A stretch of 41,502 nt of DNA. Origin: Synechococcales cyanobacterium M55_K2018_004. GTDB lineage: Bacteria; Cyanobacteriota; Cyanobacteriia; Elainellales; Elainellaceae. Positions 1-41,502 of this stretch are shown here, piece by piece. The translations under genes were made by a program, and so were the position numbers. The notes under the pieces were generated by a model, which worked only from the letters and a program-made list of their open reading frames with translations, ran no database searches and was not told where the DNA came from. Positions within the stretch are counted from its first letter, which is position 1. Every line of letters starts with the position of its first letter. The stretch spans positions 1 to 41,502 of the forward strand of contig DVEB01000333.1 in the NCBI GenBank assembly GCA_015295905.1. Direction: 5' to 3'.

Positions 1-75
1 CCCAAAACCCTTGCTGTTTCGTGCGCGTCGCGCACGGAACGGCAAGGGTTTCAGCTTATCCTGAATTCACATTAA
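1..75 (-). repeat. Double-hairpin element, copy A (cut by window edge)
   Basis: Left-truncated copy of the double-hairpin family, in inverted orientation. Visible are the end of hairpin 2, all of hairpin 1 (arms about 20 nt around GCGCG, two mismatches), the linker CAGCTTATCC and the terminal GAATTCACATTA, which is the reverse complement of the left terminus of the copies at 11546 and 32848. No coding capacity. Confidence 0.8.
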
Positions 76-388
76 AAACGTTTTGTGGGAAGCCCTGCGC
101 AACGGGGTTTCCCACCAAAAACGTGGTTCTAACCTATGCGCGTAGCGCCATAGAAACACCAGATGCAAAAAGCGGAAGCTAATTTTAAGCTTCCGCTTTT
201 TACGTTGCACTTGGTAATTTTGAAGTCTACCAACTCATCTTGGATGAAGGACTACTATCTGCCTAGCCAATGACCGGTTGCATCAATCGGCAATCCTATG
301 AACTGACTCTTGAACCCTTTCAGTTTTGATGCCGGAGCCCATTCATTGAAAGCACGTTCACTCTGTCAGACGATCAGACTGCCAGTCA
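76..388. other. Non-coding stretch with three hairpins
   Basis: No gene seen. It holds an imperfect palindrome at about 78-133 (ACGTTTTGTGGGAA opposite TTCCCACCAAAAACGT), a short palindrome around CGCGTAGCGC at about 134-153 that recurs near 25055, and a terminator-like hairpin at 167-201. The rest up to the DUF3155 stop codon shows nothing recognisable. Confidence 0.6.
167..201. terminator. Bidirectional rho-independent terminator-like hairpin
   Basis: A perfect 14-bp stem (AAAAAGCGGAAGCT with AGCTTCCGCTTTTT) closes a 7-nt AT loop. A-tract and T-tract flanks would give a terminator on either strand. It lies downstream of the minus-strand DUF3155 gene. Confidence 0.7.
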
Positions 389-703
389 CTACCGAGCACC
401 CATCGCCATGGCTTCCGCTTCTTCCTCCATCATCAGGCGCAAACTGGGAAACAAGAAATGATTTTCCTCGACGTATTGCGCGCCGAAGAGTCCCTTTTCG
501 GCCCAAAAGTAACGATCGGTGGTGTGTTCGTTGCGTTTCACCAGAAGCAATGCCGGAGGAGCAATTCCTTCAGCCTGGATAAACTTCCGGGCAGCAGTAA
601 CAGGCTTCTCTTCACCACTTTCGATACTATACTGAGGTACTAGCTCAAGAATTCTACGCCCTTCAAGACGACGGCGACTTTTCCGCTTGCGTCTCCTTGC
701 CAA
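389..703 (-). CDS. DUF3155 domain-containing cyanobacterial protein
   Basis: A 104-residue protein of the cyanobacterial DUF3155 family, function unknown. It opens with a very basic stretch (MARRRKRKSRRR), followed by a conserved core with VPQYSIESGEEKPVTAARKF and KNEHTTDRYFW-like text, and ends in a Glu-rich tail. The basic N-terminus suggests nucleic-acid or ribosome contact (inference). The start codon is TTG at 703: family members, as I remember them, begin with the same MARRRKRKSRRR residues, and an AGAGGAGG ribosome-binding site sits about 8 nt upstream. It stands alone, with non-coding DNA on both sides. Confidence 0.85.
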   Translation of the reverse strand: MARRRKRKSRRRLEGRRILELVPQYSIESGEEKPVTAARKFIQAEGIAPPALLLVKRNEHTTDRYFWAEKGLFGAQYVEENHFLFPSLRLMMEEEAEAMAMGAR

Positions 704-1184
704 CCTCCTGACCTCCTCTCTTCTCGGAATAGATGTAGCTGTGGTTACAAAATAAAGGAACCGTGCAAAGTATATCGGCTTGGGTTCAGAATTTCAACTT
801 TCTTTAACCTTTTGATACAGGACTTGGGGTAAAGTAATAAAAAATTCTAAACTCATTGAGCCGCTTCTATCATCTTGGCTTCTTGAGTCGCTGCATCAAT
901 TCCAGACCTTGCCACTAAAAAGGGTATGGGGGCAAGGAAGGCACGACTCACCCAAGCATGACGACTTTGAAACAAAACGGATTCTGTAGTGAAGATAGCA
1001 TAAATCATTAAAATTTCTTAGACTAACTGAAGATTAAGTGCATGAAGTCTGATCCACGATATTTCTCGCTTCCATTGGCGCTTCAGGACTTAGGATTGGG
1101 ATGTGCAAGCGTCTGCAAAGTGCATCGATGGGCGGGGACAGATATCCTCTGTCGGAGCATTGTTTGTTGTGTTGATGCAGGCCA

Positions 1185-1223
1185 CTGACATACTGTACTG
1201 ACATACTGTACTGACATACTGTG
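1185..1223. repeat. Tandem repeat, 3 x 13 bp
   Basis: The unit CTGACATACTGTA occurs three times head to tail; the last unit ends in G instead of A. Not CRISPR: there are no spacers. Confidence 0.9.
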
Positions 1224-1336
1224 CACTAACCGCTCACTCACGTGAGGACTTCAAATCTTTAAGGTTGTGAGCAAACGCAGTGTCGCCTGTTCCCTGCGCC
1301 CCATTTGATCGCGATCGCCAGCCCTTGCCCCTACCC

Positions 1337-1372
1337 CAGTTCCCACTGATTGTTCAGTTCCCACTGATTGTT
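1337..1372. repeat. Tandem duplication, 2 x 18 bp
   Basis: CAGTTCCCACTGATTGTT is present twice without a gap. The second copy ends 35 nt before the histidine kinase start, so it changes the leader length of that gene. Confidence 0.9.
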
Positions 1373-1407
1373 CTCTGCTCTATGCCAACGTTCTCGTCTC
1401 TGACTGC

Positions 1408-2847
1408 ATGTTGATGCCCGCCAGCCCAGAATTTATTGCCATCTGTCGCGCTCAAATCGCAGTCTTGACGCAAGGACTTGGTGCAGCGCTGAGTGTGGTG
1501 TATCTCACGGAGGGGGGCAGTGGCGAAGAACTCGATCTCACGCCTGTTGTAGCCTACCCTGAAGGGGTGGCCTCTTGGGAACGCGAGCAAATTCTTGCGT
1601 TTTTGGCTAAGGGTCGTGGCGTTGGCGATGGACAATCTCGTTGGCAGTTCCCTTCAGGCTCGCTACCGGAGGCTACTCTGCGATCGCCCCAACTGCCTGC
1701 TGCTGGCGCGCGATCGCCGCAGGAGTCTGCCAGCACACCAGACCCCCACTCACCCCTGCTCGATAACCCGCTGGCCTATCCGCAGCCAGTGATGATGCCA
1801 TTGGTGCATGAGGGAGTGATGATGGGGTTACTGGTCACGGCCCGTGCCGATCGCCCGTGGATGACGGTTGAAACCGCCCAGATTGAACGGGTTGCTCGCA
1901 CACTCGCCATGGCCTGTGTGTTGGACCAACGTGCTCAGTGGGCAGAACATGACCTGCGCCAGCAACGGCGCCTTCAGGCATATCAGAACGAAGCCTTTGA
2001 TGACCTGCTGCACCAGTTCCGCAATCCTTTGACTGCCCTACGTACCTTTGGCAAACTGCTGATCAAACGCCTCCGCCCCACCGACCCTCAGCAGGCCGAC
2101 CCGAACTATAGTGCAGCAGAAGGCATTGTCCGCGAGAGCGATCGCCTGCAAGACTTGCTCCGCCGGTTTGAGGAAGTGATCGACTGGGGTGAAGCTGACC
2201 TAATTAACCACACCGTAGAGGCCCAGTCTCGCTGGGAGGGCACCCAGTCAGAGCCGCCTTCAACTCAGCAATCAGGCTTACCCGCCCTACCATCGGCAAG
2301 CAAGATTCTGACAGGGACTCAACTCATGCTGGCGCCTTACCCCTACCAAGCTTTGGTGGAGCCGTTGTTGGACTCGGCAAGGGCGATCGCCCAAGACCGA
2401 CAAATTACCCTCCAGGTCAACATTCCTCCTAGCCTTCCCCCGGTAATTGCTGACCGCAAAGCTCTACAGGAAGTTTGGAGTAACCTGATCGATAACGCAC
2501 TCAAGTACACTCCTGCTGGTGGAACCGTCACACTCATTGGGGGAATCCATCAGGAACACAATCACGTTCCACTCCAGGGTCTTTGCATTGTCGATAATGG
2601 TCCTGGCATCCCCGCTAGCGATTTACCCCAACTCTTCCAGCGACACTATCGAGGAGTGCAGGCCCACGGCGAGATTCCTGGAACAGGACTAGGGCTGGCG
2701 ATCGCCCGTGACTTGGTGCAGCAGATGAACGGCGAAATCCAGGTCTTTAGTCCTGCCAGCCAAAGTGGCCTCGCTGAAGCATCAGCCGATCATCCGGGCA
2801 CTGCCTTCATCGTCTGGCTGCCCGAAGCGGAACATGACGTCGCTTAG
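1408..2847 (+). CDS. GAF sensor histidine kinase (Hik2/CSK-like)
   Basis: A 479-residue soluble two-component kinase that autophosphorylates a histidine and passes the phosphate to a response regulator. The N-terminal ~170 residues resemble a GAF-type sensor. The H-box reads HQFRNPLTALRTFGK with His202 as the likely phosphosite. The ATPase domain has N-box NLIDNALKYTP (359-369), G1 DNGPGIP (396-402) and G2 GTGLGLAIA (425-433). There is no transmembrane segment. The layout and the HQ(F/I)RNPLTALRTFGK H-box recall cyanobacterial Hik2 and chloroplast sensor kinase CSK, which read the redox state of photosynthesis; this is a resemblance from memory, not a search result. ATG at 1408; a second ATG two codons on is possible. 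No response regulator lies nearby, as is usual for Hik2. Residues 262-305 are a Pro/Ser/Gln-rich linker. Confidence 0.9.
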   Translation: MLMPASPEFIAICRAQIAVLTQGLGAALSVVYLTEGGSGEELDLTPVVAYPEGVASWEREQILAFLAKGRGVGDGQSRWQFPSGSLPEATLRSPQLPAAGARSPQESASTPDPHSPLLDNPLAYPQPVMMPLVHEGVMMGLLVTARADRPWMTVETAQIERVARTLAMACVLDQRAQWAEHDLRQQRRLQAYQNEAFDDLLHQFRNPLTALRTFGKLLIKRLRPTDPQQADPNYSAAEGIVRESDRLQDLLRRFEEVIDWGEADLINHTVEAQSRWEGTQSEPPSTQQSGLPALPSASKILTGTQLMLAPYPYQALVEPLLDSARAIAQDRQITLQVNIPPSLPPVIADRKALQEVWSNLIDNALKYTPAGGTVTLIGGIHQEHNHVPLQGLCIVDNGPGIPASDLPQLFQRHYRGVQAHGEIPGTGLGLAIARDLVQQMNGEIQVFSPASQSGLAEASADHPGTAFIVWLPEAEHDVA

Positions 2848-2929
2848 TCCAAAGATGATTGTTTAAGGGGATAGGACATGCCGCGCCCCACCCCCTCAAA
2901 ATCAGGTCAAATCAGCAACACCGAGATGG

Positions 2930-4102
2930 TTACTGCGGATTGAGCGCTTTGCGGTTCGGGAATGCAACAATTTCTGCACCACTCTCTCTGGCAACGCGAA
3001 TTAATAACGCAGCCGATAGTAGGCTGGCAATCATTGAGCTGCCCCCATAGCTAAAAAATGGCAGAGGTAAGCCAGTCGTGGGGAGTGCACCCGTGGCCAC
3101 GCCAATATTCAGCAGTGATTGGCCAATTAGCAGCACCGTAACCCCAATCGCCACTAACTGATGCACGGGGGTACGGGCTTTCATGGCAACGCGCAGTCCT
3201 AACGTGGCATAGCCCACTAGCAGCAGCAGGAACAACACACAACCGACCAGTCCAAATTCCTCAGCAAAGACTGCGAAGATGAAATCGGTGTAGTGGATGG
3301 GCAGGTAAAACAGCTTCTGTTGCGACATGCCGAAACCTGTCCCAAACAGACCACCAGAACCAACTGCTAGGAGGCTTTGAATCAATTGGAAACCGTTGCC
3401 ACTAGCGTCTGCCCAAGGATTCAGGAAGGACATGATGCGTTGCCGCTGGTAAGAACGCAGGCTAATACTGAGGGTTGCCACCATCACACCAGCGATCGCC
3501 GTTCCTCCCAAATAGGTTAAGGGCAACCCCGATGCCAAGGCAATCAACCACAGCAACATCCCACATAACGCTGTAGTACTTAAGTTCGGTTGCAACAAAA
3601 TTCCGACCAGCAGCAAGGCAAAAATTCCAATCCAACTCAGCCGCACCACTGGACTGAGGCGATACCACTGCCCGAAGATGCGGGCGGCTTGCAGCACCAA
3701 AAACGGCTTGATCAACTCGGAAGGTTGCAAGATTGGTAATGGCCCCAAGGAGAGCCAGCGACTCGCTCCATTCACCGTAGTTCCCAGACCAGGCACCAGT
3801 GTCAAGAAAATCAGCCCCAAGCAAAACAGCATCCCCCAGTCTGCAATGCCCAAAACATAACGCAGGGGCGAGTTCACCAGCAGGCTGAAGCCGACCATAC
3901 CGGCAATCATCCAGAGCAGTTGCCGTTCAACGTAGTAGAGGCCATCGTTGAAGTCTCGATCGGCGATCGCGTAGGAGGCTGAAAACAGCATCGCCAGTCC
4001 AATAGCAATCCACAAAAACGTGAGCCAGCGGAGCATGCGGGCTTCGAGGGACCATTCTTTAACGGAAGGATCTAAAAAAGGAATGAGCGATCGGAGATTC
4101 AC
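2930..4102 (-). CDS. ftsW: Lipid II polymerase FtsW (SEDS family)
   Basis: Integral membrane peptidoglycan glycosyltransferase of the divisome, SEDS family (FtsW/RodA/SpoVE). The 390 residues form about ten hydrophobic helices. Signatures seen: GASRWLSLGPLPILQPSELIKP-type motif, NPW...G.QL.QSLLA.GSGGLFGTG, AVFAEEFGL and the C-terminal FFSYGGSSM. I start it at a GTG (4100-4102), giving VNLRSLIPFLDPS, because that is where cyanobacterial FtsW proteins usually begin; the frame stays open 38 codons further upstream to 4216. The ribosome-binding site is weak. It is not in a dcw cluster: neighbours are apcC upstream and the histidine kinase tail-to-tail 82 bp away. Paralogue RodA is the main alternative. 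Confidence 0.88.
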   Translation of the reverse strand: MNLRSLIPFLDPSVKEWSLEARMLRWLTFLWIAIGLAMLFSASYAIADRDFNDGLYYVERQLLWMIAGMVGFSLLVNSPLRYVLGIADWGMLFCLGLIFLTLVPGLGTTVNGASRWLSLGPLPILQPSELIKPFLVLQAARIFGQWYRLSPVVRLSWIGIFALLLVGILLQPNLSTTALCGMLLWLIALASGLPLTYLGGTAIAGVMVATLSISLRSYQRQRIMSFLNPWADASGNGFQLIQSLLAVGSGGLFGTGFGMSQQKLFYLPIHYTDFIFAVFAEEFGLVGCVLFLLLLVGYATLGLRVAMKARTPVHQLVAIGVTVLLIGQSLLNIGVATGALPTTGLPLPFFSYGGSSMIASLLSAALLIRVARESGAEIVAFPNRKALNPQ

Positions 4103-4222
4103 AGGTCGTCTTGAGAAGAAATGAGCCAATGCAGGGCTGCAAAGTTGATTACAACAGTAACGCAAGATGTTGCTTTTGCACCGGGGGAGCACGAAATTAA
4201 TCCAATCTCGCCTCAAACGGTC

Positions 4223-4253
4223 GAGGGAGAGAGGTCACTGACCTCTCTCCCTC
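4223..4253. terminator. Strong hairpin between apcC and ftsW
   Basis: A perfect 15-bp stem (GAGGGAGAGAGGTCA and its complement) around a single central base, 45 nt past the apcC stop. It probably ends or 3'-stabilises the apc transcript and shields ftsW from it. There is no T-run, so an RNA-stabilising role is equally possible. Confidence 0.65.
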
Positions 4254-4297
4254 CCTCTCAACCAAGTCTTACCGTGGCAGGCATTCACCCATTAGCC

Positions 4298-4501
4298 TTA
4301 GGCTAGGCCCGTGTTTGTCCCCGGTCTACCCGTCGCCAGTTCAACCTTCACAATCTTGCCACCCATCTTTTGAATACGTTGCTGCTCTTTGAACCAGTTT
4401 TCGTAGGGAACCAGCTTTGTGAAGAAGGTGTTTTGCAGTTCACGCTGGGTGCGAATCCGGGTTTGGCTAGGAACGCAGGCTGTAACTTTGAACATCCGCA
4501 T
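4298..4501 (-). CDS. apcC: Allophycocyanin core linker (LC 7.8)
   Basis: A 67-residue small core linker of the phycobilisome. It caps the terminal allophycocyanin discs of the core cylinders and tunes their absorbance. The whole protein is one CpcD-type domain: the opening MFKVTACVPSQTRIRTQREL, the central LVPYENWFKEQQRIQKMGGKI and the ending VELATGRPGTNTGLA are diagnostic. Length is typical. GGAGAG lies about 11 nt upstream of the ATG. It is third in apcA-apcB-apcC, but 385 nt from apcB, an unusually wide gap that may hold processing or attenuation signals. Confidence 0.97.
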   Translation of the reverse strand: MRMFKVTACVPSQTRIRTQRELQNTFFTKLVPYENWFKEQQRIQKMGGKIVKVELATGRPGTNTGLA

Positions 4502-4886
4502 GGGTCAATCTCTCCGTAACTGACTGGGGAAGTGGGGAAAATTGCAGAAGCAGAATTAACGTTCGCTTGATATAAACATCAGACTCCATGGTCAAGCCTG
4601 ATCAATCGAGTCTTAGCAGATTGAAATCACTACCCTGCATTTGGGGTACTTCTGGCATGATTTCAGTGGCGATCGCCTTAGTCATCAAAATAGGGGCAAT
4701 CAAAAGAGGCAATCAAAGTGCTGGTCGTCCAGAGTCAATCCTAAACAGTCTGAGTTGAATGGATCAATCCCTGATGCCTAACACTCACTCCGGACTGACC
4801 AGCGTTCAATCAAGTTAGAGTAACAAGCCTTGTGCGATTAACCAATGGGTTAACCCATTCCAAGCCTGTGACTCAAGCGGTTGCGA
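4502..4886. other. apcB-apcC intergenic region
   Basis: 385 bp with no gene. It has an exact palindrome AATGGGTTAACCCATT at 4844-4859, 27 nt after the apcB stop, and an imperfect repeat GGCAATCAAA at about 4695-4720. In other cyanobacteria apcC is often made from a short, abundant apcC-only or processed transcript; a second promoter or processing site here would fit. Confidence 0.6.
4844..4859. promoter_or_regulatory. Palindrome downstream of apcB
   Basis: Perfect 16-bp palindrome AATGGGTTAACCCATT. It could be the hairpin of a partial terminator or RNase site between apcB and apcC, or a protein-binding operator. The role is inferred from position only. Confidence 0.4.
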
Positions 4887-5372
4887 CTAGCTCAAGCCAG
4901 AGCAAATGTAGTCGAAGTAGACACCCATTTCCTTACCAGCATCAGCACCCACGAGGCTAGCAGTGACTTCCTTCATGGCTTGGATTGCTTGCACAGTCGA
5001 GCCGATGGGCACACCCAGCGAATTGTAGGTTTCCTTGAGGCCATTCAGCACACGCTCATCTAGGATGGAAGGATCGCCCGCCAGCATAGCATAGGTGGCA
5101 TAGCGGAGGTAGTAGTCGAGGTCGCGGATGCAAGCAGCATAGCGACGGGTGGTGTACATATTGCCACCAGGACGGGTGACATCAGAATACAGCAGGGACT
5201 TCGCAACAGCTTCTTTGACAATGGCAGCAGCATTGGCGCTGATGGTGGTGGCTGCACGAACGCGCAGTTCACCCGTTGCAAAGTAGCTCTTTAGCTTTTC
5301 CATCGCAGAGCTATCCAGGTACTTGCCCTGAACGTCAGAGGAATTAATGACAGCGGTAATTGCGTCTTGCAT
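4887..5372 (-). CDS. apcB: Allophycocyanin beta subunit
   Basis: A 161-residue biliprotein, the beta chain of allophycocyanin, which forms the phycobilisome core and passes energy to the photosystems. The globin-like fold is standard length. Cys81 in [15 protein letters not shown] is the phycocyanobilin attachment site, and Asn71 in [10 protein letters not shown] is the residue methylated in the family. AAGGAAG lies about 8 nt ahead of the ATG. It follows apcA by 65 nt and is very probably co-transcribed with it. Confidence 0.98.
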
Positions 5373-5437
5373 GGTTTCGCTTCCTTAAACAGATTCTTTA
5401 ACTCAACAAGCAGATCGAATAACAGGGAGCGATCGCT

Positions 5438-5923
5438 CTACTGCATTGCACCGATCAAGTAGTCGAAGTAGGCACCAGCCTCAGCAGCATCTTCACCCGA
5501 CATCAGGGCAGTGGCAGCGTTCTTCATGGCACGAACCCCTTCCGCAACCGCTTCAATGGGGGTCCCCAGAGACTTGTACATTTCACGCACACCCACCACA
5601 CCAATTTCCTCGATGGGGGTGACATCACCAGCCACCACCCCGTAGGTGATCAGGCGCAGGTAGTAGTCAAGGTCACGCAGACAGGTGGCAGTCATTTCTT
5701 CGCCGTAGGCATTACCACCAGGAGACACGACGTCAGGGCGCTTCTGGAACAGTTGATCTCCTGCTTGCTTCACAATTCGCTCACGCGAATCGGTCAAGAT
5801 TTGAGCAATCCGCAGACGACGCTCACCTGTGGTAACAAACCCTTTAATGCGATCCAATTCACCGGGGCTGAGATAGCGTGCCTCAGCATCGGCATTCACG
5901 ATGGACTTCGTGACAATACTCAT
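5438..5923 (-). CDS. apcA: Allophycocyanin alpha subunit
   Basis: A 161-residue alpha chain of allophycocyanin. The start [21 protein letters not shown] is typical of ApcA. Cys81 ([15 protein letters not shown]) carries phycocyanobilin. A near-ideal ribosome-binding site GGAGGA lies 7-8 nt before the ATG, fitting very high expression. First gene of the cluster; the core-membrane linker apcE, often upstream, is not here. The 428-bp region to guaB3 must hold its strong, probably light-regulated promoter. Confidence 0.98.
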
Positions 5924-6351
5924 TGATGGATTCCTCCGAAAAGCAAAATGTAACCAGATGTGTTTAAACTGGCGTTCATTGCTGAACGACTGAGCCAGCT
6001 ACCTTTGAGCGTTTAAGCATCAAAACTGGTTCACATAAGACTGTATCGCAAAACCCAGAGGATTTCAGACCAGACGCTTGGTTCCAGCCATTGATGACTC
6101 CAGCAAACAGCTCAGAAGAGAATCGCGTGACCTGCATAGGAGCGGCAAGGCTCAGCTACCTTCCGGAATTATTCTGAGGCATCGCGTTGACATTCTTAGT
6201 TTGGTCGCAACATTTTGTAATCTTCCATTCATCTAGGGTGAACATCTAGGGTGAAAACCTGAGGGAGAAAAGTTGCGAGTAATACAGCACCGCAAACCGT
6301 CCTGAGATTTGGTAGGCTAGCTTTAATCCGTCCTTAAAGCAGAGTGGAATT
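5924..6351. promoter_or_regulatory. Divergent promoter region apcA / guaB3
   Basis: 428 bp between divergent start codons, so promoters for both directions must be inside, though I cannot name the boxes with confidence. An exact 13-bp tandem duplication (CATCTAGGGTGAA, 6230-6255) lies about 100 nt ahead of the guaB3 start. No ORF of interest. Confidence 0.6.
6230..6255. repeat. Tandem duplication, 2 x 13 bp
   Basis: CATCTAGGGTGAA twice, no gap. It sits in the guaB3 upstream region, where it could either be a paired binding site or a neutral slip. Confidence 0.9.
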
Positions 6352-7515
6352 GTGGATATTCAAATTGGCAGGGGCAAAACTGCCCGTAGAGCCTATGGCA
6401 TTGACGAAATTGCACTTGTTCCAGGTCCGCGTACTTTAGATCCATCCCTGGCAGATACCCATTGGGAAATTGGCGGCATTCGCCGTGAAATTCCCATCAT
6501 TGCCAGCGCCATGGATGGAGTCGTCGATGTGGGCATGGCGGTCAAGCTAACTGAACTGGGTGCACTGGGTGTATTGAACTTAGAGGGCATTCAAACCCGC
6601 TATGAGGACCCCACTCCCGTTTTAGAACGGATTGCAGCGGTAGATAAAAACGAGTTTGTGCCGCTCATGCAAGCGCTTTACTCCACACCCATTCAGCCAG
6701 AGTTGATTGAGCGCCGTGTTAAAGAGATCAAACAGCAGGGTGGCATTGCGGCTGTCAGTGCCACGCCCGCAGGGGCGGTACGGTTTGGTGAGGTAGTTGC
6801 CAAAGCGGGTGCAGACCTTTTCTTTGTGCAGGCCACTGTGGTTTCCACGGCACACTTGTCGCCAGAGTCCATTACGCCCTTGAATTTGGAAGCATTCTGT
6901 CGTGCGATGCCCATTCCCGTCATTTTGGGCAACTGCGTCACTTACGAAGTGGCATTGAACCTGATGAAAGCAGGTGCAGCCGGAATTTTGGTCGGCATTG
7001 GCCCTGGAGCAGCCTGTACGTCGCGTGGAGTTTTGGGGGTTGGGGTGCCGCAGGCAACGGCGATCGCTGATTGTGCCGCCGCCCGCGACGAGTTTTATCG
7101 TCAGACTGGCACCTACGTCAACATCATCGCCGATGGCGGCTTGATCACGGGGGGCGATATCTGCAAATGCATTGCCTGCGGTGCTGATGGAGTGATGATT
7201 GGTTCTCCGTTTGCTCGTGCGGCAGAAGCTCCTGGACGCGGCTACCACTGGGGCATGGCCACCCCTAGCCCAGTGCTGCCTCGCGGCACCCGGATTCGGG
7301 TGGGCACCACCGGCACACTGCAAGAGATCTTGCGTGGCCCAGCCAAACTAGACGATGGCACTCACAATTTGCTGGGCGCCTTGCAAACCAGCATGGGCAC
7401 CCTTGGCGCGAAAGACATTCGTGAGATGCAGCAGGTTGAGGTGATTATTGCCCCCTCACTCCTGACCGAGGGAAAAGTTTACCAGAAGGCACAGCAGCTT
7501 GGGATGGGCAAATAA
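6352..7515 (+). CDS. guaB3: GuaB3-family IMP dehydrogenase
   Basis: A 387-residue TIM-barrel protein of the GuaB3 branch of IMP dehydrogenases, common in cyanobacteria and actinobacteria. It would oxidise IMP to XMP with NAD+, the committed step to GTP. The catalytic Cys222 lies in GPGAACTSRG, matching the IMPDH loop; SAMDGV (52-57) and the glycine-rich IIADGGLITGGD also fit. The CBS regulatory pair of classical GuaB is absent, which explains the short length. GTG start at 6352; the opening MDIQIGRGKTARRAYGIDEIA is typical. Downstream comes the Yfr1 RNA and then trxA, a gene order conserved in many cyanobacteria. Older annotations call it GuaB3-like or IMPDH-related. Confidence 0.92.
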   Translation: MDIQIGRGKTARRAYGIDEIALVPGPRTLDPSLADTHWEIGGIRREIPIIASAMDGVVDVGMAVKLTELGALGVLNLEGIQTRYEDPTPVLERIAAVDKNEFVPLMQALYSTPIQPELIERRVKEIKQQGGIAAVSATPAGAVRFGEVVAKAGADLFFVQATVVSTAHLSPESITPLNLEAFCRAMPIPVILGNCVTYEVALNLMKAGAAGILVGIGPGAACTSRGVLGVGVPQATAIADCAAARDEFYRQTGTYVNIIADGGLITGGDICKCIACGADGVMIGSPFARAAEAPGRGYHWGMATPSPVLPRGTRIRVGTTGTLQEILRGPAKLDDGTHNLLGALQTSMGTLGAKDIREMQQVEVIIAPSLLTEGKVYQKAQQLGMGK

Positions 7516-7591
7516 ACTAATTCGTCAAGTAACACTGTGTAAATTTTTCCGGGACGGTTTAGAGATCACTCGAAAATCCTTAGCCGTCTCA

Positions 7592-7597
7592 TACAAT
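7592..7597 (+). promoter_or_regulatory. Likely -10 box of Yfr1
   Basis: TACAAT, about 7 nt ahead of the presumed Yfr1 start. No good -35 hexamer is visible. Confidence 0.5.
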
Positions 7598-7603
7598 AGA
7601 GAT

Positions 7604-7677
7604 AGCGGAGACGAATGTTTCCGTTCACTCCTCACACCACACTCCGCCTGGGCTCCGGTTCAGGCGGTTCCTCTTTC
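7604..7677 (+). ncRNA. yfr1: Small RNA Yfr1
   Basis: Trans-acting regulatory RNA found across cyanobacteria. The diagnostic unpaired core ACTCCTCACAC is at 7627-7637. It lies between a 5' stem-loop (CGGAGAC 7606-7612 with GTTTCCG 7617-7623, one G-U pair, GAAT loop) and a 3' terminator stem (CCGCCTG 7644-7650 with CAGGCGG 7661-7667) followed by a T-rich run. This two-hairpin layout and the place between guaB and trxA match the published description of Yfr1. The core motif binds the ribosome-binding regions of outer-membrane porin mRNAs in studied species. The 5' end is estimated from the -10 box. Confidence 0.92.
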
Positions 7678-7811
7678 TGGGGCAGGTTGACTCGGTGAAA
7701 GGTGGCCAATCATAGCAAATGTGTTGAATTGTGTAGCGAATCCTTTGCCTAGTCATGGTTTCGCTATGGTAAGATTCTCTAGAGTATACGTAGACCGAGG
7801 TTTTTTGAGGC

Positions 7812-8135
7812 ATGTCAGCAGCCGCAGCAGTTACAGACTCTACGTTTAAGCAAGAGGTTCTGGAAAGCGAACTTCCTGTCCTGGTTGATTTTTGGGCACC
7901 CTGGTGTGGCCCCTGTCGCATGGTGGCTCCAGTAGTCGATGAGATTGCCGAGCAGTATGCTGGCCAGGTCAAAGTCGTCAAAGTTAACACCGATGAGAAC
8001 CCTAGTGTTGCAAGCCAGTATGGAATCCGCAGCATTCCCACGTTGATGATCTTCAAGGGTGGTCAAAGAGTGGATATGGTGGTTGGTGCAGTGCCAAAGT
8101 CCACTCTATCTAATACGCTTGAGAAGCACCTGTGA
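7812..8135 (+). CDS. trxA: Thioredoxin (m-type)
   Basis: A 107-residue thioredoxin that reduces disulfides in target enzymes, itself reduced by ferredoxin- or NADPH-thioredoxin reductase. The active site WCGPC sits in [21 protein letters not shown], and the cis-proline loop is [13 protein letters not shown]. Length is standard and there is no signal peptide. A GAGG lies a few nt before the ATG. It follows guaB3 and Yfr1 on the same strand but Yfr1's terminator suggests its own promoter in 7680-7800. A hairpin terminator follows at 8214-8247. Confidence 0.97.
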
Positions 8136-8203
8136 GTCCTACCTCATCTGAGTTTTTTTGGCTTAAGATTTAACGTTCCTTAGGTCTTGCAATCGGTTCG
8201 AAG

Positions 8204-8247
8204 AACGTCCATTAACGTCCATTGAAGTCAGTTTAATGGACGTTTTT
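8204..8247 (+). terminator. trxA terminator with a duplicated arm
   Basis: AACGTCCATT (8214-8223) pairs with AATGGACGTT (8235-8244) and runs into a T-tract. The left arm is exactly duplicated in tandem (8204-8213), so the right arm can pair with either copy. Confidence 0.8.
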
Positions 8248-8254
8248 AGTTTTT

Positions 8255-8378
8255 AACATGAATTCGGGATAAGTTGAGACCCTCGCTGTTTCGTGCGCGA
8301 CGCGCACGAAACAGCAAGGGTTTTGGGACACTGCGCGATATGTAGTGCCCCAAAACCCCTTTACGCCAAACTGACGTT
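8255..8378 (+). repeat. Double-hairpin element, copy B
   Basis: Between the convergent trxA and ndhL. Left terminus AACATGAATTCGGGATAAG, hairpin 1 at 8280-8320 (20-nt arms, one mismatch, centre A), decayed hairpin 2 at 8319-8357, right terminus ending CAAACTGACGTT. It matches the copies at 11546, 19638 and 32848. Confidence 0.85.
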
Positions 8379-8417
8379 GAATGACAGGTATTTTGCTGCT
8401 GAAAAACGACTCGGCCA

Positions 8418-8636
8418 CTATGCAAGTTCCCGCTTTTGCGGGCGGAAGTTCAGGAAAGGACTGAGCAGCAACAAACCGGGGAAGAAGAAAAAGACCAGAA
8501 AATACATAAGTAAGCGCTCAACCGAACTCGCGGTGTACCAGCGATTTTTTAAGTAGAAGAAGATGAGTGCGGGCAGCACCACTAGGTATGCACCACCCAG
8601 AGCCAGGTAGAGAAGTGGAACTAGGGGAAGAGACAT
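8418..8636 (-). CDS. ndhL: NAD(P)H-quinone oxidoreductase subunit L
   Basis: A 72-residue membrane protein with two hydrophobic helices (about 5-27 and 41-62). It is an oxygenic-photosynthesis-specific subunit of NDH-1, needed for cyclic electron flow and CO2 uptake (formerly IctA). The segment [30 protein letters not shown] is nearly diagnostic. ATG start at 8636. Its 3' end faces trxA with element copy B between. Confidence 0.93.
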
Positions 8637-8746
8637 AGAGATAACTTAATCCTACAAATAGGTCTGGCACAGTAATGCCAAGGGTTGGAGCACGTCCATT
8701 CTACCGTCTTGACATCCATAACTTGCATAACGGAATTGCCGATTTG

Positions 8747-8791
8747 AAAAATAACGTTTGAGAGGCGGGCGGCGTGCGCCTCTCAAACGTT
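8747..8791 (-). terminator. Rho-independent terminator
   Basis: A perfect 15-bp stem (AACGTTTGAGAGGCG and complement, 9-nt loop), followed on the minus strand by TTATTTTT. It ends the transcript of the NTF2-like gene and lies ahead of ndhL. Confidence 0.85.
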
Positions 8792-8912
8792 ACGCCCAGA
8801 TTGAGTACAGCCTCAGTCTTGAGTTTGGACTCAATGGCATCAACCAGCCTCAGTACTAGCATTCCTCTCGCTCAATGACACGGGGGTAAAACTTGACCAG
8901 ATGCAGTCTAGT

Positions 8913-9809
8913 CTAAGGCTGAGCGGTTGCCGGAGTCACTCTTAATCGTCGGGTTTCGATCGTAATGCCATCCTCTCGAACAATGACTGCAGAGAGCCAG
9001 CGACTCCCTGGAGTTGCTGGAGCCCGACCAATTTTGAATAAGCCACCAGCGGGCAAAAGCTCTAGGTCGGCAGGGGCAGGCATGATGTACTGACTAGGGT
9101 CAACCGGAGCATCGACTGCGGCACCTAACAGGAGGCGATCGCCCAACGGTTCCTGCACAATAGCATCAAAATTGAACTCTCGCCCCAGGGAGACCTGCTC
9201 AGGCAGGAGAATTTGCACAGTTGGAGGATTTTGGCCTGACGTCAGCCGTACTTGCTCGGCTAGAATTTCCTGCTGGGCAATTTTTCCATTTTCATAGCGT
9301 TGCCGACTCCGAATGGTGGCCGTCAGGTTCATCACCCGTCCCTCTAGCATTTGTGTGCCCCTCACCGTTGTCGTCGTCTCGGCCACTAGGCCATTGGCAT
9401 ATTGCTGCCACCCCGTAATCACCGTTCGGTAATTTAAGTTGGAGAAACGGTTCCAGAAATTGTTCAGTGCATCGTTGAGGGTGCGATAGGTCAGACCATC
9501 TGAGTGTGTGAAGGAACGGCTGTAGAGCCGCATGACTCCCCGGCGATCTTCACGGCTTGCCGCTTGATCGAGCTGGGTCACAATTTGAGTCAGTTCTGCA
9601 GGAGCAGTGTCGCCCGACCGCAGAACTACTTCGGCGGCTTTGCCCAAGCCAGAAGTCAGTGCTAGCAGCAAGGAAGTGAGGAGGGCAATTTGGGGTAAGC
9701 GGGTCAGGCCGCATAATTTCCTGCGGAAAGCCGCGGGTCTCTGGCGAGAGCACTCCCCAGAGGCATGACAGGAGATAGAGGGGCGAGAAATCAACGAGAT
9801 CAACAACAT
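8913..9809 (-). CDS. Secreted NTF2-like conserved protein
   Basis: Conserved cyanobacterial protein of unknown function. After a hydrophobic export segment (PQIALLTSLLLALTSGLGKAAE) comes a domain of the NTF2/SnoaL (DUF4440-like) type, about 110 residues, with typical text IVTQLDQAASREDRRGVMRLYS and LNDALNNFWNRFSNLNYRTVI, then a C-terminal beta-rich part. It is probably periplasmic or lipid-anchored. The start is uncertain: the frame is open to a TTG at 9938, the nearest in-frame ATG is at 9809, and neither sits directly before the signal peptide. A well-placed ATG at 9712-9714 with AGGAA upstream is out of frame by one base. A single-base change at the start is possible. Confidence 0.7.
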   Translation of the reverse strand: MLLISLISRPSISCHASGECSRQRPAAFRRKLCGLTRLPQIALLTSLLLALTSGLGKAAEVVLRSGDTAPAELTQIVTQLDQAASREDRRGVMRLYSRSFTHSDGLTYRTLNDALNNFWNRFSNLNYRTVITGWQQYANGLVAETTTTVRGTQMLEGRVMNLTATIRSRQRYENGKIAQQEILAEQVRLTSGQNPPTVQILLPEQVSLGREFNFDAIVQEPLGDRLLLGAAVDAPVDPSQYIMPAPADLELLPAGGLFKIGRAPATPGSRWLSAVIVREDGITIETRRLRVTPATAQP

Positions 9810-10076
9810 AGTGGCAACTATTCCAAAAACTTTGCCCTTAGACGAAAATCGTAGTCTGCGTGAGTGCTTCTGGGCAGCGAGTGTGTGCCACCCCCTGACC
9901 TGCCCATCTAGACGGCAGTCCTTGCTGTTCGCAGTCAAACGGAACAGGACTCTCCTGCGAATGCGTAGCCGCAGCCATGTAGAGGGGTGAGGTAGCGAAG
10001 CGGATCGAGAATTCTTTATACTTCAGTTCGGTATTAGTCTAAGTTGTTCTGCTGCACCTCCGCTACAAAATCAAGT

Positions 10077-11150
10077 ATGTCTACTAAACTTCTGATTGCT
10101 GCCAGTGGTACTGGCGGTCATTTGTTTCCAGCGATCGCCACAGCAGAGCAACTCGCCACGGACTGCCAAGTTGAGTGGCTGGGGGTGCCCGACCGTCTAG
10201 AGACCAAGTTAGTTCCTGCCTGCTATCCACTCCACACAATTAGCGTAGAGGGATTTCAGGGCAAACCAGGACTGGGAACACTAAAGACCCTAGGTAAGCT
10301 GTTGGTGGCGATTATCAAGGTGCGTCAACTGTTGCAACGGGGCCAGTTTCGCAGCGTTTTCACTACAGGGGGATACATTGCCGCTCCAGCTATTATTGCC
10401 GCGCGATCGCTCGGTCTGCCAGCCATCCTGCACGAGGCAAATGCACTTCCAGGCAAGGTAACACGCTTCCTAAGTCCCTGGTGCAGCACGGTTGCCTTGG
10501 GGTTTGCTGAGGCGGCCCAGTTTCTCCCCCGCGCTAAGACAGTGATGGTTGGGACTCCAGTGCGATCGCAGTTTTTTCAACCACCGCCGCTCGACCTCCC
10601 AATTGCTGAGGGTGTGCCGCTGCTGGTTGTGGTGGGTGGCAGTCAGGGAGCGGTAGTCGTCAACCAGTTGGTGAGAGCCTGTGTCCCAGCTTGGGTCGAG
10701 GCTGGCATCTGGGTGGTGCATCTGACCGGGGAGAATGACCCTGATGCCCTCAGCCTCAGCCACCCTCGTTATTTTCCCCTCCCCTTCTTCGACAACATGG
10801 CGGCGCTGCTGCATCGGGCAGACTTGGCAGTGAGCCGAGCCGGAGCAGGGACTTTGACAGAACTGGCGATCGCCCAGACCCCTGCGATTCTAATCCCCTA
10901 TCCCTTTGCGGCGGATGATCACCAAACCTATAACGCCCGCGTGTTTGCTGCTGCAGGAGCGGCGCTGTTGCACCAGCAGTCTGACTTGACGGCTCATCAA
11001 TTGCAACAAGAGGTTCTTGATCTTCTCGGTGGCACTCACGGGAATTGCAGGAAAACTTTAGACGACATGAAAGCAGCAACGGCTAGTCTAGCTGTGACAG
11101 ACAGTGCGACTCGTCTGGCAACGCTGATCCTACAATCGTTTTCAGGCTAG
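10077..11150 (+). CDS. murG: UDP-GlcNAc:lipid I GlcNAc transferase MurG
   Basis: A 357-residue peripheral membrane GT-B glycosyltransferase that adds GlcNAc to lipid I to make lipid II. Motifs: GTGGHLFPAIATAEQL near the N-terminus, GGYIAAPAIIAARSLGLP, HEANALPGKVTR, VVVGGSQGA and, in the UDP-GlcNAc site, SRAGAGTLTELA with IPYPFAADDHQTYNA. I start it at ATG 10077 (MSTKLLIAASGTGG), where the family begins, although the frame reaches a TTG at 10044. Together with ftsW this window holds two peptidoglycan genes, but separately, as is usual in cyanobacteria. Confidence 0.96.
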   Translation: MSTKLLIAASGTGGHLFPAIATAEQLATDCQVEWLGVPDRLETKLVPACYPLHTISVEGFQGKPGLGTLKTLGKLLVAIIKVRQLLQRGQFRSVFTTGGYIAAPAIIAARSLGLPAILHEANALPGKVTRFLSPWCSTVALGFAEAAQFLPRAKTVMVGTPVRSQFFQPPPLDLPIAEGVPLLVVVGGSQGAVVVNQLVRACVPAWVEAGIWVVHLTGENDPDALSLSHPRYFPLPFFDNMAALLHRADLAVSRAGAGTLTELAIAQTPAILIPYPFAADDHQTYNARVFAAAGAALLHQQSDLTAHQLQQEVLDLLGGTHGNCRKTLDDMKAATASLAVTDSATRLATLILQSFSG

Positions 11151-11545
11151 CTTCTCTGCAAACTTTAATTGTTTTCACTGATCCCCGTTGATTTAGCCCT
11201 GTAAAGAATCATCGCAGAGCGATCGCCAGTGCTGCGGCAATTCCTATGATTTCCCTATAGGCTTTCAGTCGTTTCGATCGCCCTCACTTGGTGTACGGAC
11301 TGCAAAGCTTGTCTCCAGCGATTTGGGGGTGGTTATGCATCCATGTTCAAACCTGAGCTACGCTATTCAGACTTTGCCAGAAGGGGCGACTGATGTTTTT
11401 TGCGTCACGCTCAACCCGTTTTCTGAACTTAACCTTGAAGACAGCAGTGAAGAACGGTTAGAACTCCGCTTTGTTTCGGTAGGCCGTGTTTTGACCGAGT
11501 AACTTGATTGAGTAACTTGACCGAGGGATTTTTATTAGCGTGTAT
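11151..11545. other. Non-coding 3' region of murG
   Basis: 395 bp without a recognisable gene or RNA. The end (11491-11528) carries three imperfect 13-bp tandem units based on TTGACCGAGTAAC, directly before the double-hairpin element. Confidence 0.55.
11491..11528. repeat. Imperfect tandem repeat, about 3 x 13 bp
   Basis: TTGACCGAGTAAC, TTGATTGAGTAAC, TTGACCGAGGGA in a row. Same 13-bp period as the repeats at 1185, 6230 and 24828. Confidence 0.8.
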
Positions 11546-11670
11546 TAACGTGAATTCGGGATCAGTTAAAACCCTTACTTTTCTGTGCGCGACGCGCACA
11601 GAAAAGTAAGGGTTTTGGGGCACCGCGCTAGGCGCGGTGCCCCAAAACCCGCTTAACCAGAACAGATATT
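11546..11670 (+). repeat. Double-hairpin element, copy C
   Basis: Between convergent murG and prmA. Left terminus TAACGTGAATTCGGGATCAG. Hairpin 1: perfect 24-bp arms 11568-11591 and 11593-11616 around one A. Hairpin 2: perfect 19-bp arms 11610-11628 and 11632-11650. The two stems share GGGTTTT. The right terminus is diverged. The stem 1 sequence differs from the other copies (CTTACTTTTCTG) on both arms. Confidence 0.9.
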
Positions 11671-11772
11671 TTATTACATCTACCCAATTGCTGAGGCCAG
11701 CGTCCAAACGCAACTTTGGTGTAGGAGTGCGTCCCCACACGCCGCGTCAGCAGCCCTGCCAGCGCAGTGAAT

Positions 11773-12669
11773 TTAGGATCGCCGCACGTTGAGGCAGCAC
11801 CAGTCCTGTTTGCGCCACAAAGTTGCTACAACCCAGCCATTCTGTTCCAGGGCATCGGCGACTGGCTTAACCTGTTCTAACAGGATGCCGCTGAGGATGC
11901 CCCAGGTCGTGGGTTTGGCGATCGCCTCTAGTTTGGGGATCAAGTCAACAATGACCTCTGCCAAGATGTTACAGAGGATACCATCGACGGGAGCATCGAC
12001 CATTTCGATCAGTTGTTCAATACTGCCCTCTGCAACAATCAGCCGATCGGGAGCAATGCCATTGAGTTCGCGACTTACCTCAGTAGCCCGGACGGCTAGG
12101 GGATCAGTGTCTACCGCGTAGGCTTTCTTAGCCCCCAATAGAATGGCACCAATTGACAGGATCCCAGTTCCACAGCCAATATCGGCAACGACGGCCTGAG
12201 CTGCTTCAGCGGGGTCTCCCAGTCGCATTTCCAGAGACTCCAAACAAAGCTGGGTCGTTTGATGCGCCCCCGTGCCAAAGGCCACACCAGGGTCGAGCCG
12301 GAGGACAAGGCGACTGGTGTTGGTGGGAACTGCTAACCAAGCGGGATAAATCAGGAAGCGATCGCCAATTTCCTGGGGATGCCAGTAGTCCTTCCAACTA
12401 TTCGACCAGTCTTCCTCGTCAATTAAGTACCACTGCACCACTGGTGGAGACATGCCCGCACACAGGGCATCTTGTTTAAGCAGCAACGCCAAGGCGGCCA
12501 AGTCTAGCAGTTGCGCCTGCATCTGGGGGACGTATCCTTTCACCAGACAGGTCTGCCCTTTCGTTTCGCTGAGGGTGCCCTTGCAACCAAAGCTCTCCAT
12601 CCGCCAGTAGACCAAATCTTCTACAGGCGGTTCACAGAGCACTTGAATTTCCCACCAACTATTTGCCAA
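11773..12669 (-). CDS. prmA: Ribosomal protein L11 methyltransferase
   Basis: A 298-residue SAM-dependent methyltransferase that trimethylates ribosomal protein L11. The class I SAM site is [18 protein letters not shown], and [20 protein letters not shown] and [11 protein letters not shown] are PrmA signatures. The start is a TTG at 12669 ([11 protein letters not shown]), chosen because PrmA homologues begin with (M)xNSWWEI. It starts 4 nt after the serA stop, so the two form an operon with probable translational coupling; the ribosome-binding site is weak, fitting low expression. Confidence 0.95.
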
Positions 12670-12673
12670 AGCC

Positions 12674-14260
12674 CTAACTCGAAAGCGTTACGGTATAAGC
12701 ATCCCGAATGCCTGGTTGCTTAGTAATTTCTGCCAAAATGCCCTCCGGCAGAGGGTCGTCTAGGCTCAACACCATGACCGCCTCGCCCCGCACAATCTTG
12801 CGTCCCACCTGCATACTGGCAATGTTGACGTTGAAACTGCCTAGGAGGGAGCCAATCCTGCCGATAATGCCTGGCATATCGCGGTGCAAGGTAAACAGCA
12901 TGTACTGGCTAGGAGGCACGTTGATGGGAAAATCATCAATATTAGTGATGCGGATTTCACTATCCCCTAGCAAAGCCCCGGTGACCGAGTGCTCACCCAA
13001 AGGGCCAGTAGCGGTCAATTTCAGCGAACCGGTGTAGTCTCGCACGGAGGCATCGCGTGTTTCCGTTACCCGGATACCACGCTCCTTCGCTTCAATGCTG
13101 GCATTCACGTAGTTCACTCGCTCCTGCAGGGCGTGAGAGAGCAATCCTTTAAGGGCTGCAATCACAATTGGCTGCCCCTCACTAGCCGCCATTTCTCCCT
13201 GCAAACGGATGTTGAAACTCTCAATTCGTCCACCGCTCAACTGACTGACCAAGTTGCCCAGGGTTTCGGCCAGTTGCAGGTAGGGACGCAGTTTTTCCAA
13301 CAGGTCGGGACGTAGACCAGGAATGTTGACAGCCGAACGGGCGGGCAACCCCAGCAATACATCGCGGATCTGCTCAGCGACATCAATTGCTACATTCACC
13401 TGCGCCTCTTCCGTAGAAGCGCCCAGATGGGGTGTGAGAATCATCTCTTTGCCAAGGTCTCGTAGGGGAGACTCACCCAGCGGCTCCTGCTCAAACACAT
13501 CCAGGGCTGCACCGCCAATTTTCCCCTGCTGAATGGCTTCAGCAAGGGCTGCTTCGTCGATAATGCCGCCCCGCGCACAATTGATAATGCGGACGGTGGG
13601 CTTCATTTTGGCAATCGCCTCGGCATTGATCAGGTGATAGGTCTCCGGCGTTTTGGGTAGGTGTAGCGTGATGTAGTCCGACTCGCGGAACAGGATATCC
13701 AACTCGACGAGATGAACCCCCAACTGCTCGGCCCGTTCGCTTGAGAGGTAGGGATCGTAGGCTAGTAGCCGCATCCCCATGGCGCGGGCGATCGTCGCAA
13801 CGTGGGAGCCAATCTTCCCCAAACCAACGATACCCAGCGTCTTTTTGTAGACCTCGACCCCCATGAACTTGCTGCGCTCCCACTTGTTCGCCTTGACGGA
13901 CTGGTCGGCAGCAGGGATATAGCGTGACAGCGACAGCATCATTGCGATTGCGTGTTCCGCAGCGGCGATCGTATTACCTTCTGGAGAATTGACCACCAAG
14001 ATGCCACGACGGGTAGCCGCCGGGACATCGACGTTATCCACGCCAACTCCTGCTCGTCCAATGATTTTGAGTTGCGTTGCAGCATCGATCATCGCTGCAG
14101 TGACCCGAGTGCCAGAGCGGATCATCAGCGCATCGTATTCAGGAATGATCTGAATCAGTTGCTCTGGCGATAACCCAGTCTTGACGTCTACCTGGGCAAC
14201 CTGGGAAAGAATGTCGATCCCAACCTGATCAATGGGGTCAGAGACAAGAACCTTGGGCAT
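12674..14260 (-). CDS. serA: D-3-phosphoglycerate dehydrogenase
   Basis: A 528-residue long-form PGDH, first enzyme of serine synthesis from 3-phosphoglycerate. Order: substrate domain, NAD-binding Rossmann domain with [13 protein letters not shown], catalytic segment [14 protein letters not shown] and [13 protein letters not shown], an intervening ASB domain, and a C-terminal ACT domain ([20 protein letters not shown]) that may bind serine. ATG at 14260 ([14 protein letters not shown]) matches the family start; the frame extends 11 codons further. Operon with prmA. Confidence 0.96.
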
Positions 14261-14627
14261 AGTGGCGACAAAAAGAAGGACGGGGAGGGACAAAAAATGG
14301 TGCGATCGCTCTGAACACAGGGTCTGAGTTACGCGGTGATACGTTGCAACCGTTGCAGTGTTTCAGGGTTTTTTGATTTTTCACCAGAGGTCATTCTACT
14401 GCAAAGGTGCGATCGCCCCTATGGAAACCCCCGAAAGATTTCAGGCTTTCCCCACCACTCCATCCATAGGCGCACGTCCAACACCATCATCAGATTCACA
14501 CCACTGAAATTTACCCCCCAATTCGGCTTCCCGAACAAATTGGGACGATTACCGCACTTTGTCAAAACTCGCAACATTTTGTTATATTTATTCACAGATT
14601 GAAACAAAGCTTTACTTGGAGGCGCGT
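14261..14627. other. Divergent region serA / small membrane protein
   Basis: 367 bp with promoters for both genes by position. I see HIP1 sites (14299, 14409) and AT-rich text near 14570-14600 but no defined box, RNA or ORF. Confidence 0.5.
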
Positions 14628-14861
14628 ATGGCGATCCTAATTTCTCTTTTTGTGATTGGTTGGGTAGCGGCAGCGGTGATCGGAACTCAAGCCTATTTCC
14701 GGGGTGAGCAGACCAAGCCTATCCATGCACGCAACTGGCGATCGCAGTCCTTTGAGCGCATTGCCCGCGCTATTACAGGCGCCGAGATCGACTACGAAAC
14801 TCGCGTTCCGGCTTTCCGCACCGCAGATGCCTACAACAGCCGCTTGCTCCCTGATGCATAG
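14628..14861 (+). CDS. Small cyanobacterial membrane protein, Psb35-like (tentative)
   Basis: A 77-residue protein with one N-terminal membrane helix (about 2-22) and a soluble, basic tail with RGEQTKPIHARNWRSQSF and a short C-terminus ending RLLPDA. It looks like a conserved cyanobacterial thylakoid protein; it may belong with the small photosystem II accessory proteins such as Psb35, but I am not sure of that name. ATG at 14628 is preceded by TGGAGG, so I prefer it to the ATG-type codon at 14559. The double-hairpin element D begins only about 4 nt after its stop. Confidence 0.75.
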   Translation: MAILISLFVIGWVAAAVIGTQAYFRGEQTKPIHARNWRSQSFERIARAITGAEIDYETRVPAFRTADAYNSRLLPDA

Positions 14862-14865
14862 TTCG

Positions 14866-14995
14866 TTAGCGTGAATTCGGGATAAGCTGAAACCCTTGAT
14901 GTTTCAGGTACGACGCACACGGAACATTAAGAACATTAAAGAGTTTGGGGCACCGCGCCCAGCGCGGTGCCCCAAACTCTTTAATGGCCCATAAG
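14866..14995 (+). repeat. Double-hairpin element, copy D
   Basis: Between the convergent small membrane-protein gene and the cysteine desulfurase. Left terminus TTAGCGTGAATTCGGGATAAG. Hairpin 1 is decayed. Hairpin 2 is perfect: 21-bp arms 14938-14958 and 14962-14982, reading AAAGAGTTTGGGG where other copies have GGGTTTTGGGG, with the matching change in the other arm. The right terminus is not clear. Confidence 0.85.
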
Positions 14996-15014
14996 CAGGC
15001 ACTCAAGGATCACG

Positions 15015-16181
15015 CTAAACGTTAGATAAAGTGGCCTCTAGGCCCAAGCGATGGAGAACTTGCTTCAGCACCGTTGCAGTCCAGTCTACATCGGCTGCTG
15101 TGGTATGGCGGCCTAGTGTCAGGCGAATCCCCCCTTTGGCCAACCGCTCACCCAGGCCCATTGCCAGCAGCACTGGACTGGGGGAGGGTTTGCCACTGTT
15201 GCAGGCAGCCCCTGCACTAATGGCAATCCCAGCTAAATTCATATCTCTGACCAGCGTCCTACCGCTGAGCCGCTCACCGTCAGAACAGCGTAGACAAAAG
15301 CTGACGTGATGGGGCAGTCGGTGTAGGCGATCGCCTGTGGGAATGAGGACGTCTACATCTGCAAGCTGGTCAAACAGGCGATCGCGCAGGGCCATCAGGC
15401 GGGGGGTTTCCGTCGCCATTTCCTGGGCAGCCAGTTCTGCGGCGATGCCAAAACCAGCGATCGCTGGCACAGCTTGCGTCCCCGATCGCAGGCGAAACTC
15501 CTGACCACCGCCCCGCAGCAGAGGCGCTAGTTCTACTCCCGATCGCACGTAGAGCGCACCTGCTCCCTGTGGTCCATAAATTTTGTGACTGGAGAGGGAG
15601 AGCAGGTCAACGGGAAGAGACTGCACGTTGATGGGTAAACGCCCTGCCACCTGCACTGCGTCAGTATGGAACAGTGCCCCATGGTTGCGAGTGATCTGCC
15701 CCAACAGTTCGATTGGTTGCAGGGTCCCCACCTCACTCTGCCCATAGATAACAGACACCAACACTGTATTGGGACGCAAAGCCGCCACTAAGGCTTGCGG
15801 CTCAACCCGGCCTTGGGGATTGACCGGCAGGCGAGTCACTTCCCATCCGGCTTGCTCGAGCGATCGCAGAGGTTCCGCAATAGCGGAATGCTCCACGCTG
15901 GAAGTAATCATGTGCTGTGGCACAGAAAATTGCTGGGCAACCCCAAAAATCGCCAGGTTGTCGGCCTCCGTTCCCCCGGAGGTGAAAATCATATTGTGTG
16001 GCTCCGCCCCGATCAGGTCAGCGACTTGCAGACGAGCCTGCTCGACCACCACGGCGGCCCGTTCGCCCCAGAAGTGCAGGCTCGATGGGTTGCCCCATTG
16101 CTCAGTCATCACCTGCTGCATTAGGGCGATCGCCTCTGGGCGGGGAGGCGTCGTAGCGCTGTAATCCAGATAAATCTGCAT
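15015..16181 (-). CDS. Cysteine desulfurase (NifS/IscS family)
   Basis: A 388-residue PLP enzyme that takes sulfur from cysteine as an enzyme-bound persulfide for Fe-S clusters or tRNA thiolation. Lys200 in LSSHKIYGPQGAG binds PLP, His98 is in SSVEHSA, and the persulfide Cys327 is in ISAGAACNSGKPSPS. The extended Cys loop indicates group I (NifS/IscS) rather than SufS. Fits IscS or one of the cyanobacterial NifS homologues; no isc or nif partners are nearby, so I give no symbol. ATG at 16181. A small basic ORF ends 18 nt upstream. Confidence 0.93.
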   Translation of the reverse strand: MQIYLDYSATTPPRPEAIALMQQVMTEQWGNPSSLHFWGERAAVVVEQARLQVADLIGAEPHNMIFTSGGTEADNLAIFGVAQQFSVPQHMITSSVEHSAIAEPLRSLEQAGWEVTRLPVNPQGRVEPQALVAALRPNTVLVSVIYGQSEVGTLQPIELLGQITRNHGALFHTDAVQVAGRLPINVQSLPVDLLSLSSHKIYGPQGAGALYVRSGVELAPLLRGGGQEFRLRSGTQAVPAIAGFGIAAELAAQEMATETPRLMALRDRLFDQLADVDVLIPTGDRLHRLPHHVSFCLRCSDGERLSGRTLVRDMNLAGIAISAGAACNSGKPSPSPVLLAMGLGERLAKGGIRLTLGRHTTAADVDWTATVLKQVLHRLGLEATLSNV

Positions 16182-16199
16182 GATCGCCTTCCAATCGGT

Positions 16200-16334
16200 C
16201 TACTCTTCCAGCATATAGCGTTTCTTCCGCTTCCCCCGCAACTGCTGCTTGGGGAAAGCGGCTTGGGGAGAAATGATGGGCTGATACCGTGTAACCCGGA
16301 CATTACGGCGACTTTTTCCGCAAGTTAAGCTCAT
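16200..16334 (-). CDS. Small basic protein, unrecognised
   Basis: A 44-codon ORF (or 72 codons from 16418) ending 18 nt before the cysteine desulfurase start on the same strand. The preferred ATG at 16334 gives MSLTCGKSRRNVRVTRYQPI and a tail KQQLRGKRKKRYMLEE; GGAAAG lies about 10 nt upstream. Charge is strongly positive and the ending is neat, which looks like a real small protein, but I do not recognise a family. It could be chance. Confidence 0.45.
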   Translation of the reverse strand: MSLTCGKSRRNVRVTRYQPIISPQAAFPKQQLRGKRKKRYMLEE

Positions 16335-16488
16335 GCCCAGCGTCTTTCCAGGTCTGAGTATCTGAACGCGACAACTTAAATAATCTTGCGTGAATCTGTT
16401 CTGTCCCTCAATCCGCACCTACGATTGAAATTATCGTTTTCATGGTTTAATCCAACCAATCCGCACCTTTAAGCACCTCTGCTGGGAT

Positions 16489-19400
16489 GTGAAGCCCCCA
16501 ACTATGATCCAGCCATCTACCCGCCCACCCACTCCTGAAGAAGACGGCAATGTCACAGGCTTACGGTTGGCAGATATCCTCGGCCTCCCCCAGCCGTTGC
16601 AAACCCTAATGAACTGGATGTTGCGACGCAAAACCGTGACCGTTGCTGAGGCCGCTGCCCATTGCAATCAGAGCGAGTCTGAAATGGAAGCAATGCTCCA
16701 GCAATTGGTGGAGCGGCACTTCGTAAAGCAGGTGACGCTGGATGGGGCTGTTCGCTACGAGGTGCGGCTGGCACACAAATCAAACCGCCGGATGCCGAAG
16801 GACATCTGGAAGGTGCTCAACCTCCAGAATGAGGCGGCCAATGTCTTTATTTCCTACTCTCGCCGCAACAAGGAATTTGTGCGATCGCTTGCCTTCTCAT
16901 TGCAGAAGCGGGGACGGGAAGTGTGGGTCGATTGGGAGAGCATTCCCTTCGGCACCGACTGGTGGGAAGAGATCAAACAGGGCATCGAGCTAGCCGATTG
17001 CTTTATTTTCGTCATCAGCACTGCCTCAGTTAGCTCGGAGGTCTGTGCCCGTGAACTGGCCCACGCGCTGGCAAACCAGAAACGTATCCTACCCGTGGTG
17101 TATGAGGAAGTTCCTCCCCCGCAGGTGCCGCCGGAACTCAGCAAACTCAACTGGGTCTTTCTTCGCAGGCAAGATGACTTTGACCAGGGGTTTCGCAGCC
17201 TAATCCATGCACTGGACACCGACCTTGCCTACGTGCGGAACCACACTCGTTTGCTGGTGCGTGCCAACGAATGGAAGAATCAGCACGGTGACACTAGTTT
17301 GCTCCTGCGTGGCCGTGAACTGGCAGAAGCCCGCCGCTGGCTGAGCGAAGGGGAAGCCAAAGAACCGCGGCCCCACCAAGTTCAGAAGGAGTACATCTGG
17401 TCATCCTACAATGCAGAACTGGCAGCACAACAGGCCGAGTTGGACCAGCAGCGGCAGGGCATCCGGCGGCAACGGATCTGGCTGGGGCTGGTGGCAGCAG
17501 CGTCTAGTCTGGCGGTGGCGTTTGGCATTGGCTCCTATGTGCAATACCGTAGAGCAGTCGAGAGTCGAGCGATCGCTGAAGATTTGCGTGTCCTGGCAGA
17601 ACGAGAACGCCTGGGTGCTTTAACGGAAACGGCAGCAGCTTTGTTTCAGTCGGGGCAAATCTTTGAGTCCCTGCTCAAGAGTGTGAAGGCGGGGGTTGGC
17701 TTGCAGCAAGCAGCCGGGGCCAACGATGTCCCCGAACTGAGGGCAAGGGTGATCACGGCTCTACAGCAATCGATCTTCTGGGTGCGAGAGCGCAACCAAC
17801 TGGAGGACCACACGGGCATTGTCTGGGACACGGCCTTCAGCCCCGATGGCGTCAAGATCGCCTCTGCCAGCGCGGATGGCAGTGCCAAAATTTGGGGCAC
17901 CGATGGCACCCTGCTGACCACAGTGCGCGTCCCCAATGCCCAGGTACAGGGGGTAGTTTTCTCTCCAGACAGCCGTATTTTCGCCACGGCTGCAACGGAT
18001 GGCACAATTCGCCTATGGAACCTGGGTGGGACGGCCATTCGCACCATCCAACACCCAAGCGGCCCCGTCTATGCGATCGCCATTTCACCCGACGGTAGCA
18101 CCCTGGCCGCTGCCTACGAAGATGGTGCCGTTCGCCTGTGGCGGCGGGATGGCACCCTAGTCAGCACGCTGGATCGCCACATTGCCGCCGTGCGCGATGT
18201 CGTCTTTAGCCCCGATGGTGAACTGCTGGCCTCAGCCGCAGATGATGGCACGATTCGCCTCTGGCAGGCAGATGGCACATTTCTCAAAACCTTGCGAGGA
18301 CACACCGCCAAGGTGGCCAGTGTGCAGTTTAGCCCCGACGGGCAGTTTCTCGTCTCCGCTAGTTCCGACTATACGGTTCGCTTGTGGCAGCGGGATGGCA
18401 CTGCTGTTCGTATCATCAAAGCCCACGATTACGCAGTCTACGACGCCAGGTTTAGCCCTGATGGGCAGGTGATTGCCTCGGCAGGGTTGGACAAAACAAT
18501 TCGGTTGTGGCGACCGGATGGGACTCTGCTCAGCAGCTTAGAAGGGCACACTTCCCAAGTTCGTAGCCTGAGCTTCAGCCCTAATGGGCAACGGCTGGCC
18601 TCTGGTAGTGGCGATCGCACCATCAAACTCTGGCAATTGCACCGTCCCCTCGTTGAAACCTTACAGCAGCACCGTGCCCAGGTCTACGATGTAAGGTTCT
18701 CTGCCGATGGACAGACCGTGGCGACAGCCAGTGCCGACTTTGAGGTCAAACTCTGGCGGCGAGACGGCACCCCCCTGGCCGCCCGGCGCGGACACACTGC
18801 CCCGGTCTGGGCTGTCGCCTTTAGTCCTGATGGAAAACAGATCGCCGCTGCCAGTTCTGACCGCACGATTAAACTTTGGGACCACCATGGCAATTTATTG
18901 AACACGCTAGTGGGCCATGGTGCCCCGGTCAAGGATGTTGCCTTCAGCCCGGATGGCAAGCTGATCGCCTCTGCCAGCGAAGACCGCACAGTTAAGTTGT
19001 GGCAACGAGACGGGAGGCTACTCCACACCCTCCCTGGTCACGCTCAGGGTGTCCTCAGTGTCACCTTTAGCCCCAATAGTCAGACGCTGGTGAGTACTAG
19101 TTGGGACAATAGCGCCATGCTCTGGGATGTGCAAGGGCATTTGCTGCACACCTTGCAGGGGCATAGCGGTTGGGTCTACAGTGCGGCCTTTAGCCCCGAT
19201 GGTCAAACCATTGCCACGGCTAGCTTCGACAACACCGTGCGGCTCTGGCAACCCGATGGAACCTTGCTGCAAATTCTGGAGGGGCACCACGATGGCGTGG
19301 TTGCTGTGCGCTTCAGCACCCAGGGCAATATGATTGCCACAGGCAGCTTTGACCACACCATCAAGCTGTGGCGCCCCGATGGCAGACTGATTACGACACT

Positions 19401-19635
19401 GCGGGGACACTCCGGACGGGTCAACGCCGTTGAGTTTAGCCAGGATGGACACCTGCTGGCCACCGCCAGCGACGATCGCACAGTTCTGCTCTGGCACCTG
19501 GATCAGATGGATGACCTTGATCATCTGCTGACCCTGGGCTGTGACTGGCTACAGGACTATCTCAAGACCAACCGCCCCCTGCCACAGGGCGATCGCTCCC
19601 TCTGTCAGGACATTCCTCCCCCAGCAACACCCTAA
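16489..19635 (+). CDS. wHTH-TIR-TM-WD40 repeat protein
   Basis: A 1048-residue multidomain protein. Residues ~24-110 look like a winged helix; ~116-245 are a TIR domain (box 1 NVFISYSRRNKEFV, then WVDWESIPFGTDWWEEI, and Glu189 in SEVCAREL at the position of the catalytic Glu of NAD-cleaving TIRs). A charged segment leads to a membrane helix (331-352). From 441 to 1014 there are 14 WD40 repeats, each exactly 41 residues, ending in (I/V)(K/R)LW: enough for two seven-bladed propellers. TIR plus propeller architecture is typical of cyanobacterial signalling or cell-suicide proteins; the function is unproven. GTG start at 16489, ATG at 16504 equally possible. The element E starts 2 nt after the stop. 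Confidence 0.9.
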   Translation: MKPPTMIQPSTRPPTPEEDGNVTGLRLADILGLPQPLQTLMNWMLRRKTVTVAEAAAHCNQSESEMEAMLQQLVERHFVKQVTLDGAVRYEVRLAHKSNRRMPKDIWKVLNLQNEAANVFISYSRRNKEFVRSLAFSLQKRGREVWVDWESIPFGTDWWEEIKQGIELADCFIFVISTASVSSEVCARELAHALANQKRILPVVYEEVPPPQVPPELSKLNWVFLRRQDDFDQGFRSLIHALDTDLAYVRNHTRLLVRANEWKNQHGDTSLLLRGRELAEARRWLSEGEAKEPRPHQVQKEYIWSSYNAELAAQQAELDQQRQGIRRQRIWLGLVAAASSLAVAFGIGSYVQYRRAVESRAIAEDLRVLAERERLGALTETAAALFQSGQIFESLLKSVKAGVGLQQAAGANDVPELRARVITALQQSIFWVRERNQLEDHTGIVWDTAFSPDGVKIASASADGSAKIWGTDGTLLTTVRVPNAQVQGVVFSPDSRIFATAATDGTIRLWNLGGTAIRTIQHPSGPVYAIAISPDGSTLAAAYEDGAVRLWRRDGTLVSTLDRHIAAVRDVVFSPDGELLASAADDGTIRLWQADGTFLKTLRGHTAKVASVQFSPDGQFLVSASSDYTVRLWQRDGTAVRIIKAHDYAVYDARFSPDGQVIASAGLDKTIRLWRPDGTLLSSLEGHTSQVRSLSFSPNGQRLASGSGDRTIKLWQLHRPLVETLQQHRAQVYDVRFSADGQTVATASADFEVKLWRRDGTPLAARRGHTAPVWAVAFSPDGKQIAAASSDRTIKLWDHHGNLLNTLVGHGAPVKDVAFSPDGKLIASASEDRTVKLWQRDGRLLHTLPGHAQGVLSVTFSPNSQTLVSTSWDNSAMLWDVQGHLLHTLQGHSGWVYSAAFSPDGQTIATASFDNTVRLWQPDGTLLQILEGHHDGVVAVRFSTQGNMIATGSFDHTIKLWRPDGRLITTLRGHSGRVNAVEFSQDGHLLATASDDRTVLLWHLDQMDDLDHLLTLGCDWLQDYLKTNRPLPQGDRSLCQDIPPPATP

Positions 19636-19637
19636 AC

Positions 19638-19772
19638 AACGTCAGTTCGGATTAAGAGGGTTTTGGGGCACCGCGCCTGGCGCGGTGCCCCAAAACCCTT
19701 GCTGTTCTGTGCGCGGCGCGCACAGAACAGCAAGGGTTTCAGCGTGTAGCGCCATACCCCGAATTCACATTA
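19638..19772 (-). repeat. Double-hairpin element, copy E
   Basis: Inverted copy that fills the whole gap between the convergent TIR-WD40 and LOG genes. Right terminus AACGTCAGTTCGGATTAAG, hairpin 2 with perfect 20-bp arms (19658-19677, 19679-19698), hairpin 1 with perfect 20-bp arms (19696-19715, 19717-19736), and left terminus GAATTCACATTA. The TAA stop of the LOG gene (19770-19772) is inside the terminus. Between hairpin 1 and the left terminus the linker is replaced by AGCGTGTAGCGCCATA. Confidence 0.92.
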
Positions 19773-20837
19773 CTTATGCTCAGGATGGGCTGACGCTGGT
19801 GTGACAGTGCCCATGGTGTTAATCAGCCGAATCATTTTGTAGAGCCGTCCTAAGTCTCGTTGGTTAAACTCCAGCACCAACCGGGGCAGGTCAGAAATAT
19901 CGGGTTCATTCTCCTGCGGCAGAGCACGGCTCTTTTCAATGCGACCTTTGACGAGAATGTCGCTGAATTCTTCGTTCAAAAGCGCGACTTCTGCGTCGGA
20001 TAACTCGGAGTTGAGCCGAATTACCAGTTGGCTGCCTACATAGCGGGTGGAATGAAACACTCGATAGAAGCTAGCGATCGCCTCGCAGGCCACATCAATC
20101 CGGTCAGTAATGGTATAGATATTCAGGTCATCAGGACTGATCAGCCGTGCCTTCAGCAGATGGTCGAGGATGTATTTTTCCCAGCTTTGCCAGTAATCAC
20201 TCCCAGGAGGTTCAACCAAAACGAGGGGCATTACTTCTGCCTTGCCTGTCTGCATCAAGGTCAAACACTCGAAGGCTTCGTCTAAGGTGCCAAAGCCACC
20301 AGGAAACAGCGCCAAGGCGTCACTTTCACGCAGGAAGAACAATTTGCGAGTAAAGAAATATTTGAAGCGAATTAATTTGCGATCGCCCTCAATAAATGGG
20401 TTTGCCCCCTGCTCGAACGGCAACTGAATGTTGAGACCAAAAGACTTCTCAACCCCTGCGCCTTCGTTGCCGGCCTGCATAATACCGCCGCCCGCTCCGG
20501 TCATCACCATAAACCCCTGAGCGGTGACACAGCGAGCAAAGTCCACTGCCATGCGATACTCTGGGCTTTCGGGAGAAATGCGGGCAGACCCAAAAATCGA
20601 AATTTTGCGAATGTGACGATAGGGGTAGAAGATTTGAAAGGCTCGTCCTATATCTTGCAGAGAGTAGTTAAGAATCTTCCAGTCTAATCGGTCGGCCTCT
20701 CCTTGCGCCAATTGCACAATTGTTGCTAGAGCCTGTTGGATCAGTTCCCCGTGTTTCATGCGAGGCACATGATCCAGCAAGTCATTTACCTCGCTTCTGA
20801 GCAATTCCAGCGCCGGAAAAGAGGGGTCTACTACCAT
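19770..20837 (-). CDS. LOG-family Rossmann-fold protein
   Basis: A 355-residue protein with a central LOG (lysine decarboxylase-like) domain. The nucleotide-binding signatures are GAGGGIMQAGNEGA and PGGFGTLDEAFE (the PGGxGTxxE motif). True LOG enzymes are phosphoribohydrolases that release cytokinin bases from their monophosphates and are about 180-220 residues; here ~90-residue flanks on each side mark the longer TIGR00730-like cyanobacterial group, whose substrate is not settled. ATG at 20837. The stop codon lies in the end of element E, so the last residues (EHK) abut the repeat. Confidence 0.88.
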   Translation of the reverse strand: MVVDPSFPALELLRSEVNDLLDHVPRMKHGELIQQALATIVQLAQGEADRLDWKILNYSLQDIGRAFQIFYPYRHIRKISIFGSARISPESPEYRMAVDFARCVTAQGFMVMTGAGGGIMQAGNEGAGVEKSFGLNIQLPFEQGANPFIEGDRKLIRFKYFFTRKLFFLRESDALALFPGGFGTLDEAFECLTLMQTGKAEVMPLVLVEPPGSDYWQSWEKYILDHLLKARLISPDDLNIYTITDRIDVACEAIASFYRVFHSTRYVGSQLVIRLNSELSDAEVALLNEEFSDILVKGRIEKSRALPQENEPDISDLPRLVLEFNQRDLGRLYKMIRLINTMGTVTPASAHPEHK

Positions 20838-20927
20838 GAATATCTCAAAACTCGCAGGATACTATTCTATGCCAGCCACCCAAAAAGAAGGTAAAAAAAT
20901 GACGGTTTCGCCGCATCTATTCGGGTA

Positions 20928-21053
20928 GATGTTACGTTTGCCCTCGCCTTAAATCCTTCTCCCAGCTTGGGAGAGGGACTTTGAGAGGCTCGGCTCCCCT
21001 GCTCCCAACTTGGGAGCAGGGGCTGGAGGATGAGGACCTGCAAAGGTGGCATG
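20928..21053. repeat. Second-family double-hairpin element, copy 1
   Basis: About 126 bp, matching 37320-37444 along its length. It has two GGGAG-based hairpins (TCTCCC/GGGAGA and a perfect CCCTGCTCCCAA/TTGGGAGCAGGG) between degenerate terminal inverted repeats (GATGTTACGTTTGC and GCAAAGGTGGCATG). Confidence 0.85.
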
Positions 21054-21068
21054 CTCTCCAGCTACTTT

Positions 21069-21129
21069 TTATTGTGATTAGGTTATTGTGATTAGGACTA
21101 TTGCCAATTATTAAGACTATTGCCAATTA
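21069..21129. repeat. Two adjacent tandem duplications
   Basis: TTATTGTGATTAGG is present twice (21069-21096), followed directly by ACTATTGCCAATTA twice with a 5-nt spacer (21097-21129). Confidence 0.85.
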
Positions 21130-21373
21130 ATGGAGCCAGCCCTGCACACTTCATCTCTCAGTCGCTTTGGGGTTGTGTGGAGATATACCCTACCTTCACA
21201 CAAACGCAGGGCTTTTAGACTCTTCAACCAATGGTTCCTCTGGACATAACAGATTACTTTGCCTGCCTTCAGAACACCCGCCGTCGAACTCGCAGGCAAT
21301 TAGAGTTAGCCAAGTCCACACTCTCCCAAAAGCGAAAGACCAGCAGGTTAGAATTAGGACATTAGGACATAGA

Positions 21374-21441
21374 GAATTCAAGGTTTGGAGACACCGCACA
21401 GGGCACGGTGTCCCAAATTTCTCTTAACCCAAACTAACGTT
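21374..21441 (+). repeat. Decayed double-hairpin element, copy G
   Basis: Has GAATTC, a weakened hairpin 2 (AGGTTTGGAGACACCG with CGGTGTCCCAAATTT) and right terminus CTTAACCCAAACTAACGTT. Hairpin 1 is missing, so this looks like a deletion derivative. Confidence 0.65.
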
Positions 21442-21456
21442 CAATGAACATTCCTA

Positions 21457-21490
21457 TGGTTTGAGTGTGATTCTGGTTTGAGTGTGATTC
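21457..21490. repeat. Tandem duplication, 2 x 17 bp
   Basis: TGGTTTGAGTGTGATTC twice, no gap, 30 nt ahead of the DUF3007 start. Confidence 0.9.
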
Positions 21491-21519
21491 AGTTTTTTGC
21501 TGCATTGGGTCTAGTTTAG

Positions 21520-21837
21520 ATGCGACGGATTGATGTAATTGGGATTGGGGTTGGGATTTTTGCGGCAGGGGCGATCGCCTATTTTCTGTTCAAGGCTGCT
21601 GGCCTTGACGACATTAACGCTGGTATCTGGACCCAGGCCCTTCTGTTTGGTGGGCTAATGGGGTGGTTGTTGACCTACCTATTGCGTGCCTTTACCCAAA
21701 CCATGACCTATAATCAGCAACTTAAGGACTATGAGGACGCAGTTTTACAAAAGCGTCTGGAAGAAATGACGCCCGCAGAATTAGCAAAATTGCAAGCCGA
21801 AATTGAAGCCGAGCGTCAGGCTCAGAAGCAAGACTAA
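21520..21837 (+). CDS. DUF3007 family membrane protein
   Basis: A 105-residue protein with two membrane helices (about 5-26 and 38-60) and a charged coiled-coil-like C-terminus (LQAEIEAERQAQ). The text MTYNQQLKDYEDAVLQKRLEEMTPAELAKLQAEIEA is typical of DUF3007, found in cyanobacteria and plastids. Function not known to me; a thylakoid location is likely. ATG at 21520, no strong ribosome-binding site. trpA follows 142 nt later on the same strand. Confidence 0.85.
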   Translation: MRRIDVIGIGVGIFAAGAIAYFLFKAAGLDDINAGIWTQALLFGGLMGWLLTYLLRAFTQTMTYNQQLKDYEDAVLQKRLEEMTPAELAKLQAEIEAERQAQKQD

Positions 21838-21979
21838 CACGCAGATACTCACTGCCAAACGCTGGGTAAATTAGAGCGGTGCAAAATTTGGGTTAATCTA
21901 AAAGACTGTGATTCTATTGCTATTCTTCTCCCTCAGCAGTCATCACAGCGTTCACCCCCGTTTCCACTCTTCATCTCTC

Positions 21980-22777
21980 ATGGTTTCTGTTTCTGCTTGT
22001 ATGAAGTCCCTGCGCGATCGCGGGCAGTGTGCACTCATTCCATTTATCACTGCGGGCGATCCGGATCTTGAAACGACAGCCAAAGCCTTACAAATCCTTG
22101 ATCGCAACGGGGCAGACCTGATTGAACTGGGAGTTCCCTACTCTGACCCACTGGCAGATGGTCCCGTCATTCAGGCGGCAGCCACTCGCGCTCTCGCCAA
22201 AGGAACGAGTCTGGATGATGTGCTGAGTATGCTGCAACGGGTTAGCCCGACTATCAAAGCGCCGATCATTCTCTTCACCTACTACAATCCCATTCTGAAT
22301 CGGGGGATTGAGACGTTTTTGCAGGATATCTACACAGCAGGCGCACGCGGGCTGGTCGTACCCGATCTTCCCCTTGAAGAAGTCGAAGCACTGCTGCAAC
22401 CGGCTCGCTCGATTGGCATTGAAGTCACGCTGCTAGTCGCTCCCACTACACCCAAAGAACGGATTGCGGCGATCGCCACTCAAGCCGAGGGCTTCATCTA
22501 TCTGGTCAGCGTCACTGGGGTCACGGGGATGCGCACTGAGGTCGAAACTCGCGTCCAAGATTTGTTGATGGAACTCCGCAGTGTCACCGATAAGCCAATT
22601 GGCGTTGGCTTTGGCATCTCACAGCCGAGTCAAGCCCGTCAGGTTATGGAGTGGGGCGCGGATGCAGTGATTGTGGGCAGTGCTTTTGTCAAGCGCCTGG
22701 CGGAAGGCGAGCCCCACCAGGGACTAGAAGCCATCGAGTCCTTTTGTCGCGGGTTGAAGGCAGCGATCGCCGAATAA
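21980..22777 (+). CDS. trpA: Tryptophan synthase alpha chain
   Basis: A 265-residue TIM barrel that cleaves indole-3-glycerol phosphate to indole and glyceraldehyde-3-phosphate in the TrpAB complex. Catalytic Glu and Asp are in [28 protein letters not shown] and [10 protein letters not shown] and GFGISQPSQ are conserved. I start at ATG 21980 ([15 protein letters not shown]) as in homologues; the frame is open to a GTG at 21908. It is separate from other trp genes, as usual in cyanobacteria. Confidence 0.96.
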
Positions 22778-22884
22778 TTTTTGGGGATGGGTGGCGATCG
22801 CCCCCCTGATTGTGCTACCTTAATAAAGGTGGAAATTTTCTTTAATCGCGCTCTGCTTACTTCAAGGCAGCGCTTTCCAGGCAA

Positions 22885-22957
22885 GGCTCAGTAGCTCAGT
22901 GGTTAGAGCAGGGGACTCATAAGCCCAAGGTCGCAGGTTCAAATCCCGCCTGAGCCA
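22885..22957 (+). tRNA. tRNA-Met (anticodon CAU)
   Basis: A 73-nt cloverleaf: acceptor GGCTCAG/CTGAGCC, D-arm TAGCTCAGTGGTTAGAGCA, anticodon loop CTCATAA giving CAU, and T-arm GCAGG TTCAAAT CCCGC. No encoded CCA. The missing initiator features favour elongator Met. The CAU of tRNA-Ile2 cannot be excluded by eye. The T stem has an A-C mismatch, and the first and last pairs of the anticodon stem look non-canonical. Confidence 0.88.
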
Positions 22958-23045
22958 TCAATAAAATGGAGACGGTGTAGGGCTTCTAGCGGTTTTTCTG
23001 GGTTCTTCTGGATAGACCACAGTAGACATCACGAGGCCTGAAGCC

Positions 23046-23115
23046 ACGTCAGTTCTGGCTAAGAGAGTTTTGGGATGCCACGCCGTGCGCAATGCCTCCT
23101 AGCCAGAACTGATGT
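23046..23115. repeat. Decayed single-hairpin relative, copy H
   Basis: Near-perfect 16-bp inverted termini (ACGTCAGTTCTGGCTA and TAGCCAGAACTGATGT) enclose a worn hairpin 2 (GAGAGTTTTGGGATGCCACG). Both ends look like the right terminus of the main family, with TTGAAT following as in copy B. Confidence 0.6.
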
Positions 23116-23274
23116 TGAATCACAACCCAATGGCCTGCAATGCCTTCAGTGGGGCGAGCTGCTATTGAGATAAAGCCCTTATCAGGTCGGCTCAACGAGC
23201 GATCGCTTTTCGACGATCGCTCCTCTTGAGTCATGCCCTACCCTATAGAAAATATCCCTCAACGCAAAAGCCCT

Positions 23275-23848
23275 ATGGTCACTACTGCCCAGCCTCAAAA
23301 AATGACCATCGAACAGTATCTTGAGTGGGAACCTCAACAAGAAGTTCGTTACGAATACGTCAATGGCGAAGTGTTTGCCATAACAGGGGACACAGTTCCC
23401 CATAACGATATCGCCCTCAACTTCTACAGAGCTTTATATCCCCATCTCCGCTCCAGAGGCTGTCGCAGTCGCCGATGTGAAATTACAGATCAGTAGCGCC
23501 AGCCCCTACTACTACCCCGATATCATCGTCAGTTGCGACCCGCGAGATCTCAACGCCCGTCAATTTATCCAGGCCCCCACTCTGATCATTGAAGTGCTTT
23601 CTCCTGGTACCGAGGTAAAAGACCGGGGTGAAAAGCTGGCCTACTACCGGACTCTCCCGTCCCTGCAAGAATACGTTCTGGTTGATTCAAGGCAAATCAG
23701 TGTTGAATGCTATCGTCGAGGCGAAGGTCGTATGTGGCTCTACTATCCCTATACATCGGGTGATCTGATCACCCTGGAAAGTATCGCATTCACCTGCCCG
23801 ATTGAAACCCTGTACGAGAATATCAGCTTTGACTCTGACATCACCTAG
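23275..23848 (+). pseudogene. Uma2-family nuclease gene, frameshifted
   Basis: Uma2 (DUF820) proteins are PD-(D/E)XK nuclease-like proteins that are abundant in cyanobacteria. The first half (MVTTAQPQKMTIEQYLEWE... to LRSRGCR near 23466) and the second half (ADVKLQISSASPYYYPDI..., PTLIIEVLSPGTEVKDRGEKLAYY) are in different frames. Homologues read RGCRVFVADVKLQ across the join, so about 5 bp have been lost near 23465-23475. The catalytic-type residues (PDI, IIEV) are all in the second half, which has its own ATG at 23477, but the N-terminal strands are gone. Probably inactive unless the break is a sequencing error. Confidence 0.8.
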
Positions 23849-24096
23849 TCTTTTCCCAATCGGTCGATCGCACTCGAATTTCCCGACGAAACTCGTGCAT
23901 GGCTTCCAACCTGGCACCCCTAACGCCTCAAATTCAGTGCTACATAGCAGCCCTATTTGATTTGTGAGATGAGTTGTGAAAGTCGCATAAGATCTCGCTG
24001 ATTAAGGGATTGAGAGGTGATGGGACACTTAAAAGTCCATCCGTCCTGTAGGAGTGCCCACTTTACAATAGAAGCATTAAACGCTGTTCGAATGCG

Positions 24097-24732
24097 ATGC
24101 CCACCGCTGTTACTGAAATTGTCAAATCCCTGAATCAGGCAGAGTCCCTGTTTGGCTTGCAGCGTGCCCTCTCCCCCGATTTTTTCCCAGAGTGGCAGTA
24201 CGACCTTCCCAGCCTCACTCCCGGCGAAGAAGCGGCCCTGGATCGCATCAAAACCAGCTACCTCTATAACAGCGCCGACGGCCCCTTAAGCGAGAGTACC
24301 ATCAATCTCCTCCTGGTATCTCCCCTGCTTTACCTCAGTGGCCTCTGCGACCCACCTTTTAAGTTGCGGGGAGAAGTTCCTGTCGAGATCCAGGTCGAAG
24401 ACGCCGGGCAAGTCTTGAGCGGTCGAATTGATGCCCTGGTGTTGCACGATCGCTTCTGGCTTGTACTCACCGAATCGAAACAGGCCAAGCTCTCCTTTTC
24501 CATGGCCATTCCTCAAGCCTTGACCTACATGATGGGTAGCCCTAATCAGACAGATCCCCTGTTTGGAGTCGTCACCAATGGCGATGGCTTCCTCTTCCTG
24601 AAACTGGTCAAACAGCCCCAGCCTATTTATGCCCTGTCCGATGATTTTTCTCTCTTTCGGCAGTCCCAGAACGAACTGTACCCAGTGCTCAAGATTTTTA
24701 AGCGGATTGGGCAACTGGTTAGTCAGCCTTAA
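24097..24732 (+). CDS. Orphan HsdR_N-like PD-(D/E)XK protein
   Basis: A 211-residue protein of the kind usually labelled restriction endonuclease subunit R in cyanobacteria. The nuclease signature GRIDALVLHDRFWLVLTESKQAK has the D-(x)n-ExK layout, preceded by LSESTINLLLVSPLLYLSG. No helicase or modification or specificity genes are beside it, so it is not part of a visible type I system; the family is widespread and solitary and may have another role. ATG at 24097. The full length looks intact. Confidence 0.75.
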   Translation: MPTAVTEIVKSLNQAESLFGLQRALSPDFFPEWQYDLPSLTPGEEAALDRIKTSYLYNSADGPLSESTINLLLVSPLLYLSGLCDPPFKLRGEVPVEIQVEDAGQVLSGRIDALVLHDRFWLVLTESKQAKLSFSMAIPQALTYMMGSPNQTDPLFGVVTNGDGFLFLKLVKQPQPIYALSDDFSLFRQSQNELYPVLKIFKRIGQLVSQP

Positions 24733-24773
24733 CCGGCTTTGAAACGATTGGAGTGATGATGCGATTCTTGATA

Positions 24774-24848
24774 ATGCAATTCTATTTTGTCCGTCATGGG
24801 GAGAGCGAAGCCAACACCCTGCACATTATTTCTAATCGGGATTTCTAA
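24774..24848 (+). pseudogene. 5' scrap of a histidine phosphatase (phosphoglycerate mutase) gene
   Basis: Reads MQFYFVRHGESEANTLHIIS then NRDF and a stop: the first 24 residues of a histidine-phosphatase protein with the RHGE catalytic motif. The rest is missing. The break coincides with an exact 13-bp tandem duplication (24828-24853). Confidence 0.75.
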
Positions 24849-24853
24849 TCGGG
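24828..24853. repeat. Tandem duplication, 2 x 13 bp
   Basis: ATTTCTAATCGGG twice, no gap, at the broken end of the phosphatase fragment. Confidence 0.9.
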
Positions 24854-24994
24854 GCGAATCACGTCATCATGCGAAGCGCTACTGTCACTCTACCCACCCT
24901 CTGTGGTTGCCGCACTGGCGCTGTGCCTTGCCATCGTCGGCAAGCGACACCCGCTTTGTTGACAGGTTAGGATCTTGACAAGAAGAACTTACCC

Positions 24995-25042
24995 ACCTTT
25001 TTTTGTGAGTGGGCGACAGTGCCGCCCACTCGCAAAAAAGGT
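24995..25042. terminator. Bidirectional terminator before the adhesin 3' end
   Basis: A 20-bp stem (ACCTTTTTTTGTGAGTGGGCG opposite CGCCCACTCGCAAAAAAGGT-like arm, one bulge, one G-U) with T/A tracts built into the base, so it works in both directions. It separates the plus-strand genes from the adhesin, 45 nt past the adhesin stop. Confidence 0.85.
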
Positions 25043-25086
25043 ATCAACTCTATGAGCGCGTAGCGCTATAGTGTTCCAGATACCGA

Positions 25087-28000
25087 TCAAATCACGATGA
25101 AATTCGCAGCACTGAGGGCCGCACGATTTTGCAGAACGGCAATCTGGATCGGCGCAATGCTGCCATTGCCATCGGGGTCAAAAAACAGCGCACCGGTAGA
25201 GCGGTTATAGATCAGGCGGTCATCCCCATCTGAGGCTCTACTCCCCAAACGAAATTGATTCGCTTGCAAACGCCCTGTACGGATGAAAGTCTCAAAGCCT
25301 GTGCGGCTAAACAGGATGCGATCCTGAGTGGGGTCAAAATCCGTGATGCGATCGCTCCCAGCCCCCGGAGCCGCAGACAGAACAAAGGAATCTTGCCCCA
25401 GTCCTCCCGTTAGCACATCATTCCCCTGACCACCGTCCAGCCTATCTGCACCCCGTCCACCCAGCAGTCGATCATCCCCTGCTTCCCCAAACAAGCGATC
25501 TCTGCCCGCATTTCCAGCCAAGGTATTGTTCGCTGCATTGCCAATTAGGGTGTTAGCCAGGTTATTGCCCCGACCTACAACAGCACCATTCAGCAACACC
25601 AGGTTTTCTAGGTTTGCCCCCAAGGTGTAGTCGATCGCGCTCCTGACTGTATCAATGCCCTGGTTCAACTGTTCGACAATCACATCGGAGGGGCTGTCAA
25701 CGTCATAGGTATCGTTGCCCAGCCCTCCAATCATGCGATCGCTGCCTAGCCCCCCTACGAGCAGGTCATTACCGCCGTTGCCGACCAGTTCATCATCACC
25801 CGCCAGCCCAAACAGGGTATCGTCGCCGCTCCCCCCCGCCAGATAATCTCTGACTGTCGGATTATTGCTGCCAGTCATCGTGGCAGTCCCGGCGAACTGC
25901 GAGAAGTTGAACCGCTCAAAGTTGATCACTGTCGTGCCTGCCAGCACGCCCCCGACTTGGCTATTGCTGTCCACATTCACCGTGACGTGGCCCGTACCCG
26001 CGATCAGCGTCAGCGTATCAATGCCGCTGCCGCCATCAATATAGTCCTGCTGGAGCAAGTGTTGAGTCAAGGAAAAGAGGATATCGTCACCTGCGTGCAG
26101 TCGCACTAGGTCAAATTCTAGGGTGGTAGCAGCTACCTGGTCGTTGCCAGGGGTGCCATTGATGGTGTTGGCAGGCAAGAAGGACAGAGTCGTCGTAGCA
26201 ATTGCGCTGTTATTGGCACCATCGTTGGCGAAAAACAGGATCTGGCGGGGGGTGGGGTTGGGCACGAGGGCCACGTTTTGATAGGTGACCGTTCGCAACA
26301 CCTGGAGGTAGGTTTCCAAGGGGGCCGTGCCCGTCAGTAGCAAGGTACCACTATCGGCAGAGTAGGCTGCTAAGATTGGGGTTCCCGCAGTATTGGCCGC
26401 CAGGATCTCAGCGCTACCATCCCGGACATTAGAGATGACTACCGCAAAGGATGTCACTTGGAACCCACTAGTGCCAGTCAGGGTGGCGGCGCTCCCCACC
26501 AGTGGAATTGGCAGCCCCAAAATGCCGCTGGCGGTGGAGTTGATCCCCTCTGCGCTGCCATTCAGGTCAATCACTGGAATGGTGCTGGTTGGAGGGGGCG
26601 TATCGTTCACATCCTGGACGGCGATCGCAAAGTCGCGCTCAAGCGAGAGACCACTGCGATCTGTCGTCCGCACCCGGATTTGATAACTAGACTTGGCCTC
26701 AAAGTCAAACACTGCGGCGGTGCGGAGTTGATTGCCGACAATCGTAAAGGCAGTGTGATCGGTGGAGCCGTCAATTGGCACTAGGGTATAGGTAAAGGTA
26801 TCGCCCAAGTCGGGATCTGTCGTGGCAAAGGAACCAACGAAAGTATTGGTGGGAAGGTTTTCCAGGACGGTGTTGCCATTGAGGGTAAGGTCGCTGGGGG
26901 CTTCGTTGATATCAGTGACTGTGAGGGTCAGCGATCGCTCAAAACTCAGTCCCCCTTGGTCAACCGTGCGGACGCGAATGCTATAGCTCGATTTCGTCTC
27001 AAAATCGGGAGAACTGAGGATCCGCAGTTGGCCATTATCGATGCGGAAAATCCCGTTGTCAGTCGCCCCTGCCCCTTCCACCAAGCTGTAGGTAAAGGTA
27101 TCGCCGGGGTTGGGGTCAATGCTGCTGAAACTGCCCACCACACTGTCTGCAGCCAGATTTTCTGGGATGGACGTCTCGCTAAACCGCAGATCTGTGGGGG
27201 CATCGTTGCCATCCAACACGGTGATGTTGAAGATCTGATCCAAGGAAGCTCCCGCCTGGTCTGTAGTCCGCACCCGGATGGAGTGGATGGAGCGAGTCTC
27301 GAAGTCGAGCGGCTGGGCAAGGCGCAGTTCATTGCCAACAATCGTGAAGAAGGTGTTGCCTGAATCGCCAAAACCAAAGACCAATCGATAGGTAAAACTA
27401 TCGCCCATGTCGGGGTCATTGGTGGTAAAGGTGCCGATAGTCGTCCCGACTGTGGCATCTTCAGAGATGCTGCTGTTATCTAAGCTGAGACCCACAGGGG
27501 GACGGTTGGCCTGAACGACGGTGATGGTAAAGTCCTGCTCAAACGTGAGATTCCCCTGATCGGTGGTCTGAATGCGAATGGTGTAGCTGGACTGGAGCGC
27601 CGGATTGGGAGGGCTGATCAGGCGTAGCTCTGTGCCATTAATTGCAAACGCACTGTTGTCTGGCAGACCGCCCACCAGTTGATAGGTAAAGGTATCGACG
27701 GCATCGGGGTCAACGGTGCTGAGGATCCCCACAACCGAATTAGCAGGAGCGATCGCACTGACCGTGGTGTTACTCAGATTCACCCCGGTCGGTGCTTCGT
27801 TGAGATCATTGATGGCAATGGTAAACGTCCGCTCAGTGGCAAGCCCTCCTCGATCAGTCGCCACGACCCGGACGGTGTAGCTGGCCTTCTGCTCGTAATT
27901 GGGAGAGACATTCAGCCGCAACTGATTGGTGTTAACGATGCTAAAGACACTGTTATCATTCAGACCACCATCAGGCAGGGTGTAGGTGATCACGTCTCCC

Positions 28001-31000
28001 GCGTCGGGATCTGTGACCGTCAGTATCCCAACAACGGTATTTGCAGCACTGTTTTCATCTAACTCTAAATTGCTCAGCGTTAAATTAGTCGGTGCTTCAT
28101 TCAAGTCATTGACAGCAATGACGAAATCTTGTTCAAAGGAACGATTTGTCCTGTCTGTCGTACGAATGCGAACTGTGTAGCTACTCTTCTGTTCAAAATT
28201 GGCAGACTGCCTGAGGCGCAGTTCATTCACATTGGTGAGGCTAAACGCATCACTGTCGTTTACCCCAGGGATTGAGATCAGCGTGTAGATAAACTGCTCG
28301 TTAGCATCTGCATCGGTGGTGCTAAGCAAGCCAACCAGGGCATTCTCTCCCGCATTTTCGTCGATCGATTCGCGGCTCAGGGTAATCGCCGTGGGTGCAT
28401 TCTCCACATCCTGAACCGCAATGGTGAAGTCCCGAATGGTGGACAGATTGTTGCGATCGCTCGCCTGCACACGGATGGTGTAACTGGTGCGATCGCTGAG
28501 ACTGGGAACCACCTGAAGCAGGAGGCGGTTGCCCTCGATACTGAAGGCAGCATTGTCGGGCAGTGAGTTGGGCACCAAGGAGTAACTAATCGTATCCCCA
28601 GCGTCCGGGTCAACGGCGCTGAAGGTGCCCACTTCAGTCCCGATCGCTGCTCCCTCGTTGACACTGGTTCCGGTCAATTGCAGATTGGTGGGCGCTTCAT
28701 TCACATCATTGACGATGATGGTGAAGAGTCGGGTAATTGCATTACTGCCATCAAAACTGCGAATTTCAACGGTGTAGCTGTTTTTCTGCTCAAAATCGGG
28801 AGAGCTGCGGAAGCGCAGTTGATTGCCGACAATCTCAAACGCTTGGTCATCTGTGGACCCCGCAATCGGCACCAAGCTGTAGGTAAAGCTGTTGTTCTGA
28901 TCGGGATCGACGGTGCTGAGGGTGCCTGCCACTAAATCGGTCGTATTTTCGTTCAGGCTGTTGGGGTTGCGGGTAAAAATCAGGTCCGTTGGCGGCTCGT
29001 TGACATCGATCACAGTGATGGTAAAACGTTGGGTGATGGCGTTATCGCCATCGGAGCTACGCACCTCAATGGTGTAGGAGTCTTGGGCCTCAAAGTCGGG
29101 GGCGGTGCGGAAGCGCAATTGGTTGCCAACAATCTCAAACGCCTGGTCATCGGTTGAGCCTGCAATGGGGACCAGCGTGTAGACAAAGTTGGTGCTGTCG
29201 GGATCCGTAGTGCTAAAGGTGCCCACCAGCAGATTGGTGGCATTTTCGGCGATCGCCTGATTACTCAGCGAAATGGCCGTCGGCGGATCATTCACCACAT
29301 CCACATTTAGGGTGAAGATCCGTTCGATGGTGTTGTTGCCGCCATCCCTGACCCGCACCCGAATGCTGTAGCTTGGTCTGTTAACCGGGTCAATGTCTTC
29401 CTGAATTTGCAGTTGATTACTGACAATACGGAAGCGGTTGTTATCCGTATCACCCTCACCAGCGACCAATTCATAGGTGAAGGTGTCATTAAGATCGGGG
29501 TCATCGGTACTGAAGCGACCGATCGTGTCTCCAGCGCGAGTGTTTTCCTCGATGCTGGTGTCATCCAGCGTCAGGTCGAGGGGGGTTTCGTTGATGTCGT
29601 TGACGGCAATGGTGAACGCTTTGGTGGTGGTCAGCCCACCTTGGTCACGACTGCGGACTTGAATCGTGTAGGAATTTTTGACCTCAAAGTTAGGCGCATT
29701 GTTCAGGCGCAATTCTCCCTGACTGTTGAGGCTGAAGGCGGCAAAATCGCCCGTCTGGAGGAGTTCGTAGGTAAAGCTGTCGCCGCGATCGGGGTCTAGG
29801 GTACTGAAGCTGCCCACCAGCAAGTCGGTAGCATTTTCGTCAATCTGGTTGTTGCTGAGGATAATATTGGTGGGCGCTTCGTTGACATCCTGAACTGTAA
29901 TCGTAAAGTCGCGCTCGATAGTGTTGACCCCATCGTTGCTGCGTATCCGCACCGTGTAGGCATCTTGCGCCTCAAAGTCGGGAGAGCTGCGGAAGCGCAG
30001 TTGATTGCCGACAATCTCAAACGCTTGGTCATCTGTGGACCCCGCAATCGGCACCAAGCTGTAGGTAAAGCTGTTGTTCTGATCGGGATCGACGGTGCTG
30101 AGGGTGCCTGCCACTAAATCGGTCGTATTTTCGTTCAGGCTGTTGGGGTTGCGGGTAAAAATCAGGTCCGTTGGCGGCTCGTTGACATCGGTGATGGTGA
30201 TCGTGAAGCGTTGGGTAATGGGGGTATCACCGCGATCGCTACTGCGCACCTCAATGGTGTAGGACGTTTTGGTCTCAAAGTCAGGTGCTTGGTCGGCCTT
30301 GAACCGGAGTTGGTTACCAACAATCTCAAATGCCTGGTCATCCGTGGACCCTGCAATTGGCACCAGTTCATAAGTAAAAACTGCATTGCTATCGGGGTCT
30401 ACGGTACTGAGAATACCAACCTCCAGGGTATTTTCAGCAACGGTGGTGTTGCTGAGGTCAATTCGGCTGGAGGGCAAGTTGCGATCAAGGACGGTGATCG
30501 TAAAGCTGCGGTCGAGTTGGTTGCCCGCGCTGTCTGTGACCCGCAAACCAACTAAAAAGCTCTGGTTCGTGGAATAGTTGGGAGAACTGATCAGACGGAG
30601 TTCATTGCTATTGACAATTGTGAAGGCGCTATTATTGCCAAATCCGGGGATTAGGCTGAAGGTCAAGTCGCGCGGAAGATCATCAACATCCACCGCGCTG
30701 ATCGTGCCAATAATCAGCGCATCGCCAGTGGCCCCATCCTCAACTTCCAGGCTACCGCTCAGGTTTAGCGCGGTCGGTGCTTCATTGACATTGACGATTT
30801 CGATGGTAAAGGTCTGCTCAAAGGACAACCCCCCCAAGTCGGTTGTGCGAACTCGGACTGAGTAGCTAGAGCGCGTCTCAAAATCCAAAACAACGGTATC
30901 TTTGAAGCGAAGTTGATTGTTGACAATCACAAAACTAGCGTTGTCCAGATCGTTGCCCACCAGTTCGTAGATAAAATCTAGATCTCCGTCTGGATCGGTG

Positions 31001-32373
31001 GTACTCAAGTCTCCGACGACTGCGCCTGTACCCGCATCCTCGCGCACTAAAGTGTTGCTCAGGCTGAGACCATTGGGAGCGCGGTTTGGGGCAAGGCCAA
31101 ACCGTTGGGCATAGACTCCACCATCAGAGTCATCTGGCCCCGATCCCGACCAGACAATCACATAATTGCCATCACTGCCAGTGGCGATCGCTGCATTTGC
31201 CTGATTATCTAGGGTGTAGGCCGTACCTCGATTGACTAGGTAGTCTTCCGTCCCCATCGGATTCCCCAACCGATTAAAGCGGCGAGAGTAGATATCTTCC
31301 CCCGTGGTAGGACTGCTGCCTGTCCAGGTGACCACAAAACCGCCATCGGGCAGAAACGCCACACGAGAATTTCGCTGGTTCAAACTTGTGGTCACATTCA
31401 CCAGCTTTGGCTCATCTGCCTGAAGCTGATTGTTACTGTCGTAGAAGAAACGCCGGACAAAGACATCATCGCCAGTGTTGATCGGGTCAGTGCTGGTCCA
31501 GGTGACGACAAAATTTCCCGCATTGTCAATGGCGACATGGGGTGCCCCCTGCACTCCAGTGGTCGTTGTATTCACCAGCGTGTCGGGCCTGGTGGTGTCA
31601 CCCACGGGAACTAACTGCGGCGTACTGCCCGACACTTGCAGCTTAAACCGTCGGTAGTAGATGCCATTCCCACTACCATCAGGCCCCGTCCAGACAACAA
31701 CAATATCGCCCTGGTCGTTCATGGCGATTGAGGAATTTCTCTGGTCGCCTAACCGCGTTAAGTTGACCGGAATTTCAGCGGTCTGCTGGATTTCGCCCTG
31801 GTTGTTGTAGGTATAAGCCCGAATAAAGATATCGAAGCGGTAAGGGTCGAAAGTGTCTGGGTCTTCATCGAGGCTAAAGCTGCTGTAGCTGCTGACAAAC
31901 CAGCCCTGATTGTTGATGGCAACACTAGGCTCAAACTGCTCCAGCAGGGTTGCATCATTGATCCGGATCTCCTGAGCACCAGGCTGCAAAACATTGTTTT
32001 GATCCAGGTAGTAGAGCCGAGCATAGACACCGCTAAGAGAACCATCCTGGCCAGAGCTACTCGTCCAGGCCACGACAAATTCACCGCGGCTGTTCATGCT
32101 GATGGCAGGCTTGAGTTGGTTGCCTGGGGCAGCCGCATTATTGACCAGACGATCAACATTGCTGGGATTGCCTGCCAGGTCGATGGCCTGACCATTCGAG
32201 TCGAAGCGTCGCAGGAAGACTCCCTGCCCGGCTGTGTCTTGCCCGGTGAAGACAACGACGAAGTTGCCGCTGCCGTCTATGGCGATTGCCTGTAGTGCAT
32301 CTTCAAACGTCGTTTGCAGATCGGCTGTTTCAGCGTTGACAAGCAGGGTTGAGCCGAGGCGAGTGGGTTCCAT
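25087..32373 (-). CDS. Giant RTX adhesin with cadherin-like repeats
   Basis: A 2428-residue secreted protein. Residues ~25-428 contain seven repeats with GNFVVxW text, probably a seven-bladed propeller. About 430-1925 are 15 cadherin-like repeats of ~100 residues, each with xENxxxGxxVG, STxDPDxGDxFTY, FExxSSYxIRVRxxD and a DxNEAPT linker that would bind Ca2+. After a ~250-residue spacer come RTX nonapeptides (GGSGDDTLFGLAGDDELVG and later sets, ~2180-2330) and a C-terminal region of the type used for type I secretion. There is no N-terminal signal peptide, which fits that route, but no T1SS genes are here. Probably a cell-surface or matrix adhesin. ATG at 32373 preferred over TTG at 32412. 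Two 213-bp stretches inside are identical. Confidence 0.9.
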   Translation of the reverse strand: MEPTRLGSTLLVNAETADLQTTFEDALQAIAIDGSGNFVVVFTGQDTAGQGVFLRRFDSNGQAIDLAGNPSNVDRLVNNAAAPGNQLKPAISMNSRGEFVVAWTSSSGQDGSLSGVYARLYYLDQNNVLQPGAQEIRINDATLLEQFEPSVAINNQGWFVSSYSSFSLDEDPDTFDPYRFDIFIRAYTYNNQGEIQQTAEIPVNLTRLGDQRNSSIAMNDQGDIVVVWTGPDGSGNGIYYRRFKLQVSGSTPQLVPVGDTTRPDTLVNTTTTGVQGAPHVAIDNAGNFVVTWTSTDPINTGDDVFVRRFFYDSNNQLQADEPKLVNVTTSLNQRNSRVAFLPDGGFVVTWTGSSPTTGEDIYSRRFNRLGNPMGTEDYLVNRGTAYTLDNQANAAIATGSDGNYVIVWSGSGPDDSDGGVYAQRFGLAPNRAPNGLSLSNTLVREDAGTGAVVGDLSTTDPDGDLDFIYELVGNDLDNASFVIVNNQLRFKDTVVLDFETRSSYSVRVRTTDLGGLSFEQTFTIEIVNVNEAPTALNLSGSLEVEDGATGDALIIGTISAVDVDDLPRDLTFSLIPGFGNNSAFTIVNSNELRLISSPNYSTNQSFLVGLRVTDSAGNQLDRSFTITVLDRNLPSSRIDLSNTTVAENTLEVGILSTVDPDSNAVFTYELVPIAGSTDDQAFEIVGNQLRFKADQAPDFETKTSYTIEVRSSDRGDTPITQRFTITITDVNEPPTDLIFTRNPNSLNENTTDLVAGTLSTVDPDQNNSFTYSLVPIAGSTDDQAFEIVGNQLRFRSSPDFEAQDAYTVRIRSNDGVNTIERDFTITVQDVNEAPTNIILSNNQIDENATDLLVGSFSTLDPDRGDSFTYELLQTGDFAAFSLNSQGELRLNNAPNFEVKNSYTIQVRSRDQGGLTTTKAFTIAVNDINETPLDLTLDDTSIEENTRAGDTIGRFSTDDPDLNDTFTYELVAGEGDTDNNRFRIVSNQLQIQEDIDPVNRPSYSIRVRVRDGGNNTIERIFTLNVDVVNDPPTAISLSNQAIAENATNLLVGTFSTTDPDSTNFVYTLVPIAGSTDDQAFEIVGNQLRFRTAPDFEAQDSYTIEVRSSDGDNAITQRFTITVIDVNEPPTDLIFTRNPNSLNENTTDLVAGTLSTVDPDQNNSFTYSLVPIAGSTDDQAFEIVGNQLRFRSSPDFEQKNSYTVEIRSFDGSNAITRLFTIIVNDVNEAPTNLQLTGTSVNEGAAIGTEVGTFSAVDPDAGDTISYSLVPNSLPDNAAFSIEGNRLLLQVVPSLSDRTSYTIRVQASDRNNLSTIRDFTIAVQDVENAPTAITLSRESIDENAGENALVGLLSTTDADANEQFIYTLISIPGVNDSDAFSLTNVNELRLRQSANFEQKSSYTVRIRTTDRTNRSFEQDFVIAVNDLNEAPTNLTLSNLELDENSAANTVVGILTVTDPDAGDVITYTLPDGGLNDNSVFSIVNTNQLRLNVSPNYEQKASYTVRVVATDRGGLATERTFTIAINDLNEAPTGVNLSNTTVSAIAPANSVVGILSTVDPDAVDTFTYQLVGGLPDNSAFAINGTELRLISPPNPALQSSYTIRIQTTDQGNLTFEQDFTITVVQANRPPVGLSLDNSSISEDATVGTTIGTFTTNDPDMGDSFTYRLVFGFGDSGNTFFTIVGNELRLAQPLDFETRSIHSIRVRTTDQAGASLDQIFNITVLDGNDAPTDLRFSETSIPENLAADSVVGSFSSIDPNPGDTFTYSLVEGAGATDNGIFRIDNGQLRILSSPDFETKSSYSIRVRTVDQGGLSFERSLTLTVTDINEAPSDLTLNGNTVLENLPTNTFVGSFATTDPDLGDTFTYTLVPIDGSTDHTAFTIVGNQLRTAAVFDFEAKSSYQIRVRTTDRSGLSLERDFAIAVQDVNDTPPPTSTIPVIDLNGSAEGINSTASGILGLPIPLVGSAATLTGTSGFQVTSFAVVISNVRDGSAEILAANTAGTPILAAYSADSGTLLLTGTAPLETYLQVLRTVTYQNVALVPNPTPRQILFFANDGANNSAIATTTLSFLPANTINGTPGNDQVAATTLEFDLVRLHAGDDILFSLTQHLLQQDYIDGGSGIDTLTLIAGTGHVTVNVDSNSQVGGVLAGTTVINFERFNFSQFAGTATMTGSNNPTVRDYLAGGSGDDTLFGLAGDDELVGNGGNDLLVGGLGSDRMIGGLGNDTYDVDSPSDVIVEQLNQGIDTVRSAIDYTLGANLENLVLLNGAVVGRGNNLANTLIGNAANNTLAGNAGRDRLFGEAGDDRLLGGRGADRLDGGQGNDVLTGGLGQDSFVLSAAPGAGSDRITDFDPTQDRILFSRTGFETFIRTGRLQANQFRLGSRASDGDDRLIYNRSTGALFFDPDGNGSIAPIQIAVLQNRAALSAANFIVI
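28796..29008 (-). repeat. 213-bp internal repeat of the adhesin, copy 1
   Basis: Identical base for base to 29978-30190, by direct reading. It spans the end of one cadherin-like repeat and the start of the next in coding direction. Confidence 0.92.
29978..30190 (-). repeat. 213-bp internal repeat of the adhesin, copy 2
   Basis: Identical to 28796-29008, offset 1182 bp (394 codons), so any exchange between the copies keeps the frame. It covers the LVPIAGSTDDQAFEIVGNQL and NPNSLNENTTDLVAGTLSTV text of both repeats. Confidence 0.92.
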
Positions 32374-32847
32374 AGGTGTGCAGTGGCGAGTGGGTCGAAG
32401 AGTTGGCGACAAAAATGAGCAAACGAAGATTGGAGATGAGTGACGGGAGCGATCGCCCTGCTACCCACCCCTAGTGAGACCAAGAGGATATCCCTGCTGA
32501 GGCTACCCCAAAACTGGGCACTGTCGATCAGTAGAGTCCTGGTTTTCCCTCAGTTGCGGTTAGTTGAAGCGGCTGCCCAGGGGAACACACAAGCAAAAAT
32601 TAACTCAATGTTACGCAAGGCACCGCCCTCGTCAATCCGAAACCTTGCCGAAATATGGACGCAAGCAAAATATTGCTCTGGAAAAATCCGCCATTTTGCG
32701 GAAGGCTAGGCAGTTTTTCGCGGGTAAGTTTGACACTCCCGAAAAGCCACTCAAAGTCGCAAAGTCGCCATTTTTATGACGTAAAACGCCTGCTCAGCAC
32801 ACGTTTTACGTCACAAAAACCTGACCCACTATAGCGGTTTTCATCGT
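32374..32847. other. Adhesin upstream region
   Basis: 474 bp with no gene. The adhesin promoter should be here. It contains a perfect 12-bp inverted repeat with a 13-nt loop at 32777-32813. Short ORFs on the plus strand have no recognisable features. Confidence 0.55.
32777..32813. promoter_or_regulatory. Perfect inverted repeat upstream of the adhesin
   Basis: TGACGTAAAACG and CGTTTTACGTCA around CCTGCTCAGCACA. T and A tracts flank it on the outside. It may be a terminator for the upstream ABC operon or an operator for the adhesin. Only the symmetry is certain. Confidence 0.5.
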
Positions 32848-32979
32848 TAACGTGAATTCAGGATAAGCTGAAACCCTTGCTGTTCCGTGCGCGGCGCGCA
32901 CGGAACAGCAAGGGTTTTGGGGGGGCACCGCGCCGGGCGCGGTGCCCCCCCAAAACCTGCTTAATCCGAACTGGCGTTA
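32848..32979 (+). repeat. Double-hairpin element, copy F
   Basis: The best-preserved copy. Left terminus TAACGTGAATTCAGGATAAG; hairpin 1 with perfect 23-bp arms (32871-32893, 32895-32917); hairpin 2 with perfect 22-bp arms (32913-32934, 32936-32957); right terminus CTTAATCCGAACTGGCGTTA. Hairpin 2 has seven G on one arm and seven C on the other where other copies have four. It ends one base before the stop codon of the DUF4340 gene. Confidence 0.93.
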
Positions 32980-32980
32980 G

Positions 32981-33583
32981 TTAATTTTTTGCGGGTGTTG
33001 GGGACGGTGTAGGAGCTATGCTCCACTCTGGAGTCGGACGCTTCACCGCCGTTTCAAAATCAGGAGAAACCAGCAACAAAGTGAGGTTAGCGGTGGGTGT
33101 GGTGGGCGGGTCAAGCTGGGCATAGAGGGACGTGCGATCGAAGTTATACCCACCAATCACCAGCTGATGCTGCTGCTGATTTTTCAAGTCCAGATGAATC
33201 GTTGCCAGGGGGGGTTCAAGGCCGTAGGGTTTGCGATCGCCCCCCGGCACAGTCACCGTCCGACTTACTCCTGTGGTCATCACATTCAACAGATAGGCCA
33301 CAGCGGCATCATTAGCAGGCTGCTTTTCAGGGGCAGTCATCTGCCATTTGCCCTGAGCATTGCGCTCAAAGGAGAGCGATCGCCCCTCGGTTTCCAGCGT
33401 AAACCGCTGCACATCATCTTCCTTAAAGCGAACGGGGGGAGCACCTTCGACCTGTGAGGCAGACTTTTCTCCAGAGGTGGTGGGTGAGGTAGTCTGCTGC
33501 GGCTGGCTTTGGACCAATAAGGCCACACCGCCTAACACCAGCACTGAGGCCACCAGCATTAAGGTTGTCGGTTTCAGTTTCAT
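32981..33583 (-). CDS. DUF4340 domain protein
   Basis: A 200-residue protein with one N-terminal membrane helix (about 7-26), a Thr/Ser/Pro-rich linker and a DUF4340 domain (VQRFTLETEGRSLSFERN, WQMTAPEKQPANDAAVAYLL, KPYGLEPPLATIHLDL). DUF4340 proteins commonly sit behind GldG-type ABC genes and probably act in the periplasm with them. It starts 11 nt after the GldG stop; last gene of the operon. Ends in a Pro-rich tail. Confidence 0.9.
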   Translation of the reverse strand: MKLKPTTLMLVASVLVLGGVALLVQSQPQQTTSPTTSGEKSASQVEGAPPVRFKEDDVQRFTLETEGRSLSFERNAQGKWQMTAPEKQPANDAAVAYLLNVMTTGVSRTVTVPGGDRKPYGLEPPLATIHLDLKNQQQHQLVIGGYNFDRTSLYAQLDPPTTPTANLTLLLVSPDFETAVKRPTPEWSIAPTPSPTPAKN

Positions 33584-33593
33584 ACCATCCCCT

Positions 33594-35120
33594 CTAGCGA
33601 CGCTTCCACCAAACCCCGATCGCCATCACAAACCCCACTAGTGGCAGAAATACCAACGATCCCAGGATCAGCCAGAGTTGCTGCATGGGGGCGAGAGTAA
33701 TGCGGCGGTCGGTCATTTCCTTGGGGCGAATGGCGAGGGTGCGTTGGTTTTCATCTTGACTCAACCAGGCGATCGCATTCAAAAACACATCTTTGTTGTA
33801 TTGCTGGTCAAACACGCCATCGGTAATGAAACTGGAGTTGCCGATCACCACCAACCGTGCTTCTCCTTGGTCTCCTGGACGGCTGAAGGCGGCCCCCAGC
33901 GTCAGGACTCCTTGCGGGTCTTGGGCGGGGTCAAAGACCAGCCGCCCATCGGGGCCAACCCGTTGTCCCTGGGTGCGGTCGTTCGTCAGCAGAATGGGAT
34001 TCGCCTGAATTCCTGGCTTTTCTGCAATGATTAATGGACGCGCCAGGGGATAGAAAGAAATATTGTTGCCCAAGGATTGGGTAATGGGATGGGGCCCGTA
34101 GTCGGTGATGATAGTCACGGCTCCTTCCCGTCCGCCGTCTGGATCAACGAGGATGCGATCGCCCAGCGTCACGCCCCATTCTTGCAACAGGTCATTCAAC
34201 CCAGGGTCTGTTTGAGGATCGGCCAGAATCATCAGTCCACTGCGGCGCTGCAAAAATTTTTTCAGCGCATCGACTTCCTCCTTCAGAAGAGGACGCTGAG
34301 GGCCGGCCAGCACCACGACTGAGGTATCTTCAGGGATTGTCGGAGTCTGCGCCAAGTTGAGGGGCGCTGGGGTGAAGTTTTCTTGCGTCAGGTTGTCACT
34401 GGCTTGGGACAGGCCGCCCTGCCCCGCCGCCAGAGGACGTTCGCCATGACCCTGCAAAAATTTCACCGTCAGTTGGCGATCGCTTGACAGTTGGGCAATT
34501 CCATTGGTCAAGCGTTGCTCCGACAGACGCTCCTGGTCGTTGATGTTTTGAACCTTGCGGCGGCGATCGCCCTGCTCCAAAAACACCTCACCGCGTTGTT
34601 GCACGCCAAAGCGTTCCACCAGCCCCGGTTGGGCATCGGGGTCAACATATTCGTAGGAAAACTGAGGACTGAGGCGACGGTAGCGCTCCAGCAACTCCCG
34701 GTCTTGCAGGTTGGGTGTGCTGTCAAAGATCCATAGTTTAACGGGTTGCTCTAGCCCCTGCACCAGTTCCTGCGTCTGGGGGGCAAGGGTGAAGATCTGG
34801 TTTTCCGTTAGGTCAACCCGGCCGGAGTAGCGCATTGCCAGGAAGTTAGCGATCAAGAATAGGGCGATCGCCGCCAGCGTTGCCACTAACGCATTGGTGC
34901 TGTCCTGGGTAGAACGCCGCCCCCAAAAACCCCGGAGTGCGTTGCCCTGGCCCAACAACCAGGCCAGCAGAGCCAGAAACCCCACCCCAAGCAAACTGAG
35001 GGGAAGCACCCCCCAACCGTTTCCCAGCACGCCAGCGGTCAATCCTGCCGCCAGCAGAAACAACCCTATCCACAGGAGGAACTTGACGGGGTTTGGCGTG
35101 ACATTGAGCAGAGATTTCAT
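33594..35120 (-). CDS. GldG-family ABC transporter-associated protein
   Basis: A 508-residue protein of the GldG/ABC_transp_aux family: two N-terminal membrane helices, a third at about 87-105, then YSGRVDLTENQIFTLAPQTQEL, the family hallmark, a large periplasmic part with a class I glutamine amidotransferase-like fold (VVVLAGPQRPLLKEEVDALKKFLQ), and one C-terminal helix ending VWWKRR. In Flavobacterium GldA-GldF-GldG form an ABC complex linked to gliding; in cyanobacteria the role is not settled. ATG at 35120 (MKSLLNVTPNPVK); the frame stays open to 35153. It follows the permease by 126 nt, with a GTGGG...CCCAC hairpin between. Confidence 0.9.
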   Translation of the reverse strand: MKSLLNVTPNPVKFLLWIGLFLLAAGLTAGVLGNGWGVLPLSLLGVGFLALLAWLLGQGNALRGFWGRRSTQDSTNALVATLAAIALFLIANFLAMRYSGRVDLTENQIFTLAPQTQELVQGLEQPVKLWIFDSTPNLQDRELLERYRRLSPQFSYEYVDPDAQPGLVERFGVQQRGEVFLEQGDRRRKVQNINDQERLSEQRLTNGIAQLSSDRQLTVKFLQGHGERPLAAGQGGLSQASDNLTQENFTPAPLNLAQTPTIPEDTSVVVLAGPQRPLLKEEVDALKKFLQRRSGLMILADPQTDPGLNDLLQEWGVTLGDRILVDPDGGREGAVTIITDYGPHPITQSLGNNISFYPLARPLIIAEKPGIQANPILLTNDRTQGQRVGPDGRLVFDPAQDPQGVLTLGAAFSRPGDQGEARLVVIGNSSFITDGVFDQQYNKDVFLNAIAWLSQDENQRTLAIRPKEMTDRRITLAPMQQLWLILGSLVFLPLVGFVMAIGVWWKRR

Positions 35121-35246
35121 AGCGCAGGATGTTGTAGGGTGGGCACTACCCACAGAGACAGACTCATGAACTTAAGGATAGTTGGAAAATACACGTTTGA
35201 TTGCAGGACTTTGAATGGTGACGATGATCACGTGGCAGTTACCATT

Positions 35247-36047
35247 TCAAGAACGCTGAAAGCGAAAAGCCTCAATCGACTGAGCAGTCAAAAACAACCC
35301 AAGCAGGATATATCCTCCGAAGAGAACCAGACTACTGGTATCAAAGACGCCTTGAATGAAATTGTTGTAATGCTTGACCAGCGATAGTTGACGCAAAAAT
35401 TCACCACCTGGGCCAGTCATGCTGTTAAAGGCGAGATCTGCAATCCACAGAAATAAAACTAGGCCAAAGGTGAGAATCGCCGCAAGAATCGTACTATCTG
35501 TTAAAGAGGAGATAAACATACCCAACGACAACACACTGGCAGCGAATAGAAACAAGCCCAGATTTCCCAGGAGTAACACAGCAAAGTTCGCGGGGGGATT
35601 AGATGCAGCAAAGGCGATCGCCTGATACACCAGCAGGGGAATCATCATCGTCACAAAGAAGGTGAGTGCCCCCAATAATTTACCCAATGCCACTGCCCAG
35701 TTGGTCACCGGAGATGTGGCTAGGAGTTCCAGCGTGCCACGTTTGCGCTCCTCGGTATAAAGTCCCATCGATACCATGGGTAGCACAAACAGCGAGAGCG
35801 TCCCCACGACATTGAGGAACGTACTCATCAACAAGTAGGGCATATCGATCGGTGGTTCGGTGATCCCCATCTGATCGCGGATTGCCACCTGTGCCAGCAA
35901 CCCCTCTGGCCCCAGCAGAATCAGCACATAAAACAGTCCACTGATCAGCCAGAAAATACCAGCAATCACATAGGCAAAGGGCGAATAGAAATAGCTCTGC
36001 AATTCGCGGCGATAAATTGCCAGAATATTGGCCAGAATAATACGCAT
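35247..36047 (-). CDS. ABC-2 permease (GldF-like)
   Basis: A 266-residue integral membrane permease with about six helices, starting MRIILANILAIYRREL, with the conserved QSYFYSPFAYVIAGIFWLIS and MGLYTEERKRGTLELLATSPV segments of ABC-2 type subunits. Pairs with the ATPase directly upstream: the ATPase stop TAG is followed immediately by this ATG, so translation is coupled. Substrate unknown. Confidence 0.93.
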   Translation of the reverse strand: MRIILANILAIYRRELQSYFYSPFAYVIAGIFWLISGLFYVLILLGPEGLLAQVAIRDQMGITEPPIDMPYLLMSTFLNVVGTLSLFVLPMVSMGLYTEERKRGTLELLATSPVTNWAVALGKLLGALTFFVTMMIPLLVYQAIAFAASNPPANFAVLLLGNLGLFLFAASVLSLGMFISSLTDSTILAAILTFGLVLFLWIADLAFNSMTGPGGEFLRQLSLVKHYNNFIQGVFDTSSLVLFGGYILLGLFLTAQSIEAFRFQRS

Positions 36048-37169
36048 CTAGGGTGCCTCGCGGGTCGATGAGTCTGGGGTGGAAATGCCATCCTGCGATG
36101 CAGGGGGGAGATCTGGGGCAACTTCACCGGAAGCTGGGTTGCTGGGTTGGTCAGCGATCGCCAATTCATCTGGTGATGCCGATGCCTCCTGAGCAGGAGC
36201 TAAGTCGCTTGAGGTTTCCTCCAATGCCTTTTCCTCCGTTGTGAGTTGCAGGAACACATCCTCCAGACTGGCCTGGGTGCGGCGCATCTCATAAAGCCCT
36301 AGCCCAGCATTCACAATGGTTTTAGCAATTTCTCGGCCAGGGTCGAAGGCAGGCATGGCCGTGACGCGAATTTTGTAGCGGTTTTGCGGAAGCATCTCGT
36401 TGGTTCTCCGCTCCACAGATTGCACCCCCAACACCTGCTGGAGTTGGTGTTGCACCAGGGCGTAATCGCCTTCCACCTCCAGATCGTAGCCCGCTCCTCC
36501 GGCCAGTTGCTCCATCAACTGGTCGGGAGTATTGGTGGCCACAACTCGCCCCTGGTTGATGATAGCAACCCGACTACAGGTCATGCTGACTTCCGGCAAG
36601 ATGTGCGTCGAAAGAATGACGGTGTGTTGTCCTGCCAGACTTTTGATCAGATGGCGGACATCAATGATCTGGCGCGGGTCAAGACCCACCGTGGGTTCGT
36701 CTAAGATAATCACCGGTGGGTCGTGGACAATTGCCTGGGCAATGCCGACCCGCTGGCGAAACCCCTTCGACAATTTGCGGATCAGGGTGTTGCGTTTTTC
36801 CAGCAGGTTGCAGCGACGCATGGCAGACTCCACCCGGGTAGGGCGATCGCCCCCGGCAACGCCCTTCAACCGCGCCACAAAGTGCAGAAAGCCCTCCACG
36901 GTCATCTCTGGATATAACGGCGGGTTTTCAGGCAGATAGCCAATGCGCTGACGCACCGCCATTGAGTTCTCGTGGACTTCAAATCCGGCAATCCGGGCGG
37001 TGCCACTGGTGGCGGGCAGGTATCCGGTGAGGATCCGCATTGTCGTGGTCTTCCCGGCACCGTTGGGGCCGAGGAAGCCAAGGATTTCGCCCGCTTCAAC
37101 CGAAAACGTGACATCCTGGATTGCCGTTGCAGAACCATACGTTTTGCTGAGGTGCTCTGCTTCAATCAT
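36048..37169 (-). CDS. ABC transporter ATPase (GldA-like)
   Basis: A 373-residue ATP-binding subunit. Walker A GPNGAGKTT (34-42), Q-loop, signature LSKGFRQRVGIAQA, Walker B VIILDEPTVGLD and the switch His in STHILPE are all intact. About 60 C-terminal residues are an acidic, Pro/Ser-rich, probably disordered tail not typical for the family. ATG at 37169 (MIEAEHLSKTYG) chosen by homologous start; the frame extends 12 codons upstream. First gene of the operon ATPase-permease-GldG-DUF4340. Confidence 0.95.
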   Translation of the reverse strand: MIEAEHLSKTYGSATAIQDVTFSVEAGEILGFLGPNGAGKTTTMRILTGYLPATSGTARIAGFEVHENSMAVRQRIGYLPENPPLYPEMTVEGFLHFVARLKGVAGGDRPTRVESAMRRCNLLEKRNTLIRKLSKGFRQRVGIAQAIVHDPPVIILDEPTVGLDPRQIIDVRHLIKSLAGQHTVILSTHILPEVSMTCSRVAIINQGRVVATNTPDQLMEQLAGGAGYDLEVEGDYALVQHQLQQVLGVQSVERRTNEMLPQNRYKIRVTAMPAFDPGREIAKTIVNAGLGLYEMRRTQASLEDVFLQLTTEEKALEETSSDLAPAQEASASPDELAIADQPSNPASGEVAPDLPPASQDGISTPDSSTREAP

Positions 37170-37721
37170 GGAAAATACACTCGTGAAAAACGTGACACCC
37201 AACACCAGAGAAGGCTGACCGGCGATCGCCAGAGCAGGTTCCTAGCCTGCCCTTGCAAGGAGGCGTAAATACTGCAATGAAGCTGGCTATGGCTTATTGC
37301 CGCATTCATCGCCCAGGTGCATGTCACGTTTGCCCTCGCCCTAAATCTCTCTCCCAAGTTGGGAGAGAGACTTTGAGATACTCAGCTCCCTGTCTCCCCA
37401 GTTGGGAGACGGGGCAGGGAGATAGGGTCTGCAAGCGTGACATGCTCTCCATCACCCTAGAACGAAAACGCACTCTGGTGATTAGTGTGCCAGGGTGCAT
37501 TTTAGCCAAAAGTGTGACCGTTGGGAGTGCCAACGCTGTGGCGATCGCATGACAAAGGTGCTGCACAAGCGGCCAAGCGTCGCTGATCAGTCACCACTAG
37601 GAATATGACAAACGATTGAGTTCAGCGGCGGCGACTAATTTTGGTATTCCCACTGACCCTTTCTATCCCGCTGCTGCAACGATTTGTTATGCGGCTTAGG
37701 CTGCTCGATCGCCCATACTTC
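37170..37721. other. Intergenic region with second-family repeat
   Basis: 552 bp. Holds the ABC operon promoter by position and the double-hairpin element at 37320-37444. From 37445 to the toxin gene end I see no gene. Confidence 0.55.
37320..37444. repeat. Second-family double-hairpin element, copy 2
   Basis: 125 bp with 14-bp terminal inverted repeats CATGTCACGTTTGC and GCAAGCGTGACATG (13 of 14 match). Inside are hairpin TCTCTCTCCCAA/TTGGGAGAGAGA (12-bp, perfect) and a second around TCTCCC/GGGAGA. Copy 1 is at 20928-21053. Confidence 0.88.
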
Positions 37722-38204
37722 TCATGCTTCCAAAACTTTTGCTAGTAACTCTGGTGCAATCCGAAAGCCAGCGTTTTGGGTGAGTTCGTCCATCACGGGC
37801 TGCAAGGATGGAAGTTCGCCAGATTCCTTTGCTCGGAGCAAAACACCCAGAACACCCGTTACTTGAAGCCCCAGAGATTTGGCCACCTTCCGCCCGTCCC
37901 GTTCATCCAGCAGTATCCGATCGGCGTGCAGTTCTAGAGCCAGCGCGATCGCTTCGGCTTCGCCACCATCGAGGGTTTGCCGCAGCAGGTGAACAAGGGA
38001 TTGATTATTAACGGGCTGAGCTTGAATCCAGCCAGTGGCAACAGCGGTTTGAATGAGCTGGGAACCGGGACGACCTTCTGCAATCTTTAACTCGTCTAGG
38101 ACAGCAGGTGGAATCTGAATCTGGCCAAATTGCTGGCGCAACAGATCGAGTTGACCAACAATTGCCAGGTTCAAAATGGGGGAGGTATTACTGACGACGG
38201 GCAT
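37722..38204 (-). CDS. DUF3368 PIN-domain toxin-like protein
   Basis: A 160-residue PIN-fold protein of the DUF3368 group, predicted RNase toxin of a type II system. Motifs: VVSNTSPILNLAIV at the N-terminus, DGGEAEAIALALE in the middle, and ILLDERDGRKVAKSLGL with the later acidic residues. The first acidic position is Asn (SNTSP) instead of Asp. It overlaps the antitoxin-like gene by 17 bp, so the two are translationally coupled. Confidence 0.88.
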   Translation of the reverse strand: MPVVSNTSPILNLAIVGQLDLLRQQFGQIQIPPAVLDELKIAEGRPGSQLIQTAVATGWIQAQPVNNQSLVHLLRQTLDGGEAEAIALALELHADRILLDERDGRKVAKSLGLQVTGVLGVLLRAKESGELPSLQPVMDELTQNAGFRIAPELLAKVLEA

Positions 38205-38442
38205 AGGCGAGGTCGTCCTCTAGTTCTTCAGTGCCATAATGCCGCAGGATGCCGCGCTGAGCGAGGAGCCGTCCAAATTCGTACTTGTCCATTTGAGCTA
38301 GTTCTCTGGCTTTGCCAAAGGACAGCAAATCCTGGGCATAGAGGGCAATGGCTAACTCATGCAGCAGTTCTTGTTCGATGCGCTTTTCTGGCAGTCGAAT
38401 CGCCTGGAGGATGGAGTCGGGGATAGAAAGTTGTAGGCTCAT
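38188..38442 (-). CDS. UPF0175 family antitoxin-like protein
   Basis: An 84-residue small protein with the UPF0175 text LPEKRIEQELLHELAIALYAQDLLSFGKARELAQMDKYEFGRLLAQRGI, a helix-turn-helix-like segment. UPF0175 genes are regular partners of DUF3368 PIN genes, with the antitoxin first, as here. It probably binds the toxin and its own promoter. Confidence 0.88.
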   Translation of the reverse strand: MSLQLSIPDSILQAIRLPEKRIEQELLHELAIALYAQDLLSFGKARELAQMDKYEFGRLLAQRGILRHYGTEELEDDLAYARRQ

Positions 38443-38486
38443 AATTGGGAGTATGTTGAAGAATTTAACATCTAGCTAAACGGCTA

Positions 38487-41168
38487 TCAGGATGCGTGGA
38501 AGGCTTGGTAGAACGCTGGATAAGGTAGCGCCTCAGCACACTTCATCATCAGTTGATAGGCTTCATCTGTGCGGAAGGGATGGCGGAGCAGCCGCATCAG
38601 TGCTCGAATCACTGTCTCATTGCCCGGATCGAGCGTGCCCAGGGTCTCGGCGGCCCTCCTACGGGTGTTTTGATCCTGAGTGGATTCGAGTAGCCGCATC
38701 AGTGCCCTAATCGCCGTCTCATTACCCGGATCGAAGGTGCCCAGGTTCTCGGCGGCAATCAAATAGGTGTACTCCTCCTGCGGGGTTTCCAGCAACCGTA
38801 CCAGTTCCCGAATCACGCGTTGAGAATCAGTGTTGCTGAAGGCGGTTTCAGCCCAGCCTGATCTGACTCTTCCTTTAGGGATGGAAAAAGTAGCCCTGAC
38901 TCGTTTCAGCAAATTGGAAGCGAAAAACCTCCACTGCATCAATTGATGAACAATCGCATCCGCTTGGGTGCAATCTTTGAACTCAGCAATCCCCGCTGCG
39001 GCCAGGAGAAAGGCGCGATCGCTATAAAACCCCTTACACCCATCCTGAAACTTGACCAATGAGCGAATCAACTGCTCTTTCTTCCCCTTCTCAACATCCG
39101 ATCGCCCTAACCATAGCAAAATAACTTCTCTCCACTGCGGTTCAAAAACACGGTATTGTTCACCTGGCACAGGCTGATTCTTGTGATTACGGGGCAGAAA
39201 AAAGTCCCAATCATCGATCGCTAACGCAGCAAAATATTCCTGAAATGATGGATGGAAGAATGCATAGACATTGTGCAATGGATTCTCTGCTTCCATACCC
39301 ACTCGATTGAGCCAGCCAAGCTTTAGCACCAGATCAAATACATCGAATCCTAAGTTTACTGGTTGAGACTCCACCAGTTCTTGACAGACCAGATTGTGCG
39401 GCAAAATTGACTTAAATCCTCGATCGATCGCTTGCTTTGCCAGTCGTCCTAATGCCTTGTTTAAGATGCTTTGCTGTTTTGGAGTCAGCGCAATACCTTT
39501 AGTCTGCTCCGAGATCAGGTAAAGGCTCTCTACAAACTGCTGATAGAGCATTGCCTTTGTCTCTGGCAAGTTGCCCTGCTTTTCTTGCCAGTTAAAACAC
39601 AGGAGGCCTAGGCGTAGTGGGTTGCGGGCTAAATTCTTAATCCGTTCTTTTCCCAGTTCATCCAAAGCCATCCGGAGCGAATCACCCCACTCAAGATGGT
39701 CGATAGCCGTAAACCACTTCTCAATAAATTGCTTGACCTGATCTGGTTGCGGCCCCTCTCCATAGCTGAAATCCAGCATTTTGTAGGTGTCAAACTCCAA
39801 CGGGGCGCTACCTGCCGCATCCCAAAGATTCACCCGACAGCTCAAGACTACCCTCGATCCAACAAACAACAGATCTTTGAGTTCTTCAGTCAACCGTCCC
39901 AGCGGATTCGCCCCCCGCATCTCATCTGCCCCATCCAGAAGCAGCCAGATCTTGCCGTTTTTGAGGCGTTGCTCTAGATCGTTTTCCCACTGCGAGGAAT
40001 ACTGCTTTAACCGGGCAGTAGCTGCTGGCAACCAAATATCAAACACATACTCTCGTAATGACTTTTCTCCCAGCGCCTCTAATGAAATCCAGATGGGTAA
40101 ATCTTCCGTTGCATTTAAAACCCAATCCGCGATCTTTAACAACTGCACCGTCTTCCCTGCGCCAGCTTCCCCAATAATTGCGAGGCGTTTGCCCTGACTT
40201 TTAGGACTTTGCCGTTGAGCCAGGACTCTCCGGAAGAAATCATCGTAGGAAATCGGGGTGATGGTTTCCTGTCTCTCTCTTTGATTAGCAGGTATCCTGC
40301 TGTTCACAGATGCTTCCTGGGACAGATCAATTTGCTCCGGACGGTACACTTGCGATCCGGCTTCTGGAGAAACATCTTTGGGGGCAATCGGCTTCCGTTG
40401 ACGTTCCAACAATCCCAGAGGTACGTGAATTTCATCCAAGTCTAATGGTTTGCCCAAAATGTCCGCAAATAAGTTTGTCACTGGACTCCGGCGGACTTTT
40501 ATCCAGTTCCGGCAAGCTTCTCGCCAGATTTCTTCCGTTGGAACCTTGAGTGACTTCACCCAGCGGTCGTCCTGCTGATGAAATTGCTGTTGGAGTTCTT
40601 TAATCTGGGGAAACTGCTCCAGGATTACTTGGGTTGGAATAGCCCCTCCTCCCAAATCAGTAGTGCGATCGCGCGTGAATTTGACGATGCCACACACCTT
40701 GCCCGTTGCCCAATTCAGCAAGGCAGATCCACTGATGCCCGGACGAATCTGTCCTGACTTGAACAGGATAAGCTCTTTCCCTTGCTCAAAAGCAGTTCCT
40801 TCACAGTCGCTGGTGACGGATGCCCCATTCGGAAATTGATCGGAATAGCCAAATGTATAAAACCTGTCAAATGGTTCAAAGTCTGGAGCTAGATACACAC
40901 AGGGAAAATTGACTGTGGGCGACGGACTAAAACGCAACAGCGCCAGATCGTAATCTGGGATCAATTGAACCAGCGTTGTGTCAGGGAAACTGATCTGCTC
41001 CTGACTGCTCACCTGCACCTTATCACCCAGATTCATGCCTTTAACTACATGGGCACAGGTTAAAATTAGCCCCGGAGCGATGAAGAATCCACTTCCCCAG
41101 CCTACCTTATCGGGGACTTTCAATTTCACCGTGCAACGCTGCAATAGCTCATCAAGGCGCTGATCCAT
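38487..41168 (-). CDS. Trypsin-NACHT-HEAT STAND protein
   Basis: An 893-residue fusion. Residues 1-195 are a trypsin-like serine protease with an intact triad by motif: His40 (TCAHVV), Asp74 (DYDLALLRF) and Ser146 (GISGSAL). A linker leads to a NACHT-type STAND NTPase: Walker A GEAGAGKT (333-340), Walker B LLLDGADE (409-416), and SRVVLSCRVNLWD. A helical region follows, then C-terminal HEAT-like repeats with 34-residue period (LLETPQ..., LGTFDPGNETAIRALMRLL). In known STAND immune proteins the C-terminal repeats sense, NTP binding drives assembly, and the N-terminal domain acts; here the effector would be a protease. The Trypco1 gene lies 17 nt upstream. Targets and triggers unknown. Confidence 0.92.
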   Translation of the reverse strand: MDQRLDELLQRCTVKLKVPDKVGWGSGFFIAPGLILTCAHVVKGMNLGDKVQVSSQEQISFPDTTLVQLIPDYDLALLRFSPSPTVNFPCVYLAPDFEPFDRFYTFGYSDQFPNGASVTSDCEGTAFEQGKELILFKSGQIRPGISGSALLNWATGKVCGIVKFTRDRTTDLGGGAIPTQVILEQFPQIKELQQQFHQQDDRWVKSLKVPTEEIWREACRNWIKVRRSPVTNLFADILGKPLDLDEIHVPLGLLERQRKPIAPKDVSPEAGSQVYRPEQIDLSQEASVNSRIPANQRERQETITPISYDDFFRRVLAQRQSPKSQGKRLAIIGEAGAGKTVQLLKIADWVLNATEDLPIWISLEALGEKSLREYVFDIWLPAATARLKQYSSQWENDLEQRLKNGKIWLLLDGADEMRGANPLGRLTEELKDLLFVGSRVVLSCRVNLWDAAGSAPLEFDTYKMLDFSYGEGPQPDQVKQFIEKWFTAIDHLEWGDSLRMALDELGKERIKNLARNPLRLGLLCFNWQEKQGNLPETKAMLYQQFVESLYLISEQTKGIALTPKQQSILNKALGRLAKQAIDRGFKSILPHNLVCQELVESQPVNLGFDVFDLVLKLGWLNRVGMEAENPLHNVYAFFHPSFQEYFAALAIDDWDFFLPRNHKNQPVPGEQYRVFEPQWREVILLWLGRSDVEKGKKEQLIRSLVKFQDGCKGFYSDRAFLLAAAGIAEFKDCTQADAIVHQLMQWRFFASNLLKRVRATFSIPKGRVRSGWAETAFSNTDSQRVIRELVRLLETPQEEYTYLIAAENLGTFDPGNETAIRALMRLLESTQDQNTRRRAAETLGTLDPGNETVIRALMRLLRHPFRTDEAYQLMMKCAEALPYPAFYQAFHAS

Positions 41169-41185
41169 CTGTCACCCCTTACCCC

Positions 41186-41502
41186 TTAATCAGGCGCTTT
41201 CCTCTCCCACTCCAGGGAAATCTCTAAATTCGCTTTCCCCGTTCCCCTGACAATGGCAGCCACTAGGCTTCCTTGCTCAATGCCAATTTCTAGACCATAT
41301 TTGACGCTGGCTTTCGTCGGTTTTACCTGCTCTAAGGACGCGGTAATTGCCGATGCGATCGCCCGGATCGAGTCCGTGACCGTCTTGAAGGATTTCACGT
41401 CGAACCCCACATCCTCCCGTCCTGTTTGAGCTACTTCTACCCAAACAATTGTGCCCTCTACTTCAGCAGGAACCTTTGTCGTGTGCTCTGAAAAATCATC
41501 TG
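41186..41502 (-). CDS. Trypco1 (CU044_2847-type) protein, 5' end off window
   Basis: The frame is open to the right edge, so 104 residues are visible and only a few N-terminal ones are likely missing. The ending, VKYGLEIGIEQGSLVAAIVRGTG then ANLEISLEW, is typical of trypsin-co-occurring domain 1, a small domain named for standing beside trypsin-like protease genes in predicted NTP-dependent conflict systems. The N-terminal half (GTIVWVEVAQTGRED) also fits the family opening. An internal GTG at 41410 is a less likely start. It is probably co-transcribed with the protease-NACHT gene. Confidence 0.85.
   Translation of the reverse strand, partial: DDFSEHTTKVPAEVEGTIVWVEVAQTGREDVGFDVKSFKTVTDSIRAIASAITASLEQVKPTKASVKYGLEIGIEQGSLVAAIVRGTGKANLEISLEWERKAPD

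What the first reader, a model, noticed from the sequence alone, without database searches (positions are those of the whole stretch)
11610..11616. The two hairpins compete for one shared segment
In copies C, E and F the base of hairpin 1 (AAACCC...GGGTTT) and the base of hairpin 2 (GGGTTTT...AAAACCC) use the same GGGTTTT. Full pairing of both is impossible, giving an AAACCC-GGGTTT-AAACCC three-way arrangement like a switch or a migrating cruciform.
Basis: seen in the sequence. Interest (0 to 1): 0.5.

Follow-up and report, generated by a model that had tools for sequence, protein, structure and literature searches.

The report
Two hairpins sharing one mobile-element segment
A short non-coding, transposon-like element, present in hundreds of copies in this cyanobacterium, carries two DNA hairpins that both need the same six bases, and the mutations in its copies suggest that those bases have paired now with one partner, now with the other.

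Summary
Window 11610-11616 (GGGTTTT) closes hairpin 1 (AAACCC, 11569-11574) and also hairpin 2 (AAAACCC, 11644-11650). The segment lies in a ~124-bp MITE-like element with terminal inverted repeats and 6-7 bp target duplications; its ends match those of 968-992 bp elements, one checked as IS982 family. 254 copies were found in 1.10 Mb sampled (about 1,157 extrapolated). The AAACCC-GGGTTT-AAACCC arrangement also occurs in Kaiparowitsia implicata, and as GCCC-GGGC-GCCC in a third genus.

Competition is supported by calculation and by mutation patterns. On the consensus, every division of the shared bases between the hairpins lies within 1.5 kcal/mol. In 164 copies the shared segment co-varies with both partners, the partners little with each other. 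Shared bases next to hairpin 1 tend to follow hairpin 1's partner, those next to hairpin 2 the other (p = 0.0009, noticed before tested; the 38 later copies alone are not significant).

A regulatory switch is not supported: no orientation bias, no strand-specific wobble signature overall, though hairpin 1's core shows one. Loop inversions and excess double changes favour template-switch correction in DNA, a known process. The overlap makes this element an unusual natural record of which pairing formed.

The parts
11547..11670 (+). Full MITE-like element (copy C), two hairpins between terminal inverted repeats
   Evidence: Aligned with 164 full copies of the same genome; boundaries from the consensus and target duplications of the family
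11547..11565 (+). Left terminal inverted repeat (family consensus AACGTGAATTCGGGATAAG)
   Evidence: Consensus; closely similar ends on 968-992 bp elements, one protein of which is IS982 family
11569..11574 (+). Segment A, AAACCC: outer 5' base of hairpin 1
   Evidence: Sequence; covariation with B
11569..11615 (+). Hairpin 1 (23-bp arms, one-base centre at 11592)
   Evidence: Sequence; covariation
11610..11616 (+). Segment B, GGGTTTT: shared by both hairpins (first six bases fully shared)
   Evidence: Sequence; co-changes with A and with A'
11610..11650 (+). Hairpin 2
   Evidence: Sequence; covariation
11645..11650 (+). Segment A' (AAACCC; with 11644, AAAACCC): outer 3' base of hairpin 2
   Evidence: Sequence; covariation with B
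11652..11670 (+). Right terminal inverted repeat, degenerate in this copy
   Evidence: Alignment
1..75 (-). Copy A, cut by the window start
   Evidence: blastn
8253..8386 (+). Copy B (stretch printed; blastn match 8253-8358)
14866..14985 (+). Copy D (stretch printed; blastn match 14866-14976); hairpin 1 right arm lost, hairpin 2 arms extended with flank sequence
19630..19760 (-). Copy E (stretch printed; blastn match 19642-19739)
32847..32975 (+). Copy F (stretch printed; blastn match 32847-32971); three extra G and three extra C in the two arms of hairpin 2

Best explanation
The segment belongs to a non-autonomous IS982-type transposable element (MITE) made of two abutting palindromes between terminal inverted repeats. 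The 3' base of palindrome 1 (B, GGGTTT) is also the 5' base of palindrome 2, so A, B and A' form a three-segment system in which B can pair with A or with A' at nearly equal predicted energy. When the element is single-stranded, most likely during replication, B pairs with whichever partner the junction position allows, and DNA synthesis sometimes copies one arm from the other (template switching). This keeps the arms complementary, flips the loops, and links mutations in B to A or to A' according to which hairpin each base of B abuts. Shown: the element, its ends and target duplications, the shared segment and its presence in three genera, the flat predicted energies, covariation of B with both partners with a gradient, and loop inversions. 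Inferred: movement by an IS982 transposase, single-stranded DNA as the state, template switching as the process. No function for the host or for the element is shown.
For: MITE: target duplications of 6 bp or more in 15 of 38 own copies, 44 of 54 Kaiparowitsia copies and 22 of 23 G003 copies with readable ends (shuffled controls 1.2, 3.4 and 5.0% at 5 bp or more); similar ends bound 968-992 bp elements in four genomes, and the one protein scanned scores 243.9 bits to NF033520 IS982 (cut-off 130). Competition: energies for 0-6 shared bases in hairpin 1 span 1.5 (own consensus) and 1.1 kcal/mol (Kaiparowitsia consensus) with DNA parameters, 0.8 with RNA. On a tree built without the 18 tested columns: joint changes A with B 33 (31 complementary; null mean 12.9, max 24 of 1000), B with A' 44 (42 complementary; null 13.5, max 25), A with A' 16 (null 11.6, max 20; 9 of the 16 also with B). 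Shuffles within divergence strata: A-B 47 and B-A' 51, 0 of 1000 as high; A-A' 27, 9 of 1000 as high. Negative control: the terminal repeats, which are not hairpin arms, show 26 joint changes against a null of 25.1 (126 copies). Gradient: in the TTT half of B (next to hairpin 2) 20 changes shared with A' only and 5 with A only; in the GGG half (next to hairpin 1) 10 and 20; p = 0.0009 by copies, 0.0033 by branches; p 0.000009-0.016 on dropping any one triple, same direction in 89 younger and 75 older copies. Template switching: changed loop centres are the complement far more often than changed terminal-repeat sites (own 107 of 161 against 166 of 833; Kaiparowitsia 26 of 35 against 13 of 64); the G003 hairpin 2 loop is GAA in 18 (one with a stem mismatch), TTC in 5 and GAC in 1 of 24; in 63 young Kaiparowitsia copies, over 37 stem pairs, 65 two-sided cells (18 distinct, 17 Watson-Crick) and 35 one-sided cells (19 distinct), where the terminal-repeat rate predicts about 66 one-sided cells.
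Against: The gradient was noticed in the first 126 copies; the 38 copies added later do not show it significantly alone (3:1 versus 2:5, p = 0.24). Many B changes have no partner change (61 of 129 branch changes). Covariation of the hairpin 2 core is weaker (29 joint, 18 complementary, null 14.3, max 24). The hairpin 1 core has more G-T than A-C one-sided pairs in the own genome (161:106, p = 0.0009; 136:95, p = 0.008 without the innermost pair), as selection on an RNA would give; Kaiparowitsia does not show it once that pair is left out (5:9). Cells in these counts are related copies, not independent events, and the tree rests on 106 columns. A with A' is somewhat above its stratified null. 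Selection for a folded single strand would give much of the same covariation. No IS982 transposase over the cut-off was found in the own genome. No experiment shows either fold.
Confidence: 0.6

Rival explanations
1. Selection, not mutation bias, keeps the arms complementary: the folded single strand (DNA) is needed for transposition or protects the element, and compensatory changes are selected in source copies that then amplify.
For: Covariation and recurrent stem haplotypes among copies; the A-B-A' arrangement is present in three genera with different hairpin sequences.
Against: Loop inversions bring no gain in pairing yet complementary changes are the commonest class at both loop centres of the own genome and at the Kaiparowitsia hairpin 2 loop (at its hairpin 1 loop transitions are 9 against 8); double changes in near-identical young copies outnumber what single-site rates allow.
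Confidence: 0.2
2. Families of copies descend from a few source elements that already differed, and recombination among copies shuffles the variants; no pairing process is acting now.
For: Some variants recur in many copies (for example C-G at pair 29/61 in 16 of 67 Kaiparowitsia copies).
Against: Coupling goes through B and only weakly between A and A'; the positional gradient; both hairpin 2 loop states occur within 3 of the 5 Kaiparowitsia stem haplotypes seen at least twice (T 14/A 8, T 3/A 2, T 3/A 2).
Confidence: 0.12
3. An RNA switch or bidirectional terminator: transcripts through the element choose between the two hairpins and so influence neighbouring genes.
For: Copies lie mostly between long reading frames (17 of 254 inside one) and are enriched between convergent ones (78 of 194 against 31.1 expected by length); G-T excess in the hairpin 1 core.
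Against: Orientation is random relative to tandem genes (50:41); no overall G-T excess; by eye no long T-run follows either stem in the consensus (the terminator scan was not run); placement between convergent genes can also come from selection against harmful insertions, as the shortage between divergent genes suggests (25 against 54.5).
Confidence: 0.06

Closest known systems
IS982-family MITEs (for example the Cardinium MITECca01, PMC9769881; listing and passages seen)
   Same: Non-coding, ends like those of an IS982-family element, multiplied in the genome
   Different: About 124 bp instead of about 240 bp and built of two abutting palindromes; the passages seen describe no overlapping hairpins
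Template-switch maintained hairpins (Monttinen and Loytynoja 2022, PMC8794818; abstract, outline and passages seen)
   Same: Compensatory double changes and loop inversions in hairpin stems explained by one replication event
   Different: The passages seen treat stems in which an arm has one partner; here one segment has two competing partners, so the partner used can be read out. Loop inversions were rare in their data and are common here
Bacterial MITEs with stem-loop transcripts (Correia, RUP, ERIC, Nezha; passages of PMC10969869 and PMC3733652 seen)
   Same: Short repeats between genes with terminal repeats and strong folds
   Different: No shared-segment arrangement in the passages seen; the Nezha paper itself was not read

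Membership tests
IS982-derived MITE | Terminal inverted repeats matching an IS982-family element | tested here: met
   The pattern AC(G/C)T(G/C)A(A/G)TTCGGG(A/T)TAAG, one mismatch allowed, bounds both the MITE and 968-992 bp elements (L129-L132); only the L131 protein was scanned: 243.9 bits to NF033520
IS982-derived MITE | Target-site duplication | tested here: met
   6 bp or more in 15/38 own, 44/54 Kaiparowitsia and 22/23 G003 copies with readable ends
IS982-derived MITE | Too short for a transposase gene; autonomous partner available | tested here: inconclusive
   About 124 bp; of 5 genomes searched, G227 and G163 have an IS982 transposase over the cut-off, own genome (26.5 bits), G003 (23.7 bits) and G009 (none) do not; the own assembly is in 362 contigs
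Template-switch corrected hairpin | Complementary double changes in excess of single-site rates | tested here: met
   young Kaiparowitsia copies; own hairpin 1 core 68 joint, 57 complementary, null 20.1; hairpin 2 core weaker, 29 joint, 18 complementary, null 14.3
Template-switch corrected hairpin | Loop inversion | tested here: met
RNA switch with mutually exclusive helices | Fixed orientation to the regulated gene and strand-specific wobble tolerance | tested here: not met
   50 same against 41 opposite; G-T 377 against A-C 340; the hairpin 1 core alone shows an excess
RNA switch with mutually exclusive helices | Ligand- or condition-dependent exchange | not testable with these tools
   Needs probing or expression data
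REP element moved by a RAYT (IS200-like) | No terminal inverted repeats with target duplications (recalled) | tested here: not met
   Both are present; RAYT genes were not searched for

The most novel reading that the evidence does not exclude
The shared segment is a natural recorder of a migrating three-strand junction in living cells: which partner goes with each base of B tells where the junction stood, so hundreds of copies give a per-base occupancy map of a DNA branch point in vivo, and can separate template-driven from selection-driven compensatory change.
Probability: 0.4. Interest if true: 0.7.

Novelty: new variant of a known kind. Interest (0 to 1): 0.5.

Why it matters
Compensatory changes in hairpins are commonly taken as evidence of a selected structure, and template switching is the rival account. 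One segment with two competing partners offers a test: a single fixed structure predicts one dominant partner, whereas pairing at a migrating junction predicts a gradient of partner use, and a gradient is what the copies suggest. It also warns that covariation in repeated palindromes need not mean an RNA function.

Tried and rejected
A functional RNA switch was tested by orientation and by wobble asymmetry and is not supported overall. Rfam at gathering thresholds gave no match at the element. The G009 element has similar ends, but the folds of the copies that could be folded show several smaller hairpins instead. Exact-pattern hits in Thermoflexia (L254, L294) and Chryseobacterium (L285) look unrelated on reading. 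The weak IS982-like hit in the own genome (26.5 bits, cut-off 130) was not pursued. The terminator scan was not run. Literature: eight searches; no title or abstract opening in their listings describes an overlapping-hairpin MITE; only open-licence papers are held, few were opened, and absence from print is not claimed.

Rows dropped: own genome 265 non-redundant hits, of which 164 counted as full (model start at or before 28, end at or after 100, not cut by a stretch end); cells with gaps left out; target duplications read only in copies with matching ends, 38 of the own full copies, 54 of 67 and 23 of 24; Kaiparowitsia 90 candidates, 67 unique by flanks, 63 called young (4 or fewer differences in terminal repeats and spacers); G003 24 copies fetched of 34 matches. 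Most Kaiparowitsia loci came from a pattern that fixes A, B and most of A', so they were not used for the coupling test. One search is the analysis on 126 copies, another the one on 164.

Full report
The observation. GGGTTTT stands at 11610-11616; AAACCC at 11569-11574 is its partner in hairpin 1 and AAAACCC at 11644-11650 its partner in hairpin 2. Six bases are needed by both, so both stems cannot be complete at once.

What it is. The two hairpins fill a ~124-bp element with terminal inverted repeats. A scan of 1,100,395 bases of the same genome (window included) found 254 copies, about 1,157 when scaled to 5.01 Mb; 164 of 265 non-redundant hits in all own-genome loci were full. Target duplications of 6-9 bp, mostly 6-7, are found in 15 of 38 own copies with readable ends, 44 of 54 in Kaiparowitsia (6-8 bp) and 22 of 23 in G003 (6-7 bp), against 1.2, 3.4 and 5.0% in shuffled controls at 5 bp or more. 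Elements of 968-992 bp in four other cyanobacterial genomes have similar ends, and the protein of the one that I scanned scores 243.9 bits to the IS982 transposase model (cut-off 130). No such transposase over the cut-off was found in the own genome, so the copies may be orphans; the 362-contig assembly could also lack it. That an IS982 transposase moves the element is inferred.

Relatives. G227, several of whose contig lengths equal those of Kaiparowitsia implicata GSE-PSE-MK54-09C, and the Kaiparowitsia records themselves have near-identical copies with other hairpin sequences but the same AAACCC-GGGTTT-AAACCC. G003, another genus placed in the same family by the tool, has GCCC-GGGC-GCCC.

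Do the hairpins compete? On the own-genome consensus, moving the six shared bases one by one from hairpin 2 to hairpin 1 changes the computed energy by at most 1.5 kcal/mol with DNA and 0.8 with RNA parameters; on the Kaiparowitsia consensus 1.1 and 0.8 (coaxial stacking is not modelled). On a tree built without the 18 tested columns, A and B change on the same branch 33 times (31 complementary; null mean 12.9, maximum 24 of 1000), B and A' 44 times (42; null 13.5, maximum 25), and A and A', which do not pair with each other, 16 times (null 11.6, maximum 20), 9 of these together with B. Shuffling within divergence strata agrees, with A-A' somewhat above its null (27 against 18.2; 9 of 1000 as high). 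In the earlier set of 126 copies the terminal repeats, a control, show no excess (26 against 25.1), the hairpin 1 core a strong one (68 against 20.1) and the hairpin 2 core a weaker one (29 against 14.3).

The gradient. In the half of B next to hairpin 2 (TTT), 20 copy-level changes are shared with A' alone and 5 with A alone; in the half next to hairpin 1 (GGG), 10 and 20 (p = 0.0009; branches 23:6 and 12:18, p = 0.0033). It survives dropping any one triple (p from 0.000009 to 0.016) and points the same way in 89 younger (7:0, 3:7) and 75 older copies (13:5, 7:13). The 38 copies added last point the same way without significance (3:1, 2:5, p = 0.24). I noticed the gradient in the first 126 copies, so its p-value is not that of a planned test. 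Of 129 branch changes in B, 61 have no partner change. All three segments changed together also occur, for example AAAGCC-GGCTTT-AAAGCC in two Kaiparowitsia copies.

Which process? Three signs favour template-switch correction in DNA. Changed loop centres are the complement in 107 of 161 own cells against 166 of 833 at terminal-repeat sites, and in 26 of 35 against 13 of 64 in Kaiparowitsia. In G003 a three-base loop GAA appears as TTC in 5 of 24 copies. In 63 young Kaiparowitsia copies one-sided stem changes are fewer than expected (35 cells, about 66 expected) while two-sided ones abound (65 cells, 18 distinct, 17 of them Watson-Crick). Overall, G-T and A-C one-sided pairs are balanced in the own genome (377:340, p = 0.18), as expected if no one RNA strand is selected; but the hairpin 1 core is not (161:106, p = 0.0009; 136:95, p = 0.008 without the innermost pair), which Kaiparowitsia does not repeat once the innermost pair is left out (5:9). 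Template switching as a keeper of hairpins is described in PMC8794818 (abstract, outline and passages seen).

Function. Copies avoid long reading frames (17 of 254 inside; the frames cover 76.1% of the bases), sit between convergent frames more often than by length (78 of 194 against 31.1) and between divergent ones less often (25 against 54.5), with random orientation in tandem settings (50:41). Gene calls were simple long reading frames, the intergenic lengths include the copies themselves, and 43 copies had no neighbour on one side in their stretch. This fits insertions tolerated where they do least harm; a terminator role is open. No switch function is supported.

Window examples. Copy F has three extra G and three extra C placed symmetrically in the arms of hairpin 2. 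Copy D has lost hairpin 1's right arm, and its hairpin 2 stem runs on into sequence complementary to the right flank, which reads like one asymmetric template switch; this last is my reading by eye.

Noticed in passing
window 7605-7669: Yfr1 small RNA, 57.1 bits.
   Followed up: no
window 22885-22957: tRNA gene, 64.2 bits.
   Followed up: no
window 25087-32412: 2441-aa reading frame with about 300-bp internal repeats, two of them 90% identical.
   Followed up: no
window 16489-19635: 1048-aa reading frame with 123-bp repeats resembling WD repeats (the label is recalled).
   Followed up: no
G000 contigs C10, C44, C62, C83, C112, C138 and others: In the capped list a number of copies have an end motif within about 100 bases of a contig start, as if the assembly broke at these hairpins.
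   Followed up: no
L009 319-439 and 447-564: Two copies in the same orientation a few bases apart.
   Followed up: no
G009 loci L200-L207: A ~162-bp element with similar ends but several smaller hairpins.
   Followed up: partly
L254, L294 (Thermoflexia): A seemingly unrelated repeat in two contigs matches the same pattern.
   Followed up: partly

Follow-up and report, generated by a model that had tools for sequence, protein, structure and literature searches.

The bacterial TIR sensors described so far are mostly cytosolic, and the TIR immune sensors that have been studied mostly respond to intracellular signals. Nucleotide-centric conflict systems with SLOG and SLATT proteins were reportedly predicted by Burroughs, Aravind and colleagues in 2015. 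In the Thoeris system, the TIR protein ThsB makes a nucleotide from NAD+ that is read by a dedicated SLOG or macro protein, ThsA (SIR2-SLOG or TM-macro), and the readers cause NAD+ loss or membrane damage; the TM-macro ThsA binds ADP-ribose (PMC11204291). Passages of a later paper present SLATT as a predicted nucleotide-responsive, pore-forming effector and TIR as a nucleotide generator (Kaur et al., 2020; PMC7159879), two roles that would recur in the proteins considered here. In animals, Toll-like receptors join outside repeats, a single transmembrane helix and a cytosolic TIR domain, and the channel TRPM2 binds ADP-ribose (ADPR); the R302A/R358A exchange affects this binding and leaves the channel inactive (PMC8949931). 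Finally, 14 WD40 repeats folded into two seven-bladed propellers are known from WRAP (Npun_R6612) of Nostoc punctiforme (PDB 2ymu; PMC6805158).

The gene analyzed here lies in a contig of the cyanobacterium M55_K2018_004 (DVEB01000333.1), the whole 41,502 nucleotides of which form the window. Its product is best read as a receptor for TIR-nucleotide-effector signalling with Thoeris-like logic and a Toll-like-receptor topology reached independently. It differs from Thoeris in carrying the TIR domain within a membrane receptor with a WD40 sensor, the candidate reader being an LSDAT protein with a separate SLATT effector. It differs from Toll-like receptors by the N-terminal position of the TIR domain (a reverse order), by WD40 repeats instead of LRRs and by a putatively enzymatic TIR, so that the shared topology, itself predicted, would be convergent and not homologous in architecture. 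Each part is known by itself. The literature searched contained no account of this receptor, and the joint occurrence of an enzymatic TIR, an outward double propeller and an LSDAT-SLATT pair appears to be undescribed there. The passages of PMC7159879 mentioned above connect no LSDAT-SLATT pair with a TIR receptor that spans the membrane and bears its propellers outside.

Domain order and conservation of the receptor

The chain runs from a disordered start through a winged-helix-like domain, TIR, helices, a transmembrane helix and 14 WD40 repeats to a tail with two cysteines. The features of the gene and its two neighbours are as follows.

15015 to 16181, minus strand: cysteine desulfurase-like gene (class V aminotransferase), divergent from the receptor gene; position marker
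16489 to 19635, plus strand: whole receptor gene, a single ORF of 1048 aa with a GTG start; alternative ATG at 16504
16546 to 16824, plus strand: winged-helix-like domain, residues 20-112
16825 to 17208, plus strand: TIR domain, residues 113-240 (TIR_2, E 7e-31)
17053 to 17055, plus strand: codon of E189, predicted catalytic glutamate (alignment of orthologues and SPARTA)
17209 to 17475, plus strand: conserved helical linker, residues 241-329, common to TIR-TM-WD40 proteins without winged helix
17476 to 17544, plus strand: predicted transmembrane helix, residues 330-352 (hydropathy)
17545 to 17799, plus strand: helical stalk, residues 353-437 (AlphaFold2 model)
17800 to 18660, plus strand: first propeller, WD40 repeats 1-7, residues 438-724
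18661 to 19521, plus strand: second propeller, WD40 repeats 8-14, residues 725-1011
19522 to 19632, plus strand: C-terminal helical tail of 37 residues, residues 1012-1048, holding C1018 and C1039
19540 to 19542 and 19603 to 19605, plus strand: codons of C1018 and C1039, predicted disulfide
19770 to 20837, minus strand: LOG/'lysine decarboxylase' family gene, convergent with the receptor gene; position marker

The TIR domain is the best conserved part of the chain, with 66 of 128 positions invariant among six orthologues, and its nearest folds in a Foldseek search are the SPARTA TIR-APAZ and SARM1 NADases. Residue 189 is a glutamate in each of the 12 full-length sequences of the orthologue alignment, which were also used for the AlphaFold2 model, and by hand count in the alignment it falls on E77 of SPARTA TIR-APAZ, the residue exchanged in the E77A mutant that serves as a catalytic control (PMC10474274). 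The first-pass annotation had already assigned a TIR domain with a glutamate in the NADase position, and this invariance, the SPARTA alignment and the SARM1/SPARTA-like fold bear it out. The receptor TIR thus likely acts as an NADase. Among 58 receptors of the family, a motif check located the glutamate in 49; in the other nine the pattern gave no match of any kind. In many receptors (those of L010, L042, L183, L198 and others), the membrane helix is preceded by a tandem array of two or three TIR domains, the first of which differs from the last.

Each of the 14 WD40 repeats is exactly 41 residues long and the array extends over residues 438-1011 without a gap; Pfam WD40 matches 14 stretches (E 5e-162), and a chance origin of the array is ruled out. 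The uninterrupted repeats noticed at first sight are thereby established. Structure prediction, which had been proposed as a check, returned 14 four-stranded blades, mostly at pLDDT above 90, with 2ymu as the top structural match in the PDB, in agreement with the suggested two seven-bladed propellers. The existing crystal structure also means that a 14-blade WD40 protein is not novel as such; the blades of WRAP are nearly identical, in contrast to the diverged repeats of the receptor.

At the other end of the chain, the predicted fold H-H-H-E-E is winged-helix-like. An OmpR-type winged helix, as in ToxR/CadC, was not found; the Pfam HTH matches are weak instead (IclR 1e-3 and FeoC 4e-3, both below cut-off; also PafC/MarR). 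The domain is 43-56% identical among six orthologues, which makes it the least conserved globular part ahead of the propellers, and its net charge among orthologues ranges from -1 to +4. Because of this charge and the low conservation, DNA binding is not favoured. Its homologs are stand-alone cyanobacterial proteins of about 100 aa and, in the same genome, the C-terminus of a MinD/ParA-like ATPase, and the winged helix is an add-on domain. A link to retrons was considered, since NCBIfam NF042941 and the PADLOC RT-TIR models cover residues 17-206. Searched alone, the winged helix did not match the RT-TIR models, so that the link concerns the TIR domain only, and the receptor chain has no reverse transcriptase.

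At least 12 further Leptolyngbya-like genomes encode full-length orthologues with identical domain order, and a scan of named genomes gave more full-length members (L045-L055), all cyanobacterial. Within the order, 21 of 36 genomes hold a receptor of the TIR-helix-WD40 type (E <1e-20) and five genomes beyond M55_K2018_004 hold the full winged-helix form. Proteins with TIR, helix and propellers but without the winged helix are numerous; they come from Cyanobacteria and Chloroflexi, but also from a Beggiatoa relative and other sources. The first impression that a chain with TIR, a DNA-binding-like domain and a transmembrane helix is unusual is not supported: TIR-helix-WD40 chains are widespread, and restriction to a small clade applies to the winged helix only.

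The predicted membrane helix and the cysteines

The chain contains a single hydrophobic stretch (mean hydropathy 1.94 at residues 330-348), which is hydrophobic, if moderately, in all 12 orthologues (1.85-2.6); AlphaFold2 confidence is low over residues 331-349. The membrane helix of the first-pass annotation is thus retained as a conserved prediction. Over the whole family, the 15 residues before the helix hold on average 4.2 Lys+Arg and the 15 after it 2.2. In the receptor's own clade the flanking charges are balanced and favour neither orientation; since the charge rule fails there, the topology argument rests on the cysteines.

C1018 and C1039 are the sole cysteines past the membrane helix and are invariant in all 12 orthologues, four of which have one additional unpaired cysteine. 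Among the 58 receptor proteins, the number of cysteines after the helix is even in 50, and a close terminal pair is present in 55 by hand count (the exceptions are L095, L101 and G035b_1). The pair has the context GCDWLQDYL...LC in Cyanobacteria, with other contexts and other spacings elsewhere, including Chloroflexi. In a control set composed of the WD40 proteins of related genomes and of the receptor's own genome, proteins without a transmembrane helix have 1.58 cysteines per 100 residues and those with one 0.44. A cruder second sorting of the propellers alone, which put some helix-bearing proteins into the helix-less class, gave 1.07 and 0.13 per 100.

As the TIR enzyme needs cytosolic NAD+, one spanning helix would place the propellers outside. 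Together with the cysteine depletion, the conserved terminal pair and the family-wide Lys+Arg bias, this makes it probable that the propeller pair lies outside the membrane and is stabilised by a disulfide. The early proposal that the WD40 part lies across the membrane from the TIR domain thereby gains support at the level of sequence. A cysteine-poor propeller with a terminal cysteine pair behind one helix would provide a marker that separates outside-facing from cytosolic WD40 sensors in bacteria.

Three further proteins show related arrangements. The receptor's own genome encodes a 772-aa helix-TM-WD40 protein without TIR domain (L167; contig C170, 4000-7599), with a linker-like start similar to that of the receptor and a two-cysteine tail with one Cys pair; it is possibly a decoy or a co-receptor. 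On contig C179 of this genome (L173), a kinase-like protein has a transmembrane helix, WD40 repeats and just two cysteines past the helix; the cysteine signature may extend to WD40 receptors of other kinds that face outward. In Phormidium sp. FACHB-1136 (L078:5679-7169), winged helix, TIR and transmembrane helix are kept and all 14 WD40 repeats are lost, yet the protein still ends with a short two-cysteine tail.

LSDAT and SLATT partners

The partners tell more about function than the receptor domains alone. The second clade of the receptor (L048-L054) has LSDAT_prok genes ('SLOG in TRPM', E 1e-72) next to it, joined at two of these loci by DUF4231/SLATT (E down to 9e-30); the matches of receptor-adjoining genes range from 1e-64 to 1e-72 for LSDAT_prok and from 1e-27 to 1e-31 for DUF4231/SLATT. 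At order level (36 genomes), LSDAT accompanies the receptor in 19 of 21 cases and is absent from all 15 genomes without receptor; the two receptor genomes that lack it, 78% and 88% complete, both have SLATT. Genome size is unlikely to cause the co-occurrence within the order, because genomes without either gene are equally large. At genus level, 11 genera have both genes, one the receptor only, none LSDAT only and nine neither (p 3e-5, kinship ignored). In a phylum sample of 386 genomes, 24 have the receptor, 29 LSDAT and 23 both, which puts LSDAT in 23/24 receptor genomes versus 6/362 others (Fisher p 2e-30, kinship ignored). It occurs in 5 of 36 genomes with other TIR proteins only and in 1 of 326 without any TIR. 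In G271, the lone receptor genome of the phylum set without LSDAT, the receptor is followed at a distance of 2.6 kb by a SLATT gene.

Receptor and partners are linked within about 10 kb in 8 of the 23 phylum-level genomes and also in G002, G009, G010 (twice), G012, G014, G023 and G027 and in named loci including L060; three-gene runs of LSDAT, SLATT and TIR receptor occur in G027, G380 and L060. M55_K2018_004 itself has exactly one LSDAT-SLATT pair, in which the two genes are adjacent (LSDAT C323:3730-4320; SLATT C323:2790-3107, SLATT_1 E 2e-33), and this pair lies on contig C323, away from the receptor's 41.5-kb contig. As the receptor gene is not beside the pair in its own clade, the link there rests on co-occurrence. 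Six Nostoc-like genomes (L192-L197) have LSDAT without this receptor, with SLATT beside it in five, and the pair can therefore serve other inputs. In Chloroflexi relatives, neither LSDAT nor SLATT was found within 6 kb of the receptor. A 'Rosetta stone' fusion of LSDAT with a partner was not seen, the listed cyanobacterial LSDAT frames all being of 228-336 aa.

A PDB search with the own-genome LSDAT gave TRPM2 chains (E 4e-11), and the protein is homologous to the N-terminal domain of TRPM2. The arginine of its Gly-Ser/Thr-Gly-Arg motif, invariant in 11 of 11 sequences, corresponds by hand-counted alignment position to R358 of human TRPM2, which ADPR binding requires. Unlike in TRPM2, the sensor is not in one chain with the membrane part. 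SLATT is a pore-like protein with two transmembrane helices and without evident homology to the TRP channel. The SLATT proteins beside two TIR receptors (L042:2443-4221 and L183:7629-9827) have long C-terminal extensions, the former with a Peptidase_C39-like domain (E 1e-10).

The locus does not fit Thoeris: ThsB1 models match weakly (best 1e-7) and cover the TIR domain alone, and NCBIfam ThcB4 reaches 28.7 bits where the cut-off is 220. ThsA (SIR2-SLOG or TM-macro) is not beside the receptor, where a cysteine desulfurase gene and a LOG-family gene lie instead, and PADLOC gave no convincing match, ThsA included, for the LSDAT or SLATT partners. A profile search found no NTPase domain between TIR and WD40, as a STAND NTPase-WD40 protein would have.

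A proposed pathway, its rivals and the surrounding locus

An ADPR-type pathway is proposed on the basis of the TRPM2 likeness of LSDAT, the pore prediction for SLATT, the known products of TIR enzymes and the logic of Thoeris. The cytosol would hold the N-terminal part with winged helix and TIR, and helix 330-352 would cross the membrane to two seven-bladed propellers in the periplasm, closed by a C1018-C1039 disulfide. An outside ligand, be it phage, cell-surface or envelope-derived, would bind and cluster the chains, whereupon the TIR domains would assemble and cleave NAD+. An ADP-ribose-type product would be read by the LSDAT protein through its TRPM2-type SLOG domain, and LSDAT would open or assemble the two-helix membrane effector SLATT, the outcome being permeabilisation or depolarisation of the membrane, growth arrest or death. 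Domain order, catalytic glutamate, conserved helix, cysteine pattern and the association with LSDAT and SLATT, both by co-occurrence and by linkage, can be read directly from the sequences. NADase chemistry, ADP-ribose binding by LSDAT and pore formation by SLATT would follow by analogy with established knowledge; ligand, signalling direction and the first and last steps we infer. Envelope stress, suggested at the outset, is one possible ligand class among several. Taken as a whole, this single-pass receptor pathway is held tentatively, at a little less than an even chance.

The catalytic glutamate and the NADase-like fold would also suit a partner-free suicide receptor, in which TIR domains clustered by an outside or membrane signal drain NAD+ and arrest the cell as in SARM1 or SPARTA, LSDAT and SLATT co-occurring through a shared lifestyle. 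The gene of the own clade, which stands alone beside housekeeping genes, is in line with this. The near-exclusive co-occurrence and the repeated adjacency with LSDAT and SLATT across many families, together with the rarity of LSDAT in genomes that have other TIR proteins only (the 5/36 given above), speak against it and make it unlikely. A different objection concerns topology: the helix may be packed within an assembly of a cytosolic or peripheral protein, the propellers then sensing intracellular, for instance phage, components. Such a location would match most bacterial TIR sensors described so far, and the moderate hydrophobicity, the balanced flanking charges in the own clade and the low model confidence over 331-349 are compatible with it. 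As cysteine depletion and the conserved terminal pair are specific to helix-bearing propeller proteins and the wider family shows a Lys/Arg bias, we give it a small chance of being right.

A membrane-anchored regulator of the ToxR/CadC kind, whose propellers sense and whose winged helix binds a promoter, perhaps in the divergent region shared with the cysteine desulfurase gene, would account for the winged-helix-like N-terminus and for the conservation of that divergent gene in four loci. It would leave the TIR domain, the best conserved part, a mere oligomerisation role; moreover, most receptors lack the winged helix, its Pfam matches are weak and of non-OmpR/ToxR type, its net charge is -1 to +4 and a second clade has no desulfurase neighbour. 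This alternative appears quite improbable.

If the receptor pathway to LSDAT and SLATT is real, a signal from outside would be able to set off an NAD+-based alarm in bacteria, in parallel to the Toll-like receptors of animals, and LSDAT with SLATT would be a simple, testable version of the route from ADP-ribose to the TRPM2 channel. That Cyanobacteria, and perhaps Chloroflexi, possess a Toll-like receptor counterpart feeding a split TRPM2-like pathway from LSDAT to SLATT is conceivable but rather doubtful.

The genes next to the receptor are position markers, and the desulfurase is not assigned to the mechanism. The same desulfurase neighbour is kept in three to four orthologous loci (it is absent in the second clade) and the LOG-family gene in two, including Leptolyngbya FACHB-8, for which reason a mobile defence island is rejected for the own clade; given the fixed chromosomal position beside the desulfurase gene, the locus looks like a resident pathway. 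Just behind the receptor gene, positions 19655-19745 hold two long hairpin-like palindromes (GGGGCACCGCGCC... and CTTGCTGTTCTGTGCGCGG...), and a resembling element seems to be present near 11429-11740; they are perhaps a dispersed palindromic repeat. Farther along the window, 38487-41168 on the minus strand encodes an 893-aa protein with a trypsin-like start (GWGSGFFIAPGLILTCAHVV), possibly another conflict-type effector.
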